The position numbers and the translations under genes are program-made. Of a stretch of DNA of 64,000 nt, positions 1 to 64,000 are shown one piece after another; position 1 is the first letter of the stretch; each line of letters begins with the position of its first letter. The stretch lies in the NCBI GenBank assembly GCA_021813325.1, contig JAKALA010000001.1:124001-188000 (forward strand). The letters run 5' to 3'. The notes under the pieces were generated by a model. That model was not told where the DNA came from. It worked only from the letters and a program-made list of their open reading frames with translations, and ran no database searches. The DNA comes from a bacterium. GTDB lineage: Bacteria; Verrucomicrobiota; Verrucomicrobiia; Limisphaerales; UBA11358.

Positions 1-400
1 GCCCCGGCTTGCTTTTCAAATATGGCCACCGCGGCAGTTCATTCCCTTTGGGACGCCTGCGCTCCAGGGCAGTGTCCAGATGCGCCCAAGAGCTGGTCGG
101 GACGGGAGCGTCAGATCATTTTTAAACCACGAAGAACCCAAACGAGTTTGGCCACAGAGGCACAGAGAAAATGAGGGGTTGGAAGAAGAATCTGAGATCG
201 GAAAAGTGAACTATTGTAAGCGCTGAAGGCGCAAACAGAGATGTGAACATGGAAACACTGAAACGCAGAGGGCGATTAACGGCATCCAAATGACCATATC
301 GACCACGAAGGTCCAGGAAGCTTGAACTTCCGGCGGGCTGCCGGAAGCACTTTGACCGGACGCCTTTGGATTTGCGCAGTCATGGTTTTCCGATTTAACT
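1..400. other. Intergenic stretch without a recognisable gene
   Basis: No reading frame here resembles a known protein. The part around 126-175 carries phrases such as ACCACGAAGAACCC and GCCACAGAGGCACAGAG, which look like the short degenerate dispersed repeats often seen between genes in this bacterial group; that resemblance is from memory and was not tested. The following gene starts with GTG at 401. No convincing promoter was identified. Confidence 0.4.
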
Positions 401-1543
401 GTGCCGGTGATTATCAAACGTGCATGCAAGGTGATCCTCTGGCTGGTCATTCTGGCTGGCTGGCTCCCCTGCCGGGCAGACGACACGAACGATCCGTCCG
501 TGCTCTGGAAGTTCAGGCTGCCGGATCTCCGCTCCGATTCGTCGCCGGCGGTTGGCCTCGACGGCACGATCTTTCAGGGGACTTTTTTCGGCTGGATGTG
601 GGCAGTCACCCCGGACGGGAAGGAAAAATGGCGCTTCAAGGCCGGCCTCGAAATCATGTCCTCACCGGCGGTGGCAGACGATGGCACCATTTATTTCGGC
701 TCAAGGGACCGTTGCTTTTACGCGTTGACACCCGCCGGGAAATTAAAATGGAAATTCAAGACGGGTGCCTGGGTGGATTCTTCCCCCGCCATCGCCAAAG
801 ACGGCACGGTTTATTTCGGTTCCTGGGACCAGCAATTTTATGCGCTCAATCCAGATGGGGTGCTGAAATGGAAATTCGCCACGGACGGCATCGTGTTTTC
901 CTCGCCCGCCATCGGTGCGGACGGGACGATTTATTTCGGGTCTTTTGATAAACAGTTCTACGCGCTGACGGCTGAGGGCAAATTGAAATGGAAATTTGCC
1001 ACCCAAGGCGAAATCAAGTCGTCGCCGGCCATCGGGCCGGATGGCGCGGTGTATTTCCAGTCCGGCGACGGCAACTTTTACGCCTTGAACAGCGACGGCA
1101 CCCGGCGCTGGCAACTGCGCACTGGCGACTATCAAGGAGCCTCCCCGGTGCTGGACGAAACGGGAATCCTTTACTTGACCATTAACCGGAAGCTGGCATC
1201 CATCCAGGCCGGCGGGCAACTGCGGTGGCAGACCTCCCTTCCGGAACCATTGTTCCCCAGTGTGGCGGGCGTTGCCCTGCCCAGCGGCCGGTCCGCCTTT
1301 GGATTCCCTTGGGGCTGTTTTGGCGTGAGGGATGACAGGGGATATCCCGTCTGGCAGGTCTGGCTGAAAGGCAGCGTGCATGCGGCTCCGAACATCACGA
1401 GTGACGGGATTGCTTATGTCTGCAACCAACAAGCGCTGTGGGCCATCAAGCCCGCCACCAATTCGCTGGTGCCCGCGAACAGTTCCTGGCCGCAATGGCG
1501 CGCCAACCCGCAGCACACGGGGCGGGTCAAGTCAATGGATTGA
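401..1543 (+). CDS. Secreted PQQ-type beta-propeller repeat protein
   Basis: A 380-residue protein with a basic/hydrophobic N-terminus ending near PCRA (residues 5-26), read as a signal peptide for export. The rest is a chain of about seven propeller blades with a period near 39 residues; each blade repeats an SSPA-x-DGT-(I/V)-YFGS-(F/L)YAL-G-LKWKF pattern, as in the PQQ-like/BamB propeller superfamily. The tryptophan-rich motif WPQWRANPQHTG, often at the N-terminus of such propellers, sits at the C-terminus (about residues 363-374), suggesting the ring closes with that strand. No catalytic residues can be named, so a binding or scaffold role is possible. The start is GTG; a second in-frame GTG lies two codons on. 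Confidence 0.8.
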   Translation: MPVIIKRACKVILWLVILAGWLPCRADDTNDPSVLWKFRLPDLRSDSSPAVGLDGTIFQGTFFGWMWAVTPDGKEKWRFKAGLEIMSSPAVADDGTIYFGSRDRCFYALTPAGKLKWKFKTGAWVDSSPAIAKDGTVYFGSWDQQFYALNPDGVLKWKFATDGIVFSSPAIGADGTIYFGSFDKQFYALTAEGKLKWKFATQGEIKSSPAIGPDGAVYFQSGDGNFYALNSDGTRRWQLRTGDYQGASPVLDETGILYLTINRKLASIQAGGQLRWQTSLPEPLFPSVAGVALPSGRSAFGFPWGCFGVRDDRGYPVWQVWLKGSVHAAPNITSDGIAYVCNQQALWAIKPATNSLVPANSSWPQWRANPQHTGRVKSMD

Positions 1544-1639
1544 TCTACCTCGGCGCCTCTGTGGCAACCTTTTCAGGGTTCAGGTTCCCCGCTTGTTTCT
1601 TGAGTCCCGCCGGCTTTCCGTGTATTCGTCTCCCGCCAA

Positions 1640-2887
1640 ATGAAAGTCCTCGTCACCGCCTATGCCTGCCATCCCCATTGGGGTTCGGAGAATGCCATCG
1701 GCTGGACAGCGGTCAACACGCTGGCCCGGGATCATGAGCTGTGGGTGCTCACCTGCGGGCGAAACCGGGAAGGCTTGACCCGCGCCGCCGCCGATGGTTT
1801 GGTGCCGCCCAACGTGCATTTTGTCTATGCGGGGGATTACCGGGAATGGCACCCCAACCGGCTGCGCGCCCGGCTCCAGGGCTGGCGGGAATATGCGCAA
1901 TTTTCCAAAAACCTGATGCCAACGGCGCGCGAGCTGCACGCCGCCGAGCATTTCGACCTGGCGCACCATATAACTTATGCCACGTGGCGGGTAGCCTCGC
2001 CGCTGTGGCAACTGGGCATCCCGCTGGTGCTGGGCCCCATCGGCGGCTACACGAATGTCTCCCTGCGAATGCTGCCCAGCCTCAGCTCCGTGGGCGCGGG
2101 GTTTGAGATGATGCGCAACCTGTCCAACCTGGTCGCGCGGATTTCGGCGCCGGTCCGGGCTTGTGCCCGCCACGCCGCGCATATTTTCACGCCGGACGCC
2201 GAAACCGGCGTGCTGATGAAACGGCTGCGCGGCTCCACCGAAGGCGTCACCGGGCTTAGTCAAGCGTTTTACACGCCGGACAAAATCCAGGCTTTCACCC
2301 GGCACGGCAATTTGCGCGCTCCGGACGGGCCGCTGCGATTGTTTGCAGGCGGAAACATGATCGGCACCAAAGGCATCGCCCTGGCGTTGCGGGCCTTGGC
2401 TCGCGCCAAAGCAACCGGGGTGAAGTTCCGCTATCGGCTCGGCTCCACCGGACCGGAGGAGCCGCATTTGCAACGGCTGGTCCGGCAACTGGATCTGGCA
2501 CAGGAGGTGGTTTTTGGGCCGGAGCTTCGCGGCGCGGCGTATCAACAGGAACTCGCCTCCACCCATGTTTTTCTGCTGCCGAGCCTGCGGGAAAGCGCGG
2601 GACTGACAATGATGGAAGCGATGCTCTCCGGCTGCCTGCCGGTGGTGGCCGATTGCGGGGGGCCGGGATTGATCGTCACCGGCGAGTGCGGTTGCAAGAT
2701 TCCGGTCAGGACGCCGGAGCAAATGGTCAGCCAACTGGCCGAGGTGATCATTTCCCTGGATCGCGACCGTGAGTTGATCGCCCAAAAAGGACAGGCCGCT
2801 TCCCGGCGAATCATCCGGGATTTTTCGGAAGAACATTACCGCGCGACGGTCAATACCGTATATCGGTCGGTGATACGTTCAAAATGA
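1640..2887 (+). CDS. Glycosyltransferase family 4 (group 1)
   Basis: A 415-residue cytoplasmic glycosyltransferase with the GT-B layout. The N-terminal Rossmann half begins MKVLVTAYACHP followed by a GSEN acceptor-loop motif at residues 15-18. The C-terminal donor-binding half has RESAGLTMMEAMLSG and then VVADCGGPG near residues 305-335, the E-x7-E region of family 4. It should transfer a sugar from a nucleotide donor during cell-surface glycan synthesis; donor and acceptor cannot be told. It lies 97 bases after the propeller gene, in the same direction, and opens a run of glycan genes. Confidence 0.85.
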   Translation: MKVLVTAYACHPHWGSENAIGWTAVNTLARDHELWVLTCGRNREGLTRAAADGLVPPNVHFVYAGDYREWHPNRLRARLQGWREYAQFSKNLMPTARELHAAEHFDLAHHITYATWRVASPLWQLGIPLVLGPIGGYTNVSLRMLPSLSSVGAGFEMMRNLSNLVARISAPVRACARHAAHIFTPDAETGVLMKRLRGSTEGVTGLSQAFYTPDKIQAFTRHGNLRAPDGPLRLFAGGNMIGTKGIALALRALARAKATGVKFRYRLGSTGPEEPHLQRLVRQLDLAQEVVFGPELRGAAYQQELASTHVFLLPSLRESAGLTMMEAMLSGCLPVVADCGGPGLIVTGECGCKIPVRTPEQMVSQLAEVIISLDRDRELIAQKGQAASRRIIRDFSEEHYRATVNTVYRSVIRSK

Positions 2888-2984
2888 TTTGCCGCAAGGG
2901 GAGGAAATGGCGGAAATAGCAAAAGGCGAAACCTGAAACGTGGGGGCCGGAGACCGGAGACTGTAAAAGCTAACAACCGGAGCC

Positions 2985-3213
2985 AGTTTCCTCAAAGGCG
3001 ATTCCAACAGACAGCGGTGAGCTTGGGCGTGTCAACCGTCACGTGTTGGTCTGGGGCAACCCTTGGGATAAAGGCCGTAGGTCGTCAGCTTGACATTTGC
3101 ATTCACCTGTGTCATCCCTTGCAACCGAAATGTATTCGACAAATAAACGACGCCCCTTTTCAGGCCGCCAGACCAAGGGCAAACGATCACCAGTCGAATT
3201 TCTTCCATTTGGT
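2985..3213 (-). pseudogene. Decayed C-terminal remnant of a family-2 glycosyltransferase
   Basis: On the minus strand this stretch encodes VKLTTYGLYPKG followed by frame-broken sequence. It lines up with the end of the intact family-2 glycosyltransferase about 2.2 kb away, which reads LKPTTYSVYTKASPD. At DNA level the 90-base core (for example AGCTTGGGCGTG here against GGCTTGGGCACA there) appears about 65% alike by eye. No N-terminal glycosyltransferase half remains, so this looks like the tail of a lost paralogue. The whole 2888-3216 gap shows nothing else. Confidence 0.4.
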
Positions 3214-3216
3214 TAG

Positions 3217-4146
3217 ATGCCCCGTCCTTTACTTTCAGTAATCGTGCCGGTTTACAATGGGGCTTCTCACTTAAAGGAGAGCCTGGAGGCCTTGCTATCA
3301 CAAACTTTTGCCGATTTTGAACTCCTGATAATTGATGATGGGAGTAAAGATGCTTCGCCTGAAATCGTTCATTCATTTAAGGACAGCCGCATCCGATATA
3401 TCCGGCAGGAAAATAAAGGGCTTTGTCACACCTTGAACCGGGGCGTCCAAGAATCCATTGCTCCTTATATTGCCCGGAACGACCAAGACGACGTAAGCAT
3501 GCCGCACCGGCTCGAACGGCAGATGGACATCATCAGTCGCCACCCCGAGGCCGTTGCTGTCTATTCGCATTACAGTAAGTTTGGTCTCAAGCGCGCATGG
3601 AACAATGCAGACAAACAGACAATTAACAACGGCTCAGTGAAGGAGGTTGACCCTCTCCAAGATGGTTGTCTGCTCGGTTCAAGCATGTTAGCCCGAACTG
3701 ATGCATTGCAATCATTGATGGGATTTCGCCAGGAGACCTACCCCTGCGATGATTTTGATTTGGAATTGCGCCTTTCACAGATAGGCAAGCTTCTCTTGGC
3801 TCAAGAAAATCTGGTTGCCTATCGTTTTCATTCGGGAGCGAACACATACAGACTATTTTCAGTGATGCAGGATAAATCGCGATGGGTGAGGGATTGTCAC
3901 TACCGGCGACAGAGCGGCATGCAAGAGCTCAAATTCGAGGAATACCTGAAGTCCCGTCCGCTTTCCCGGTGGGCACGCCTCCAAGAACAACGCGTGGACT
4001 TGGCCAGCCTCCATTTGCGGGTGGCTGGATTGCATTTTTTGAACGGCCATGACACACTGGCTTCGTTGCATACCGGGCTTTCATTTCTGTTTGATCCTAA
4101 TAACCTTTGGCACCGACTTAGGACATTAAAACGCCGCCGCCCTTAA
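3217..4146 (+). CDS. Glycosyltransferase family 2 (GT-A)
   Basis: A 309-residue GT-A enzyme. It opens with LSVIVPVYNGA, has the nucleotide-binding Asp pair IIDDGS at residues 40-41 and a metal-binding DxD-like NDQDD at 89-92, followed by an acceptor region with CDDFDLELRLSQIG near residue 170. There is no transmembrane segment, so it should act at the inner face of the membrane on a lipid-linked or nucleotide-activated glycan. It is 14 bases upstream of a methyltransferase gene and probably cotranscribed. Local composition is slightly more AT-rich than the flanking genes, compatible with the variable nature of surface-glycan loci. Confidence 0.85.
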   Translation: MPRPLLSVIVPVYNGASHLKESLEALLSQTFADFELLIIDDGSKDASPEIVHSFKDSRIRYIRQENKGLCHTLNRGVQESIAPYIARNDQDDVSMPHRLERQMDIISRHPEAVAVYSHYSKFGLKRAWNNADKQTINNGSVKEVDPLQDGCLLGSSMLARTDALQSLMGFRQETYPCDDFDLELRLSQIGKLLLAQENLVAYRFHSGANTYRLFSVMQDKSRWVRDCHYRRQSGMQELKFEEYLKSRPLSRWARLQEQRVDLASLHLRVAGLHFLNGHDTLASLHTGLSFLFDPNNLWHRLRTLKRRRP

Positions 4147-4160
4147 ACAATTCAAAATCT

Positions 4161-4907
4161 ATGGAAGTAACGAGCGAACGACTTACAATTGGTAAATTCT
4201 CTCAACTCATTGAAAATGAACATCTGGCACGCTATCGCTTTGCTGCCCAGCTGGTTTCTGGCAAAAACGTGGCCGATATTGCTTGTGGGACAGGTTATGG
4301 CGCTCAATTACTCGCAGAGGCCGGAGCCAAAAGCGTGCATGGGATTGATATTTCTGACGAGGCAATCCAATTCGCGCGGGAAAACTTCTCCTCGCCCAAG
4401 GTGCGATTTACGACCGCCAGCGCGGAAAATCTAAAACCGATTCCGGACTGTGAGTTCGACGTGGTGGTTTCTTTTGAGACCATTGAACATCTCCCGAATG
4501 TGGAGGCCTACCTCTCTGAAATAGCACGGATTCTAAAGCCCGGTGGACAATATCTCGTATCAACACCAGATCGGCGTATTGGTTCTGTTCTGTATCCATT
4601 TACCCGCCGTCCCGCGAATCATTTTCATGTGCGCGAGTTTACCCGAAAGGAAATGATTAGAATGCTGGGCAGGAAATTCCGGGTGGAGGCGTGTTTTGGC
4701 CAATCGTTTATCTCTCGCGCCTTGGTTTGTTGGCCAGTTCAAATCCTAATCAAATCGGCTTGCCGACTGGCCAAAACCCCAGTGGCGACCAATTTCAAAG
4801 ACACTCTCTACAGTAATGGTGGAAATGTTGAGGTTTTGCCGTGCCAAGGGCAGGGCCTGCGAGTTGCAAAATACTGGTTATTCCAGTGCGTCCGGGCGAG
4901 TGACTAG
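4161..4907 (+). CDS. Class I SAM-dependent methyltransferase
   Basis: A 248-residue Rossmann methyltransferase. Motif I is VADIACGTGYG (residues 38-48), the acidic strand-2 end is HGIDIS, and the post-motif strand reads FDVVVSFETIEHL, typical of the Methyltransf_11/UbiE-like group. The C-terminal portion (from about residue 150) contains a HFHVREFTRKEM segment common in methyltransferases next to glycosyltransferases. Its place directly after a family-2 glycosyltransferase suggests methylation of a glycan or lipid carrier; the substrate is not known. Confidence 0.8.
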   Translation: MEVTSERLTIGKFSQLIENEHLARYRFAAQLVSGKNVADIACGTGYGAQLLAEAGAKSVHGIDISDEAIQFARENFSSPKVRFTTASAENLKPIPDCEFDVVVSFETIEHLPNVEAYLSEIARILKPGGQYLVSTPDRRIGSVLYPFTRRPANHFHVREFTRKEMIRMLGRKFRVEACFGQSFISRALVCWPVQILIKSACRLAKTPVATNFKDTLYSNGGNVEVLPCQGQGLRVAKYWLFQCVRASD

Positions 4908-5166
4908 CCCGACTTCCGCTACTGGGGCTGTTTGCGGCGGGATTGTTCGGGACGCAATTTTTCTATTTGGATCTGGCATGGCGAACGTTGCGGGTGGTCG
5001 TTCCGGCATGGTTGGCAGAAGGATCGCTCCAACCAAAGATCGATCAACCGGATCACCCATCTTTGGTTAAAACCAAGCGACCATGCTCCCAAACCGCAAT
5101 AATCGCCAAACACGCAAAGGCAAAAAATGCAGAAAGAGAAAATTTGAGACCTGAGACCGGGGATTT
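4908..5166. other. Intergenic region between convergent genes, no feature seen
   Basis: About 260 bases between the methyltransferase stop and the stop of the leftward glycosyltransferase. No protein-like reading frame, no clear terminator. The section near 5098-5150 has the phrase CCAAACACGCAAAGGC, which resembles degenerate dispersed repeat sequence. Confidence 0.3.
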
Positions 5167-6003
5167 TCAGAGCCGGTTCCACCACACACCCGTCGGCTTG
5201 GGCACAGTAATCGTAATGCGCTTGTCCGGGCTGGCCTTGGTATAAACGCTGTAAGTCGTGGGCTTGAGGTTGAAATGGCCGGCGGCGAGCCGGCGCAGGC
5301 GGTGGTTCAGTATCCACAAGGGTTTGGTGGCTTTCACCCAGCCGGGAATCATGGCGTCGGTTTCCGCCTTTTCGCGGCGCGCATTCGGTTTGAGATTCAT
5401 GTTTTCGCCGGTATCGGCAAACACGGAGGTGAATACGTTGTGGGCCTTGATGGGCACACCGAGTTTCATCAGAGTTTGAACCCAATGAAAATCGCCGAAA
5501 TCGCGCCATTGGGTGTCAAAGTAAAGACCGCGTTCGTGGATGACTTTGCGGCGGATAAAAATAGAGCTGGTCAAGGCGTTGAACCGGAACCAAATGCCTT
5601 GCGGATGCGGCGTCAATCCGTGCCGATGGCAGATATATTGGCCGTCGCCGTCGGTGACGATGGTGCCGGCCAGCAGCACTTCCACCTTGGGATTCGCTTC
5701 CAAAAAATCGTGAACAGCTTTTAATCCACCGGGCAGGTATTGTTCATCGCAATTCAGATAGGCGAGAATGTCTCCGGTGGCTCGGCGGTAGCCCCGGTTG
5801 ACGGCGTCATACATGCCGGAATCTTTCTCAATCAAGGCGGTGACACGCGGGTCATTGGGCAGCCAATCCCGGGTGCCGTCGTCGGAACAGGAATCCTGCA
5901 CGAGGTGCTCCAGTTCCACGCCTTGCTGGTCAGCCACGGAGGCGATACAAAGCTTGAGCCAGGCGGAACTGCGGAAGCTGGGTGTGATGATGGAAAATTT
6001 CAC
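5167..6003 (-). CDS. Glycosyltransferase family 2 (GT-A)
   Basis: A family-2 glycosyltransferase of 278 residues from the GTG at 6003. It begins VKFSIITPSFRSSAWLK, has the Asp pair in DSCSDDGTRDW, then the DxD-like NCDEQYLPGG, followed by an acceptor-side helix region (FRFNALTSSIFIRRKV). An ATG at 6039 would add 12 residues. A good promoter (TTGCCA, 17 bases, TACAAA) sits at 6011-6039, so that ATG would lie inside the -35 element and GTG is preferred. Its C-terminus matches a decayed remnant at 2985-3213. It probably acts in surface-glycan assembly; donor and acceptor are unknown. Confidence 0.8.
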   Translation of the reverse strand: MKFSIITPSFRSSAWLKLCIASVADQQGVELEHLVQDSCSDDGTRDWLPNDPRVTALIEKDSGMYDAVNRGYRRATGDILAYLNCDEQYLPGGLKAVHDFLEANPKVEVLLAGTIVTDGDGQYICHRHGLTPHPQGIWFRFNALTSSIFIRRKVIHERGLYFDTQWRDFGDFHWVQTLMKLGVPIKAHNVFTSVFADTGENMNLKPNARREKAETDAMIPGWVKATKPLWILNHRLRRLAAGHFNLKPTTYSVYTKASPDKRITITVPKPTGVWWNRL

Positions 6004-6010
6004 CGCGCGT

Positions 6011-6039
6011 TTTGTAGCAGAGTGGCAACGGGTTGGCAA
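6011..6039 (-). promoter_or_regulatory. Sigma70-like promoter of the GT2 gene
   Basis: Reading leftward: -35 TTGCCA (6039-6034), a 17-base spacer ending TCTGC, and -10 TACAAA (6016-6011). A start of transcription about 7 bases further on would fall near 6004, right at the GTG codon at 6003, so the mRNA would be leaderless or nearly so. The same element architecture is found upstream of the sensor kinase gene. Confidence 0.55.
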
Positions 6040-6085
6040 AATGTTTGAATGCCCACGGCAAAAACCCGCCCTTCAAGCCGAAAAC

Positions 6086-8338
6086 CTAATGATTATTCGG
6101 CATGTTGATGACACCTCGGAGCATGGGTTGGCTGAAACTTCCGCCGGGCGAATTGGAACCATTCAACAAATCGGGGGCGGTTACCGCGAAATAATGCTGA
6201 CCGGGTTGCGTTGTAACCAGCAGTGAAGGATTGGCACTGGCCGTTATGTTGGTAAGAACTGACCACTGCATGATCGGCAGGGCAAGGTTCGTGGAATGGC
6301 GGATGGCAAATGTTAGGTTGGAGATTGATGCGTCTGGCGGATAAATCCAATTCCATTGGAGTTGGAGGACGCTGGCGGGTGGCGGGTTGGTGGTCGGGTT
6401 GCCGATGCCATTTGTATTATTAAGTTTTAATTGCGCCATCCGAGCATAGACCTCCGAGTCAGCCAATGCGTTGGTGAAAATCAAAATATCACTCAGAAAT
6501 GTGGGGCATTGCACGTTTGAACTGCTGGAATAGGTTCCGAACGACAATACCCCCCAAGAAGTTGCGGCGGTTGAATATTTTTTATTGCCGCTGTCGCTTG
6601 CAAGAATGCCATTCAATCTTTTTCCGTCTTCAAAAAAATTGCAAACCCCTTCGGCGGCAAAGGAAACCGCAAAAATATGAGGTGCGCCGGTGACGTCAGC
6701 ATCACCATTTTGAATCCAAGCGTCCGCATTGGTGCCTGTTCCATTGTTAATAGTAAATCGAATCGAAGTCCCCCAGCGCTTCAGCGAAAACCCAACGCCG
6801 TTTGCCTTTTCATTGCAGTTGTCCATGATATAACCACGATCTGATAGGTTGGTTCGTCCAGCCTGCCAGATGATTGTCCCGGTGCCGGTTTGCCAGATGC
6901 TGGATAGCGCCATGGCGTCACCGGCATGAACATTGGTATATCCCGCGCACCATGCCATTCGGGAAATGTTGTTGCCGGAACAAGGCATGGAAATAGGGCC
7001 ATTGGCAGACGTGTTCGTGATGCTAATTATCCCAGTTCCCCAGTTTTCCCACTGTGTCATCCTTCCTGATACCGGAATTGAACTGTTTTTCAGCCAGACG
7101 ACCGGCTGACTTGGAAAGTCAACAGATGACCAGGGCCATCCTAGTCCGTCGTTGGCCGTCACCCATGCTTCGATCCAGGCGTTCGATGAATAAAGCGCCC
7201 CTTTTACTGAAGTGGACGCGGTGTCAAAGGCTGATATCCAATAAGTAACACCCGCGCCAATGGACACCCCGGAATCATACAATGATGGATTACTGTTGCG
7301 CCCAAAGCCAGTCCAGCCATTTGTATAAGGCGGCAGATCCGAGTAATAAAAACATGAATTGCCAAACGGTTGATCGCGAAAACCGACAATCATCCTCTGT
7401 CCCGAAAACACAAAAGCTGGAAAGGAGGCAAATTCGGCCAGCCGGCTGGCATTAAAATTCGCCGTCCCTTCATCGTTCCAGGCCCATCCAAAATTTGTTG
7501 ATGAGTAAACCTCCACCGAGGTCGCCCGGCGGGACAACGCCCATAATTTGTCGTTTCCATCCGTTTTAAAATCAATCTCGCTGCCAGCCGAATCAATCGT
7601 GATCCGCGTCCAGTCAGCGCCGAAATTGGTGGAAATACAAACACCATTCGTCGGCCTGGCTCGATTGGTTATGGAATACCAGCCGACAAGGATATTTCCG
7701 TTGGGAAGCTGGAGCGGCTCACCCGGCGTGAGCATGGCATCATCAGTATTGGAAATGGCCACGCCATTGGTCCGCCAGGTTCGAAAAGTATCACCGCTGC
7801 TGATCAGATAAATGGGGTCATAAACCGGCACGCCATTTGTAAAATGCCTCCGACCACACGCCGCCATCAAATCACCATTGTTCAAAATACCAAGTTTAAA
7901 TTGAGTTCCCTGCGCAACAACATTGGTGAGGTGATAAAAATTTCCCCAGTTTCTTCCATCGAGGCATTCCGCGACTACTGGAACAAGATTGGTCTGCGTG
8001 TGCGTATAGCCGGTCTGCCAATCGGCGACCAATCTTCTGTGAATCCGGTCATAGACTATGTTTGGAAACGTCCGGTAGTCATTGGTTCCAATTCCAGTCC
8101 CGTCGTTGGTGGCAACGACAGAACGATAAACAACCCAGGGAGTGGTTGAAACGTCAAATGTTCCGCCGGCGGCCCACGGACTCCAGACCGTCGGAGTGAC
8201 CGCAGCGACATTCGTTACTTGGGCCGGAGACAAGGACGCAACAAGACTCAACATCAATAGCGCAATCAGCTTTCGCAAAGACGTCCGCGCGCCTGATGGA
8301 TTTTCATCATTATTAGAGTGCAGCCGTTTGATTTGCAT
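6086..8338 (-). CDS. Large secreted sialidase-like propeller plus LamG-like protein
   Basis: A 750-residue exported protein. Residues 20-40 form a signal peptide (LRKLIALLMLSLVASLSPAQ). Residues about 70-370 contain repeated Trp/Asn-rich segments such as STNFGADWTRI and LPNGNILVGWYS, resembling the BNR/Asp-box blades of sialidase-type propellers. Residues about 400-630 resemble a concanavalin/LamG-like jelly roll (WQTGTGTIIWQAG, FLSDILIFTNALADSEVY). The tail is a beta-rich domain of about 90 residues. It probably binds or acts on an extracellular glycan; no sialidase catalytic set could be confirmed. The start follows the stop of the receiver-only regulator by three bases, so the two are likely translationally linked. 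Confidence 0.6.
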   Translation of the reverse strand: MQIKRLHSNNDENPSGARTSLRKLIALLMLSLVASLSPAQVTNVAAVTPTVWSPWAAGGTFDVSTTPWVVYRSVVATNDGTGIGTNDYRTFPNIVYDRIHRRLVADWQTGYTHTQTNLVPVVAECLDGRNWGNFYHLTNVVAQGTQFKLGILNNGDLMAACGRRHFTNGVPVYDPIYLISSGDTFRTWRTNGVAISNTDDAMLTPGEPLQLPNGNILVGWYSITNRARPTNGVCISTNFGADWTRITIDSAGSEIDFKTDGNDKLWALSRRATSVEVYSSTNFGWAWNDEGTANFNASRLAEFASFPAFVFSGQRMIVGFRDQPFGNSCFYYSDLPPYTNGWTGFGRNSNPSLYDSGVSIGAGVTYWISAFDTASTSVKGALYSSNAWIEAWVTANDGLGWPWSSVDFPSQPVVWLKNSSIPVSGRMTQWENWGTGIISITNTSANGPISMPCSGNNISRMAWCAGYTNVHAGDAMALSSIWQTGTGTIIWQAGRTNLSDRGYIMDNCNEKANGVGFSLKRWGTSIRFTINNGTGTNADAWIQNGDADVTGAPHIFAVSFAAEGVCNFFEDGKRLNGILASDSGNKKYSTAATSWGVLSFGTYSSSSNVQCPTFLSDILIFTNALADSEVYARMAQLKLNNTNGIGNPTTNPPPASVLQLQWNWIYPPDASISNLTFAIRHSTNLALPIMQWSVLTNITASANPSLLVTTQPGQHYFAVTAPDLLNGSNSPGGSFSQPMLRGVINMPNNH

Positions 8339-8341
8339 GAT

Positions 8342-8755
8342 TTAAATTTTTTCCGCCAACACGGTTTGAATGGCGGATAAAACGCGAAGGCTTGCTTCCT
8401 GTTTGGTGAGAAACCCTGCCGCGCCGGCGTGCCATGCACGCTCCATGTGAAATCTGTCGCCATGCAAAGACAGCGCCAGCACGCGCACCGTTGGATGCAG
8501 CAATTGCAACTGTCTCAACAAATCAAATCCTTGGGAGCGTTCTGATGAGACGTCAAGGATGACAAGGTCCGGCTCACACTGGCCAATCAGCGGCAGCGCC
8601 GCCCGCACATCGGTTTCACCGCAGATTTGAAGATTGGCATCCCGTTGAATAAGCGCTGCCAGATGTGTGCGCACCACCGGATGATTGTCCACAACAAACA
8701 CCTTCCATTGGGGGAAAGGATTTTCACCGAGGCTGTTTTCATGTCGTGGATGCAC
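8342..8755 (-). CDS. Receiver-only response regulator, truncated relative to its neighbour
   Basis: A 137-residue CheY-like receiver domain. The phospho-acceptor Asp is D68 (EPDLVILDVSS) and the conserved Lys is K118 (GFLTKQE). It is clearly a paralogue of the next upstream regulator but stops at VLAEKI, exactly where that protein continues into its linker and DNA-binding helix-turn-helix. The metal-binding acidic pair, DD in its neighbour, is D23-N24 here, so phosphorylation may be weak or absent. It lies immediately upstream of the secreted protein gene (three bases). It could be a phosphate sink, a protein-interaction regulator or a decaying duplicate. Confidence 0.75.
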   Translation of the reverse strand: MHPRHENSLGENPFPQWKVFVVDNHPVVRTHLAALIQRDANLQICGETDVRAALPLIGQCEPDLVILDVSSERSQGFDLLRQLQLLHPTVRVLALSLHGDRFHMERAWHAGAAGFLTKQEASLRVLSAIQTVLAEKI

Positions 8756-9000
8756 GCCGCGACCATAGCGGCTCCCTTAAGAAGGGAATAGACGGACGTC
8801 TCCTCGTTTTCCTGCGAGGGAATCCCTTACCAAAAGTGGGAAGCTGAAGATTCCGACTTAAAAATTACAACCGCGAAAGAATACCGAGATCGCGGGAAAT
8901 GTTTCCCCGCATTTGCGCTTTTGGCGCTCTTTTGCGGCTGCCGTTTTATATGCCTTGCTCAAGTCACGGCCCCCTTGTGCGACCGGCAATTTTCTCATCG

Positions 9001-9651
9001 TTATTTATTTTCAACCTGGGTCCATTGGATGGCGTGTTGTCGCAATTCGTCGCCGTCAAGCAGATGCAATTTTTCCCGGATGCGCGCGCGATAGGATTCC
9101 ACCGTTTTGATTCCCAGCCGCAATTCTTCCGCAATTTGCCGGGTTCCAAGGCCGCGTCCAATCATCTGGTAAACCTCAAATTCCCGGTCCGCCAACACTT
9201 CCGCTGGCGACGACGCCTCAACCTTATCCTTTCCAATCATATTCCTCATCATTCGCGCGGACATCGCCTCGCTAAGATATACCTGCCCGGCCAGCACCCT
9301 GCGCATGGCCGAGAGCACATTAACCGTCGCTTCCTGTTTGGTGATATAGCCCATCGCGCCGGCGCGCAGCGAACGCTCGGCATACAACGTCTCATCGTGC
9401 ATGGACAGCACCAATACCCGTAATTCCGGATGTAAAAGCTTCAAATCCTTTAGCAACTCCAGCCCGTGCGATTGTTTCAAGGACAGGTCCAAAATCACCA
9501 AATCCGGTTTTTGCCGGCCGATGAGCGACAAGGCCGTGGGTGCGTCCGCCGCGCCACCGCCAACCTCCATGTCTGGTTCGCGCTGAATCAGTGCCGTGAG
9601 ATGCTCGCGCACCAGCGGATGGTCATCCACTAGGAAAATTTTGGATTTCAT
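9001..9651 (-). CDS. NarL/LuxR-family response regulator
   Basis: A 216-residue two-component regulator. The receiver domain has the acidic pair D9-D10, phospho-acceptor D55 (PDLVILDLS) and K105 (YITKQEA). A linker leads to a LuxR-type helix-turn-helix (LADREFEVYQMIGRGL, then GTRQIAEELRLGIKTVESYRARI) near residues 150-195, with the usual TVESYR recognition helix. Its start overlaps the stop of the sensor kinase gene by four bases (ATGA), so the two form a pair. Targets are unknown; the nearby secreted protein is the obvious candidate. Confidence 0.9.
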   Translation of the reverse strand: MKSKIFLVDDHPLVREHLTALIQREPDMEVGGGAADAPTALSLIGRQKPDLVILDLSLKQSHGLELLKDLKLLHPELRVLVLSMHDETLYAERSLRAGAMGYITKQEATVNVLSAMRRVLAGQVYLSEAMSARMMRNMIGKDKVEASSPAEVLADREFEVYQMIGRGLGTRQIAEELRLGIKTVESYRARIREKLHLLDGDELRQHAIQWTQVENK

Positions 9652-10685
9652 ACTTTGGATTTGGCCGGCTGGGAAAGCAGACAGGTGATGCGAACGCCGC
9701 CGTCGGAGCGAGTGACCATGTTGAACGAGGCTTGAATCATTTGCGCCCGATAATTCATAATTTGCAAGCCTAGGCCGCCATGGGCTTCAAAGCCAGATGG
9801 AAGGCCGCGACCATTATCCTCAACATCAAGCCGGATTTGCCGTTCATCCACCGTCAGGGTGACGATGATTTTTGTGGCCTGCGCGTGTTTGATGGCATTG
9901 TTGACCGCTTCCCGGGCAATGCGAAACAAACTGGTGACAACCATTTCTCCGGCGATTGGACTCGTGATGTTATCAACAAACCGGCAGGCGATTTTATGTC
10001 GCAATCGGGTCTTGGCGGCCAACTCGTCGAGCGCGGAGGCAAGCCCATCTGCCTCTAATTGCACTAGATACAATCCGCGCGCCGCGTCGCGGGCCTGCGA
10101 AATAGCGTCCCCCAGTAATTGGGCAATTTCCGAAGCGTCCTTCGTTTCGGAAAGCGACAAGTCGGAAAGTCGGGCGGCCAGTTTGCGCGCCGCGAAAGCA
10201 ATGCCGACCAACTGTTGGCACAGACCGTCGTGTAAATCTTCGCCGATGCGCCGCTGTTCGCGTTCACTGACTTCGGCAACTTGCCGTTCCGATTCACGCA
10301 GGGATTGTTCCACGCGTTTCCGCCTCAACACCTCTGACATCAAGGCGGACACCAGACAAAAAAACAAAGTGCGCCCGACCGCGTTCCAGACGGGAATGAC
10401 CTGGGCTGAGTAAAGTTTATTGGTCTTGAATTCAATAACCAGCCAGACGCCGCCGCAAAGGACCGCCATGCACAACCCCGCGCGGCGGGAATTTTTCCAT
10501 GTCACCAAGGCAATGGGAACCAGATAAAAAATGGAAACCCCGATCAGCGGATTGGAAGTCCAGTCAATTAGCGCGATGACCAACAGCAAAACCATGCCGG
10601 CCACAATGGACGCGCGGGGTGACAGCCTTCCCGCAGTTTCCATCCAGACAGTTTTGAGTCGGGTCATGGTCAAACGGCTGCTCAT
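9648..10685 (-). CDS. Membrane sensor histidine kinase (HisKA_3 type)
   Basis: A 345-residue kinase partner of the overlapping LuxR-type regulator. Residues about 26-115 form four hydrophobic segments, a compact membrane sensor without a large periplasmic domain. A short coiled coil leads to the dimerisation helix with the phospho-acceptor H152 (RRIGEDLHDGLCQQLVG). The ATPase domain shows the N box (REAVNNAIKHAQA) and G box (DNGRGLPSG, GGLGLQIM), as in the NarX/DesK group. An upstream ATG at 10703 would put six more residues in front but lies too close to the -10 element at 10704-10709, so the second ATG was chosen. The signal is unknown. Confidence 0.85.
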   Translation of the reverse strand: MSSRLTMTRLKTVWMETAGRLSPRASIVAGMVLLLVIALIDWTSNPLIGVSIFYLVPIALVTWKNSRRAGLCMAVLCGGVWLVIEFKTNKLYSAQVIPVWNAVGRTLFFCLVSALMSEVLRRKRVEQSLRESERQVAEVSEREQRRIGEDLHDGLCQQLVGIAFAARKLAARLSDLSLSETKDASEIAQLLGDAISQARDAARGLYLVQLEADGLASALDELAAKTRLRHKIACRFVDNITSPIAGEMVVTSLFRIAREAVNNAIKHAQATKIIVTLTVDERQIRLDVEDNGRGLPSGFEAHGGLGLQIMNYRAQMIQASFNMVTRSDGGVRITCLLSQPAKSKV

Positions 10686-10703
10686 GAAATTGTCAACACG
10701 CAT

Positions 10704-10732
10704 TTTGTAGCAGAACTGCGGGAAGTTGACAA
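10704..10732 (-). promoter_or_regulatory. Sigma70-like promoter of the kinase/regulator pair
   Basis: Reading leftward: -35 TTGTCA (10732-10727), 17-base spacer ending TCTGC, -10 TACAAA (10709-10704). The expected transcription start near 10697 leaves about 12 bases before the ATG at 10685. The architecture and the GCTACAAA core are shared with the promoter at 6011-6039. Confidence 0.55.
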
Positions 10733-11247
10733 AAGGTTTGGAGCGCCTTCATCCCTGTGCCTTCGTGAACGGAGCCATTTCGGTGGCGTCATCCCGGCGG
10801 ATGTGGTGATCGGGTGCCTGTTCAAAGCCAAACCGAATCCATGTAGTTGGAAAAGAGCCGCCGATTGGGGATTGATTGGTGGTAAATGCAAACGACGCAA
10901 TCGTCGGGACCTCTCCCACCGGATCACCAAGCGATGGCCGGGATATTTGAGATCAAATCCAATGGCAAAGCAATTGCCATTGGTTGCACCGGGCAGCAAC
11001 TTTCCCCGTCCGCGGGCAGCGCCCTGTTCTGGGGCCGGCTGCGCCGGCTGGACTGGCGCAAAACCCTGGCCGCCGCGCTGCCGCAACCCCTGGCCGACCT
11101 CGAACAACAAGCGGCTGCCGATGAAAAAGGCGTTGCCCGGGGGCCGCGACACGGTGCGCGGGTTGTTTCATCGGTTCATTGCCCGCCAATCATGCGGCGC
11201 CGCCGGTCTTTAAAATGGAGCTTTCGCCAAGCAATACGGCATTGGGT
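10733..11247. other. Intergenic stretch, possible gene relic
   Basis: About 515 bases with no recognisable gene. A plus-strand frame from the ATG at 10934 reads MAGIFEIKSNGKAIAIGC and then a plausible amphipathic stretch, but it is lost after about 80 residues and matches no family known to me. Codon composition is GC-rich on both strands, so this may be the eroded remains of a coding sequence. Nothing else was seen. Confidence 0.3.
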
Positions 11248-12492
11248 TTATTCGTCCACGCGGTGCAGGGCGGCGGCCAGACCGGATAAGTATTGATCAA
11301 GGGAAAATCGCTTGAGAAACATTTCACGGAACAACTGGTCGCTGCTTTCAATCGTGGCCATTTTCAATAGTGTGGAGGCGATTTCTTCCGGATCCTGTCC
11401 GGGAACCAGGCCGGGGTAGTCTGGCGGGAGCATTTCCGGGAGGGAACGCCAGCGGGTGGTGACGATGGGCAACCCAAAGGCCATGGCTTCGATGAGGCAG
11501 ACCGGCTGGTTTTCTCCAAGGTATTGAGTGGGAAAGCAAAACATGTCGGCCTCGCGCAGGACGCGAAGTTTGCTCGCGCCGGACACAAAACCGGCATGGG
11601 TCACCGCCGAGGCAAATTCGGGAAGCTGAAGCAACTGGTCAAATTCTTTCCGCTCCTCGGTGGTCATGAAATTGCCGGCAAAGACCAGCTTCATTCGCAG
11701 GGAACGGTGGGTGGTTTGCAGCGACCGGTTCGCCGCCACAACGCCGCGCATGGCGGCAAACAGCCCTTTCTCCCGCAAGCCATTGGCGAGGAATAAAACC
11801 TTGATGACATCAGGGGCGTCACCGGCCTCCGCCATTTCGCGCGGGGTTGGCGTCATGCCGGCGAATAACTTTAAACGGACGGCAAAGCGCACCCGGCGCT
11901 GCGGCTGGATCGTTTCCAGATAATCCGGACAAGGATCGGGAATGCCATTGTTGACAACAACAATGTTGCGGGACAAAAATTTTTCCGCATCCGCCACGTT
12001 GTAGCGTGACAGCACCATGCTCAGGTTTACCGGTTTGAACAATCGGTAGGTGATGGCGCGGGAACGGATCTGGGCGGAAGTTTCCAGCCATTTGCCCAGG
12101 CCGGCGGCCTCCCAGTGCAGAATGACATTTTTAAAGAACGGGCGGCAAAGGGACATCACCAGCCAGTCGCGATAGAGCGCCACGCTTTTGCCGGGCGCGG
12201 GAATGTAGTAAAAATTCGTCACTCCGTAACGGAACCGAATCCAGAGGGACTGAAGCCAGAACCAGACGATGAGCAGCATCTTGGCGCCCTGAAACTCGCC
12301 GATGTCCGACAGTCCGCGCGAGAACCGCGCGTTGACGTGGTAGCATTCGATGCCGTGACTGGTGGCCGCCGCGTCATCGGACACGGGTTTGCGCCGGCGC
12401 GCATCGCCGCCGAAACCTTCCAGCATGAGTTGCACCATGTAACTTTGGCCATGGTGCGGCGGCGGTGTGTGGGCGAATACCAATAATTTCAT
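11248..12492 (-). CDS. Glycosyltransferase family 4 (group 1)
   Basis: A 414-residue GT-B enzyme that starts MKLLVFAHTPPPHHGQSYM, a common N-terminus in exopolysaccharide GT4 proteins. The donor-binding half contains VLFLANGLREKGLFAAM, KLVFAGNF and, near residues 320-360, ADMFCFPTQYLGENQPVCLIEAMAFGLPIV, with the E-x7-E motif formed by ENQPVCLIE. It should transfer a nucleotide-activated sugar at the cytoplasmic face during polysaccharide repeat assembly. It is divergent from the WecG-type gene across a short AT-rich gap containing inverted repeats. Confidence 0.85.
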   Translation of the reverse strand: MKLLVFAHTPPPHHGQSYMVQLMLEGFGGDARRRKPVSDDAAATSHGIECYHVNARFSRGLSDIGEFQGAKMLLIVWFWLQSLWIRFRYGVTNFYYIPAPGKSVALYRDWLVMSLCRPFFKNVILHWEAAGLGKWLETSAQIRSRAITYRLFKPVNLSMVLSRYNVADAEKFLSRNIVVVNNGIPDPCPDYLETIQPQRRVRFAVRLKLFAGMTPTPREMAEAGDAPDVIKVLFLANGLREKGLFAAMRGVVAANRSLQTTHRSLRMKLVFAGNFMTTEERKEFDQLLQLPEFASAVTHAGFVSGASKLRVLREADMFCFPTQYLGENQPVCLIEAMAFGLPIVTTRWRSLPEMLPPDYPGLVPGQDPEEIASTLLKMATIESSDQLFREMFLKRFSLDQYLSGLAAALHRVDE

Positions 12493-12504
12493 TTCGGAAT
12501 TTAA

Positions 12505-12573
12505 GATTTACGATATACGATGGGCGCGCCGCATGTGTGGAAATCGTAAATCGCAAATTTTAAATCGTAAATG
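12505..12573. repeat. Inverted and direct 10-base repeats between divergent genes
   Basis: GATTTACGAT at 12505-12514 is the exact reverse complement of ATCGTAAATC at 12543-12552, and a near-copy ATCGTAAATG lies at 12564-12573, running into the start codon of the WecG-type gene. The region is much more AT-rich than its surroundings. It could be an operator for the divergent pair or a copy of a dispersed intergenic repeat. Confidence 0.4.
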
Positions 12574-13335
12574 ATTAAGCGCGTCAATGTCCTCGGCGTC
12601 GGCATCAGCGTGCTCAATTTGCGGACGGCATTGGACGCGGTGGCGGCGGCGGTTCGTGACCGGCGCAAAGGTTACATTTGCGTCACCGGAGTGCATGGCG
12701 TGATGGAGGCCCAAGCGGACGTTTCGTTTCGAAATATTCTTAACCAGGCTTTTCTCTGCACGCCCGACGGCATGCCCATGGTTTGGGCGGGCAAGCTGGC
12801 CCGCCATGCGGAGATGCGCCGCGTCTATGGTCCGGACTTCATGCTGGAGGTTTGCGCGTGGAGTGAAGCCAGCGGCTGCAAACATTTCTTTTACGGCGGC
12901 GCGGCGGGCGTGGCCGATCAACTGGCGGACAAGTTGCGGGCGAAATTTCCCCGGTTGCACGTGGTGGGCACCTACACGCCGCCGTTCCGCCGGTTGAACG
13001 ACGTGGAAGAGGCGCAATTGGCGGCCAAAATCCGCGCGGCGCAGCCGGACATTCTCTGGGTGGGGTTGAGCACCCCCAAGCAGGAGAAATTTATGGCGGA
13101 ATATTTACCCAAGCTGGAGGTGACTTTGATGGTTGGCGTGGGAGCGGCCTTTGATTTTCACAGCGGCCGCGTGCGCCAGGCGCCGCGCTGGATGCAGCGC
13201 GGCGGATTGGAGTGGTTTTACCGCCTGTGCAGCGAACCCCGCCGGTTGGCCGGGCGTTACGGCCGGAATAATCCACTGTTTGTCATGAAATTCGCCGCGC
13301 AATTGTGCGGTTGGAAAAAGTATTCCCTTCATTAA
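12571..13335 (+). CDS. WecG/TagA/CpsF-family glycosyltransferase
   Basis: A 254-residue member of the WecB/TagA/CpsF family, which add N-acetylmannosamine(uronic acid) or related sugars to an undecaprenyl-linked acceptor. Family signatures are VNVLGVGISVLN at the start, the TPDGMPMVW loop near residue 68, YGPDFMLEVC, GAKHFFYGG-like KHFFYGGAAGVADQLA, and PDILWVGLSTPKQEKFM near residue 165. The protein has no transmembrane helix and should associate with the inner membrane surface. The glycosyltransferase and exosortase neighbours point to exopolysaccharide synthesis. Confidence 0.9.
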   Translation: MIKRVNVLGVGISVLNLRTALDAVAAAVRDRRKGYICVTGVHGVMEAQADVSFRNILNQAFLCTPDGMPMVWAGKLARHAEMRRVYGPDFMLEVCAWSEASGCKHFFYGGAAGVADQLADKLRAKFPRLHVVGTYTPPFRRLNDVEEAQLAAKIRAAQPDILWVGLSTPKQEKFMAEYLPKLEVTLMVGVGAAFDFHSGRVRQAPRWMQRGGLEWFYRLCSEPRRLAGRYGRNNPLFVMKFAAQLCGWKKYSLH

Positions 13336-13339
13336 GGCG

Positions 13340-13993
13340 TTATTGCGGCTGAAAATCATGCCGAATGGCAATCAGGCTTTTGGTGAACCCGAACCATTTT
13401 TCACGGTGAATTTCGCAGTCGGGAAACAAAGTCTGCATTTTTTTATAATCCAAGAGTCTTAGCTCCCTGGCCAATTGGTTCAAATTGACATTATCACCAG
13501 AACGGAAAAATCCTCGAAAAGAACAAAAGCGAATTAATTTGCGGGCGATTCGCCACGGAAGATAATGAACAAATACGGTTAGAAAGTGAGATTCGATGAA
13601 AAACCAGCGATTCGGTGTTTGCACAAATACCTGCCGGCCCACGCGCCGCAGTTCGTCCGCGAACTGCTGTTGGTCTTCAAAGGTTGGCAGATGTTCGATG
13701 ACGCTATTGCTGTAGGCTATGTCAAAACTTTGGTCCGAGTATTTTAATTTGCGGCCGTCACCGATTTCCAGTTTGTAACGGGAGGCCAAGTTTTTGGGTG
13801 GCGGGTGATATAGGTTTAAAAGGGTGACGGGTGATTCAATTGGCACAACGTCTTCCCAATCATAGACAAAACCGCCAACATCTAAAATCCGCGTGTCTTT
13901 ACTCGGCTTAAACAGTTGAATAAACAATTTTATCCGACGCTGGCGGAAGCCTGGCTGGATTAAATTATAGAGTTCATAAATGCCAAAACGCAT
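13340..13993 (-). CDS. Class I SAM-dependent methyltransferase
   Basis: A 217-residue methyltransferase convergent with the WecG-type gene (stop codons four bases apart). Motif I is degenerate: TRILDVGGFVYDW near residue 35 in place of a full GxGxG. The later motifs are clear: DGRKLKYSDQSFDIAYSNSVIEHL and a RRVGRQVFVQTPN strand, typical of Methyltransf_11 proteins in polysaccharide loci. Substrate unknown; a surface glycan is likely from context. Confidence 0.7.
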   Translation of the reverse strand: MRFGIYELYNLIQPGFRQRRIKLFIQLFKPSKDTRILDVGGFVYDWEDVVPIESPVTLLNLYHPPPKNLASRYKLEIGDGRKLKYSDQSFDIAYSNSVIEHLPTFEDQQQFADELRRVGRQVFVQTPNRWFFIESHFLTVFVHYLPWRIARKLIRFCSFRGFFRSGDNVNLNQLARELRLLDYKKMQTLFPDCEIHREKWFGFTKSLIAIRHDFQPQ

Positions 13994-14068
13994 ACGACTG
14001 AATGTTATTGATTGCGAAAAAGGTGTGTCAAATCTTGCCTGTGATTCAAGATTTTAACAGGAATTTGT

Positions 14069-14097
14069 TTGAGGCGAGCCGGTTATTTCGCTATCAG
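14069..14097 (+). promoter_or_regulatory. Candidate promoter of the exosortase operon
   Basis: TTGAGG (14069-14074), 17-base spacer, TATCAG (14092-14097), preceded by GC as in other putative promoters here. Expected start of transcription near 14104, with the exosortase ATG at 14118. Confidence 0.35.
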
Positions 14098-14117
14098 AGG
14101 CATGGCAATACGCATTC

Positions 14118-15062
14118 ATGACTGAGCATACTAACAACGAGGCCGCGCTTGGCTTTTGGCCGGATACGGTGGCTTGTTGGCAGCAACTGCCCAACAAATC
14201 GTTTTTCTTCCCGCTGCTGCTGGCTTGGCTGGCCTTGTTTCAGTTCCTCGGCAATTCCATTTTGGGCTATGTCCACTCTTCCTCCATTTTTGAATGGTTG
14301 AATTACGACTACAGCCTTGTGGGATCGGATGACAGCCACGGTTATCTCATTCCGTTCATTGTGGCCGGTTTGTTTTGGTGGAAACGCAGGGAGCTGTTGG
14401 CACTGCCGATTCGTGTCTGGTGGCCCGGTCTGTTGATCACCGGATTCGCCCTGTTGATGCATATTACCGGTTTTGTGACGCAACAACCCCGCATTTCTCT
14501 GGTGGCGATGTTTCTGGGGATTTATGGGCTGATGGGGCTGGCATGGGGTTGGGCTTGGTTAAAATCGAGCATTTTTCCATTTTGGCTGTTTTTGTTTTGT
14601 GTGCCGGTGGCTTCCCTGGCCACCGCGCTCACTTTTCCCTTGCGCCTTTTTGTCACCTGGCTGGTGGCGGGCGCGGCCCATCTGCTGGCCATCGATGTGA
14701 CCCGTGTGGGCACGCAGTTAATTTCACCCGGCGGCGGATTTCAATATGACGTGGCGGCCGCGTGCAGCGGCATGCATAGTTTGATCGCGGTGTTTCTTTT
14801 GGCGACGGTTTATGGATTTGTGATGTTTCGTTCGCCGGGCCGCCGCCTGCTGTTTATGGTGATGGCGTTGCCGCTGGCCGTGGTCGGGAATTTTATCCGT
14901 CTGCTGCTGATCATATTGGCCGCGGAATTCTTCGGAAAACCGGCTGGCGACTACGTTCATGAAAACGGTTTTTTAAGCATGATTCCATACATCCCGGCCA
15001 TTGTTGGACTGCTGTTGATGGGGCGCTGGCTGGAAAAGAAAGCGGAGGAACCGGCTGAATGA
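14118..15062 (+). CDS. Exosortase (transmembrane cysteine transpeptidase)
   Basis: A 314-residue integral membrane protein with about eight hydrophobic segments. The exosortase/archaeosortase catalytic triad is visible: C216 in AAACSGMHSL, R261 in VGNFIRLLLI and H281 in YVHENGFLS. Exosortases cut C-terminal PEP-CTERM-like sorting tails and attach the protein to the cell envelope, and they almost always accompany exopolysaccharide genes, as here. The stop overlaps the start of the EpsI-type gene by four bases (ATGA). No protein with an evident PEP-CTERM tail was found in the window, so its substrates must lie elsewhere. The Xrt subfamily was not assigned. Confidence 0.9.
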   Translation: MTEHTNNEAALGFWPDTVACWQQLPNKSFFFPLLLAWLALFQFLGNSILGYVHSSSIFEWLNYDYSLVGSDDSHGYLIPFIVAGLFWWKRRELLALPIRVWWPGLLITGFALLMHITGFVTQQPRISLVAMFLGIYGLMGLAWGWAWLKSSIFPFWLFLFCVPVASLATALTFPLRLFVTWLVAGAAHLLAIDVTRVGTQLISPGGGFQYDVAAACSGMHSLIAVFLLATVYGFVMFRSPGRRLLFMVMALPLAVVGNFIRLLLIILAAEFFGKPAGDYVHENGFLSMIPYIPAIVGLLLMGRWLEKKAEEPAE

Positions 15063-15781
15063 AAGTTTCCACCCAGAAAGGGTTTTTGTTCATAGTCACA
15101 CTGGTGTTAATTGCGGGCACGGCCGGGGCGTTGTCATGGCTGAAGTCCAATCAACGCTTGGGACCGCCCGGCCTGATTGCCACGGCCATTCCTGGAAGCG
15201 TCCCCATGCGCATCGAACTGCCGGCGCGCGTGCTGGATTTCACCTCGACCAACGTGCCGACCTCAGACGTGGTTCTGGGCTATCTGCCCAAAGACACGAG
15301 TTACGCCCAACGCCACTACCAAGCGCCGGATGGAGCCTGGGCACTGGCCAATTTGATTCTCATGGGCGCGGATCGCACCAGCATTCATCGGCCGGATTAC
15401 TGTTTGCCGGGGCAGGGTTGGCAGATTCAGAAAAAGACGGAAGTCAAACTGCCCATCGGCGGAGCGCATCCGTATGTGTTGCCAGTAATGAAATGGACCG
15501 TCGGCAGAACGGCAACCACGCCCGAAGGCGGACGGCAGGAGTTGAAAGGCATCTATGTGTTTTGGTTTGTGACTGACCATCAAACCACCGACAACTTTCC
15601 CGGCATGCTTAAATCGATTTTTATCAATCTGGTCCGTCATGGCGTCATGCAGCGCTGGGCCTACGTTTCCTATTTTTCCGTCTGCCTGCCGGGGCAGGAA
15701 GAGGCCATGTTCGCGCGGATGCAACAGTTGATTGTCCATTCCGTGCCGGCATTCCAGTTGCCGCCGGCGTCCGCCAAATGA
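15059..15781 (+). CDS. EpsI-type exosortase-associated protein
   Basis: A 240-residue protein with one N-terminal membrane anchor (residues 8-30) and an extracytoplasmic EpsI domain (DUF3485 family). Family landmarks are DVVLGYLPKDTSYAQRHYQ, MGADRTSIHRPDYCLPGQGWQI with a conserved Cys, and FWFVTDHQTT. EpsI domains are often fused to, or placed directly after, exosortases; here the gene is separate but overlaps by four bases, so translation should be coupled. The biochemical role of EpsI is not established. Confidence 0.85.
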   Translation: MKVSTQKGFLFIVTLVLIAGTAGALSWLKSNQRLGPPGLIATAIPGSVPMRIELPARVLDFTSTNVPTSDVVLGYLPKDTSYAQRHYQAPDGAWALANLILMGADRTSIHRPDYCLPGQGWQIQKKTEVKLPIGGAHPYVLPVMKWTVGRTATTPEGGRQELKGIYVFWFVTDHQTTDNFPGMLKSIFINLVRHGVMQRWAYVSYFSVCLPGQEEAMFARMQQLIVHSVPAFQLPPASAK

Positions 15782-15832
15782 ATTGAATTGTCCGGCTGTC
15801 CCGTTAACATGTTGCCGCCTTAGACCTTTTTC

Positions 15833-17681
<1,849 letters not shown>

Positions 17682-17760
17682 ACGCTTTGCCATCCGCGAC
17701 CTGCGCGCCGGAGCCGCTCCGGCCTCGTCAACTGTAAAGCAAGCAGTGTAAATTCAGGCC

Positions 17761-18618
17761 ATGCTTTTCCGCGCCCGCCAATTTGAGTTTCGCTTTCCGC
17801 GCCCTGCCCTGGTCATGGGCATCGTCAACGTCACGCCCGATTCATTTTCGGACGGCGGCCGGTTTTTGGATGCGGATGCCGCGGTCAGGCACGGATTGGA
17901 CCTCGTCGAGCAGGGGGCGGAAATTCTGGATGTCGGCGGCGAATCCACCCGGCCCGGGGCCGCGCCGGTGAGCGAAGCCGAGGAGCTGCGGCGGGTGGTT
18001 CCGGTGGTTGAAAAACTGGCTGCCCAAGTCAAAGTGCCCCTGTCGATTGACACCATGAAACCGGCCGTGGCCCGGGCCGCGCTGGCGGCGGGCGCGTCCA
18101 TAGTGAATGATGTGGCCGCCGCCAGCCGCACGGATTTGACGATGTGGCAGCCGGTGGCGGAATTTCAGGCCGGCTACATCTTGATGCACGCGCAGGGCCT
18201 GCCGCCCACGATGCAACTGGCGCCGGCGTATGCGGATGTGGTTCGGGAGGTCGATCGTTTTTTTGCCGGCGGGCTGAACCGGCTGTTAAACGAAGCCGCG
18301 GTGGCCCCCGAACAGGTGGCGCTGGATGTCGGCATCGGCTTTGGCAAGAACTTGCCGCACAATTTAAAGTTGCTTGCGGGGCTGCGGGGTTTTACAAAGT
18401 GGCAGCGCCCGTTGGTGCTCGGCGTCTCGCGAAAGTCCTTTATCCAAAAATTGCTGGGCGTGGAGGTGCAAAATCGTTTGCCAGCGGCGCTGGCTTGCAC
18501 GACGCTGGCCCTGGCGCAGGGCGGCGCGCAAATTTTCCGCACCCACGATGTGGCGGAAACGGTGCAGGCGCTGCGGATGGCGGAAGCTATATTGGCTCAA
18601 AAACAGCATGTGGAATGA
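17761..18618 (+). CDS. folP: Dihydropteroate synthase
   Basis: A 285-residue TIM-barrel enzyme that condenses 4-aminobenzoate with dihydropterin pyrophosphate in folate synthesis; cytosolic. Signatures are GIVNVTPDSFSDGGRF (about residues 20-35), DVGGESTRPGA, SIDTMKPAVARAAL, GASIVNDV, LDVGIGFGKN and GVSRKSF. Its 3' end overlaps the diadenylate cyclase gene by 11 bases, making it the first gene of the folP-dacA-ybbR-glmM run. A possible promoter is TCGTCA (17725-17730) and TAAATT (17749-17754) with an 18-base spacer. Confidence 0.95.
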   Translation: MLFRARQFEFRFPRPALVMGIVNVTPDSFSDGGRFLDADAAVRHGLDLVEQGAEILDVGGESTRPGAAPVSEAEELRRVVPVVEKLAAQVKVPLSIDTMKPAVARAALAAGASIVNDVAAASRTDLTMWQPVAEFQAGYILMHAQGLPPTMQLAPAYADVVREVDRFFAGGLNRLLNEAAVAPEQVALDVGIGFGKNLPHNLKLLAGLRGFTKWQRPLVLGVSRKSFIQKLLGVEVQNRLPAALACTTLALAQGGAQIFRTHDVAETVQALRMAEAILAQKQHVE

Positions 18619-19486
18619 TTTTGAAAAAGGCTGGCAACCCGTGGTGGAGATTTTAATCCTCGCGGTGTTGATCTACTATGCCTTTCGCTTTGTGCGCGGC
18701 ACCCGCGGCTGGCCGGTGGTCATCGGTTTTGTCCTGGTGCTGCTGGCGTTGAAGGCGGCCACCTGGTTTCTCGATCTCAAGGTGTTGAGCTGGCTGCTGG
18801 ACAGCGCTTCGGTATTCATCGCCGTGGGCGGGCTGGTCATCTTTCAGCCGGAACTGCGCCGCATGTTGGCGGAACTGGGCAACCTGCCGTTGTTTGCCAG
18901 CACCAGTGAGCAGCGCGAAAGCATTGAAATCATTCTGCAAACTTGCGAGCGGCTGGCGGATGTGAAGATCGGCGCGCTGATGGCCATCGAACAATCCATC
19001 CAGCTTCGTGAAACCGTGGAGTCCGGCATCAAGGTCGATTGCGAAGTCACGTCGGAAATGCTGGAGACCATTTTTTTCCCCAACAACGCCATTCACGACG
19101 GCGGCGTCATCATCCGCGGCGACCGGATTGCTTATGCGGCCTGCATCTTTCCGCTGACCCAGCGCACGGATTTAAGCAAAACCACCGGCACCCGCCACCG
19201 CGCCGCCATCGGCTTGACCGAGGAGACGGATGCCATTGTCGTGGTGGTTTCCGAGGAGACCGGCACCATCTCGCATTGTTACAAAGGTCAGTTGGTGCGG
19301 GGGGTGACCATTGAAGAATTGCGGTCTTTCATGACGCCGATTATTTTGCGGCCACAAAGCTCGGACAACTTTTTGCACTGGTTGCGGGCCTGGTTTGTGA
19401 AGCATCGGCAAACGACCGGCCCCGCCGTGATCACCCGGCGCGAAGGCCGTCCGGCCATCAAGCCGGGCGGAAACACCCCGAAATGA
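18608..19486 (+). CDS. cdaA: Membrane diadenylate cyclase (CdaA/DacA)
   Basis: A 292-residue enzyme that makes the second messenger c-di-AMP from two ATP. Three N-terminal transmembrane helices (residues about 14-85) anchor the DAC domain. The RHR motif is intact (RHR 196-198 in GTRHRAAIGL). The first catalytic motif, normally DGA, reads DGG at 164-166 (IHDGGVIIRG), still with the Asp. The start chosen is ATG at 18608 (MWNDFEKGW), inside the end of folP; a longer frame upstream is folP read out of frame. The next gene encodes its YbbR partner and overlaps by four bases. Confidence 0.93.
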   Translation: MWNDFEKGWQPVVEILILAVLIYYAFRFVRGTRGWPVVIGFVLVLLALKAATWFLDLKVLSWLLDSASVFIAVGGLVIFQPELRRMLAELGNLPLFASTSEQRESIEIILQTCERLADVKIGALMAIEQSIQLRETVESGIKVDCEVTSEMLETIFFPNNAIHDGGVIIRGDRIAYAACIFPLTQRTDLSKTTGTRHRAAIGLTEETDAIVVVVSEETGTISHCYKGQLVRGVTIEELRSFMTPIILRPQSSDNFLHWLRAWFVKHRQTTGPAVITRREGRPAIKPGGNTPK

Positions 19487-19887
19487 TGCGTAATTTATTT
19501 TTCAACGACTGGATTTGGAAATTGTTTTCGCTGTTTCTGGCGGCGGCCATCTGGCTGACGGTTCGCCGGACTTTGGGCGAAACACCGATGCCCGTGTCCG
19601 CCAGCAACGCCAGCACCACCACTTATCGCAACCTGCCGGTCACGCTGGTGTCCTCCACCGGGGATGTGCGCGGCTTCCGGTTGTTGCAGTCATCGGTGTC
19701 GGTCACGGTCAGTGGTCCGACAAACATCATCGATACGCTGCAAGCCAATCAGTTGCGCGCCAACATCGATTTGAGCAGCGCCACCAACGTCAGCACCGAA
19801 AAGCAACATGTGGAAGTCTCGGTGCCGCCCGGCGTGACGTTTATCTACGTTTCGCCGGAGACCATCGGCGTGTTGCCTCCACCCTAA
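19483..19887 (+). CDS. YbbR/CdaR-like single-domain protein
   Basis: A 134-residue protein with an N-terminal membrane anchor (WIWKLFSLFLAAAIWLTVR, residues 9-27) and one YbbR-type beta domain (VTLVSSTGDVRGFRLLQSSVSVTVSGP). In Firmicutes, CdaR with several YbbR domains binds and regulates the diadenylate cyclase from outside the membrane; this is a one-domain version. The four-base overlap with the cyclase and position before glmM match the conserved cdaA-cdaR-glmM arrangement, so the same regulatory role is inferred. Confidence 0.85.
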   Translation: MMRNLFFNDWIWKLFSLFLAAAIWLTVRRTLGETPMPVSASNASTTTYRNLPVTLVSSTGDVRGFRLLQSSVSVTVSGPTNIIDTLQANQLRANIDLSSATNVSTEKQHVEVSVPPGVTFIYVSPETIGVLPPP

Positions 19888-19903
19888 TTTTTTAGCCTAG
19901 ACC

Positions 19904-21289
19904 ATGATGAATCAACCCAGGAAAATCTTCGGCACCGACGGCGTGCGCGGAACGGCCAATGTGGAACCCGTGACGGCGGAAACCGCCCTCAAACTCGGGC
20001 GGGCCGCCGCCCATGTTTTCAAAAATTTGGAAACCCAATCGCGCGGCCGGGGCAAGCACAAGATTGTCATCGGCAAGGACACCCGCCTGTCCGGCTACAT
20101 GCTGGAGAACGCCATTTCCTCCGGCATCCTGTCCATGGGCGTGGATGTCTTGTTCATCGGACCATTGCCGACGCCGGGTGTGGCTTATGTGACCCGCAGT
20201 ATCCGGGCGGACGCCGGCATCGTCATCACCGCGTCGCACAATCCCTACACCGACAACGGCATCAAATTTTTCCGCGCGGACGGCTACAAACTGGACGACA
20301 AGATCGAGGCTGAAATCGAACGGCTGGTGTTCACCGGAGAAGTGCAAAAAATCCAGCCCAGCGCCGAACACATCGGCAAGGCGGTGCGCATTGACGACGC
20401 CCTCGGGCGCTATATCGAATACGCCAAGGCTTCCTTTCCCAAAGGACTGACGCTGGAAGGATTGAAGGTGGTCGTCGATTGCGGACACGGCGCGGCCTAC
20501 AAGGCTTCGCCCTGCGTGCTGCACGAATTGGGCGCGGAAGTGATCATTTACGGCGCGCGGCCCGATGGCAAAAACATCAATGCCAATTGCGGTTCCATGC
20601 ATCCGGAATCCATCTGCAAACGCGTTGTCGAACACGGCGCCCACATTGGCATCGCGCACGACGGCGATGCCGACCGTGTTTTGCTGTGCGATGAATTCGG
20701 CACCCTGATCGATGGCGACGACATCATGGCGATCGCCGCCCTGGACATGCTGGCCGACAACACGCTGGTGGGCCGGACGCTGGTTTCCACCGTCATGAGC
20801 AACGCCGGGCTGGAAGCGGCCATGGTCAAGGCCGGCGGCCATATGCTCCGCACCGCCGTGGGCGACAAAAACGTCATCGATGAAATGTTGCGCAACGGCT
20901 ACAACTTCGGCGGCGAACAAAGCGGCCACCTCATTTTCCGCGACTTTGCCACCACCGGCGACGGACTGGTCGCCGCGCTGCAAGTCTTGCGCATCATGAA
21001 AGCCAAAGGCCAGCCTTTGTCCCAACTGGCCAAGTGCTGGACGCGTTTTCCGCAACTGGTGACCAATGTGAAAGTGCGCGAGAAAGTGCCGTTTGCCCAG
21101 CTTGACGGCGTCAACCAACTGGTGGCCGAAGCCGAAAAGGATTTATCGGCGCAGGGCGGCCGGCTGCTGCTGCGCTACTCCGGCACCGAACCCAAAGTCC
21201 GCCTGCTGGTGGAGGGCCGCGATGATGGCGCGTTGAAATCGTGGTCGGAAAAAATCTGCGGCGCGATTCAAAAGCAAATCGGCGTTTGA
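19904..21289 (+). CDS. glmM: Phosphoglucosamine mutase
   Basis: A 461-residue enzyme converting glucosamine-6-phosphate to glucosamine-1-phosphate for UDP-GlcNAc and peptidoglycan. It begins RKIFGTDGVRGTAN, has the phosphoserine loop ITASHNPYTDNGIKFF with catalytic S111, the metal loop DGDADR near residue 247, the sugar-binding GGEQSGHLI, and the phosphate-binding RYSGTEPKVRLLVEG near the C-terminus. It ends the cyclase operon; in other bacteria GlmM contacts CdaA and lowers c-di-AMP synthesis. Confidence 0.96.
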   Translation: MMNQPRKIFGTDGVRGTANVEPVTAETALKLGRAAAHVFKNLETQSRGRGKHKIVIGKDTRLSGYMLENAISSGILSMGVDVLFIGPLPTPGVAYVTRSIRADAGIVITASHNPYTDNGIKFFRADGYKLDDKIEAEIERLVFTGEVQKIQPSAEHIGKAVRIDDALGRYIEYAKASFPKGLTLEGLKVVVDCGHGAAYKASPCVLHELGAEVIIYGARPDGKNINANCGSMHPESICKRVVEHGAHIGIAHDGDADRVLLCDEFGTLIDGDDIMAIAALDMLADNTLVGRTLVSTVMSNAGLEAAMVKAGGHMLRTAVGDKNVIDEMLRNGYNFGGEQSGHLIFRDFATTGDGLVAALQVLRIMKAKGQPLSQLAKCWTRFPQLVTNVKVREKVPFAQLDGVNQLVAEAEKDLSAQGGRLLLRYSGTEPKVRLLVEGRDDGALKSWSEKICGAIQKQIGV

Positions 21290-21304
21290 ACTGCCGCCGA
21301 ATTC

Positions 21305-21721
21305 ATGAGCCTCTTCACCGTCAGTTCCGAGAAAGAGGAGCAATTGCAGCAGCGCCTGGCCGCGCTGAACGTGCGCGAGGCGGATATTGAAGAAACCTTC
21401 GTGCGGTCCGGCGGAAATGGCGGCCAGAACGTCAATAAAAGTTCCACCTGTGTCATGCTGCTGCATGTCCCGACGCAATTGCGCGTGAAATGCCAGACGA
21501 CGCGGCAGCAGGGGCTTAACCGATTCATCGCCCGGCGCATGTTGCTGGACAAAATCGAGGCGCAACAACAAGGCCGGGTGGAAGCCCGGCGCGACGAGGC
21601 GGAACGGATTCGCCGGCAAAAACGCCGACGCAGCCGCCGGTCCAAGCAACGGATGCTGGCCAACAAGTCCCGCCAGGCGGACAAGAAAAATGCCCGCCGC
21701 CGGATTCAGGATTCAGAGTGA
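21305..21721 (+). CDS. Small GGQ release-factor-like protein (ArfB/C12orf65 type)
   Basis: A 138-residue protein holding only the peptidyl-hydrolase domain of release factors: GGQ at 39-41 in [15 protein letters not shown], followed by a strongly basic tail ([14 protein letters not shown] near residues 102-115). It lacks the codon-recognition domain, so like ArfB or mitochondrial C12orf65 it may rescue stalled ribosomes or act on peptidyl-tRNA. A standard prfA is found separately in this window. It is 15 bases after glmM and may be cotranscribed. Confidence 0.8.
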
Positions 21722-21729
21722 TTTTTCCG

Positions 21730-22563
21730 TCAGGCTCGCGGATTTCCCGAGTTTGTTTTGGCTCCCATTTCCCCGCCTAAAACCCATAGACCGATGGCTG
21801 CCAGCAGCGATAAATTGGGAAACAACATGGGCGCAAATATCGGGGCGCCGTGAACAATCCGTTCAAACAGGCTGCCACCTTCGGCGATCCAGTCCGCCCG
21901 CAGATGAAGCGCAAATCCCGCCACCCCGACGAGCACCTGAATCCCCAGCATCAGCGCGCATAACAGGAGATAACCAAGCCCGACACGCCACACCAATGGC
22001 ACGGTGAGAAAGCCAACGGCTAACGCGCTGGCAATGACGGGAATCCATTCCACCTGGCGGAAAAACCCATTTTGAGCGTGGTCGGTGAGGCTGAAGATGA
22101 AATTTCCGGCGAAACCGCCCAAGGCGAGGAAAATCACCCACTCCGCCCATGCGCGTGTGTTGGCTGCGACGGTGCGATTTAATATCAGCAGCAGGCCGAT
22201 GCCGGTGTAGGCCAGCGGCGCGGCAAAGGGCGCGGTATAGACAAGGCTGGCCAGCGTCCATTGTTGAAAAAACTGGCTCTTCAAATGTAGCACCAAACCC
22301 ACCACGCCGATGATTACGGAGATCCATCCGGTGGCCTGGCCAAGCAGGTTCCAAAGAAGCATCCGGCCATTGGCCAACGCCCGGATGGCGCCCAGCAACA
22401 TCGCCGGCGCGGCCAGCGAAAAAATCAGCGGCACCCACTCGGCTTGCGCTTGGAAATGGTTTGTGCTGTGCGCCAGAAAGATGTCCGGCGCCAGGCCGCC
22501 GAGGTTGAACAGGACGAACAGTTCCACCCAGCTGCGTGGTTCGCGCAACCATTTATTTGCCAT
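21730..22563 (-). CDS. Integral membrane protein with two internal repeats, partner of the octaheme cytochrome
   Basis: A 277-residue polytopic protein of about eight helices, family not recognised. The two halves repeat: DIFLAHSTNHFQAQAEWVPLI (residues 27-47) matches NFIFSLTDHAQNGFFRQVEWIPVI, and VGLVLHLKSQFF with LVYTAPFAAPL matches VAGFALHLRADWI with IVHGAPIFAPM. Paired histidines recur in both halves, which could ligate haem or bind quinone. The start codon overlaps the end of the octaheme cytochrome gene by 11 bases, so the two are translationally coupled. I infer a membrane anchor or quinone-linked electron-transfer subunit; this is not established. Confidence 0.65.
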   Translation of the reverse strand: MANKWLREPRSWVELFVLFNLGGLAPDIFLAHSTNHFQAQAEWVPLIFSLAAPAMLLGAIRALANGRMLLWNLLGQATGWISVIIGVVGLVLHLKSQFFQQWTLASLVYTAPFAAPLAYTGIGLLLILNRTVAANTRAWAEWVIFLALGGFAGNFIFSLTDHAQNGFFRQVEWIPVIASALAVGFLTVPLVWRVGLGYLLLCALMLGIQVLVGVAGFALHLRADWIAEGGSLFERIVHGAPIFAPMLFPNLSLLAAIGLWVLGGEMGAKTNSGNPRA

Positions 22564-23785
22564 TTTCTTTTTGGAGTTGGGCGGCCTCTTCCTTCAACTC
22601 AACGGTGTTTTTCAGGATGGGGTAGTTGCCGTGCCATTGCACATAGTCGGCCCCGCCCATGAAGGCGGCATGTTTGGCGGTGCGCCCGTAATAATGCCAG
22701 AGGTCGAAATAGGTGAACTGGATTTTCTGGCTGAAGGCATTGGTGGAAATCAGGCCCTCGGCGGCCAGCGAATCCATGATGGCCTTGGCGGCGAGCACTT
22801 TCCGGTTGGTCGCGTCCACGACGGCCGCGCCCTCCTGGTAAACGCGATCCACCAACGGCGGCGTGTGGCATTGCAGACAGATGGTTTTCATTTTCGCCTC
22901 GGCGCGCTCCGCATTGGGGCGCCGCGTGGTGACTTCCGCAAAAAGATTATACGAGAGGCGTTCGGAGGGATCATGCGTCACGCCGGCGCCATTGATGCCG
23001 CTCATGTGGCAGGTGGCGCAGGTTGGCACAAACATGTCTTGGGTGGTCAGACTGTTCGGCGGCGCCTTGAGGTTCATTTGATCTTTTTGCGCGGCGAACA
23101 TGATGCCATGCCTGGATTCCGTGTAGATTTCCATCTGGGAATGGTCCGGGCCAAGGTGGCATTGGCCGCAAGTGCTGGGCAGACGCGCCAGTTCCACCGA
23201 AGTGGTGTGGCGCGCATGGCAATAAGTGCAATTGCCGATGGAGCCGTCGGCATTCGGCCGGCCGATGGCGTGGCAGGTGGTGCAGCCGCTGGTGGTGGCC
23301 GCCGCGCCTTCCCGTTTGGTCAGCGGATGGGCCGTCCGTTTCATGGAGCCGGGATGGAGTTTTTCCATTTCCTCAATCATGCCCGGGGCAAAGGCCTGGT
23401 TGCCCGCCACCGCCACCCAGGCCGGCGCCGCATGCCGGCTGCGGGCGAACTGGTCGTATTCGCGCTCGTGGCAGATCTTGCAGTTCGCCGGCGTGACGTC
23501 CGTGTTTATGACGAATCCGTTGTGATTGGTGCCGGTCTGGCCCTGGGCCACCTGATGGCAATCCAGACACGTCACGCCTTTGGCCGCGTGTTTGCTCATT
23601 TCATACTCATGAACGATGGAATACTGATTGTTCCGGTGGCACTCCGCGCATTTCCCGCTGGCTTTCACAAAATCCGCATTGGGCTGGCGGACTTCTATCG
23701 CTGGCCGTTTGGAATTTATGACATAAGCCGAAACGATCAGCGCAGTGCCGATCACGAGGGCGATGAAAACAGCGCGGAAGTTCAT
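22553..23785 (-). CDS. Octaheme cytochrome c, hydroxylamine oxidoreductase-like
   Basis: A 410-residue exported cytochrome. The N-terminus (residues 3-22) is a single hydrophobic signal/anchor. Eight CxxCH sites are present in order: CAECH, CLDCH, CKICH, CTTCH, CTYCH, CGQCH, CATCH and CLQCH. Spacing and the C-terminal WHYYGRTAKHAAFMGG-DYVQWHGNY region resemble the HAO/multihaem family, which act on hydroxylamine or reduce nitrite and related nitrogen oxides. Whether the cross-linking Tyr that separates oxidases from reductases is present needs an alignment. It lies 23 bases after the hybrid cluster protein gene and overlaps the membrane protein gene. Confidence 0.85.
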   Translation of the reverse strand: MNFRAVFIALVIGTALIVSAYVINSKRPAIEVRQPNADFVKASGKCAECHRNNQYSIVHEYEMSKHAAKGVTCLDCHQVAQGQTGTNHNGFVINTDVTPANCKICHEREYDQFARSRHAAPAWVAVAGNQAFAPGMIEEMEKLHPGSMKRTAHPLTKREGAAATTSGCTTCHAIGRPNADGSIGNCTYCHARHTTSVELARLPSTCGQCHLGPDHSQMEIYTESRHGIMFAAQKDQMNLKAPPNSLTTQDMFVPTCATCHMSGINGAGVTHDPSERLSYNLFAEVTTRRPNAERAEAKMKTICLQCHTPPLVDRVYQEGAAVVDATNRKVLAAKAIMDSLAAEGLISTNAFSQKIQFTYFDLWHYYGRTAKHAAFMGGADYVQWHGNYPILKNTVELKEEAAQLQKENGK

Positions 23786-23808
23786 GACGACGGTTTTAAT
23801 TAAGATTG

Positions 23809-25461
23809 TCAGGCTGTCAACTGTAGAATTGAATTTAAATCCTGCGCCGCCGTTTTGATGGGCATGAGATTGAATTTTTCATTTAACACCTTCAGCACAT
23901 TCGGCGTGACAAAGGCCGGCAGCGTCGGTCCGAGGCGGATGTTGCGGATGCCCAGATGCAGGAGCGTCAGCAGGATCGCCACCGCCTTCTGTTCATACCA
24001 GGAGAGCACGAGCGAGAGCGGCAGGTCGTTGACGCCGCAGTTGAACGCCTTCGAAAGCGCCACCGCGATCTGGATGGCGGAATACGCATCGTTGCACTGG
24101 CCGATGTCCAGCAAACGCGGAATGCCGCCGATCGTCCCGAAATCGAGCTTGTTGAAACGATATTTCCCACAGGCCAACGTGAGAATGACACAGTCTTTCG
24201 GCACACTCTCGGTAAACTCGGTGTAATAATCGCGCCCCGTGCGCGCGCCGTCGCAACCGCCGACCAGGAAGAAATGCTTGATCGCGCCGGTCTTCACGGC
24301 CTCCACGACTTTGTCCGCGACATTGAGCACCGCGTTGTGACCAAAGCCGACCAGAATGGTTTTATCCGGGCCGTCTTCGGCAAATCCCGGCGCGGCCAGG
24401 GCCGCTTCAATGACCGGCGTGAAATCGCCATTGGCAATGTGCGTGACGCCCGGCCAACCGACGAGTCCGCTGGTAAAGATGCGGGCTTGATAATTTGCCT
24501 GCGGCTCTTGAATGCAATTCGTGGTCATCAGGATCGCGCCCGGAAACTTGGCGAACTCATCCTTTTGATCCTGCCACGCACCGCCGTAATTGCCGGCAAG
24601 GTGCTTGAATTTCTTCAGCTCAGGATAACCGTGGGCCGGCAGCATTTCGCCGTGGGTGTAAATGTTGATGCCCTTGCCTTCGGTTTGGCGGAGAAGTTTT
24701 TCCAGATCCTTCAGATCATGGCCGGAGACGAGAATGGCCTGGCCTTTCAAAGGCTCCACGCGCACGGGTGTGGGGACCGGATGGCCATAAGCACCCGTGT
24801 TGGCGGCATCCAGCAGTTCCATGACCAGAAGGTTGACTTCGCCGCATTTCAAATTCAGGGCAAAGAGTTTTTCCACGGATGGAATTTCTTCGGCGAGATA
24901 CCAAAGGGCTTCGGTAATGAAGGCATAGGCTTGATCGTTTTCGTGGCCCAGCACGAGCGCGTGATCCGCATACGCGGCCATGCCTTTCAGTCCGTAAAGC
25001 AGCAATTCCTGCAGTCCGGCGATGTCGGCGCCGAACCGGTCCCGGCGGGTGAGGCTGGAAACCGCTTCGCCTTGCGCCACCAACCCCTCGCTGGTGGCGG
25101 CCGGCATCCAGGTCGCGGGTCCGCGAACTTCCTGCGCGGATTGGCCGGCCGTGCGCGCCGTGTTTTCATAAAGCGCTTTGGCTTTCTCCCGCTGGACGAT
25201 GGCGTAGCGGATCATCTTTTCAATGGCCGCATCGTCAAAATTGACGTTGGTGACCGTGGCGAACAGCGCTTCCAACAGGAAACGATCCAGACCGGCATCG
25301 CGCGCGCCCAGCAAATTGGCGCGGTAATTAAACTGGGCAATGCCCTTGGCGGCGTGGACGAGCAAGTCCTGCAAGATGGCGGTCGATTCGGTTTTGCCGC
25401 ACACGGCAAAGTCGGTGCAACCGGTTCCTTTGGAGGTTTGTTCACATTGAAAACAAAACAT
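23809..25461 (-). CDS. hcp: Hybrid cluster protein (hydroxylamine/NO reductase), class I
   Basis: A 550-residue cytosolic Fe-S enzyme. The N-terminal cluster motif is C3-x2-C6-x8-C15-x5-C21, the spacing of class I proteins (4Fe-4S, anaerobe type) rather than the wider E. coli spacing. The hybrid-cluster ligand regions are visible: GHDLKDLEKLL, NCIQEPQANY, GGCDGA, LACGKYRFN and IGQCNDAYSAIQIAV. Hcp reduces hydroxylamine and NO and is used against nitrosative stress. ATG at 25461 is chosen because it begins the conserved MFCFQCEQT; a longer frame adds 18 unconserved residues. No Hcr reductase gene is adjacent. It opens the operon with the octaheme cytochrome. Confidence 0.95.
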   Translation of the reverse strand: MFCFQCEQTSKGTGCTDFAVCGKTESTAILQDLLVHAAKGIAQFNYRANLLGARDAGLDRFLLEALFATVTNVNFDDAAIEKMIRYAIVQREKAKALYENTARTAGQSAQEVRGPATWMPAATSEGLVAQGEAVSSLTRRDRFGADIAGLQELLLYGLKGMAAYADHALVLGHENDQAYAFITEALWYLAEEIPSVEKLFALNLKCGEVNLLVMELLDAANTGAYGHPVPTPVRVEPLKGQAILVSGHDLKDLEKLLRQTEGKGINIYTHGEMLPAHGYPELKKFKHLAGNYGGAWQDQKDEFAKFPGAILMTTNCIQEPQANYQARIFTSGLVGWPGVTHIANGDFTPVIEAALAAPGFAEDGPDKTILVGFGHNAVLNVADKVVEAVKTGAIKHFFLVGGCDGARTGRDYYTEFTESVPKDCVILTLACGKYRFNKLDFGTIGGIPRLLDIGQCNDAYSAIQIAVALSKAFNCGVNDLPLSLVLSWYEQKAVAILLTLLHLGIRNIRLGPTLPAFVTPNVLKVLNEKFNLMPIKTAAQDLNSILQLTA

Positions 25462-25483
25462 ATTGATTTTTTCTTGGTTTGCA

Positions 25484-25556
25484 CCGGCGACGCGCCGGCG
25501 CGTTTGATGGGCCAAGGATGCTCAAAGTCAGGGAAACCGGCTTTGATTTAAGTCAA
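25484..25556 (-). promoter_or_regulatory. FNR/DNR-like box and leader hairpin upstream of hcp
   Basis: TTGATTTAAGTCAA at 25543-25556 matches the CRP/FNR-superfamily half-sites TTGAT-N4-GTCAA used by FNR, ANR and DNR/NnrR regulators of anaerobic and nitrogen-oxide genes. Its centre is about 88 bases upstream of the hcp start. A class II arrangement would put transcription near 25508. The leader also has a perfect hairpin, CCGGCG with loop ACG and CGCCGG, at 25484-25498. No regulator gene of this family lies in the window. Confidence 0.55.
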
Positions 25557-25638
25557 TGTCTCCAAAGATTGTGGGCGGCGCGGTGGAACCGGCGGCCAGG
25601 CTCCGGCCCCGGCCGGGCCAAAGCCTGAAAAATCCGGC

Positions 25639-25666
25639 TTGTCAACGGGAAGACGACTGCTATTCT
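25639..25666 (+). promoter_or_regulatory. Promoter of rpmE
   Basis: TTGTCA (25639-25644), 16-base spacer ending ACTGC, TATTCT (25661-25666). The predicted start of transcription near 25673 leaves only about 8 bases before the rpmE ATG at 25681, so the message would be almost leaderless. Confidence 0.5.
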
Positions 25667-25680
25667 GTCCGGCCATTTTT

Positions 25681-25926
25681 ATGAAGACGGACATTCATCC
25701 GAAATATGTGGACGCCGAGATCCGTTGCGCCTGCGGCAACGTCATCAAGACCCGTTCCACCAAGCAGACGATCATCGTCGGTATTTGCAACGCCTGCCAT
25801 CCGTTCTACACGGGCCAGCAGAAGTTCGTGGACACCGCCGGTCGCGTCGATAAATTCCAGCAGCGCGCGGCCAAGACGCAGGCGGCGGCCGAAGCGTTCG
25901 CTTCCAAGAAAAAGAAGAAAGCCTAG
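25681..25926 (+). CDS. rpmE: 50S ribosomal protein L31
   Basis: An 81-residue ribosomal protein of the zinc-binding type. It starts [19 protein letters not shown], with zinc ligands CxC and CNAC plus the [21 protein letters not shown] block that defines L31. The C-terminal tail is Ala/Lys-rich. The ATG at 25681 fits the family N-terminus; the upstream in-frame TTG is inside the promoter. A strong terminator follows at 25941-25987. Confidence 0.97.
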
Positions 25927-25940
25927 CTTTTTGATAACCG

Positions 25941-25987
25941 CCGCCCGCAAATCCGGAGTTTTCCGGCCTTGCGGGCGGTTTGTTTTT
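25941..25987 (+). terminator. Rho-independent terminator of rpmE
   Basis: A perfect 10-base stem, CCGCCCGCAA (25941-25950) with TTGCGGGCGG (25969-25978), followed directly by TTTGTTTTT (25979-25987). This is the clearest intrinsic terminator in the window. Confidence 0.85.
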
Positions 25988-26041
25988 GGTCCTCACTGGA
26001 GGGGGCCGCGGAAATTTCCTTTTATGACCTGAAACCAGCCC

Positions 26042-27115
26042 ATGGATCTGCGTCCGCACATCGAAAAATTCCGCCAGCGCTTTGCCGAGGTCGAATCTCT
26101 CCTGAGCGCTCCGGATGCTTTTAATAACCCGCAAAAGGCGCAGGAGCTTTCCCGCGAATATTCCCGGCTCAAGGAACTGGTGGCCACCGGTTCGGCCTAT
26201 CTCAAAACCGTCGCGGAACTGGCTGACAACCGGGCGTTGCTCGATGCCGGCGATGTCGAAATGGCGGCTTTGGCCAAAGAGGAAATCTCGCGGCTCGAAG
26301 CCGATGAACAAAAACTCGGCAAACAGGTTCAATTTGGTTTGGTGCCGCCGGAACCGAGTGATTCCCGCAACACGATCATTGAAATCCGCGCCGGCGCCGG
26401 CGGATCGGAATCCGCCTTGTTTGCGGCGGATTTATATCGGATGTATTCGCGCTATTGCGAAGCGCGCGCCTGGAAAGCGGAAACGCTGGATTCCAATCCC
26501 TCCGACTTGGGCGGGTTCAAGGAAATCATTTTTCAAGTCAGCGGTGAGGACGTCTTCAAGCGGCTCAAATACGAGAGCGGCGTCCATCGCGTCCAGCGCG
26601 TGCCCGCGACCGAGGCGCAGGGCCGCATTCACACCAGCACCTGCACCGTGGCCGTGATGCCTGAAGCGGAGGAAGTGGACATCGAAATCAAGCCCGACGA
26701 AATTGAGGTCAATGTCTGCCGCGCCTCCGGCAAAGGCGGCCAGGGCGTAAACACCACGGATTCCGCCGTGCAGATCATTCACAAGCCGACCGGCATGATC
26801 GTGCGCTGCGCGGACGAGCGGTCGCAGTTGAAAAATCGCGCCAAGGCGTTGACTGTTCTGCGATCGCGGCTGTTGGAGCGCAAAATCGCGGAGGAAGACG
26901 CCAAATACGCCGCGCAGCGGAAAGATCAGGTGGGCACCGGCGAGCGCAGCGAAAAAATCCGCACCTACAATTTCCCGCAAAACCGCGTCACCGACCATCG
27001 CCTGGAACTGACGCTCTACAACCTGTCCGCCTTCATTGACGGGGATTTGGATCCGATGCTCGATCCGTTGATGAACCACGATTTGGAAACAAAACTGTCC
27101 GCGCTGCAAACATGA
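26042..27115 (+). CDS. prfA: Peptide chain release factor 1
   Basis: A 357-residue class I release factor. The stop-codon-reading tripeptide is P188-A189-T190 (RVPATEAQGR), the PxT motif of RF1 (UAA/UAG) rather than the SPF of RF2. The catalytic GGQ is at 232-234 in SGKGGQGVNTTDSAVQ. Length is normal. The next gene starts within the stop codon (ATGA). The protein methyltransferase gene prmC, a common neighbour, is not adjacent. Confidence 0.96.
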   Translation: MDLRPHIEKFRQRFAEVESLLSAPDAFNNPQKAQELSREYSRLKELVATGSAYLKTVAELADNRALLDAGDVEMAALAKEEISRLEADEQKLGKQVQFGLVPPEPSDSRNTIIEIRAGAGGSESALFAADLYRMYSRYCEARAWKAETLDSNPSDLGGFKEIIFQVSGEDVFKRLKYESGVHRVQRVPATEAQGRIHTSTCTVAVMPEAEEVDIEIKPDEIEVNVCRASGKGGQGVNTTDSAVQIIHKPTGMIVRCADERSQLKNRAKALTVLRSRLLERKIAEEDAKYAAQRKDQVGTGERSEKIRTYNFPQNRVTDHRLELTLYNLSAFIDGDLDPMLDPLMNHDLETKLSALQT

Positions 27116-27705
27116 CTGCTGACCACCTGACGCTCCCCGCTCACATTAAAGGTCTGATTTTCGACTGCGACGGAACCCTGGCCGACACCATGCCGCTGCA
27201 CTGGCACGCCTGGCAGATCATTACCCGGCGTCACGATCTTCATTTTCCACAGGACCGCTTTTATTCGCTTGGCGGAGTCCCCTCGCGGGATATTTTGAAA
27301 ATGCTGGCGCAAGAACAGGGCCGTTCATTGGACCACATTGCCGTGGCGCATGAGAAGGAGGAGGCGTATTTGCCGCTCATGGCCCAGGTGGAACCGATTC
27401 ATGCCGTGGTGGAAATTGCCCGGGCGAACCACGGCAAAATTCCCCTGGCCGTGGCTTCCGGCGGCACGCAACAGATTATCAACAGCGTGCTGGAGCATTT
27501 GAAAATCCGCCATCTGTTTGACGCGGTGGTCACCAGCGAAATGGTCAGGCACCAGAAGCCCGCGCCCGATATTTTTCTGGAAGCGGCGCGCCGGATTGGC
27601 GTGGAGCCGCAGTTCTGCCGCGCTTACGAAGACACCGAGCTGGGCCTCCAAGCCATCCGCTCCGCCGGCATGGAGGCGGTGGATGTGCGGACCATCATTG
27701 GCTAA
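27112..27705 (+). CDS. HAD-family phosphatase (beta-phosphoglucomutase/YqaB-like)
   Basis: A 197-residue HAD hydrolase. The nucleophile motif is FDCDGTLADTMPLHW (residues about 14-28), motif II is VASGGT, the Lys motif is RHQKPAPDIFLEAA, and motif IV is YEDTELGLQAIRSAGM. The four-helix cap and TMPLHW segment are those of the beta-phosphoglucomutase/fructose-1-phosphatase (YqaB) group, so a sugar phosphate is the likely substrate. Its start overlaps the prfA stop by four bases. Confidence 0.85.
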   Translation: MTADHLTLPAHIKGLIFDCDGTLADTMPLHWHAWQIITRRHDLHFPQDRFYSLGGVPSRDILKMLAQEQGRSLDHIAVAHEKEEAYLPLMAQVEPIHAVVEIARANHGKIPLAVASGGTQQIINSVLEHLKIRHLFDAVVTSEMVRHQKPAPDIFLEAARRIGVEPQFCRAYEDTELGLQAIRSAGMEAVDVRTIIG

Positions 27706-27741
27706 ACAGTTGTGACGGCATTCTCGCCTGTCGGGTTTGGG

Positions 27742-27763
27742 CCCGCGCGGCGCACCGCGCGGG
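27742..27763. terminator. GC-rich hairpin between convergent genes
   Basis: CCCGCGCGG (27742-27750), loop CGCA, CCGCGCGGG (27755-27763): a perfect 9-base stem between the HAD phosphatase stop and the mgtA stop. There is no T-tract on either side, so it would be a weak or factor-dependent bidirectional terminator. Confidence 0.45.
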
Positions 27764-27771
27764 TTCGCGGC

Positions 27772-30426
27772 TTAAATCCAATTTTTCCGAATCATCCAGT
27801 GTTTGATGAGCTGGGTCAGGCCCACGTAGCACACCAGGGTTATCGCCAGCAGCGGCCAGAATTGCCAGGGCAGCGGCACAAATCCCAGATATTTGGCCAC
27901 TGGCGTGAATGGCAGCAACGCGCCCACGCCCATGATGGCCAAGGTGGTCATCGTCAGCTGCCAGCTCGCCCGCGACTGGATGAACGGAATCTGATTCGTG
28001 CGGATGACGTGGACGATGAGCGTCTGGGTCATCAGCGATTCCACGAACCAGCCGGTGCTGAACAAGGCCGCCGCATAGGTGTGGTCGCTGTCCTTCGCGT
28101 TGGCAAACTGCGCGACCAGTTCCGGCGTCGGCGGCACGAGGCCGAGGTTGCCGCATTTGAAGTAAAAATACATGATGGCGTAAGTCGTGTAATCAAAGAT
28201 GGAGCTGATCGGGCCGATGAACACGATGAATTTGGCGATTTCGCCCATCGCCCATGGCCGGGGCTTGGAAATGACCGCGCTGCCCACGTTGTCGGTGGGA
28301 ATCGGCACCTGGGAGAAATCGTAGAGCAAATTGTTCGTCAGGACTTGAATCGGCTGCATCGGCAGAAATTTCAGCCAGGCGCTGGCCCCGAGCACGCTGA
28401 ACATGTTGCCGAAGTTGGAACTGGCGCCCATGCGGATGTATTTGAGGATGTTTACGAAAACCTTGCGGCCTTCGAGCACGCCTTCTTCGAGCACCATCAA
28501 ATCTTTTTCCAGCAAAATCATGTCGGCGGATTCCTTGGCGATGTCCACGGCATTGTCCACGGAGAGGCCGACATCGGCGGCGCGCAAGGCGGGCGCGTCG
28601 TTGATGCCATCGCCCATGAAGCCGACGACGTGCTTGTTTTTTTGCAGCGCCTGCACGACGCGCTTTTTGTGGGCCGGGGAAAGCCGGGCGAAAATGTCGG
28701 TGGTTTCCACGGCCAGCGCCAGTTGCTCGTCATTCATGGCTTCCACTTGGCTGCCGAGAATGATTTGATCGGCGTGGATGCCGACCTCGCTGCACACCTT
28801 GCGCGTCACCAGATCATTGTCGCCGGTGAGCACTTTCACCGTCACCCCGTTTTGCCGCAACGCCGTGATGGCCTTGGCGGCGGAATCCTTGGGCGGGTCG
28901 AGGAAGGCGAGATAGCCCGTCAACACAAGGTTTTGCTCGTCGTCTTTGGAATAGGCGGTTTGCCAGCCCATTTTCCGGCTGGCGATGGCCAGCACGCGAA
29001 AACCGTCTTCGCTCAGCGAATTCACCTGTTCGATCAGGTTGCCGACGAGGATCGGCTCCATCGGAAAAATTTCGCCATCGCTCTCGAAATGCGTGCAGCG
29101 TTTGAAAACCGATTCCGGCGCGCCTTTGGTGAGCATTTGCCGCTGGCCGCCCGGATCCTGGACGACGACCGACATCATGCGGCGGGAAAAATCGAAGGGG
29201 ATTTCATCCACCATTTTATGCTGTTCGACCCCCAATTCCGTGTGCAATTCCCGATGTTTTAACACCGCGCGGTCGAGGACGTTTTTCAAACCGGTCTGGA
29301 AGTGGCTGATCAGATACGCGTCGCGCAGCACTTCTTCGCTTTCCTTCTTGAACACGTCGCAATGCAGTTCGAGGATGACGTGGTCGATGGTCAGCGTGCC
29401 GGTTTTGTCGGTGCAAAGCACGTCCATGGCGCCGAAGTTCTGGATGGAATTGAGCTTTTTGACGATGACCTTTTTCTTCGACATCGCCAGCGCGCCTTTG
29501 GAAAGACAGACGGAAACGATCATGGGCAGCATTTCCGGCGTGAGGCCGACCGCGACGGCCATCGCGAAGAAAAAGGCGTCTTTCCAATTGTGCTTCATCA
29601 GGCCGTTGATGAAAAACACCAGCGGCACCATCACCAGCATGAACGACAACATCAGCCAGACGAATTTCTTTACGCCCTTGTCGAACGCCGTGTCCACCTG
29701 CTGTGTCGCCAGGCTGGCGGCCATTTTGCCAAAATAGGTCTGATGGCCGGTGGCCACGATGATCCCGGTGGCTGAGCCGCTTTCCACGCTCGTGCCGAGG
29801 AAACAGATGTTCGTGTGTTCGATGGAGGAAGCGCCGGTGCGGAGGTCGCGCGCATCGGTTTTTTCCACCGGCAATGATTCGCCGGTCAGCGTGGCTTGGA
29901 TGACGAACAAATCCTTGGCGGTGAGCAGCCGGACATCGGCGGGGATCATGTCGCCGGCGGACAATTTGACCACATCGCCGGGGACCAGTTCTTTTAACGG
30001 GACTTCCCTGGGTTGGCCGTCGCGGATGACGGTGGCGGTCACCTTGATCATCGCCTTGAGTTTGGCGGCGGCGTTGTCGGCGCGCGTTTCCTGCACCAGC
30101 CGCAATGCGACGCCAAGGCTAACCATAATTAGCATCAATGTGCCGCCGGCAATGTCATTGGTGAGATAGGAAAGTGTCGCGAGCACGGTCAGCAGCACGA
30201 CCAGCGGATTGCGCGCGGCGGTCCACAGCCGGCGCAGCCACTCATGTTTTTTCTCCACGCCCACCTCGTTGGCGCCATGCTGTGCCAGTTTTTCCCGGGC
30301 CTCGGCTTCGGTCAGCCCTTGGGCCGAGGTGCCCAGCGACTGCAAAACTTCGGCACTTTCTCTCGCGGCAGCCTCACTGATGACATCGGAAGTGCGCGGC
30401 GGGTTGGAGAGATGGGCGGCTGGCAT
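27772..30426 (-). CDS. mgtA: Magnesium-translocating P-type ATPase
   Basis: An 884-residue P-type ATPase (type IIIB, MgtA/MgtB family) for Mg2+ uptake across the inner membrane. The order is N-terminal cytoplasmic segment, two helices, actuator domain with LTGESLPVEK, two helices, phosphorylation site LCTDKTGTLT, nucleotide-binding domain, the hinge GDGINDAPALRAADVG, and six C-terminal helices beginning near NFGNMFSVLGAS. The ATG at 30426 (MPAAHLSNPP) is preferred; a longer frame adds 32 residues with no family resemblance. No Mg2+-sensing leader was recognised in the 336 bases upstream. Confidence 0.93.
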   Translation of the reverse strand: MPAAHLSNPPRTSDVISEAAARESAEVLQSLGTSAQGLTEAEAREKLAQHGANEVGVEKKHEWLRRLWTAARNPLVVLLTVLATLSYLTNDIAGGTLMLIMVSLGVALRLVQETRADNAAAKLKAMIKVTATVIRDGQPREVPLKELVPGDVVKLSAGDMIPADVRLLTAKDLFVIQATLTGESLPVEKTDARDLRTGASSIEHTNICFLGTSVESGSATGIIVATGHQTYFGKMAASLATQQVDTAFDKGVKKFVWLMLSFMLVMVPLVFFINGLMKHNWKDAFFFAMAVAVGLTPEMLPMIVSVCLSKGALAMSKKKVIVKKLNSIQNFGAMDVLCTDKTGTLTIDHVILELHCDVFKKESEEVLRDAYLISHFQTGLKNVLDRAVLKHRELHTELGVEQHKMVDEIPFDFSRRMMSVVVQDPGGQRQMLTKGAPESVFKRCTHFESDGEIFPMEPILVGNLIEQVNSLSEDGFRVLAIASRKMGWQTAYSKDDEQNLVLTGYLAFLDPPKDSAAKAITALRQNGVTVKVLTGDNDLVTRKVCSEVGIHADQIILGSQVEAMNDEQLALAVETTDIFARLSPAHKKRVVQALQKNKHVVGFMGDGINDAPALRAADVGLSVDNAVDIAKESADMILLEKDLMVLEEGVLEGRKVFVNILKYIRMGASSNFGNMFSVLGASAWLKFLPMQPIQVLTNNLLYDFSQVPIPTDNVGSAVISKPRPWAMGEIAKFIVFIGPISSIFDYTTYAIMYFYFKCGNLGLVPPTPELVAQFANAKDSDHTYAAALFSTGWFVESLMTQTLIVHVIRTNQIPFIQSRASWQLTMTTLAIMGVGALLPFTPVAKYLGFVPLPWQFWPLLAITLVCYVGLTQLIKHWMIRKNWI

Positions 30427-30762
30427 GTCGTTGGTGTCAAAATTCGCGGCTCGCGATGGCACGCGAGCGACTGGCCCGTATTTTGGCCGCAACCCACCGG
30501 CCCGGCAAGCCTTCGCCGGCAATTTTGTTTACTGCGGTTGATTAGCCAAACCGAGCCGTCTGCGGTTGAATCCGTTCTCAGGCCAACAATTTTGAGACAT
30601 TTGGCACCGGACGGATGCCTTTGAATTCAGCCCAAGACTGGACCCTGTCAGCAACCTGCTTCTTCAACTCGCGCTTCGGGTTTAATTCCCCAACGCCCAT
30701 GTCCGCCGGTCAGGGTAATATGTTTTCGTCGAGGGTTATGCGTTTACCCGTCAGAAAATCGC
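30427..30762. other. Intergenic region upstream of mgtA, nothing identified
   Basis: About 336 bases between the transaldolase stop and the mgtA start, both genes leftward. No reading frame resembles a protein and no clear terminator or riboswitch consensus was recognised. It is the place to look for an mgtA leader element. Confidence 0.3.
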
Positions 30763-31716
30763 TTACAGCTTGGCGGCCACGAATTGCGCCAGCTTCTCGG
30801 CGTCGGCATTGAAAAGCCGCAACCCTTCCGCGGTTTTTTCCGTGGCCATGGCGTTTTCGTTGAACCGCCAGCGGAATTTCTTTTCATCCAGCGGCGTTTT
30901 CTCAATTTTGGCGGCTTGGGCTGTTTCCACGCTGAGTTTGCGGGTGAGCGGCGCTTCAGTCTTCTGCAATTCCGCCAGCAGATTCGGGCTGATGGTCAGC
31001 AAGTCGCAGCCGGCAAGCTCTTGAATTTCGCCCACGTTGCGGAAGCTGGCGCCCATGACCTCGGTGTTGTAACCGAACTTTTTGTAATACGTGTAGATCT
31101 CCTTCACGGAAATCACGCCGGGATCTTCGGCTGGAGCAAAATCCCGTTTCTCCTTGGCTTTATACCAGTCCATGATGCGGCCGACGAACGGCGAGATCAG
31201 TCTGATCTTTCCTTCAGCGCAAGCGACGGCCTGCGGCATGGAAAAGAGCAGCGTGAGATTGCAATTGATGCCTTCACGCTGGAGCGCTTCGCCGGCCTTG
31301 ATGCCTTCCCAGGTGGACGCGATTTTGATGAGAATGCGTTCGCGCGCAATGCCGGCCTTTTCGTAAAGCGAAATGAAACGGCGTCCCTTCGCCACGAGCG
31401 CTTCGGTGTCGAAGGAAAGATTCGCGTCGGTTTCGGTGGAAACCCGCCCCGGAACAATCTTCAAAATTTCCAGGCCAAACAGCACTGTCAGATCATCGAT
31501 GACCTGGTGGAGCAGGTCACTGCCACTGAACTTGGATTTGTTGTCGGCGATGGCCTTGTCGATGATGAATTGGTATTCCGGCATCTGGGCGGCCTTGAAG
31601 ATCAGCGACGGATTGGTGGTGGCGTCACGCGGGGCGAATTGCTTCAGCGAGGCGAAGTCGCCGGTGTCGGCCACCACGGTGGTAAATTGTTTCAGTTGGT
31701 CAAGTTGATTGCTCAT
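30763..31716 (-). CDS. tal: Transaldolase
   Basis: A 317-residue enzyme of the non-oxidative pentose phosphate pathway, moving dihydroxyacetone between sedoheptulose-7-phosphate and glyceraldehyde-3-phosphate. It begins [21 protein letters not shown], the TalB-type N-terminus, with DATTNPSL and the Schiff-base Lys in [14 protein letters not shown]. Length equals the E. coli TalA/TalB group. The ATG at 31716 is chosen because 26 upstream residues in the longer frame are unlike the family. It is divergent from thiC. Confidence 0.95.
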
Positions 31717-31867
31717 AAAACAGGCTTTAAAATAAGCGGCCAAGCGCGGTTGGCAATGTCTTTGCGCGAAATATCGCTCAACGCGGGTCATCAAAACCGT
31801 GAGGGAAGTTCATGGGGGCAGCCGCCCAGCCTGCAACCTTGACGCTACCGACAAAGCGATTTAGTTT

Positions 31868-34063
<2,196 letters not shown>

Positions 34064-34179
34064 ATCAAAATACAGACGTGTGGTTAATGACGCGAAATCG
34101 GGCTGGCGTCTTTTGCAATTAGATTGGCGGCGTATGCGATTTTCGAGTCGTGAATTGCTGGTAGATTCACACTCGAAAT

Positions 34180-35016
34180 ATGAAGAACAACGTTCGTTCC
34201 AACAATGTCGCCCTCGTCACCGGAGCTTCTTCGGGCATGGGCAGAGTCATCGCCACTCGCCTGGTTAAAGACGGCTTCCAAGTCATCGCCGCTGCCCGCC
34301 GAACCGAGCAGATGAGCGATCTCAGAAAGCTCGGTGCAGTAATTATTCCGCTGGATATTTCCCGCGAAGAAAGCATCTCGGCTGCGGTTGCCGAAATCGA
34401 ATCGAAGTTCGGTGGCCTTGATGTTCTGGTGAACAACGCGGGCTTCGGGCTTTACGGTGCAGTTGAAGACGTGTCGCTTGCCGATGCACGGTATCAATTT
34501 GAGGTGAACCTGTTCGGTCTGGCGCGACTTACGCAGTTATTGTTGCCAGCGATGCGCAACAAGGGCGCTGGAAAAATCATCAACATCACTTCGATGGGCG
34601 GCAAAATCTACACGCCGCTCGGCGCGTGGTATCACGCCTCGAAACACGCGCTGGAAGGCTGGTCAGATTGCCTCCGCCTCGAACTTGCGGACAAAGGCAT
34701 TCAAGTTGTGGTCATTGAGCCAGGTATCATCCGAACTGACTTTGGGAATGTCCTCTCGAAAAATTTGCGAAAATATATTGGCCGCAGCGCGTATTCGGAT
34801 TTGACCAAGAAAGTCGCCGATTCCACCGACCGCTACACAGAGAAAAATCTGGGTTCGTCGCCAGAAGTCATCGCTGATACGGTGGCTAAGTCGGTCAGTG
34901 CCCGCCGCCCGAAAACGCGATACGTCGCCGGCCAATATGCCAAGATGACTATTTTCATGCGAAAATGGTTTGGAGATTTTGTTTACGACAAAATGGTAAT
35001 GTCTATGCTGAAATAA
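34180..35016 (+). CDS. Short-chain dehydrogenase/reductase
   Basis: A 278-residue classical SDR. Cofactor motif TGASSGMG is near residues 14-21, the NNAG motif is in VLVNNAGFGLYG, and the catalytic Ser-Tyr-Lys set is ITSMGG, then WYHASKHALEGW (Y-x3-K). An Arg-rich AARR after strand 2 suggests NADP preference. The substrate is unknown. It is followed after seven bases by an AraC-type regulator gene, and the two sit between thiC and a second partial copy of thiC, so they look like a co-acquired pair. Confidence 0.9.
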   Translation: MKNNVRSNNVALVTGASSGMGRVIATRLVKDGFQVIAAARRTEQMSDLRKLGAVIIPLDISREESISAAVAEIESKFGGLDVLVNNAGFGLYGAVEDVSLADARYQFEVNLFGLARLTQLLLPAMRNKGAGKIINITSMGGKIYTPLGAWYHASKHALEGWSDCLRLELADKGIQVVVIEPGIIRTDFGNVLSKNLRKYIGRSAYSDLTKKVADSTDRYTEKNLGSSPEVIADTVAKSVSARRPKTRYVAGQYAKMTIFMRKWFGDFVYDKMVMSMLK

Positions 35017-35023
35017 ACGACCG

Positions 35024-36031
35024 ATGCGCCTCGCTGATCAATTTCCTGTGCATTCAGGCTGGCGTTTGCTGTTGCGCGACTTGGGCATCAATCCCGCCAA
35101 TGTTCTGCGGCGGGCAAATCTGCCGGCGGATTTGTTTATCCGGGAGAATGCGACGGTGAACACCGACGGTTATTTCGAGCTTTGGTGCGCATTGGCAGCG
35201 GAGACGGATGATCATTTGCTGGGCATCCGTATCGGGCAGGCCGTTTCCTTCGAGATGTTCGATCCGCCGTTGTTCGCCGCGATGTGCAGCCAGAATCTCA
35301 ACACCGCACTGGCTCGCATCGCGCAATACAAACGTCTTTCGTGTCCGATGAAATTGATCATCAAGCCAGGACCGCAAGGAACGCGCGTGGAAATAATTTT
35401 CACCGCATCCACAACGACTCCGCCGGTGAGTCTGGCTACGGCGGAGCTGGTTTTCTTCGTTCAACTCGCCCGGCTCGCAACTCGGGCAAAAATTCAGCCG
35501 CTAAAAGTGAGCGCGCCCGCGCTGCCCGCGCCGGCCCGCGAGTATGAAAATTATTTTGGCTGTCCGGTGCGGTCGGGAAAGTCACTGACAATTCTCTTTT
35601 CGGCGGAAGATGCTACGCGGCCGTTTCTCACCGCCAATGAAAAGATGTGGCAATTTTTTGAACCCGAACTTCGCAAACATTTGAACCTGCTTACCGGTTC
35701 AGCCACAACCACTGAGCGTGCGCGCGGTGCGTTGTTGGAACTCCTGCCTGCCGGGGACGGTTCGATGCATTCGGTTTCGCACAAGATCGGCATGAGCGTG
35801 CGGACATTGCAACGGCGGCTGAACGAGGAAAAGCAGAGCTTTCAATCCGTGCTCAACCAGACGCGGGAGGAACTCGCGAGATATTATTTGCGCACGACAA
35901 AGCTGTCCGTTGGCGAAATTTCGTTTCTGACCGGGTTTGAACATCCAAGTTCCTTTTTCCGGGCGTTCAGCACCTGGACAGGGCGAACACCGGAACAGGT
36001 TCGGACTGGAAGAATTAATCGCATCCACTGA
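35024..36031 (+). CDS. AraC-family transcriptional regulator
   Basis: A 335-residue regulator with an N-terminal arabinose-binding-like domain of the OruR/ArgR type (DQFPVHSGWRLLLRDLGINPANVLRRANLP, FGIRIGQA-like LLGIRIGQAV) and a C-terminal double helix-turn-helix (SVSHKIGMSVRTLQRRLNEEKQSFQSVLNQTREELARYYL, ISFLTGFEHPSSFFRAFSTWTGRTPEQVR, residues about 250-325). It probably regulates the adjacent SDR gene, as such pairs often do; the inducer is unknown. Confidence 0.9.
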   Translation: MRLADQFPVHSGWRLLLRDLGINPANVLRRANLPADLFIRENATVNTDGYFELWCALAAETDDHLLGIRIGQAVSFEMFDPPLFAAMCSQNLNTALARIAQYKRLSCPMKLIIKPGPQGTRVEIIFTASTTTPPVSLATAELVFFVQLARLATRAKIQPLKVSAPALPAPAREYENYFGCPVRSGKSLTILFSAEDATRPFLTANEKMWQFFEPELRKHLNLLTGSATTTERARGALLELLPAGDGSMHSVSHKIGMSVRTLQRRLNEEKQSFQSVLNQTREELARYYLRTTKLSVGEISFLTGFEHPSSFFRAFSTWTGRTPEQVRTGRINRIH

Positions 36032-36146
36032 AACGTTCAAAGCGTCGAACACACCTTGAGAACACCCGCGCGACTTTTATCATTCGCCTGCGCGACGCCT
36101 TCCGCGCCGGGCTGCTTCGTTTAACTTGCGGCTCACCATGCTTTGA

Positions 36147-36758
<612 letters not shown>

Positions 36759-36759
36759 C

Positions 36760-38075
36760 GTGAAACCCAAGCTCAACGGCCACACTCGAAGGAAAGCACC
36801 AGCAGACAAAGGCGTGCCGGAAGTCTGGTCGTTCTTCAGCGGAGCAATGGGCCTCGACTTGGGTTTGGAGATGGCGGGTATTCACCCAACGCTCGCAGTC
36901 GAGATTGACTCTTGGTGTTGCACGACCATCCGACGAAATCGTCCGTCGCTCACACTGGTTGAGGGCGATGTGACAAAAAAAGCGGCGCTGACCTTCGAGA
37001 GTTGCGTCAGTTTTCAGGTGACGTTGAATTGATGGTCGGCGGCCCGCCTTGCCAAAGTTTTTCTCCAGGCGGCAAGCGCGCTGCACTGAACGACCCACGC
37101 GGAAACCTTATTTACGAATATTTCCGGCTCATCAGCGAAATCCGGCCAAGGTATTTCGTGATGGAGAACGTCGCGAATCTCATCACGGCGGCACTGAATC
37201 ACCGCCCAATCAAAGACCGGCCCGGCAAGCATTGGAATCTCCGTGCTTACTCGAATGGAAAACCGCTGGCGGAGGATGGCGTCGCTCCTTTGGCTGAGGA
37301 TGAGCTTTCCGGATCGGCGATTCGCCAGATTCTCCGCGACGTTCAAAGCCTCCGCTATCAAGTGACATTCGGCGTGCTGGACGCGGCGGACTTGGGTGCG
37401 CCTCAACACCGGTTGCGGTTTGTTATGTTTGGCGCACGAGACGGACTGCCTCCGTCGCTGCCGAAAGCTACGCATGGCGATTCTGTTCTTGGATTGCAGC
37501 CATTCCAAACCGTCCGCGATGCAATTTGGGAGTTACGGCAAAATCCCGGCCCGCACAGTTCTTACACGGAAGATATGGCGGCTTACTTCGCGTTGATTCC
37601 ACCGGGCGGCACTTGGCGAAATCTTCCACTGGAACTCCAGAAGAAAGGCCTTGGTCCTGCATTTGAGTCAGGCGGCGGCAAGACCGGATTCTTTCGCCGC
37701 CTGGATTACGACGGCCAGTCTCCGACTGTGACCACGAAGCCGAATCGCAAAGGCAGCGCGATGTGTCATCCTGAATTTGTGCGCCCTATTTCGGTTCGTG
37801 AGTGCGCGCGACTTCAAGGGTTTCCTGACGACTGGATTATCGAAGGGCCGATGAACCAACAGTATCAGCAAATCGGAAACGCTGTGCCGACGTATCTGGG
37901 CAAGGCTGTTGGCGACCAATTTTACCCGCTGTTGCAGACTGCCGCAGAGGAAGTCGTCGTTGCTGTGCCGTGTCTGGAGCATTTGCTGGAAGTCGCCAGC
38001 GCGCGTTTGCGGCAAGCGGCGCGCAACAAGCGCGGTCGCAATCTGACTCCCGACCTTTTTGGCCAACCTGCATGA
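36760..38075 (+). CDS. C5-cytosine DNA methyltransferase (Dcm type), frameshifted
   Basis: A DNA cytosine methyltransferase in two frames. The first frame (36760-36981, GTG start) carries motif I WSFFSGAMGLDLGLEMAGI and EGDVTKK. The second frame, up to 38075, continues SGADLRELRQFSG and holds motif IV GGPPCQSFSPGG with the catalytic Cys, MENVAN, QHRLRFVMFGAR, RECARLQGFPDDW and QIGNAVPTYLG. The break is at seven A's (36975-36981). One extra A, or a -1 shift at A-AAA-AAA, restores one protein of about 440 residues. No restriction enzyme gene follows. Could be a sequencing error, a slippage switch or a true lesion. Confidence 0.85.
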
Positions 38076-38112
38076 GCTTGCCGATTCTCCATCTGCCGCA
38101 GGCTCACCCCTT

Positions 38113-39357
38113 TCACAAGCTTCCAGAGCCGCTCGGCCCTCTGGCAACACTGGGAACTCCGCAGTCTGCTCGAAGTCTATCTTTGCGCACCCGTATTTGT
38201 TTGGAAATCACGATGGCGGCGATGAGTCCGAACGCGCCGCAGCCGAGCCAGAGCGCGAGGGAATTAAACTCCAGCAGCTTCAGTCCAAGTCCCGGCGCGA
38301 GGATCAGGGCGAGCGCCCAATTGAGTCCAAACATGCCCTGGTAACGGCCCCGCAAATGTTCCGGGGCCAGGTTGGCCACATAGGCCGCCGCCACCGGCAT
38401 GGCGACCATTTCGCCCATCGTGAAGATCACAACGCAGGTGGCCAGCGCGGGAACGGATTGAGCAAAGGCAATCAGCGCAAAACCTGAGCCGATGAGCAGG
38501 TAGCCGGCGGCGAGCGCGCGCCGGGTTGGGAGCCGTCGCGTCACGGTGGTGAGCGGGAGTTCGCAGAGCACCACCAGCGCGCCGTTCAGCGAGATCAATG
38601 CGCCATAGGTCGCGGCGGAAAAACCCATTTGCGTGACATGCACGCCGAAGCTCGACGCCATTTGCATGAACACAAACGCAACGAAAAATGAGGCCAGGAT
38701 GATTTGGTGAAAGTTTCGGTCCCGCCGGACCACTTTGAACGCTTCCGACCAGCTGTTGTTGCGCTTCATGTGGATCGTGTCTTTGGGCAGGGCGAACAAC
38801 GCCACCAGTCCAAACAGGACCGACGTGGCAGCATCACCCGCGAACAGCCAGAAATAGCCTTTGGTGGCGAGAAAGCCGGCGGTGGCCGGGCCAAACGCCC
38901 AACCGGCGTTGAACGCCATCCGATACGCGGCAAAGGCCGTGACGCGTTGATGGGGCGGAACCAAATCCGTCAGCAGCGCGCTACAGGCCGGGCGATAAAA
39001 TTCGCCGGCCAATCCGGCCAATCCCGACAGGCAAATAATCAAAGGCAAGGTGTGCGCCTGGGACAGCAGCAGCAGCGAACCGGCGCCGCAAAACATCGAA
39101 AGCACAATCGTTTTGCGCCGTCCGATGGTATCAGCGAGATAGCCGCCTAGAAACGAGGCGATGAGGTTGCCCGCGCCGTAGGCGCCGATGGCCAGTCCGG
39201 CAGCGGCGAGCGAGTAACCCAGGCGCGTCAAATACAATGCGAGGAACGGCACGACGAACGCGCCGAACTTGTTCAAGAACATGCCAAAGAAAAGAATCCA
39301 CGCCGCCGGCGGCAGCGCGCGCAGGTTGGACAACAGGTTGTAATCTTCTTTTGCCAA
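38113..39357 (-). CDS. MFS transporter (multidrug-type)
   Basis: A 414-residue major facilitator protein with twelve predicted helices. Motif A between helices 2 and 3 reads GGYLADTIGRRKTIV (residues about 71-85), and FLALYLTRLGYSLAAAGL opens helix 1-2, as in MdtH/YfmO-type drug efflux pumps. A long cytoplasmic loop lies near residue 200. The substrate cannot be inferred; drug or metabolite export is likely. It is convergent with the methyltransferase gene. Confidence 0.85.
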   Translation of the reverse strand: MAKEDYNLLSNLRALPPAAWILFFGMFLNKFGAFVVPFLALYLTRLGYSLAAAGLAIGAYGAGNLIASFLGGYLADTIGRRKTIVLSMFCGAGSLLLLSQAHTLPLIICLSGLAGLAGEFYRPACSALLTDLVPPHQRVTAFAAYRMAFNAGWAFGPATAGFLATKGYFWLFAGDAATSVLFGLVALFALPKDTIHMKRNNSWSEAFKVVRRDRNFHQIILASFFVAFVFMQMASSFGVHVTQMGFSAATYGALISLNGALVVLCELPLTTVTRRLPTRRALAAGYLLIGSGFALIAFAQSVPALATCVVIFTMGEMVAMPVAAAYVANLAPEHLRGRYQGMFGLNWALALILAPGLGLKLLEFNSLALWLGCGAFGLIAAIVISKQIRVRKDRLRADCGVPSVARGPSGSGSL

Positions 39358-39567
39358 GACTGTTCTGGTTGTTGGCAGGGTAGCGATATTCTTGCGAAAG
39401 AGCGAGCTTGGCGCGCTTCCCTTGAGAGAGACGAATTTGAATCGCTGGTCGGCGGATTGAATCGGCGGCCCTGGGGCGGCGTTATCAGGGGTGTTGGTCG
39501 TTCATGTTGCCTGGGGCGTGCCGCGAAATGTCTTGTCTGTTTTTCAGCAAAGTCGGATTGTGGCCGC

Positions 39568-40401
39568 ATGAACTTCCCGCAATTTTGGGCGCGTGGCCGG
39601 AGCGGTGATTTTTTTGCGTGGCGCTGGTCGTCGCAAAGCCTGGCGGATGCGCAGAACCTGGCCAATCAGGCGGCGCAGCAACTGGCGGATCGCTTTCGCC
39701 CCGGCGATTTTCCGCCCCGGCGCGGCGGCTATTATCCGGACCGGCCGTTTCGGGAGCCGGTTTTGCAGCAAATCAAAAATCCGGCGGGCGAACTTGCCGC
39801 GGTCATCACGCGCAACGCCTACGGATGCCAGGTGTTGAACACCGCCAAGGTGATGTTTGTGGACATTGATCTGCCGGAGCCGAAGCGGCCCGGGCTGTTT
39901 CAGCGCCTGTTCGGACGGACGGACGCCCCGGCGCCATCAAGCTCGCAAGCCGCGGCGTTGGACCGAATTGAGCGTTGGACCCGGCAGCATCCGGACTGGG
40001 GCTGGCGGATTTATCAGACCCGGGCCGGGTTGCGCCTGCTTGCCACGCAAGGGCTGATGGCACCCGATTCCGCGGAAACGGCGGCCGTCTTCGAGGCGCT
40101 GGATGCCGATCCGCTGTATCGCGCGCTTTGCCGGACCCAGAAATGTTTTCGCGCGCGGCTGACGCCAAAGCCGTGGCGCTGCGGGGTTCGCCGCAAACCG
40201 GAGCGCTGGCCCTGGCTGGACGAGAAAGGCGAGACGCGTTTCCAAAAATGGGAGTCGCATTATCAATCCATGTCGTTCAATTGGGCGACGTGTGCCCTGC
40301 TCCGGCAGATCGGCCAGGCCACGGTGCATCCGGAAGTGCGGCCGATCATCCGGCTTCACGATGCCGCCACGCGCGTGGGCGGCAATCTGCAACTGGCCTG
40401 A
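39568..40401 (+). CDS. Conserved-looking protein of unknown function
   Basis: A 277-residue cytosolic protein I do not recognise with confidence. It has no signal peptide or helices. Notable blocks are KVMFVDIDLPEPKRPG (about residues 93-108), WRIYQTRAGLRLLATQGL, and the Cys/Trp-rich RTQKCFRARLTPKPWRCGVRR near residue 195. The hhDhD strand followed by a Y-x-T-x-x-G strand and a basic RARLTPKPWR segment is faintly like archaeo-eukaryotic primase-fold enzymes, but I would not call that. The ATG at 39568 is preferred over an upstream start that adds a Cys-rich unrelated leader. Confidence 0.6.
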   Translation: MNFPQFWARGRSGDFFAWRWSSQSLADAQNLANQAAQQLADRFRPGDFPPRRGGYYPDRPFREPVLQQIKNPAGELAAVITRNAYGCQVLNTAKVMFVDIDLPEPKRPGLFQRLFGRTDAPAPSSSQAAALDRIERWTRQHPDWGWRIYQTRAGLRLLATQGLMAPDSAETAAVFEALDADPLYRALCRTQKCFRARLTPKPWRCGVRRKPERWPWLDEKGETRFQKWESHYQSMSFNWATCALLRQIGQATVHPEVRPIIRLHDAATRVGGNLQLA

Positions 40402-40504
40402 AGGCGGTTGCAGCGTTGATGCCATCAACGCTGCGCATCGCTGGATTTTGCCCTTGTTGCCCTTTGGCCGGGCGAATTACTCTTAGAAACTCACAAATTC
40501 CCCC

Positions 40505-41746
40505 ATGAAATTAATTGCTTTAGTTGTCGCGGGCTGGATGGCAACGCCATCCTGGATCACGAACGCCCGGGAAATCCCCGTCGTGCCGCCGGCCAAAGCC
40601 GGCCTGTCAGCGACGAAACTGGCGGCAGTGGATCAGTTCATGGACCACCAGGTGGCCAATCAAAAAATTGCCGGGGGCATTGTGATCGTTGAGCATGCGG
40701 GAAAAACCGGCTTCTTTCGCGCTTACGGTTTACAGGATCGCGAAACCAAAACGCCGATGGCGCCGGACACGATTTTCCGCATTTATTCCATGAGCAAGGC
40801 GATCACCACAGCGGGAGCCTTGGCCTTGTATGACGCGGGAAAACTCGGGTTGGCTGATCCGGTGGCCAAATATATTCCAAGTTTCACCAACCTGATGGTG
40901 GCCGCGCCGGACGGGCTGCGTTCGCCGACGCGACCGATGACCATTCGCGATCTCATGTTGCACACTTCCGGTCTGACTTACGGCGACGGCCCCAAAGCAT
41001 TGCAGGAAGCCTACGAACGGCTACAGCCGATGAAGTCGAAAAATCTGGCGGAGATGGTTGAGAAACTGTCCCAGGTTCCGCTCGCTTTTGATCCCGGCTC
41101 CAACTGGAACTACGGCCTGAGCGTTGATGTATTGGGCCGCGTCATCGAGGTCGTCAGCGGCGAAAACCTGGACGTTTTCCTAAGCGAAACGATTCTTCAA
41201 CCGTTGGACATGAAAGATACCGGGTTCAGCGTGCCGGCGGAAAAGCTTTCGCGATTCGCGGCCAATTATACGCGCACCAACGGAACTCTGGCCGTGATTG
41301 ACGCTCCGGCGGAATCCAAATTTGCCAAACCGGTAACGCTGTTCAGCGGCGGCGGCGGGCTGGTCAGCACCGCGCGCGATTATATGCGCTTTCTAACGAT
41401 GATCCAGAACGGCGGAAAGCTTTACGGTCAGCGCATTTTAAAAGCGAACACGGTGGGTTTGATGATCCATAACCAACTGCCGCCGGCGGCGTTTCCGATT
41501 CATTTCGGGAGCGAAATCCGTTACGGGACCGGGTTCGGATTCGGGTTCAACGTGCGCACCAAAATCACCACCTGGGATCCCGCCGGTCACGTCGGTGAAT
41601 ACGGCTGGGGCGGCGCGGCGTCCACGCATTACTGGGCCAGTCCGGACGACAAGCTCATCGTCGTGACACTGGAGCAGATCATGCCCTACGAGTGGGATAG
41701 CGAATTTGGCCTGAAGAAAATCATCTACGATTCAGTTTTGAAATAA
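40505..41746 (+). CDS. Serine hydrolase, class C beta-lactamase family
   Basis: A 413-residue exported enzyme. A short signal peptide is followed by the beta-lactamase/D-Ala-D-Ala peptidase fold. The nucleophile motif is YSMSKAITTAG (S-x-x-K), the second motif is WNYGLSVDVLG (Y-x-x), and the third region is HVGEYGWGGAASTHYW near the C-terminus. Family members are esterases, peptidases or amidases, often not true beta-lactamases; nothing here points to antibiotic resistance. Confidence 0.85.
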   Translation: MKLIALVVAGWMATPSWITNAREIPVVPPAKAGLSATKLAAVDQFMDHQVANQKIAGGIVIVEHAGKTGFFRAYGLQDRETKTPMAPDTIFRIYSMSKAITTAGALALYDAGKLGLADPVAKYIPSFTNLMVAAPDGLRSPTRPMTIRDLMLHTSGLTYGDGPKALQEAYERLQPMKSKNLAEMVEKLSQVPLAFDPGSNWNYGLSVDVLGRVIEVVSGENLDVFLSETILQPLDMKDTGFSVPAEKLSRFAANYTRTNGTLAVIDAPAESKFAKPVTLFSGGGGLVSTARDYMRFLTMIQNGGKLYGQRILKANTVGLMIHNQLPPAAFPIHFGSEIRYGTGFGFGFNVRTKITTWDPAGHVGEYGWGGAASTHYWASPDDKLIVVTLEQIMPYEWDSEFGLKKIIYDSVLK

Positions 41747-41805
41747 TTTTCCACGAAGTTTGCGGCAACCGGGGATGTTTGTGTTAAGTTGCGGCGCCAA
41801 TCACC

Positions 41806-44573
41806 ATGACCAGTCATGCCCTTTCGCAGCCATCCCGCATTGAGTTTCTAAAATTTATTTTTCCCCGAGCCTTCGTCCCGTGCTGCTGGCTGAAGACGGC
41901 TTTAATTTTATTGACCGGGGCCGTCGCGATTCAGGCTCAGGATCACACCGTTTTATTTGATACCAGCGCGCCGGGAATCAGCCGGGCCATGACCAATTGG
42001 GGGCTGGATACCTGCTGGGCCAGCTACGACAACATGCATCGCGGGCTGGTTTACATGGGCACCAATAATGTGAACATCGTGCGTGTCGGTTTTTTTGTGG
42101 ATGCACCGCTCACGAACAACGATGTCACGCCGGCGGACAAGGCCGTTATGCAGACCGATGTCACATTCGCCAGCATGGCCACGGCGGCGACGCACTGGGA
42201 CATGAATTTGGATAGCAGCGTTAATGCCTGGTATATCAGCGGCGCCAACACGGTATATGCGGATCGCTGGGCGGCGGCGGTCCGGGCGTGCCAGCGATTT
42301 TACCATCGCAACATCTGGATGGTGGAGGGCTTTAATGAACCTGATTATCTGGTGAACAATGAAGGTTCGCCGCAGAATCTCTATGACATCTTCGGTTATT
42401 TACAGGCGTCCACGAATTTCCCCGGCACGCTTTTTGGCGGCGGCAGCACGTTGAACGATGATAACGCCGCCTCGTGGTTCAATGTGATTTCGCCGCGGGT
42501 TTCCCTGGGCACGACGCATTGTCTGGCCGGCAGCGCGGCCAGCTACGTGAATTTTCTTCAGACGGTGGCCGCCGCCCATGCCACGCCGTTTAATCCGGAA
42601 CTCCACAATGTCATGGAAGCCATCATGGGCGTGGAATACGGATTGCAGGGCGGCATCTGGTGGGGCAGCGCCGAACGGGCCCGGGGCGAATTTGTCAAGG
42701 CGTGCCAGGGCAAACGGCTGGGTTACGCCGATGATTTGAACAAATGGACGGCGGCGGCGGTTTATCGCGGCACCAGCGGTTCCGTGCAGGCGTTTGCCGG
42801 CGGTTCGGAACGCATGGCCACCACGACCTCCTACCGTTTTTTGCGAAGGATCGCGATGTTTTTTATGACGGCAACGGACCGCAGCGGGCTTACACGGTTA
42901 ATGTGCCGGGAGGCACCGGCTATTGGGTGAACCAGCCCAACGCCGAAAAAGTGGTGAATATCACCTGGGGAGCGGATGTTCCGCTGCCGGTGGCGGGCCG
43001 GTATATCATCGTCAATGCGAACAGCCACAAGGTTCTGGAAGTTCCCGGAGCGAGCACCGCCAACGGCCGGGTTTTGGACCAATTCGCTTACACCGGCGCA
43101 TTGAACCAGCAGTGGGATGTGTATCCGTTGCCGGAACGATTCGGCGGCGATTGCAGTTATTTCACCCTGAAAGCGGCGCATGACGGAGTGACCGCCGACC
43201 TTAATGCCTGGTCGTATGACAACGGCGATGTGATTCAGCAATGGGCTGGCGGCACCAACACTTTGGAGCAATGGTATTTTCAATACGTGACCAACGGATA
43301 TTTTAAAATTCGCAATCGGTGGAGCGACAAGGTCATGAGCGTGTCAGGGGCCTCGCTCAACAACAGCGCGCAAATTGTGCAATGGGACGACACCGGTTCT
43401 CCGGATCAGCAGTGGCGTTTGATCCCCGCCCCCATTTCAACCTGCGATTTTATCGCGCCCGCCGCGCCCGCCTCCCTCCAAGCCACCGCCAATGCGGCAT
43501 CCGTCCGGCTGGATTGGAAAGCCAACAGCGAAACCGATCTCGCCGGTTACACCGTGCTGCGGAGCGCTCAAGCGGGCGGGCCTTATGAAATCGTGGCGCG
43601 CGGTTTGACCAACAATTTTTTCACGGATAAATCGGCCAACCTTCGCCAGAATTATTTCTATGTGGTGCGGGCGGTGGATCGTTCGCTCAATGCATCTGCG
43701 AATTCTTCGGAGGCGGTGGCCACGCCGGGGGGCGGCCCGACTTTGTTGGCCCGTTACCATTTTGATGGCGATACCAGCGACACGTCCGGCAATGCGAACG
43801 ATCCGATTGTGACCGCCGTGTCTCCCGGTTTTGTGTCCGGGAAATACGGCTCGGCTTTGAATTTCGATGGGGCGAGCCAATACCTCATGCTCCCCGCGAA
43901 TTTTCTGGCCGGCGCCACCAATTTTACGGTTGCCATGTGGGTTTATTGGAACGGCGGCAATGCCTGGCAGCGGATTTTTGACTTCGGCAACGACACCACG
44001 CAATACATGTTTCTGACGCCAAGTTCAGGCAATACCACATTGCGATTTGCCATCACCACCAATGGCGCGACGTCCGAACAAATCCTGGAAACTGCCGCCC
44101 TGCCGTCCGGCCAGTGGCGGCATATCGCCATTTCACGCAACGGCAACGTGGCCCGGCTTTACGTCAATGGCGTCGCGGTGAAGACCGGGTCGTTGACCAT
44201 TTCACCGGCCGGTTTCAATCCGGCATTGAACTATCTTGGTGACAGCCAATATCCCGCCGACCCGCTGTTCAACGGTGATTTGGATGAAGTTTATGTGTAT
44301 AACTACGCCTTGAGTGATTTGGAAATTTCCCGGCTGGCCGCCAATCAGCCGCCGCCGCCGCTGGTGCCCACGCAACTGGCCACTTCGGTGGCGGGCAACA
44401 CGCTGCAAATGTCCTGGCCCACGAATTATCTGGGTTATCGGTTGGAATCGAATTCAGTCAGTCTCAGCGCGAGCGGGCAATGGTTTACCGTGTCCGGCTC
44501 CTCCACCACCAATCAAATGCGGCTGCCATTGGGTTCCGAAACCAATGTTTTCTTCCGGCTCGTGTATCCCTGA
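41806..44573 (+). CDS. Multidomain secreted glycoside hydrolase, split by a frameshift
   Basis: Two frames (41806-42842 and 42843-44573) join into one protein of about 920 residues. A signal peptide (residues about 28-46) leads to a clan-A-like barrel with the acid/base motif GFNEPDYL and VEYGLQGGIWWG. Then come a ricin-type beta-trefoil (GRYIIVNANSHKVLEV, LNQQWDVYPL), a fibronectin-III domain (PASLQATANAASVRLDW) and a LamG domain (ARYHFDGDTSDTSGN, FTVAMWVYWN). The break is at six T's (42837-42842); a seventh T, or a -1 shift at T-TTT-TTG, restores the reading. The polysaccharide target is unknown. It lies beside a rhamnosidase gene. Confidence 0.75.
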
Positions 44574-44590
44574 GCGAAATTCAAGGTCCG

Positions 44591-47113
44591 TCAATTCGCC
44601 GGCTTTGGCTTTAAATCCAGATGATTGACACCGCCGACGAGCGGGTTTGTCTGACCCTGCCAGATGAACTCACCGGTGATGGCGGCCGGCAGTTCCACGC
44701 TGCCGGAACAATGGCTGCCGTCAAAGTTCAAGTTGAGTGTGATGAACCCGTCCGGATGCGGCGTGCGGCTGACGATTTTTTGAGATTGGCCCGGCAGCGG
44801 CTCAATGCGCACCGTGCGAAATCCCGGCGACGCGGGACGGACGCCGGCGACGCTGGCTTGCAAATCAAACAGCGGATGGCTGCCCCACGCATGGCAGTCT
44901 GAGCGCGTGTCGCCCGGCATTTCCACCGGCGTCTTTAGTCCTTGTTTGACCAGGTCTTTCCAGAAATTCATCCGGTCCAGAATCAAATCGCCGCGGCCAA
45001 ATTTCCGATACGTTTCCAGCAAATAAAAACTGAAATAAATCGTCGCCCGCTTGAGATCCGGCGCTTTCAACAGCTGCTCAAAACAACGCGATGCCTCTTT
45101 GCCAGTCAACGTGTCGGAAAGCAGCGCGAGACATTGCCCATGCTCGCTGAATTCGGTGTGCGCCAGGTTGTCGGCCATTAATCCACGCGCCTCATCCCAG
45201 AACTTGGCCCGCACGGCGGCCGCGGTCCGGTCGGCCTTGGCGCGAAGCCGCTGTGCCAGCAGAGGTTCATTAAGGTAATCCTCCACGAGGGCTGATTTCC
45301 TGAGCGCATAGACGTAAAGCAGATTGTTCAATGCCGAAATCCCTTTCACCCCATCGGGGGCGTTGCCATTGGACCATTGCGGCACCCAATCCATGAACGG
45401 CCAGCCTGGCAGGTTTTCCAGCAGACCGTCCGCGTTTACATACGGTTCAAACTCTTCAAGCATGGAACGCAGGCCGATGGCGCGCGCCTTGACAAAGGCA
45501 GGATCGTTCCGCCAGTAAGTGTAATCGCTGACCATCAAGGCCCAGATGAGCGAAAACGTGGGCGACTGCTGCGGTAAATAGGCGGGATAACGTTCGTTCA
45601 CGAACCCCCAATTGCGCCGCGAAAAATCAAACAACTCAATGGCGCGCTTGGCCAGCCGATCATCGCGGGTCATGGCATACGTGGTCAGCAATTCCAGCCG
45701 CGTGTCACCGTCGTATTGCAGTTGTTCATAAAACGGGCAGTCCATGAACGTCTCATGCGAACACATTTGCAGGCCGCGGGTGGCCAGGTTGATCACGCCC
45801 GCGAGCTGCGGATCGCCATCGTCAAAGTGGCTCTCGTTCTCAACCGGATAGCGGCTTTCATCGAGCGCCAGTCGCTCAATCGTCAGGGGCTCGGCGCCGG
45901 TTTTGATGGAAATCAGACACCAACGTCCCGCCCGCCACCAGAGCGTGCTGAATTTTTGATGCGCTTTGCCGCCGGGCAAAAACGTATCCGTCATGCCGCG
46001 AAATGTTTTGCCGATGAACTCATCACGTTGGCCTTTGGCTTCTGACTTGGGTAAATACAGGGATTCAGCCCAGCTCCAGGTGATTTTGGAACCTTTCCCG
46101 CCGCTGACCTTGCAAAGCGGATAGGCGCAAAAATAGTTGTTGAGATCCCAAAGCAAAAATTGCCCGGAGTTGGCCGGGATCACCACGGCTTCCCGGCCAT
46201 CAATCAGCGCCTGCCAGCGGGGCAGGTTCGGGTTTTGCGCCTGTTCCGCAGTCACGGGAAGGTCGCGTGTCAGCACTCCATTGCCCAACGCCACGGCGCG
46301 TCCGGTGTTGGTTTCGCAGTCGATTTGATCGGGCAATGTTGTTGGAAAAAGTTTCCAGCCCGCTGCGGATTCGCCCCACAGGTTGCCCGCCTTGAGCGGG
46401 GCGCGCACAACAATCGCCGGGACAAAGCTGCCTTCCTTCCATTGTGGTCCGCAGTCGTGCGCGGTGAGTTGGGCGCCCACAAAGAAAATTCCCGTGGTGA
46501 AATCGTAACCATCGAGTTTTGCCACCCGCCACGGCGCTTTCCCGGTGGTGAGCTGGTCATCGTAATCTCCCTCGGCTTTCAAAATAAAACCGCCGCGCCA
46601 GGATAATTGAGCCACGGGTTCGTAAGGTCCAATGCTCCAGGCCAGCGTTTCCAGCCGGTGGGCTCCGGGAGCAAGTTGAATTTCGTAGGTGGAATAAGCC
46701 CAATGCTCCACGTCGCCGCGATCCGGCCCGCGCGCAATGCGGTGTCCGTCCAGAAAGAGTTCAAAGCGTTCATCCGCGCTGACGTGAATGCGCAAAGGCG
46801 CTTTCGTTGCCGTAAAATCGCGCCGGAAGCGGAGCAACACCGGCTCGCGCCAGCCGCCCGCGAAGTAGTCCGCATGGGAGGGCGCGACAGGATTGCCAAA
46901 GTCCGGGTGCCAGATCCAGGCGGCCTCATCAATCGGTTGCACAGGCAAAATGCCGGTGTTGCCCATTTGCAGGCGGGGCGTGAGGAAAATGTTTTGGACG
47001 ACCGGCGTCTGGCTTGGCTCATCTGCGCGGGAAAATTCCGGCGAAGCGATGATCAGTCCCAGACAGAGGGGCAGAAGTAATTTCAGTCGGAGTAGAAGAC
47101 GGGTGTGGTGCAT
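44591..47113 (-). CDS. Alpha-L-rhamnosidase (GH78-like)
   Basis: An 840-residue exported enzyme. The N-terminal signal peptide is LLLRLKLLLPLCLGLIIA; the ATG at 47113 is chosen because it directly precedes it, whereas the longer frame adds 70 unrelated residues. A carbohydrate-binding beta domain (FRRDFTATKAPLRIHVSADERFELFLDGHRI) is followed by the six-hairpin barrel with the family motif MDCPFYEQLQYDGDTR near residue 480 and ENLPGWPFMDWVPQW. It should release terminal rhamnose, for example from rhamnogalacturonan, which fits the pectin genes further along. Confidence 0.85.
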   Translation of the reverse strand: MHHTRLLLRLKLLLPLCLGLIIASPEFSRADEPSQTPVVQNIFLTPRLQMGNTGILPVQPIDEAAWIWHPDFGNPVAPSHADYFAGGWREPVLLRFRRDFTATKAPLRIHVSADERFELFLDGHRIARGPDRGDVEHWAYSTYEIQLAPGAHRLETLAWSIGPYEPVAQLSWRGGFILKAEGDYDDQLTTGKAPWRVAKLDGYDFTTGIFFVGAQLTAHDCGPQWKEGSFVPAIVVRAPLKAGNLWGESAAGWKLFPTTLPDQIDCETNTGRAVALGNGVLTRDLPVTAEQAQNPNLPRWQALIDGREAVVIPANSGQFLLWDLNNYFCAYPLCKVSGGKGSKITWSWAESLYLPKSEAKGQRDEFIGKTFRGMTDTFLPGGKAHQKFSTLWWRAGRWCLISIKTGAEPLTIERLALDESRYPVENESHFDDGDPQLAGVINLATRGLQMCSHETFMDCPFYEQLQYDGDTRLELLTTYAMTRDDRLAKRAIELFDFSRRNWGFVNERYPAYLPQQSPTFSLIWALMVSDYTYWRNDPAFVKARAIGLRSMLEEFEPYVNADGLLENLPGWPFMDWVPQWSNGNAPDGVKGISALNNLLYVYALRKSALVEDYLNEPLLAQRLRAKADRTAAAVRAKFWDEARGLMADNLAHTEFSEHGQCLALLSDTLTGKEASRCFEQLLKAPDLKRATIYFSFYLLETYRKFGRGDLILDRMNFWKDLVKQGLKTPVEMPGDTRSDCHAWGSHPLFDLQASVAGVRPASPGFRTVRIEPLPGQSQKIVSRTPHPDGFITLNLNFDGSHCSGSVELPAAITGEFIWQGQTNPLVGGVNHLDLKPKPAN

Positions 47114-47332
47114 GAAAAAGGGTTGCGGGTTTGGTCGTTCAGCGGAAGCTAAATCTTGCAGTTTTAGCAGAGCAATAAGGGTCCGGCCCGATGGTTTGCT
47201 TCTGGCACGATAACCGTCCAAATTGAACAAACCGAAGAATGGCCGCTGTTTTGCCGGGTGAGGCGGTGACGTTTTGAAGCCGCCAGACTCAATTCCCTTT
47301 CTTCCACCGGCATGATGTGACATCCTGAAATC

Positions 47333-48460
47333 GTGACGCGCGCGGAAAAATTACTTGCCGAACTCATCGCTTTGCCCAGCGTAAATCCCGCTTTTTTGTC
47401 GTCGCGCCATCCGCACGCGGGCGAAAAACGGGTCGCTGAATTTCTGGCCGCCACGGCGGCGCGGGCGGGGTTGGATGTGGAATTTCAAACCGCTTTGCCC
47501 GGGCGCAACAACGTCATTGCCCGGCTGACTCCGCGCGGTTCGATTCGTCAGACCATTCTGCTGGCACCGCACACGGACACCGTGGTGGCTGACAGCACGC
47601 AATTCATTCCCCAGCGCAAGCACGGCCGGCTTTACGGGCGGGGCGCTTGCGACACCAAGGGTTCGGTTTCGGCCATGCTCACGGCGCTTTGTGAACTGGC
47701 AACGGCCAAAAGGCGGCCGCAGCAAACCGAAATTATTTTTGTCGGATTGATCGACGAGGAAAACGCGCAGGCCGGTTCGCGGGCGTTGGTGGCGAGCGGA
47801 CTCAAGGCGGACTTTGCCATTGTGGGCGAACCGACCAAACTTCAGGTGGTGACCGCGCATAAAGGATGTCTTTGGCTGAGATTGGTCGCACATGGTCGCG
47901 CCGCGCATGGCGCCACGCCGCGACTGGGGAAAAATGCCGTTCACGAAATGGCGCGGATTGTCGATCTCTTGGAAACAGATTACGCCCGGCAGTTGCAGCG
48001 TCGAAAACATCCGGTGCTGGGCGCGGGCACCATCAATGTTGGCACCATTGCCGGCGGCGTGCAGCCGAACATTGTTCCGGAGACGTGCGCCATTGCCATT
48101 GATCGCCGGACGCTGCCGGGGGAGAGCGAGACGAGCGTTTCCCGGGAAATAGCCGCCTTGCTGCGCTCCCAAAAATTATCGGCCAAGATTGAAAGCGCCA
48201 AACTCGCGCCGGCTTTGCCCATGGAAACTGCCCCCCAAATGCCGCTGGTTCGCCAATTGCTGGCGGCGACCCGGCAGAAAAGGCCGGCGGGCGTGGATTA
48301 TTTTTGCGACGCCGCCGTGCTGGCGGACGGGGGCATCCCGAGCGTGGTGTTTGGGCCGGGCGACATAGCCCAGGCGCACACCGCCGATGAATGGATTTCG
48401 CTGGCTGAACTTGAACGGGGAATAAAGTGGCTGGTCAGATTTCTCGAATCATTGCCGTAA
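47333..48460 (+). CDS. M20-family metallopeptidase (ArgE/DapE/acetylornithine-type)
   Basis: A 375-residue deacylase from a GTG start. Zinc-site motifs are LLAPHTDTVVAD (H and D), GRGACDTKGSVSAML (bridging Asp), GLIDEENAQAGS (Glu pair), and VGEPTKLQVVTAHKGCLWL leading to the dimerisation lid. The final His ligand region is FGPGDIAQAHTADEW. The substrate could be N-acetylornithine, succinyl-diaminopimelate or a dipeptide; there is no arginine or lysine operon nearby to decide. Confidence 0.88.
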   Translation: MTRAEKLLAELIALPSVNPAFLSSRHPHAGEKRVAEFLAATAARAGLDVEFQTALPGRNNVIARLTPRGSIRQTILLAPHTDTVVADSTQFIPQRKHGRLYGRGACDTKGSVSAMLTALCELATAKRRPQQTEIIFVGLIDEENAQAGSRALVASGLKADFAIVGEPTKLQVVTAHKGCLWLRLVAHGRAAHGATPRLGKNAVHEMARIVDLLETDYARQLQRRKHPVLGAGTINVGTIAGGVQPNIVPETCAIAIDRRTLPGESETSVSREIAALLRSQKLSAKIESAKLAPALPMETAPQMPLVRQLLAATRQKRPAGVDYFCDAAVLADGGIPSVVFGPGDIAQAHTADEWISLAELERGIKWLVRFLESLP

Positions 48461-48569
48461 TTTGTGAAATCCGACAAACAGCATCTAGCTTCATATCGAG
48501 ACAAAGCGAATGATTCGTAGTCATTGCGCTTTCCATCCACAATACTTTTCAGGAATAATCAAACACTTC

Positions 48570-49871
48570 ATGAGCGAAGAAAAATCCGGAGTCCTTCCGA
48601 CTGTCGACCATAAACCGCACGCGGCTTTTTTCCGGCAAAGCGGCTGGTTGATGATTTCCACCATCGCGGCGGGTGGGCTGACGTTTGGTGTTCATTTTCT
48701 GTCCAAGGCCAAGTCAGTGAATGAGACTCAATATGCTGCTTTCGGCACGTTGCTAATGGTGGTGGCGTGTCTGCCTGCGATGCCTATGCAGATGATTTTC
48801 GCCCAGCAGTCGGCCATGGCTTTGGCAACGGGCCGCGAACGGCAACTATCGGGCATGATCCGACTGGCATGGTTGTGGACGTTTTTGGGGTGGCTGGCAT
48901 TAGCGCTTGCCGTCTTAATATTTCAAAAGCAAATCGTCGCCGGCTGGCGCCTTCCAGATACGACAGGATTATGGGTGACATTGTTTTTGTTGTTGTGTTC
49001 GTTGTGGGTGCCTATGTTTTCGGGTGTATTGCAAGGGCGGCAGGATTTTTTCTGGTTGGGTTGGGCCACTATTTTTGGTGGTGTCGGCCGCGTCGGCGGG
49101 GCGGCGTTTTTGGTTCTACTATTGGGCCTTGGCGCGTCGGGAATGGTGGGTGGTGCTTTGATCGGAGTTGGTTTGGTTGCCATGATTGCGATTTGGCGGA
49201 CTCGTGACTTGTGGCTGTTGCGTGTGGAGAAATTTGATGGAAAGAGCCTGACTCGTCAGGTTGTGCCATTAATGTTTGGCTTCGGGGCTTGTCAGTTCAT
49301 GTTCACCGCCGACACGATGTTCGCCAAGGCTTACTTTAAGGATGATCAAATGGCGCCATATGTGGCCGCCGGAACCATGTCGCGGGCTTTGCTTTGGCTC
49401 GTGCTTCCACTGGCGACGGTAATGTTTCCCAAACTCGTTCACGCGAACGCCCGGGCGGAAAAAAGCAATCTTTTTGGAATTGTCGTGGTAGGCACGGCAG
49501 TTATGGCTATTTGTGGCGGGCTTGGCCTCTGGTTGGTGGGGCCTTTCGTGGTGAAACTGGTTTACACCTCGAACTATATCAAGGAAGCTACGGTTCTGCT
49601 GCCGTGGTATGCCGCTGCCATGGTGCCGCTGGCGCTGGCAAATGTGCTGGTGAACGACCTGCTGGCGCGTTCCAAGTTTGGCGTCGTTCCCTACATGGTG
49701 ATATTGGCCGTAAGTTACGGTTTTGCTCTCCCAGCGCTGCTTAATCATTTCCCCGGACGTGTGGAGGTCGTGCTTCAAACGCTCGGAGTATTTAATTTGA
49801 TGCTTTTTCTCGTCTGTGCCTGGTTCGCTTGGGGCGTGAAAGAAAAGCCCAAGCCGAACGGCAATTCATAG
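48570..49871 (+). CDS. Polytopic membrane protein, polysaccharide flippase-like
   Basis: A 433-residue protein with about twelve predicted helices in the layout of the MATE/Wzx (MVF) polysaccharide exporters. It begins with a short cytoplasmic segment and FFRQSGWLMISTIAAGGLTFGVHFLS. Charged loops such as ARAEKSNLFG lie between paired helices. The ATG at 48570 (MSEEKSG) is chosen; the longer frame adds 20 unsupported residues. A role in moving a lipid-linked glycan across the inner membrane is inferred from the fold and from the next gene, a family-2 glycosyltransferase. Confidence 0.7.
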   Translation: MSEEKSGVLPTVDHKPHAAFFRQSGWLMISTIAAGGLTFGVHFLSKAKSVNETQYAAFGTLLMVVACLPAMPMQMIFAQQSAMALATGRERQLSGMIRLAWLWTFLGWLALALAVLIFQKQIVAGWRLPDTTGLWVTLFLLLCSLWVPMFSGVLQGRQDFFWLGWATIFGGVGRVGGAAFLVLLLGLGASGMVGGALIGVGLVAMIAIWRTRDLWLLRVEKFDGKSLTRQVVPLMFGFGACQFMFTADTMFAKAYFKDDQMAPYVAAGTMSRALLWLVLPLATVMFPKLVHANARAEKSNLFGIVVVGTAVMAICGGLGLWLVGPFVVKLVYTSNYIKEATVLLPWYAAAMVPLALANVLVNDLLARSKFGVVPYMVILAVSYGFALPALLNHFPGRVEVVLQTLGVFNLMLFLVCAWFAWGVKEKPKPNGNS

Positions 49872-49877
49872 ATCGCC

Positions 49878-50720
49878 TCAAATGTTAGCTGAATTTGAGT
49901 TCTCTTGGGACTCCGCGCGTGATCGCGGCGCCGGCGCGCGCAATTTGCGGTAAACCCAGCCTTCCAGGGGGCGCAGCGGTTTAAGCCAGCCGTAGAATGG
50001 CGAATAAATCAGCCGCACGCGCAGAACCGATAAAAACATCGTCAGCGAGGAGCGGAACAATGAAGCCGTGACTTTGGAGCCGGCCATATCCGTCCAGGCA
50101 ATGGGCACTTCCAAAATTTTGAACCCGGCGCGTTTCAAGGCGACGAGCAGGTTCACATCGAACGCCAGATCGGCGATGCACAGGGTCGGATGAATTTTTT
50201 CGACCGCATCGGAGCGCATCAGTTTGCACGGACATTGGGTGTCTTTGACATGCAAACCGAAAAACATCTCCACGATGAGATGAAAACACCGGCTGACGAA
50301 CTGGCGGAGTTTGGGCTGGGCCTGGAGCAGCACGCTGTCCGGCAGCCAACGCGAACCGATCACGCAATCGGCTTCGCCGATATGTCGCACCAAATCCAGA
50401 AACGCCTTGGGACCAGTCGCGCCATCCGCGTCCACATAGCCGATCAATCCGCCGGGTTTGGCAAGTTTGAGTCCTTCAATCAGCGCACCGCCTTTGCCGA
50501 TGGGCGCCGGAAAATTCAGCCAACCGATGCCGGGAAAATCTTTGGCCACGCGTTGCACCACGCCCAGCGTGTTGTCCCGGCAGCCGTTGAGCACGACGAC
50601 CAGTTGGAATGGACCGGCATAATTTTTTTGGAAAAACGCCGCATAGTCGCGCAGCACCGGTTCGATGCGCGCTTCTTCATTGTAAGCCGGGATGAGGGCC
50701 AACAGGCTGGGTTCGGGCAC
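49878..50720 (-). CDS. Glycosyltransferase family 2 (polyprenyl-phosphate type)
   Basis: A 280-residue GT-A enzyme resembling dolichyl/undecaprenyl-phosphate sugar transferases. It has LLALIPAYNEEARIEPVL at the start, VVVLNGCRDNTL, the metal-site IGYVDADGATGPKAF near residues 92-106, VIGSRWLPDS and DTQCPCKLMRSDAVEKI. The C-terminal region is hydrophobic but has no clear pair of membrane helices. It is convergent with the flippase-like gene, six bases between stop codons. Confidence 0.85.
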   Translation of the reverse strand: MPEPSLLALIPAYNEEARIEPVLRDYAAFFQKNYAGPFQLVVVLNGCRDNTLGVVQRVAKDFPGIGWLNFPAPIGKGGALIEGLKLAKPGGLIGYVDADGATGPKAFLDLVRHIGEADCVIGSRWLPDSVLLQAQPKLRQFVSRCFHLIVEMFFGLHVKDTQCPCKLMRSDAVEKIHPTLCIADLAFDVNLLVALKRAGFKILEVPIAWTDMAGSKVTASLFRSSLTMFLSVLRVRLIYSPFYGWLKPLRPLEGWVYRKLRAPAPRSRAESQENSNSANI

Positions 50721-50777
50721 GCGGAATTCTCAAATTTTACGGGCCGGTTTTCAAGTTTTCAGTTGTTCAATTGAAAC

Positions 50778-50806
50778 TTGCCTGAATCAGCGCGAAATTC
50801 TTTAAT
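50778..50806 (+). promoter_or_regulatory. Promoter of dprA
   Basis: TTGCCT (50778-50783), 17-base spacer, TTTAAT (50801-50806). The expected start of transcription (about 50813) coincides with the ATG at 50812, implying a leaderless message. Confidence 0.5.
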
Positions 50807-50811
50807 GGGTC

Positions 50812-51921
50812 ATGGATTTTCGGGAAGCATTCATTGCCTTGAACCTGATTGAGGGCATTGGCCCGGTGCGCGCCCGGTCGCTGCTCGAGCACTTTGGCGG
50901 CGCCCCGGAAATCCTCTCCGCCAGCAAAGCCGCCTTGCTGCAAGTGCGAAACATCGGGGAAGACACGGCGGAAAAAATCGTGGCGTGGGAAAAATCCGTT
51001 GACCTTGCGGGCGAACTGAAACGCATCGCCGATTACGGCTGCCAGGTGCTGGTCCAGGCCGATGAAAACTACCCCGCTTCGCTCCGGGAAATTTACGATC
51101 CGCCGCTGGTGCTTTACGTCAAGGGCCATTTGACGGCAAAAGACAAAAATGCCGTGGCCATGGTCGGCTCGCGCATGACCACGCACTACGGCATTGAAAC
51201 CGCGCGCAAGCTGGCCTACCAGTTGGCTTATGTCGGTGTCACCGTGGTGAGCGGCGGCGCGCGCGGCATCGACACGGCGGCGCATCAAGGCGCCTTGAGC
51301 GGCAAAGGCCGGACCATTGCGGTTTTGGGCACGGGCATCAACCTTGTGGCGCCGCCGGAGAACGCCGAGTTGTTCGAGCGCATCGCGGCCGATGGCGCCG
51401 TCATCACGCAATTTCCCTTCAATCGTCCGGCGGACAAACAATCGTTTCCCATCCGCAATCGGATCGTGGCCGGGATGACGCTGGGCACGGTGGTGGTGGA
51501 AGCCAATCTTTCCAGCGGCGCGCTGATCACGGCGAATTTCGCCGCAGAATACGGGCGGCAGATCTTCGCCGTGCCGGGACGCATTGATTCGCCGCGCAGC
51601 AAAGGGTGTCACGATCTGATCAAAAAAGGCGCGAAATTGTGCGAAGGCGTCGAGGATATTCTGAGCGAGTTTGAATACCTCTTTCCCCCCAGCAATCAGC
51701 CGCCCACGGCCAGCGCAACGGGCGTTTTGCCGGCCTTGGAATTGAGCGAAAATGAGCAGAAAGTCATCCGCGCGGTGAGCGCGGAAGCCGAGACGGCCAT
51801 CGACGAAATTATTCGCGCGAGTGGTTTACCGGCCTCGGCGGTGAACGTGGCGCTGTTCAGCCTGGAAATGAAACGGCTGGTGAAACAATTGCCGGGAAAG
51901 CTGTTCGCGCGGAACTGTTGA
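50812..51921 (+). CDS. dprA: DNA-processing protein DprA (Smf)
   Basis: A 369-residue protein that loads RecA on incoming single-stranded DNA during natural transformation. The N-terminal helix-hairpin-helix region (EGIGPVRARSLLEHFGG) is followed by the Rossmann core: AMVGSRMTTHYG, VVSGGARGIDTAAHQGAL, GTGINLVAPPENAEL, FPIRNRIVAG and VVEANLSSGAL. The C-terminal winged helix is at about residues 305-365 (IDEIIRASGLPASAVNVALFSLEMKRLVKQLPG). topA, a frequent neighbour, is absent. Confidence 0.95.
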   Translation: MDFREAFIALNLIEGIGPVRARSLLEHFGGAPEILSASKAALLQVRNIGEDTAEKIVAWEKSVDLAGELKRIADYGCQVLVQADENYPASLREIYDPPLVLYVKGHLTAKDKNAVAMVGSRMTTHYGIETARKLAYQLAYVGVTVVSGGARGIDTAAHQGALSGKGRTIAVLGTGINLVAPPENAELFERIAADGAVITQFPFNRPADKQSFPIRNRIVAGMTLGTVVVEANLSSGALITANFAAEYGRQIFAVPGRIDSPRSKGCHDLIKKGAKLCEGVEDILSEFEYLFPPSNQPPTASATGVLPALELSENEQKVIRAVSAEAETAIDEIIRASGLPASAVNVALFSLEMKRLVKQLPGKLFARNC

Positions 51922-52124
51922 ACTTTCGAAAAATCAGAATTTACCGCGCTCTCACTTGATAAAAACGAATCACAGGAATCCCGTGGGTTTGATCCCTGCC
52001 ACAAGGCAGGCAATTCGGTCAGGCAGAGACCATTGGTGTTGTAATTGTCATTGGCGGCGAAGCTCATGCCGCTTTTACCCATCCGCCAAGCTGATTACTG
52101 CGTTTGTTCAACGCCAGCGTCGGG

Positions 52125-55100
52125 TTATTCCTCACCGCCGCCGCCAGGCTTCTTTTCCCATGCCCGTTTGGCTTTTTCCGGCAGGGTTTTGTCCACATGG
52201 GCGTAATAGGTCTTTTCCCCGAATTGACGGTTCATTGCGTGTTCCAGTTCCAGCGACGGCGTCACGCTGAAACGCGCGTTGACCTCGATGTTGACCTGAA
52301 GGCCGTCCGGCCGCGAGAAACGCAGGAAAACCGGGCATTTGCCGGCGTGGACCGAAATGAGCTGCTGCAGACGATCCATGTCATCGGGCTGGAGATGGGC
52401 GGTGTTCAAATGCAAATGAACCTGCTTGGTGTATTTCTTCGCCGCGTCTGCCAGGAGCATGATTTCCTGCGGAAAAATCTTCGGCTTGTCCTCGCCGGTG
52501 CTAACTTCGCCGACAACGAGAATGGCCTTGTTCGCTTCAAGCAGCGGCCGGAACTTATCGTAATCGTTCATCACCAGCAGTTGCACCGAGCCTTCCAAAT
52601 CTTCAAGCGTCACCATCGAATACGGCTTGCCGGATTTTTTGGAAACACCGTGTGAAACCGCTGCGATCATGCCGCCAATGCGCGTCATGCTGCGGTTGGC
52701 GACGGCGGAAAGTTGCGCGGTGGCATGCAACGAATATTTTTGCAGCAGCGGCGCCAGTGGCGTCAGCGGATGGCCGGTGACATAAAACCCAAGCAAATCC
52801 TTTTCATTGGCCAGCAACTCGTGCTGCGGCCACTCGGGCAGATTTACCAGGCTTTCCGGCATGGGGGCCGTTTTCTCCTCCAACGCTCCGAACAAGGAAC
52901 TTTGCCCTTTTTGTTTGTCCGATTGAATGCTGGCGGCGCGGGCCAGGGCGCGTTCGATCTGTGCGAACATTGTGGCGCGCGTGGCTTTGAAGGTATCGCA
53001 CGCGCCGGTTTTGATGAAGGCTTCCAACACACGGCGATTCACCGTGCGCCCGTCCACGCGTTCACACATCTTGGAAAGTGATTCAAACTTTCCCCCGTCA
53101 CCACGCGCCTTTAGCACAGATTCCACAGCGATTTCGCCGACGCCTTTGATCGCCGCGAGACCAAAGCGGATGGCTTTGCCCTCCTGCGCCGGGGCAAAAA
53201 ACATCTGGCTTTCGTTCACGTCGGGGCCGAGCACCTCGATGCCTACTTCCCGGGCCTCGGCGATGTATTCGCTGAGTTTTTCCGTCGCCGCCATGTCGTT
53301 CGTCATCATGGCGCAGTAGAATTCCACCGGGAAATTCGCCTTGAGATACGCCGTTTGATACGCCACGACCGCATACGCCGCCGCATGCGATTTGTTAAAA
53401 CCATAACCGGCGAATTTTTCGAGCAAATCGAAAACCTGATTTGCCTTGGTCGCGGAAATGTCATGGTGTTCCTTGGCGCCTTTGACGAATTTCTCGCGCT
53501 GCTTCTGCATTTCCTCGACCTTCTTCTTGCCCATGGCGCGACGCAGCAAATCGGCGCCGCCGAGCGTGTAGCCGGCGAGAATCTGCGCGGCCTGCATCAC
53601 CTGCTCTTGATAAATCAAAATGCCGTAAGTCTCCTTGGCAATCGGCTCAAGCAGCGGATGCGGATATTCGATCTCAATTTCCCCGTGACGGCGTTTGATG
53701 AAATCGGGAATCAGGTCCATCGGCCCGGGACGATAGAGCGCCACGAGCGCGGTAATGTGCTCCACGGAACTAATCTGGAACTTTTTGCACAAATCGCGCA
53801 TGCCGCCCGATTCCAACTGGAACACCCCGAGCGTTTCCGCGCGATTCAGGAGGTCGTAAGTTTTTTTGTCATCAAGCGGCAGCCGGTCCATGTCCAGCGA
53901 AATACCCTGCGTTTGCTTGACCATTTCACAGGTGTTGCGAATAACCGTGAGCGTCTTGAGACCGAGAAAGTCCATCTTCAACAGGCCGAGATCGCCGACC
54001 GGCCCCATGGCATATTGTGTAACCAGCGTGCCACTGTCGTCCTGTTTGAGCGGCAGCAGGTTTACGAGCGGTTCCGGACCAATCACCACACCCGCCGCAT
54101 GGACGCTGGAATTACGCGCCAAATCTTCGAGCACAAACGCGGTGTCGATCAACTCCCGCGTGACTTCTTCATTCTCGTAAGCTTCCTTGAGTTCCGGCAC
54201 CTGCTTGAGCGCCTTTTCCAGCGTCATTTTCAACTCGGCTGGAATCAGTTTCGCCAGCCGGTCGCATTCGCCGTAGCTCAACCCCATCACACGACCGACG
54301 TCGCGCACCACGGATTTCGCGCCCATCGTGCCGAAGGTAATGATCTGCGCGACGGCTTCTTTGCCGTATTTTTCGCGCACATATTCAATCACGTCCGCCC
54401 GGCGGTCGTCGGCAAAATCGATGTCGATATCCGGCGGATTGACGCGCTCCGGATTCAGGAAGCGCTCGAACAGCAGGCCGTAACGGATCGGATCGACGTT
54501 CGCGATTTCCAGCAGATATGTGACAATCGAGCCGGCGGCGCTACCGCGCGCCACGCAGGAAATTCCCTTGTTGCGACCATGGCGAATGAAATCGGCCACA
54601 ATCAAGAAGTAATCAATGAACCCGGTCTTTTCGATGACTTTGAGTTCAAGCTGGAGACGGTCAATGACCGCCTTGATCGCCGGCTCCTGGTCAGAGCGGC
54701 TGGGATCAAACGTGGGCAGCCGCGTGGGATCATCCACGCCGGCGATCACGAATTCAGGCCCTTCCGCCTGGGCGTGAATCGTGTAGCGACGGAATAAGCC
54801 ATCCGCCAACTGTTGACGCAAGCAGCCTTCGGGCGTCATGTGTTCCGGCGGAATGAACTTGGGATAATGCAACTCGCCAAACTTGATTTCCAGATTGCAC
54901 TTCTCAGCCACTTCGAGCGTGTTCGTGATCGCCTCGGGCACCTCGGCGAAGCGCGCCTTCATCTCGTCCGCGCTGCGCAAATAAAATTGTTCCGGCACAT
55001 AACCGGCGCCCATGCGCTTGGGATTGCTCAACAAATCCTGCGTGCCAATGCAAACCAGACAATCATGCGCGTGGGAATGGCCTTTCTCGACGTAATGCAC

Positions 55101-55730
55101 GTCATTGGTCGCGACGAGTTTCAGGCCGAATTCTTTGGCAAACTGGATCAACTGCTGGTTGACCTTGGCTTGTTCGGGAAGGCCGTGGTTTTGCAGCTCG
55201 AGATAATAATTGTCCGCGCCGAGCGTTTGTTTGAAGAAATCCACGGTATCCTTGGCTTTCTTGATCTGGTCTTTCACGATCAAATCGGAAAGCTCACTGG
55301 CGAGACAGCCGGACAACGCGATCAATCCTTCGCTGTGCCGGGCGAAAATTTCTTTGTCAATCCGCGGTTTGTAATAATAGCCCTCCACGTGCGCGTCGGT
55401 TACTAGTTTGATGAGGTTTTTGTAACCGGTCGCATCCTTCGCGAGCAACCCGAGGTGATGATACAAATCGCGCGTGCTGCTGCCGGATTTTTTCTCCAGC
55501 CGCGAGCCAGGCGCGACGTAAACCTCGCAGCCGATGATGGGCTTGATGCCTTTGGCCCGCGCGGACTGGTAAAACTCGATCGCACCGTGCATGGCACCGT
55601 GATCCGTGATGGCCAGCGCGGGAAACTTCAATTCGTGCGCCTTGTCGATGAGCTTGTCCAAACGGCAGGCGCCATCAAGCAGGGAATACTCGGTGTGCAG
55701 ATGCAGGTGGACAAAATCAGCGTGCGACAT
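52125..55730 (-). CDS. dnaE: DNA polymerase III alpha subunit
   Basis: A 1201-residue replicative polymerase. The PHP domain is at the N-terminus with apparently intact metal ligands (HLHTEYSLLDGACRL, ITDHGAMHG). The palm contains VARGSAAGSIVTYL and the catalytic aspartates in PPDIDIDFADDRR (about residues 430-442). The fingers carry YRPGPMDLIPDFI and QEQVMQAAQILAGYTLGGAD. The C-terminal half has the helix-hairpin-helix (AIRFGLAAIKGVGE) and an OB fold (SGKPYSMVTLEDLEGSVQLLV). Length is normal for DnaE1. Confidence 0.97.
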   Translation of the reverse strand: MSHADFVHLHLHTEYSLLDGACRLDKLIDKAHELKFPALAITDHGAMHGAIEFYQSARAKGIKPIIGCEVYVAPGSRLEKKSGSSTRDLYHHLGLLAKDATGYKNLIKLVTDAHVEGYYYKPRIDKEIFARHSEGLIALSGCLASELSDLIVKDQIKKAKDTVDFFKQTLGADNYYLELQNHGLPEQAKVNQQLIQFAKEFGLKLVATNDVHYVEKGHSHAHDCLVCIGTQDLLSNPKRMGAGYVPEQFYLRSADEMKARFAEVPEAITNTLEVAEKCNLEIKFGELHYPKFIPPEHMTPEGCLRQQLADGLFRRYTIHAQAEGPEFVIAGVDDPTRLPTFDPSRSDQEPAIKAVIDRLQLELKVIEKTGFIDYFLIVADFIRHGRNKGISCVARGSAAGSIVTYLLEIANVDPIRYGLLFERFLNPERVNPPDIDIDFADDRRADVIEYVREKYGKEAVAQIITFGTMGAKSVVRDVGRVMGLSYGECDRLAKLIPAELKMTLEKALKQVPELKEAYENEEVTRELIDTAFVLEDLARNSSVHAAGVVIGPEPLVNLLPLKQDDSGTLVTQYAMGPVGDLGLLKMDFLGLKTLTVIRNTCEMVKQTQGISLDMDRLPLDDKKTYDLLNRAETLGVFQLESGGMRDLCKKFQISSVEHITALVALYRPGPMDLIPDFIKRRHGEIEIEYPHPLLEPIAKETYGILIYQEQVMQAAQILAGYTLGGADLLRRAMGKKKVEEMQKQREKFVKGAKEHHDISATKANQVFDLLEKFAGYGFNKSHAAAYAVVAYQTAYLKANFPVEFYCAMMTNDMAATEKLSEYIAEAREVGIEVLGPDVNESQMFFAPAQEGKAIRFGLAAIKGVGEIAVESVLKARGDGGKFESLSKMCERVDGRTVNRRVLEAFIKTGACDTFKATRATMFAQIERALARAASIQSDKQKGQSSLFGALEEKTAPMPESLVNLPEWPQHELLANEKDLLGFYVTGHPLTPLAPLLQKYSLHATAQLSAVANRSMTRIGGMIAAVSHGVSKKSGKPYSMVTLEDLEGSVQLLVMNDYDKFRPLLEANKAILVVGEVSTGEDKPKIFPQEIMLLADAAKKYTKQVHLHLNTAHLQPDDMDRLQQLISVHAGKCPVFLRFSRPDGLQVNIEVNARFSVTPSLELEHAMNRQFGEKTYYAHVDKTLPEKAKRAWEKKPGGGGEE

Positions 55731-55896
55731 GACGACAAGTTACCGTCCGCCGCGCCTTCCATGCAAGGCAGGGATGTTCACAATCTCGATTTCGGCCGGA
55801 GCAAACACCGCGACGAACAGGCGCAAGGCGGGCATTGACTTCATCCCGCCGGCCGCCAAACTATCCTCCGACGTTGCGACATCGTTTTTTCCGAAC

Positions 55897-55926
55897 GAAA
55901 CGCCCGGATCAGTGTCCGGGCGTTTC
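55897..55926. repeat. Perfect 11-base inverted repeat between dnaE and pgi
   Basis: GAAACGCCCGG (55897-55907), 8-base loop, CCGGGCGTTTC (55916-55926). No T-tract on either side. It lies in the 275-base gap between the divergent dnaE and pgi genes and could be a leader hairpin for pgi or a dispersed repeat. Nothing else was recognised in that gap. Confidence 0.5.
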
Positions 55927-56005
55927 CTTTGAACAATCGGAGATTTTGCGCGGACAGGACTGCGCCGACTGTGAGCTGATGCGCAACGGTTGAAAAGCTT
56001 TATCC

Positions 56006-57640
56006 ATGAAATCAAATCCGAAGTCCCTGACTCAACGCCCGGCCTGGAAAGCGCTCGCCGCCCACCAGAAAAAAATCTCGAAGCTGCATCTGCGCCGGCT
56101 CTTTGCTGCCGACAAAAAACGCGGCGATAAACTGACCGCCTCTGGCGCGGGACTCTTCCTCGATTATTCCAAGAACCGGATCAACGCCGAGACGCTCAAA
56201 CTGCTCGTCCAGTTGGCGAAGGAAGCCGATCTGCGCGGGCGCATTGACGCCATGTTCAAAGGCGAGAAGATCAATATCACCGAGAACCGCGCCGTGTTGC
56301 ATACTGCATTGCGGGCGCCGAAGACCGCCAAGATCATCGTGGACGGCAAGAATGTCGTGCCCGACGTTCACGCGGTGCTCGACAAGATGAGCGCCTTTGC
56401 CAAGCGCGTCCGCAGCGGTGCGTGGAAGGGCTACACCGGCAAGCGCATCAAGAACATTGTCAACATCGGCATCGGCGGCTCCGATCTCGGCCCCGTCATG
56501 GCCCACGAAGCGCTGCGGCATTACAGCCAGCGCAGTCTGGTGTTCCGCTATGTGTCCAACGTGGACGGCATCGATTTCGTGGAGGCTGTCCAGGATTTGA
56601 ACCCGGCGGAAACGCTGTTCATCGTTTCCTCCAAAACATTCACCACGCTTGAAACCATGACCAACGCCGAGAGCGCTCGTGCGTGGCTGCTCAAAGGATT
56701 GGGCGGAAATAAAAAAGCGGTTGCCAAGCATTTCGTGGCCGTCTCGACGAATGCCGAGAAAGTTTCCGCGTTCGGCATTGATACCGCCAACATGTTCGGA
56801 TTTTGGGACTGGGTCGGCGGACGTTATTCGATGGATTCGGCCATTGGTCTTTCCACAATGCTCGCAGTCGGCCCGGAAAATTTCCGCAAGCTGCTCGCCG
56901 GCTTCAACGCCATGGACGAACATTTCCGCAAAACGCCCTTCGAGAAAAACCTGCCCGTGCTCATGGGCTTGTTGAGCGTGTGGAACAACAATTTCCTCGG
57001 CGCCGAAACCGTGGCGGTGCTGCCTTACGAAAATTATCTCAAGCGTTTTCCCGCGTATCTCCAGCAGCTCACCATGGAGAGCAACGGCAAACACATCACG
57101 CTCGCCGGCAAGAAGGTGACTTATCAGACCAGCCCGATTTATTGGGGCGAACCCGGCACCAACGGCCAGCATTCGTTCTACCAGCTCATCCATCAGGGCA
57201 CGCGGCTGATTCCATGCGATTTCATCGCGTTTGCCAAGGCGCTCACGCCGCTCGGACGGCATCACGATTTGCTCATTGCCAACGTGCTCGCGCAGAGCGA
57301 AGCGCTGGCATTCGGCAAAACCGCTGAAGAAGTGGCGGCCGAAAAAGTCGCCGACTGGCTCGTGCCACACAAAGTTTTCGAGGGCAACCGTCCGTCGAAC
57401 ACGATCTTTGCAGAAAAACTCACGCCCGAAATCCTTGGCGCACTCGTGGCGCTCTACGAACACATCGTCTATGTGCAGGGCGTCATCTGGGGCGTGAACC
57501 CGTTTGATCAATGGGGCGTGGAACTCGGCAAGGTGCTGGCCATGCGCATCGCTCCTGAATTAGAAAGCAAAGCAGAGCCCAAGCTGGCGCACGATAGTTC
57601 AACGAACGCGCTCATTCGGCGTTATCGGAAGCTGAAATAG
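56006..57640 (+). CDS. pgi: Glucose-6-phosphate isomerase
   Basis: A 544-residue cytosolic glycolytic isomerase. Phosphate-binding segments are [17 protein letters not shown] (about residues 152-168) and [14 protein letters not shown]; the active-site Arg is in [14 protein letters not shown]; the catalytic Glu is in [10 protein letters not shown] and the ring-opening His in [16 protein letters not shown]. The C-terminal Lys is in [24 protein letters not shown]. Length matches the E. coli-type family. Confidence 0.97.
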
Positions 57641-57665
57641 TCTGCCGTGGGTGTTGAAATCAGTT

Positions 57666-57707
57666 GTTCATATCGGCCTTCCCTAAAACGGAAGGCCGAT
57701 ACTGAAC
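57666..57707. terminator. Long hairpin downstream of pgi
   Basis: GTTCA-TATCGGCCTTCC (57666-57682), loop CTAAAAC, GGAAGGCCGATA-C-TGAAC (57690-57707): a 12-pair perfect stem, extended by 5 more pairs past one bulged C. It has no T-tract, so it is either a terminator helped by other factors or a repeat-like element 25 bases after pgi. Confidence 0.5.
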
Positions 57708-57817
57708 GAGGGGTGCCGTATGTCAAATAGGCGCTTCGAGCTGGCAGCGGCAGGGTGATCAGACATCGCCAGAACGGTGGGCTGTTGGATTTTTCAAAGT
57801 TGGGCTAGGCTTTGGGC

Positions 57818-59248
57818 ATGAATTCCCATTGGTCAAAATCTTTCGTGTGCGGTATTGCCTGCGTGGCGTTATCCGTCGTTTTTTCAAGGGCGAACAACGT
57901 GGAAGAAATGAGACATGATTTCATCACTGTCCAAGCCCCATTCGCCATGCCGCCCATTCAAATCCCGTTGTTTTCACAGCGCGATTTTGTAATCACGAAT
58001 TTTGGCGCGGTTGCCGGCGGCCAAATAAACATGGGTGACTCCACTGCCAGAGCGATTGCCGCCTGTCACCACGCTGGTGGCGGGCGTGTCATTATTCCAG
58101 CTGGCGAATGGCTGACCGGCAAAATCCATTTGCAGAGCAACGTCAATCTGCATCTCGATGTGGGCGCGGTGCTGATATTCAGCCCCAACCCGGACGATTA
58201 TCTGCCAGCAGTTCAATCGAGTTGGGAAGGCGAGGAGTGCTTTAATTATTCGCCGCTGATCTATGCGTTCGGCTGCACCAATGTGGCGCTCACCGGCACC
58301 GGCATGCTCAAAGCGCAGATGGACGTTTGGAAAGATTGGTTTGCGCGTCCGCCAGCACATTTGGCGGCGCTGACCCGCCTTTACGAGATGGCGCGCACCA
58401 ATGCGCCGGTAGAGTGGCGCCAGATGGCGGTGGGCGAAAATCACCTCCGCCCGCAATTTATTCAATTCAATCGCTGCCGGAATGTGCTGGTCGAAAATGT
58501 GAAGATCCGGAACAGCCCGTTTTGGACGATTCACCTGCTGCGCTGCTCGGATGTCGTGGTCCGCCACGTGGATATTTCCGCGCATGGCCACAATAACGAC
58601 GGAATTGATCCGGAAATGACGCGCAATGTGCTCATCGAGAATTGCCGTTTTGATCAAGGCGATGACGCAATCGCGATCAAGGCGGGCATGGATTTTGACG
58701 GGCGCCGGTTGCATACGCCGTCCGAAAACATTGTGATCCGCAACTGCCTGGTGTTGCGCGGACATGAACTGGTGGCCATTGGCAGCGAGCTTTCCGGCGG
58801 CGTGCGCAACGTGTATGTGCATGACTGCCAGTTCAAAAATACGGATGCGGACCAGCCGCAAAACATTCTCTTCATCAAGACCAATGAGCGGCGGGGCGGC
58901 TTTGTGGAAAACATTTATCTGGAAAACATCACCGCAAAAAGCGCGAGGCATGGCGTGTTGGGCATTGACACCGACGTGCTGTATCAATGGCGGAATCTGG
59001 TGCCAACTTATGAGCTCAAACTAACGCCGATTCACGACATTCACGTAAAGAATGTGACGATCGAAGAAACCGGAACGCCTTTTAAAATCAAGGGCGATGC
59101 GCGGTTGCCAGTGAAGAATATTTTTCTCGAAAATATCAGCATCCAAAAAGTTCACGGTCAGGCAGAGCTGATTGAAAGCGCGGAAAACGTCCACAAATCC
59201 AGCGTGCAGATCGGCGAACTGATTGCCGACAAGAAACCTGGCAAATAA
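57818..59248 (+). CDS. Polygalacturonase-like glycoside hydrolase (GH28)
   Basis: A 476-residue exported right-handed beta-helix enzyme. Signal peptide KSFVCGIACVALSVVFSRA is followed by the pectate-lyase-like start RDFVITNFGAVAGG, the NNDGIDPEMTRNVLIENC and FDQGDDAIAIKAG blocks of GH28 (residues near 270-295; the three catalytic Asp are in DGID and GDDA), and GHELVAIGSELSGGVRNV. It should cleave alpha-1,4-galacturonan or rhamnogalacturonan outside the cytoplasm. It precedes the convergent uronate genes. Confidence 0.9.
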   Translation: MNSHWSKSFVCGIACVALSVVFSRANNVEEMRHDFITVQAPFAMPPIQIPLFSQRDFVITNFGAVAGGQINMGDSTARAIAACHHAGGGRVIIPAGEWLTGKIHLQSNVNLHLDVGAVLIFSPNPDDYLPAVQSSWEGEECFNYSPLIYAFGCTNVALTGTGMLKAQMDVWKDWFARPPAHLAALTRLYEMARTNAPVEWRQMAVGENHLRPQFIQFNRCRNVLVENVKIRNSPFWTIHLLRCSDVVVRHVDISAHGHNNDGIDPEMTRNVLIENCRFDQGDDAIAIKAGMDFDGRRLHTPSENIVIRNCLVLRGHELVAIGSELSGGVRNVYVHDCQFKNTDADQPQNILFIKTNERRGGFVENIYLENITAKSARHGVLGIDTDVLYQWRNLVPTYELKLTPIHDIHVKNVTIEETGTPFKIKGDARLPVKNIFLENISIQKVHGQAELIESAENVHKSSVQIGELIADKKPGK

Positions 59249-59266
59249 CCACGCTAGACTTTAACG

Positions 59267-60700
59267 TCACACCGTTTTCCTGGGACCGGCTTCATCCACG
59301 CCCGGAAAAGCCATGTAGTTTTTCGCGTTAGCGTAGCAGATGTTCTTGATCATCGGCCCAAGCAATCCTTCGTCGTCGGGGAGCAGTCCTTTGGCCACAT
59401 CGCGCCCAATCAGATTGCAAAGCGTGCGGCGGAAATATTCGTGGCGCGGATAGCTCATGAACGAACGCGAGTCGGTGATCATGCCAATGAAACGCGAAAG
59501 CAGGCCGAGATTGGACAGGGCATTGATTTGCCATTCCATGCCTTCCTTCTGGTCGAGGAACCACCAACCGGAGCCGTATTGAATTTTGCCGGGAATGGTG
59601 CCGTCTTGAAAATTGCCGATCATGGTGGCGAAAACGTAATTATCCGCCGGGTTCAGGTTGTAAATGATCGTCTTGGGCAGTTGGTTTTCAGAATCCAGTT
59701 TATTGAGGTAGGCGGCGAGCGTGACGGCCTGCGGAAAATCGCCGATGGAATCGAAGCCGGTGTCCGGACCGAGCTGCGTGAGCAAACGGGTATTGTTGTT
59801 CCGCAGCGCACCGAGGTGAAGCTGCTTGGTCCAGCCGCGTTTGGCGTCGAGGTGACCAAAGAAAACGATCATGAAGGAGGCGAATTGAGAATGCTCCAAC
59901 GGCGTGACTTGCCTGCCCTTGCGGGCTTTTTCAAAAACTGCCGCCGCGGTTTTTTCGTCGCAGAAATCGGCGTAGCAATGGTTCAAGCCATGGTCGGAGA
60001 GGCGGCAGTTCTGCTCATGAAAAAACTCGTGCCGTTTATCCAACGCACTGATGAAAGCACTGAATCCACTTATGTCCACATTGGCAGCGGCGGCGAGTTG
60101 CTCCACCCATTTATTGAATCCATCCGGCTGATTTACCGTCAGCGCCTTGTCGGGACGAAACGCAGGCAGCATTTTGGTGGAGTGCCCCTGCGCGGCAAAC
60201 AGCTTGTGCCAGCCGAGATCATCCACCGGATCGTCCGTGGTGCAGACGACCTTCACCTTCATTTTTTTGAGGATGCCTTGTGTGGTCAGCGCCGGTGTGG
60301 CGAGCCGGGCGTTGGCCCTTTTCCAAACTTTGGCGGCGGTCTTTGGGCTTAATAGATCGGTAATGCCAAAATATCGTTTCAGCTCAAGGTGCGTCCAATG
60401 GTAGAGCGGATTGCGCAGGGTGTGCGGCACGGTGGCGGCCCAGGCATTGAATTTTTGTTCCGGCGAAGCATCCCCGGTCACGAATTTTTCGGCCACGCCG
60501 TTGCTGCGCATGGCCCGCCACTTGTAATGATCGCCTTCCAGCCAGATCTCAAAGAGGTTTTTGAACTGCCGGTTTTCCGCAATGTCTTTGGGCGGAATGT
60601 GGCAATGATAATCGAAGATGGGCTCCGCCTCGGCAAATCTGTGATAGAGGCGGCGAGCAAACTTGTTGCCCAGGAGAAAATCTTCGTGAATGAATGGCAT
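59267..60700 (-). CDS. uxaC: Uronate isomerase
   Basis: A 477-residue cytosolic enzyme that turns D-glucuronate into D-fructuronate and D-galacturonate into D-tagaturonate. It starts MPFIHEDFLLGNKFARRLYH and has the metal-site FDYHCHIPP (residues about 30-38) and CTTDDPVDDLGWH, with GGWFLDQ-like SGWWFLDQKEGME and SRSFMSYPRHEYFRR near the C-terminus. It is four bases from uxaE, so the two form a uronate operon next to a polygalacturonase. Confidence 0.95.
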   Translation of the reverse strand: MPFIHEDFLLGNKFARRLYHRFAEAEPIFDYHCHIPPKDIAENRQFKNLFEIWLEGDHYKWRAMRSNGVAEKFVTGDASPEQKFNAWAATVPHTLRNPLYHWTHLELKRYFGITDLLSPKTAAKVWKRANARLATPALTTQGILKKMKVKVVCTTDDPVDDLGWHKLFAAQGHSTKMLPAFRPDKALTVNQPDGFNKWVEQLAAAANVDISGFSAFISALDKRHEFFHEQNCRLSDHGLNHCYADFCDEKTAAAVFEKARKGRQVTPLEHSQFASFMIVFFGHLDAKRGWTKQLHLGALRNNNTRLLTQLGPDTGFDSIGDFPQAVTLAAYLNKLDSENQLPKTIIYNLNPADNYVFATMIGNFQDGTIPGKIQYGSGWWFLDQKEGMEWQINALSNLGLLSRFIGMITDSRSFMSYPRHEYFRRTLCNLIGRDVAKGLLPDDEGLLGPMIKNICYANAKNYMAFPGVDEAGPRKTV

Positions 60701-60704
60701 AGGA

Positions 60705-61967
60705 TTATGCCCCCAACCATAGCGGTTTCATGTGCCGCTCGAAAAGGTTTTCCGTGACATTTCGCGCGATAATCGCTTCATGTTTCCGAAGCGCGTTCAA
60801 ATAACGGTCCCCCTTCTTGGCGGCCACTTTAAAACTGACGTGCAGCAATTGCCGGAAGCTCGGATTGAACGCGGGATTTTTTTGATCGTGACGCAATGCC
60901 CCAGTGAACTGAGCCGATGACCAGCCATTCACCTCAGACGCCGATGGCAACTGCGATTTGTCGATGTCAATTACGCTGGCATAGGGCGCGCAGAATTCGT
61001 CCACACGCTCAATGGCATAGGCGTAGATTTCTTTGGCAATTTCCAATCCATCACCCCCGGCCTCGGCCAAACCGATGAGTTCTTCCAGCCAGGTGGTTCC
61101 CGCGGTTTTGATGTGAACGCCGGCGCCGGTCTTTTTCAAGGCCTTGCGCATCGGTTCGTAAATGGAAAATTTGTCGCTGCCGGAATGCACGCTCAGTTTG
61201 AGCGAAGGCGGCAAACCGTATTTCTGAATGGCGAACGCGATGACCGCCAGATCGTCATTGAACTCCTGTTCGAACTGGCGAATATCGCCCACGTAATCCA
61301 CGCCTTTGTTGAAGCGCCCGGTGAATTTGGGTGCGATGGTCTGCAGCGGGATTTGTTCATCCGCCAGCGCGGCGAGAATGATCAACAATTCCGGCGGCGT
61401 CTGCGGACTGTCGGTTTCATCCATGGAAACTTCGGTGATAAAGTTTGCCGCGCCCTTGGAAGCCGCAATGTGCCGGTAAATCGTTCCCGCATCTTGCACG
61501 GCCAGAAGAAACTTGTTGGCCACGCGCTCTACTTCGGCACGGGAAATTTGCAAAGGAAGATCAATGCCGGAAATGGCGACCTGGCCTGCCAGCTCCGGAT
61601 GCCGATCCGCAAACGCCTTCCCGTCTTCCGCCCGGGCCGGTTTGCCAATGGAGTCGGCAACATCAATCGTAAAGAAATCCGATGGGGCGATGAACCGATC
61701 GACCGTTTCGAGCCGGATGTGATCGGCGTCCACATGATAGGCGCCTTTCCAACCCAAGGCGCTCACGGCCGCATCGGCTTCGGCGCGCAGGCTGGAAGGC
61801 TCGGTGCCGATGAAGGAATGTTCGCGATTGGATTTGTTCCAGACCGGCGTAAATTCGGCACCCAATTCAAGGGCCAGTTCGCAGGCCCGCAATTGGGCCC
61901 GGCCCTGATGGCCAAACCGGTCGCCCATGCCGAAGGAATATTTGCCGAGCAAAAGATATGGATTCAT
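60705..61967 (-). CDS. uxaE: Tagaturonate/fructuronate epimerase (UxaE family)
   Basis: A 420-residue TIM-barrel-like enzyme of the UxaE family. Signatures are MNPYLLLGKYSFGMGDRFGHQGRAQL, a DADHIRLETVDRFI loop, TEVSMDETDSPQTPPELL, APKFTGRFNKGVDYVGD and KLSVHSGSDKFSIYEPM. UxaE converts tagaturonate to fructuronate, letting galacturonate join the glucuronate branch without UxaB. It directly precedes uxaC on the transcript. The downstream mannonate enzymes are not in this window. Confidence 0.9.
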   Translation of the reverse strand: MNPYLLLGKYSFGMGDRFGHQGRAQLRACELALELGAEFTPVWNKSNREHSFIGTEPSSLRAEADAAVSALGWKGAYHVDADHIRLETVDRFIAPSDFFTIDVADSIGKPARAEDGKAFADRHPELAGQVAISGIDLPLQISRAEVERVANKFLLAVQDAGTIYRHIAASKGAANFITEVSMDETDSPQTPPELLIILAALADEQIPLQTIAPKFTGRFNKGVDYVGDIRQFEQEFNDDLAVIAFAIQKYGLPPSLKLSVHSGSDKFSIYEPMRKALKKTGAGVHIKTAGTTWLEELIGLAEAGGDGLEIAKEIYAYAIERVDEFCAPYASVIDIDKSQLPSASEVNGWSSAQFTGALRHDQKNPAFNPSFRQLLHVSFKVAAKKGDRYLNALRKHEAIIARNVTENLFERHMKPLWLGA

Positions 61968-62081
61968 AGAAATAAAATTGATGTAACCCTCCTGCGACCA
62001 GAGCCTGTCAGGATTGCTCCAATGCTAAGGGACCCCGGCGGCAATGCCCAATCGCCAATAGTGGGGATGCCCCCCCGATTC

Positions 62082-62405
62082 TTATTCGGGAAACATAACC
62101 GCCAACTGTTGATCAATTGTCTCCCGGATGCGCTCTTCCGAAACAAAGGCTGTCACGATCCCCGGCACGTCAAAATCCAATCCCACCTCGTTTTCGCGCA
62201 CATTTGCCACACCCGAGATATTGGCGCCAAAAAAGCCCTTTTTGGCCTTGAAAGAAAATTGCAATTGATCACCAACCCAGCCTTTACTCGGATCTTTAAT
62301 CGTGACGCCGCCGGGCAATTCACGTCGCAATAATTCATCCAGGAACGCATCAATCCGGGCTTTGGCCTCCGCTTTACGGACATGGTGTTTGCGCGAAATT
62401 TGCAT
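62082..62405 (-). CDS. Small protein of the PHA-granule-region family
   Basis: A 107-residue protein starting MQISRKHHVRKAEAKARIDAFLDEL, with a beta-rich C-terminal half (QLQFSFKAKKGFFGANISG). This resembles the short PHA_gran_rgn family (PF09650-like), found next to polyhydroxyalkanoate granule genes elsewhere but here alone. Its function is unknown; a PHA synthase is not in the window. Assignment is from pattern recognition only. Confidence 0.55.
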   Translation of the reverse strand: MQISRKHHVRKAEAKARIDAFLDELLRRELPGGVTIKDPSKGWVGDQLQFSFKAKKGFFGANISGVANVRENEVGLDFDVPGIVTAFVSEERIRETIDQQLAVMFPE

Positions 62406-62525
62406 AATTCTGGCGTTTTACCGTAGTTGTATGCCGGAAGTTTGCCAGAGCTAATACCCCCGGTGCAAGCGATGCGTCCGTTAGCACGCCCAGAACAATC
62501 GATGGCGCAATTCACCAAATGGTCG

Positions 62526-62555
62526 TTGAGTCCGCCGGGTTATTTCTGATAGGCT
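62526..62555 (+). promoter_or_regulatory. Candidate promoter of the PhnA/YjdM gene
   Basis: TTGAGT (62526-62531), 18-base spacer, TAGGCT (62550-62555), just upstream of the ATG at 62564. It implies a short or absent leader, like other promoters here. Confidence 0.35.
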
Positions 62556-62563
62556 GCGCCTTT

Positions 62564-62899
62564 ATGAGTAAACCCGCCGCTTGTCCGATGTGTGAAATGC
62601 CCGAACTTCTGGAGCATCCCGACCGCTATGAATGTGTCACCTGCGGCCACGAATGGGAACGGGCCGCCGAGCCGGAGGCCGAACCCGGTCCGAGGATCGT
62701 CAAGGACGCGCATGGCAACGTTTTGGCGGACGGTGACTGCGTGATCTTAATCAAAGATTTAAAGCTGGGCGGCTCGCAAGTGCTCAAAGGCGGCACCAAA
62801 TCCAAGCCCATCCGCTTGGTCGAGGGAGATCACGAAATTTCCTGCAAAGTGGACGGCATTGCCGTCGGTCTGAAGGCGTGTTTTGTGAAGAAGGCCTGA
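62564..62899 (+). CDS. PhnA/YjdM-family zinc-ribbon protein
   Basis: A 111-residue protein of the PhnA/YjdM family. The N-terminal zinc ribbon is CPMCEMPELLEHPDRYECVTCGHEW (two CxxC pairs), followed by the YjdM beta domain with DANGNVLADGDCV-like VKDAHGNVLADGD, IKDLKLGGSQVLKGGTK and VDGIAVGLKACFVKK. The ATG at 62564 starts MSKPAACP as in the family. Despite the old name it has no proven role in phosphonate use; its function is unclear. Confidence 0.9.
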   Translation: MSKPAACPMCEMPELLEHPDRYECVTCGHEWERAAEPEAEPGPRIVKDAHGNVLADGDCVILIKDLKLGGSQVLKGGTKSKPIRLVEGDHEISCKVDGIAVGLKACFVKKA

Positions 62900-62938
62900 G
62901 CTGGGTCTTTTCAGTCATTCAGAACATCGCCTTGACGG

Positions 62939-64000
62939 CTAGACGCGCAGAAATATTTTTCGGACGTATAGAAACCGGCAGATCAAAACAGAGAAGCCCA
63001 AGGCCAGAAGAGCTGTCGCCAAATCGCCCAGACCGTGAAAGATCCGGTCGAGTCCCGCGTGTATTTCACCGCCGGTAAAACAACGGGCAATGGATTCCAG
63101 CCGGATAAAGTGCGCCGCCAAATAGATGGTGATGGCGTTCATGCCAATCCAGACAAACGGCTGGCACCAGAGCCGGCGTTGCTTGATGTCGATGACGTGA
63201 TAAAACAAGGCCAGCAGCAGCGAGCTGATGCCGCCGGTAAAGAGCACGAACGAGGAGGTCCAGATTTTTTTGATGATGGGAAATTGCAGGTGCCACAGCA
63301 GTCCCAACGCCACACCAGCGAGGCCCCACCAAACCAATAATCGGACTTTACGCGCGGGTTCGATCGCAGAATTCTTCAATAATAATCCGGCAAAAACCCC
63401 GAGCAGTGTAGTGGCGATCGCCGGCAGCGTGCTGAGGATTCCTTCCGGATCGTGGTCGCCATCCCATTTCCGAAACGGCAGATACATTTTGTCAATCCAG
63501 TTGGCTAAATTGTGTCCTTCCGCATAGTCGCCGGCGCCAAAGCCCGGCACCGGGATGAAAGTGACCATGGCCCAATAACCCGCCAGCAAAGTCACGGTCA
63601 AAGCAACCAGCTTGCGTGGACTCATCCAGACAAAAGCCAGTCCGGCTCCGCAAAAACACAACGCCAAACGTTGCAAAACACCTAAAAGCCGCGTGTGTTC
63701 CAGGCCGCCGTCGATGCCCCCGTAAACCAAAACCCCGAGCAGATACAAAAGGAGAGTGCGTTTGATAATTTTCCCGGTGGTGGCGGCGCGACCTTCACTC
63801 GCCAGGGATTTGGACAGGGAAAACACCAATGAAACTCCCACGATGAAGGCAAACAACGGAAAGATCAGATCGTAGAAATGAAACCCAGCCCACGGCGCAT
63901 GTTGCACCCGATCGTTCAGCGATGGCGTCATCGGAAACATTTTGGAGAGCGCCTCGAACACTTCCTCCATGCCCACGATAAAAAACATGTCCAAACCGCG
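62939..64000 (-). CDS. NagX/HGSNAT-like membrane acyltransferase, cut by the window edge
   Basis: At least 353 residues visible, missing its first codons beyond the window; the edge reads RGLDMFFIVGMEEVF, matching the usual ALRGLDM start of the heparan-alpha-glucosaminide N-acetyltransferase-like (DUF5009/DUF1624) family. About nine to ten hydrophobic helices follow, with WAGFHFYDLIFPLFAFIVGVSLVF and GYWAMVTFIPVPGFGAGD. These proteins acylate sugars using acetyl-CoA or serve in N-acetylglucosamine use. Stop codon at the left end is intact. Confidence 0.85.
   Translation of the reverse strand, partial: RGLDMFFIVGMEEVFEALSKMFPMTPSLNDRVQHAPWAGFHFYDLIFPLFAFIVGVSLVFSLSKSLASEGRAATTGKIIKRTLLLYLLGVLVYGGIDGGLEHTRLLGVLQRLALCFCGAGLAFVWMSPRKLVALTVTLLAGYWAMVTFIPVPGFGAGDYAEGHNLANWIDKMYLPFRKWDGDHDPEGILSTLPAIATTLLGVFAGLLLKNSAIEPARKVRLLVWWGLAGVALGLLWHLQFPIIKKIWTSSFVLFTGGISSLLLALFYHVIDIKQRRLWCQPFVWIGMNAITIYLAAHFIRLESIARCFTGGEIHAGLDRIFHGLGDLATALLALGFSVLICRFLYVRKIFLRV

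Follow-up and report, generated by a model that had tools for sequence, protein, structure and literature searches.

What is the membrane protein encoded directly behind an octahaem cytochrome gene in this bacterium, and what could it do for that cytochrome? The gene occupies positions 21730..22563 on the minus strand of the window, by which we mean the whole 64-kb stretch of DNA analysed, taken from a draft genome of 123 contigs. The initial annotation read its product as an internal duplication with repeated histidines and proposed a new type of redox anchor for the HAO family.

The octahaem cytochrome gene and its neighbours

On the minus strand, the genes run in the order hcp (23809..25461), octahaem cytochrome c (22553..23785) and membrane protein, the last an open reading frame of 277 amino acids with eight predicted helices. 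The hcp product, a hybrid cluster protein/hydroxylamine reductase, was identified with NCBIfam (hydroxylamine reductase, 5e-244); we took the Met that opens MFCFQCEQ as its start, whereas the frame at its longest would begin at 25515. The membrane gene overlaps the octahaem gene by 11 bases, its ATG preceding that gene's stop codon by 8, and translational coupling of the two is therefore likely. Elsewhere in the window, positions 14118-17236 hold membrane and sugar-transferase-like genes that presumably resemble an exosortase/exopolysaccharide locus.

The cytochrome (410 amino acids, eight CxxCH motifs) belongs to the HAO family (PF13447, E 1.4e-21, over the cut-off), and its hydrophobic N-terminal segment was read as a signal anchor. 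It also matches the structures 1fgj and 4fas, in alignments that stop near query residue 350; the region of the cross-linking tyrosine of oxidative HAO presumably lies beyond this end. The best PDB match in a profile search was 4qo5 (2.2e-47), listed as 'Hypothetical multiheme protein', which we take to be the octahaem protein of Ignicoccus hospitalis. This octahaem cytochrome resembles the one encoded here, but the accessible part of PMC4429474 names no comparable membrane partner for it.

A family profile search of 320 genomes of the order found matches in 10 of them: full-length proteins in eight (nine copies), a C-terminal remnant in G198 and a one-unit protein in G062. All nine intact copies directly follow an octahaem gene and start overlapping its end, by 11 bases in seven copies, by 17 in G086 and by 4 (ATGA) in the distant L015; the coupling to an octahaem cytochrome that the initial annotation had noted in the window is thus kept in every intact copy of the order. 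Of 245 genomes searched for PF13447 in the order, 34 gave a match, and only three of the 34 (G000, G079 and G086) are among the 10 with the membrane family; in the PF13447 genomes G188 and G203, the membrane partner was not seen beside the octahaem gene. Two phylum-sample searches (387 genomes each) yielded no further real member, and a match in G597 was dropped because it sits in an unrelated-looking membrane protein of 497 amino acids. The remnant in the genus mate G198 (L014/L055) has 42 matching residues and is a decayed copy; no octahaem gene was seen in the 8.3 kb of sequence read there, and the genome as a whole lacks a PF13447 match.

The pairs of octahaem and membrane-protein genes lie in an N-oxide neighbourhood. 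The hcp gene is directly upstream in three of the nine copies (the window, L006 and L008) and was not seen in the sequence upstream of L009, L010, L011 and L053; L007 and L015 lie no more than about 1.4 kb from a contig end. A gene for a qNOR-type NO reductase (Pfam) lies downstream in three of the nine (L007, L009 and L011), and YgbA_NO, DGC and CRP-family genes were found near L054/L009. G020 carries two pairs about 38 kb apart on one contig (C113), L009 with its qNOR gene and L010 with the gene for copper nitrite reductase NirK about 4 kb away (TIGR02376, over the cut-off).

A palindrome, TTGAC-N4-RTCAA, stands 95-112 bases before the first gene in seven of nine upstream regions and is absent from those of L053 and L052; in L007, TTGAC-N4-GTCAA also precedes the qNOR gene. 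A motif scan of the 64-kb window for TTGAY-N4-RTCAA returned one match, the HcpR/FNR-like palindrome upstream of hcp at 25543..25556 (no strand). With 0.33 matches expected, and at least one match in 29 of 100 shuffles, a single site of this kind would arise by chance fairly often, so that conservation among relatives is the evidence. Except for one base in the window copy, the motif is the HcpR consensus wyTTGACnnnnGTCAArw, which the accessible part of PMC1274295 places before hcp and frdX in delta-proteobacteria and, in two cyanobacteria, before hcp and norB (TTGACnnnnGTCAA). An NO-responsive, HcpR-like regulator may control the gene set.

Internal duplication and invariant histidines

The membrane protein is built of two related halves, as was first suspected from the letters alone. 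A Smith-Waterman comparison of residues 1-135 with residues 136-277 scored 138, against 35 ± 6 for 2000 shuffles (z 16, with none of the 2000 reaching the observed score); shuffling the hydrophobic residues apart from the others still gave z 14, again with 0 of 2000. Profiles built from 10 N-terminal and 10 C-terminal halves, a comparison proposed in the initial annotation, were aligned by hhalign with a probability of 99.5% (E 1.8e-22). The three matched segments described there also recur in our alignment, pairing H32 with H162, H93 with H220, and YTAPFAAPL with HGAPIFAPM. From the half, unit and hhalign alignments, we delimited an N-terminal unit of residues 1-134 (22162..22563, minus strand; helices 1-4) and a C-terminal unit of residues 135-277 (21733..22161, minus strand; helices 5-8). 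Helices were predicted, at low confidence, at residues 11-34, 40-64, 68-99, 110-131, 136-164, 174-193, 196-226 and 244-271.

Homologues of one unit also exist, in Frondihabitans (156 amino acids), on two Deinococcus plasmids (157 and 154 amino acids) and in the Verrucomicrobiota genome G062, where the sequence is partly readable. Both Deinococcus proteins align with the window halves at z 8 to 10, a score reached by none of 500 shuffles. The Frondihabitans unit aligns weakly with the window halves (z 4.5 and 3.1, reached by 1 and 4 of 500 shuffles) and at z about 50 with both halves of a Granulicella plasmid homologue described below. A unit tree, in which the branches are very long, placed the units of the octahaem branch in a weak group (83/52) and the Granulicella N-terminal half with the single units (91/83). 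The latter grouping hints that fusion may have occurred more than once.

Two histidines in each unit, on helices 1 and 3, are invariant. The initial annotation had staked its proposal on conservation of the repeated histidines, and in an alignment of 17 homologues from Verrucomicrobiota, Acidobacteriota, Pseudomonadota and Deinococcota exactly the four repeated ones are invariant, while the other two in the window protein, H36 and H238, vary. Their codons lie on the minus strand at 22468..22470 (H32, end of helix 1), 22285..22287 (H93, end of helix 3), 22078..22080 (H162, end of helix 5, the counterpart of H32) and 21904..21906 (H220, end of helix 7, the counterpart of H93). The single unit of Frondihabitans, an Actinomycetota member, has the same two histidines. 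The signature of a unit can be written H … GxxGxxxH … PxxAP, with H93 and H220 closing the GxxGxxxH element. The G, G, H, P, A and P of the latter two elements are present in all 38 units compared (34 halves and 4 single units, from five phyla); the helix-1 histidine is aligned in 37 of the 38, the exception being G062, where it is one column off. Counts of K and R in the loops, with helix ends set by hand, place the histidine ends outside in 15 of the 17 proteins and give the opposite result for Granulicella (13 against 12) and Croceicoccus (7 against 6).

The protein is new to curated families: searches with it and with four of its relatives gave no Pfam or NCBIfam match above the cut-off. 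Comparison with NrfD, which the initial annotation had suggested, did not bear out a kinship; PF03916 (NrfD) gave no Pfam match up to E 10, and hhalign against seven NrfD-family proteins of related genomes returned probabilities of 0.9% and 2.5%. An identity as NapC/NrfH is excluded by the absence of CxxCH from the 277 residues and of a PF03264 match, and Pfam likewise detected no match of the membrane protein to cytochrome b. The family profile had no credible match in the PDB (best E 1.4). In searches of the open-licence literature through the names of its partners, we did not find the membrane family described.

AlphaFold models placed the helices where expected, with packing that is not trustworthy, both from a 7-row alignment (pLDDT 52) and from a 14-row unit alignment of both halves of seven proteins (pLDDT 60); Foldseek with these poor models gave best E values of 0.30 and 0.82. 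Their quality is too low to show either the pseudo-symmetry named in the initial annotation or the geometry of a haem site. The VIA lists were not used. Generic helical bundles stood at their top, including a designed haem bundle (8d9p, Z 12.3, rmsd 2.4, 134 aligned), with scores in a range that may mean a common arrangement only. Neither Complex I subunits (5xtc_i, Z 6.7, rmsd 6.8, 195 aligned) nor a VKOR-like protein (6wv8, Z 7.2, rmsd 4.0, 116 aligned) ranked above unrelated rows.

Plasmid homologues beside GMC dehydrogenase genes

The Granulicella plasmid homologue came to light in a tblastn search for relatives of P0005, a distant member (29.7% identity, 4e-5). With the Granulicella protein as the query, 27 plasmid records (itself included) were found at E values up to 1 in four other phyla: Pseudomonadota, Acidobacteriota, Deinococcota and Actinomycetota. 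With the G062 unit, tblastn returned no plasmid record, and viral contigs scanned once with the protein from Nitrobacter yielded no relatives. We examined 19 of the 27 regions, 18 of them annotated and one without annotation in the stretch; the membrane genes are mostly annotated as 'hypothetical protein'. Immediately downstream in 16 of the 18 annotated regions is a gene for gluconate 2-dehydrogenase subunit 3, followed by or fused to a GMC oxidoreductase gene, assignments that Pfam supports. In Komagataeibacter xylinus, the genes are unnamed but equal those of subunit 3 and GMC in size; in Deinococcus AJ005 the GMC gene is present, the small subunit is not annotated and its frame is interrupted. 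The redox anchor proposed in the initial annotation therefore keeps its link to the octahaem cytochrome, but its restriction to the HAO family is too narrow.

According to the accessible part of PMC6719666, the known FAD glucose dehydrogenase complex combines a GMC subunit and a small subunit that serves as twin-arginine 'hitchhiker' with a trihaem c subunit in the membrane, through which electrons are transferred. The homologues of our family likewise adjoin subunit-3 and GMC genes, but CxxCH is absent from the membrane protein, the small subunit and the GMC protein in all 17 GMC loci compared (the latter two being one protein in the D7000 locus). The duplicated membrane protein occupies the place in which one would expect the trihaem subunit. 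A c-type cytochrome gene lies about 1.9 kb upstream of the GMC operon in Methylocystis (L062); in Nitrobacter (L061), a gene of the cytochrome c3 family is found on the opposite strand at a distance of about 3.7 kb.

The small subunit of the known complex has a twin-arginine signal (PMC6719666, accessible part), whereas inspection by eye of 17 plasmid small subunits and 18 GMC N termini revealed no export signal; an RR pattern in five small subunits is internal and not in a signal. The GMC partners thus look cytosolic, as opposed to the periplasmic octahaem cytochrome, and one model with periplasmic histidine ends does not fit both: if both branches have those ends in the periplasm, then in the GMC branch either the topology must be inverted or there must be some way through the membrane.

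Several further features of these loci were observed. Subunit 3 and GMC are fused into one protein of 865 amino acids in Deinococcus D7000 (L056, 4934-7531), and in each of the two Deinococcus operons the one-unit protein comes after a small protein (L056, 4089-4487; L066, 2595-2984). The two small proteins are similar, and the one in AJ005 (L066) has a VKOR (PF07884) match just under the cut-off. Many GMC operons (plasmid loci L049-L073) share genes for a TPP enzyme, an enolase-superfamily enzyme and often SDR and GH15 proteins, which look like a sugar-oxidation pathway. In G062, the partly readable one-unit member (L091) adjoins a PQQ-type beta-propeller protein (PF13360), possibly a third kind of partner.

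A candidate quinone-linked anchor

Taken as a whole, the explanation that we prefer, to which we would give an even chance, is that the membrane protein is a di-haem b, quinol-linked anchor of an octahaem cytochrome complex. The subunit would be in complex with the periplasmic octahaem cytochrome, and, with the two units fused, helices 1, 3, 5 and 7 would each carry one of the four invariant histidines at the periplasmic end. That it is a physical partner of the cytochrome is very probable, and electron transfer to or from quinone is a reading that we favor with some confidence. Haem or quinone binding is suggested by the four invariant histidines on alternating helices, together with the partners; for haem b on these histidines, we regard the case as evenly balanced. 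On this reading, each unit would most likely hold one haem b between its helix-1 and helix-3 histidines, which would make the fused protein a di-haem b anchor. In cytochrome b, a di-haem four-helix bundle, haem is held between helices B and D by histidine pairs on parallel helices two apart in sequence, as helices 1 and 3 are here. Each four-helix unit of the family studied here, however, has a single histidine pair, and all of these histidines are predicted to lie on the same side of the membrane. The direction of electron flow is likely to be reductive: from quinol, electrons would travel over two haems b (or a different cofactor bound by the histidines), enter the octahaem cytochrome and end on nitrite, NO or hydroxylamine, while Hcp and, in relatives, qNOR would handle NO or hydroxylamine. 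A role as a redox anchor is strengthened by the relatives that accompany GMC/gluconate dehydrogenase enzymes, whose known complexes have a membrane cytochrome subunit, and by the invariance of the four histidines and of the GxxG and PxxAP residues in 17 proteins of four phyla that have two unrelated enzyme partners.

One known system close to the present locus is the reverse hydroxylamine:ubiquinone redox module of Nautilia profundicola. There, an HAO that lacks the critical tyrosine has been proposed to act with NapC-type cM552 as a quinol-driven nitrite reductase, followed by Hcp, and electrons of quinol are proposed to reach reductive HAO-type cytochromes via NapC-type cytochromes (PMC3701875, accessible part). 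The HAO-family octahaem cytochrome and Hcp are shared with our locus, but the operon has no NapC-type tetrahaem quinol dehydrogenase and contains instead an unrelated duplicated protein without haem c motifs, which would stand in place of cM552. The window genome encodes elsewhere a 495-aa frame with a partial match to the NapC-type family PF03264 (positions 6-99 of 174, over the cut-off) and also an NrfD-family protein, either of which could be the quinol donor of the cytochrome.

The histidines might instead bind quinone directly and relay protons, with no cofactor in the membrane protein, so that quinol would reduce a cytochrome haem at the periplasmic face as in an NrfD/PsrC-like anchor. 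NrfD/PsrC membrane subunits have eight helices in two four-helix bundles, a layout that the eight helices in two four-helix sets, predicted here at low confidence, bring to mind; a quinone role is assumed for both, histidines near the membrane surface could bind quinone, and the octahaem partner already supplies haems. However, the absence of detectable sequence kinship with NrfD reported above speaks against this account, NrfD is not known to have the repeated invariant histidine signature, and two invariant histidines per unit with the GxxGxxxH spacing would better suit haem. We therefore consider a cofactor-free quinone anchor unlikely, if still worth weighing.

Two further accounts dispense with electron transfer through the protein. 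It could be a structural anchor or an assembly or maturation factor, an idea that gains from the hydrophobic N-terminal segment of the cytochrome itself, which leaves an extra membrane protein free to serve assembly, and from partners that are otherwise unrelated enzymes; yet absolute conservation of four histidines at repeated positions would be unusual for a mere scaffold, and c-type haem and FAD enzymes would have no common maturation step needing such a protein, which makes this account rather improbable. A channel or transporter for a metal or small molecule (nitrite or hydroxylamine, for example), co-transcribed with the cytochrome gene by chance, seems very improbable. Many helices and invariant histidines would suit it, and hydroxylamine must cross the membrane to reach Hcp, an idea found in the accessible part of PMC3701875; against it, GMC/sugar operons of other phyla keep the same residues, although the regions examined show no annotated N-oxide gene next to them.

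Linking a periplasmic cytochrome to quinone is a known job; within the open-licence literature searched through the partners, what appears to be new is the protein family itself, with its duplicated design of four histidines and with octahaem N-oxide enzymes and GMC dehydrogenases alike as partners. It is conceivable, at somewhat less than even confidence, that these proteins are unnamed, widespread membrane haem modules, in which the unit works as a homodimer or a fused duplicate, and that they serve as an interchangeable quinone adapter of which one branch replaces NapC/NrfH for HAO-type octahaem N-oxide reductases and another the trihaem subunit of GMC sugar dehydrogenases. For some Verrucomicrobia, this would mean that a different protein does a NapC-type job within a nitrite- and NO-handling gene set. 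If a cofactor were shown, many operons would gain a missing electron-transfer subunit, and the origin of a membrane redox fold by duplication of a unit would become testable, since single and fused forms both survive.
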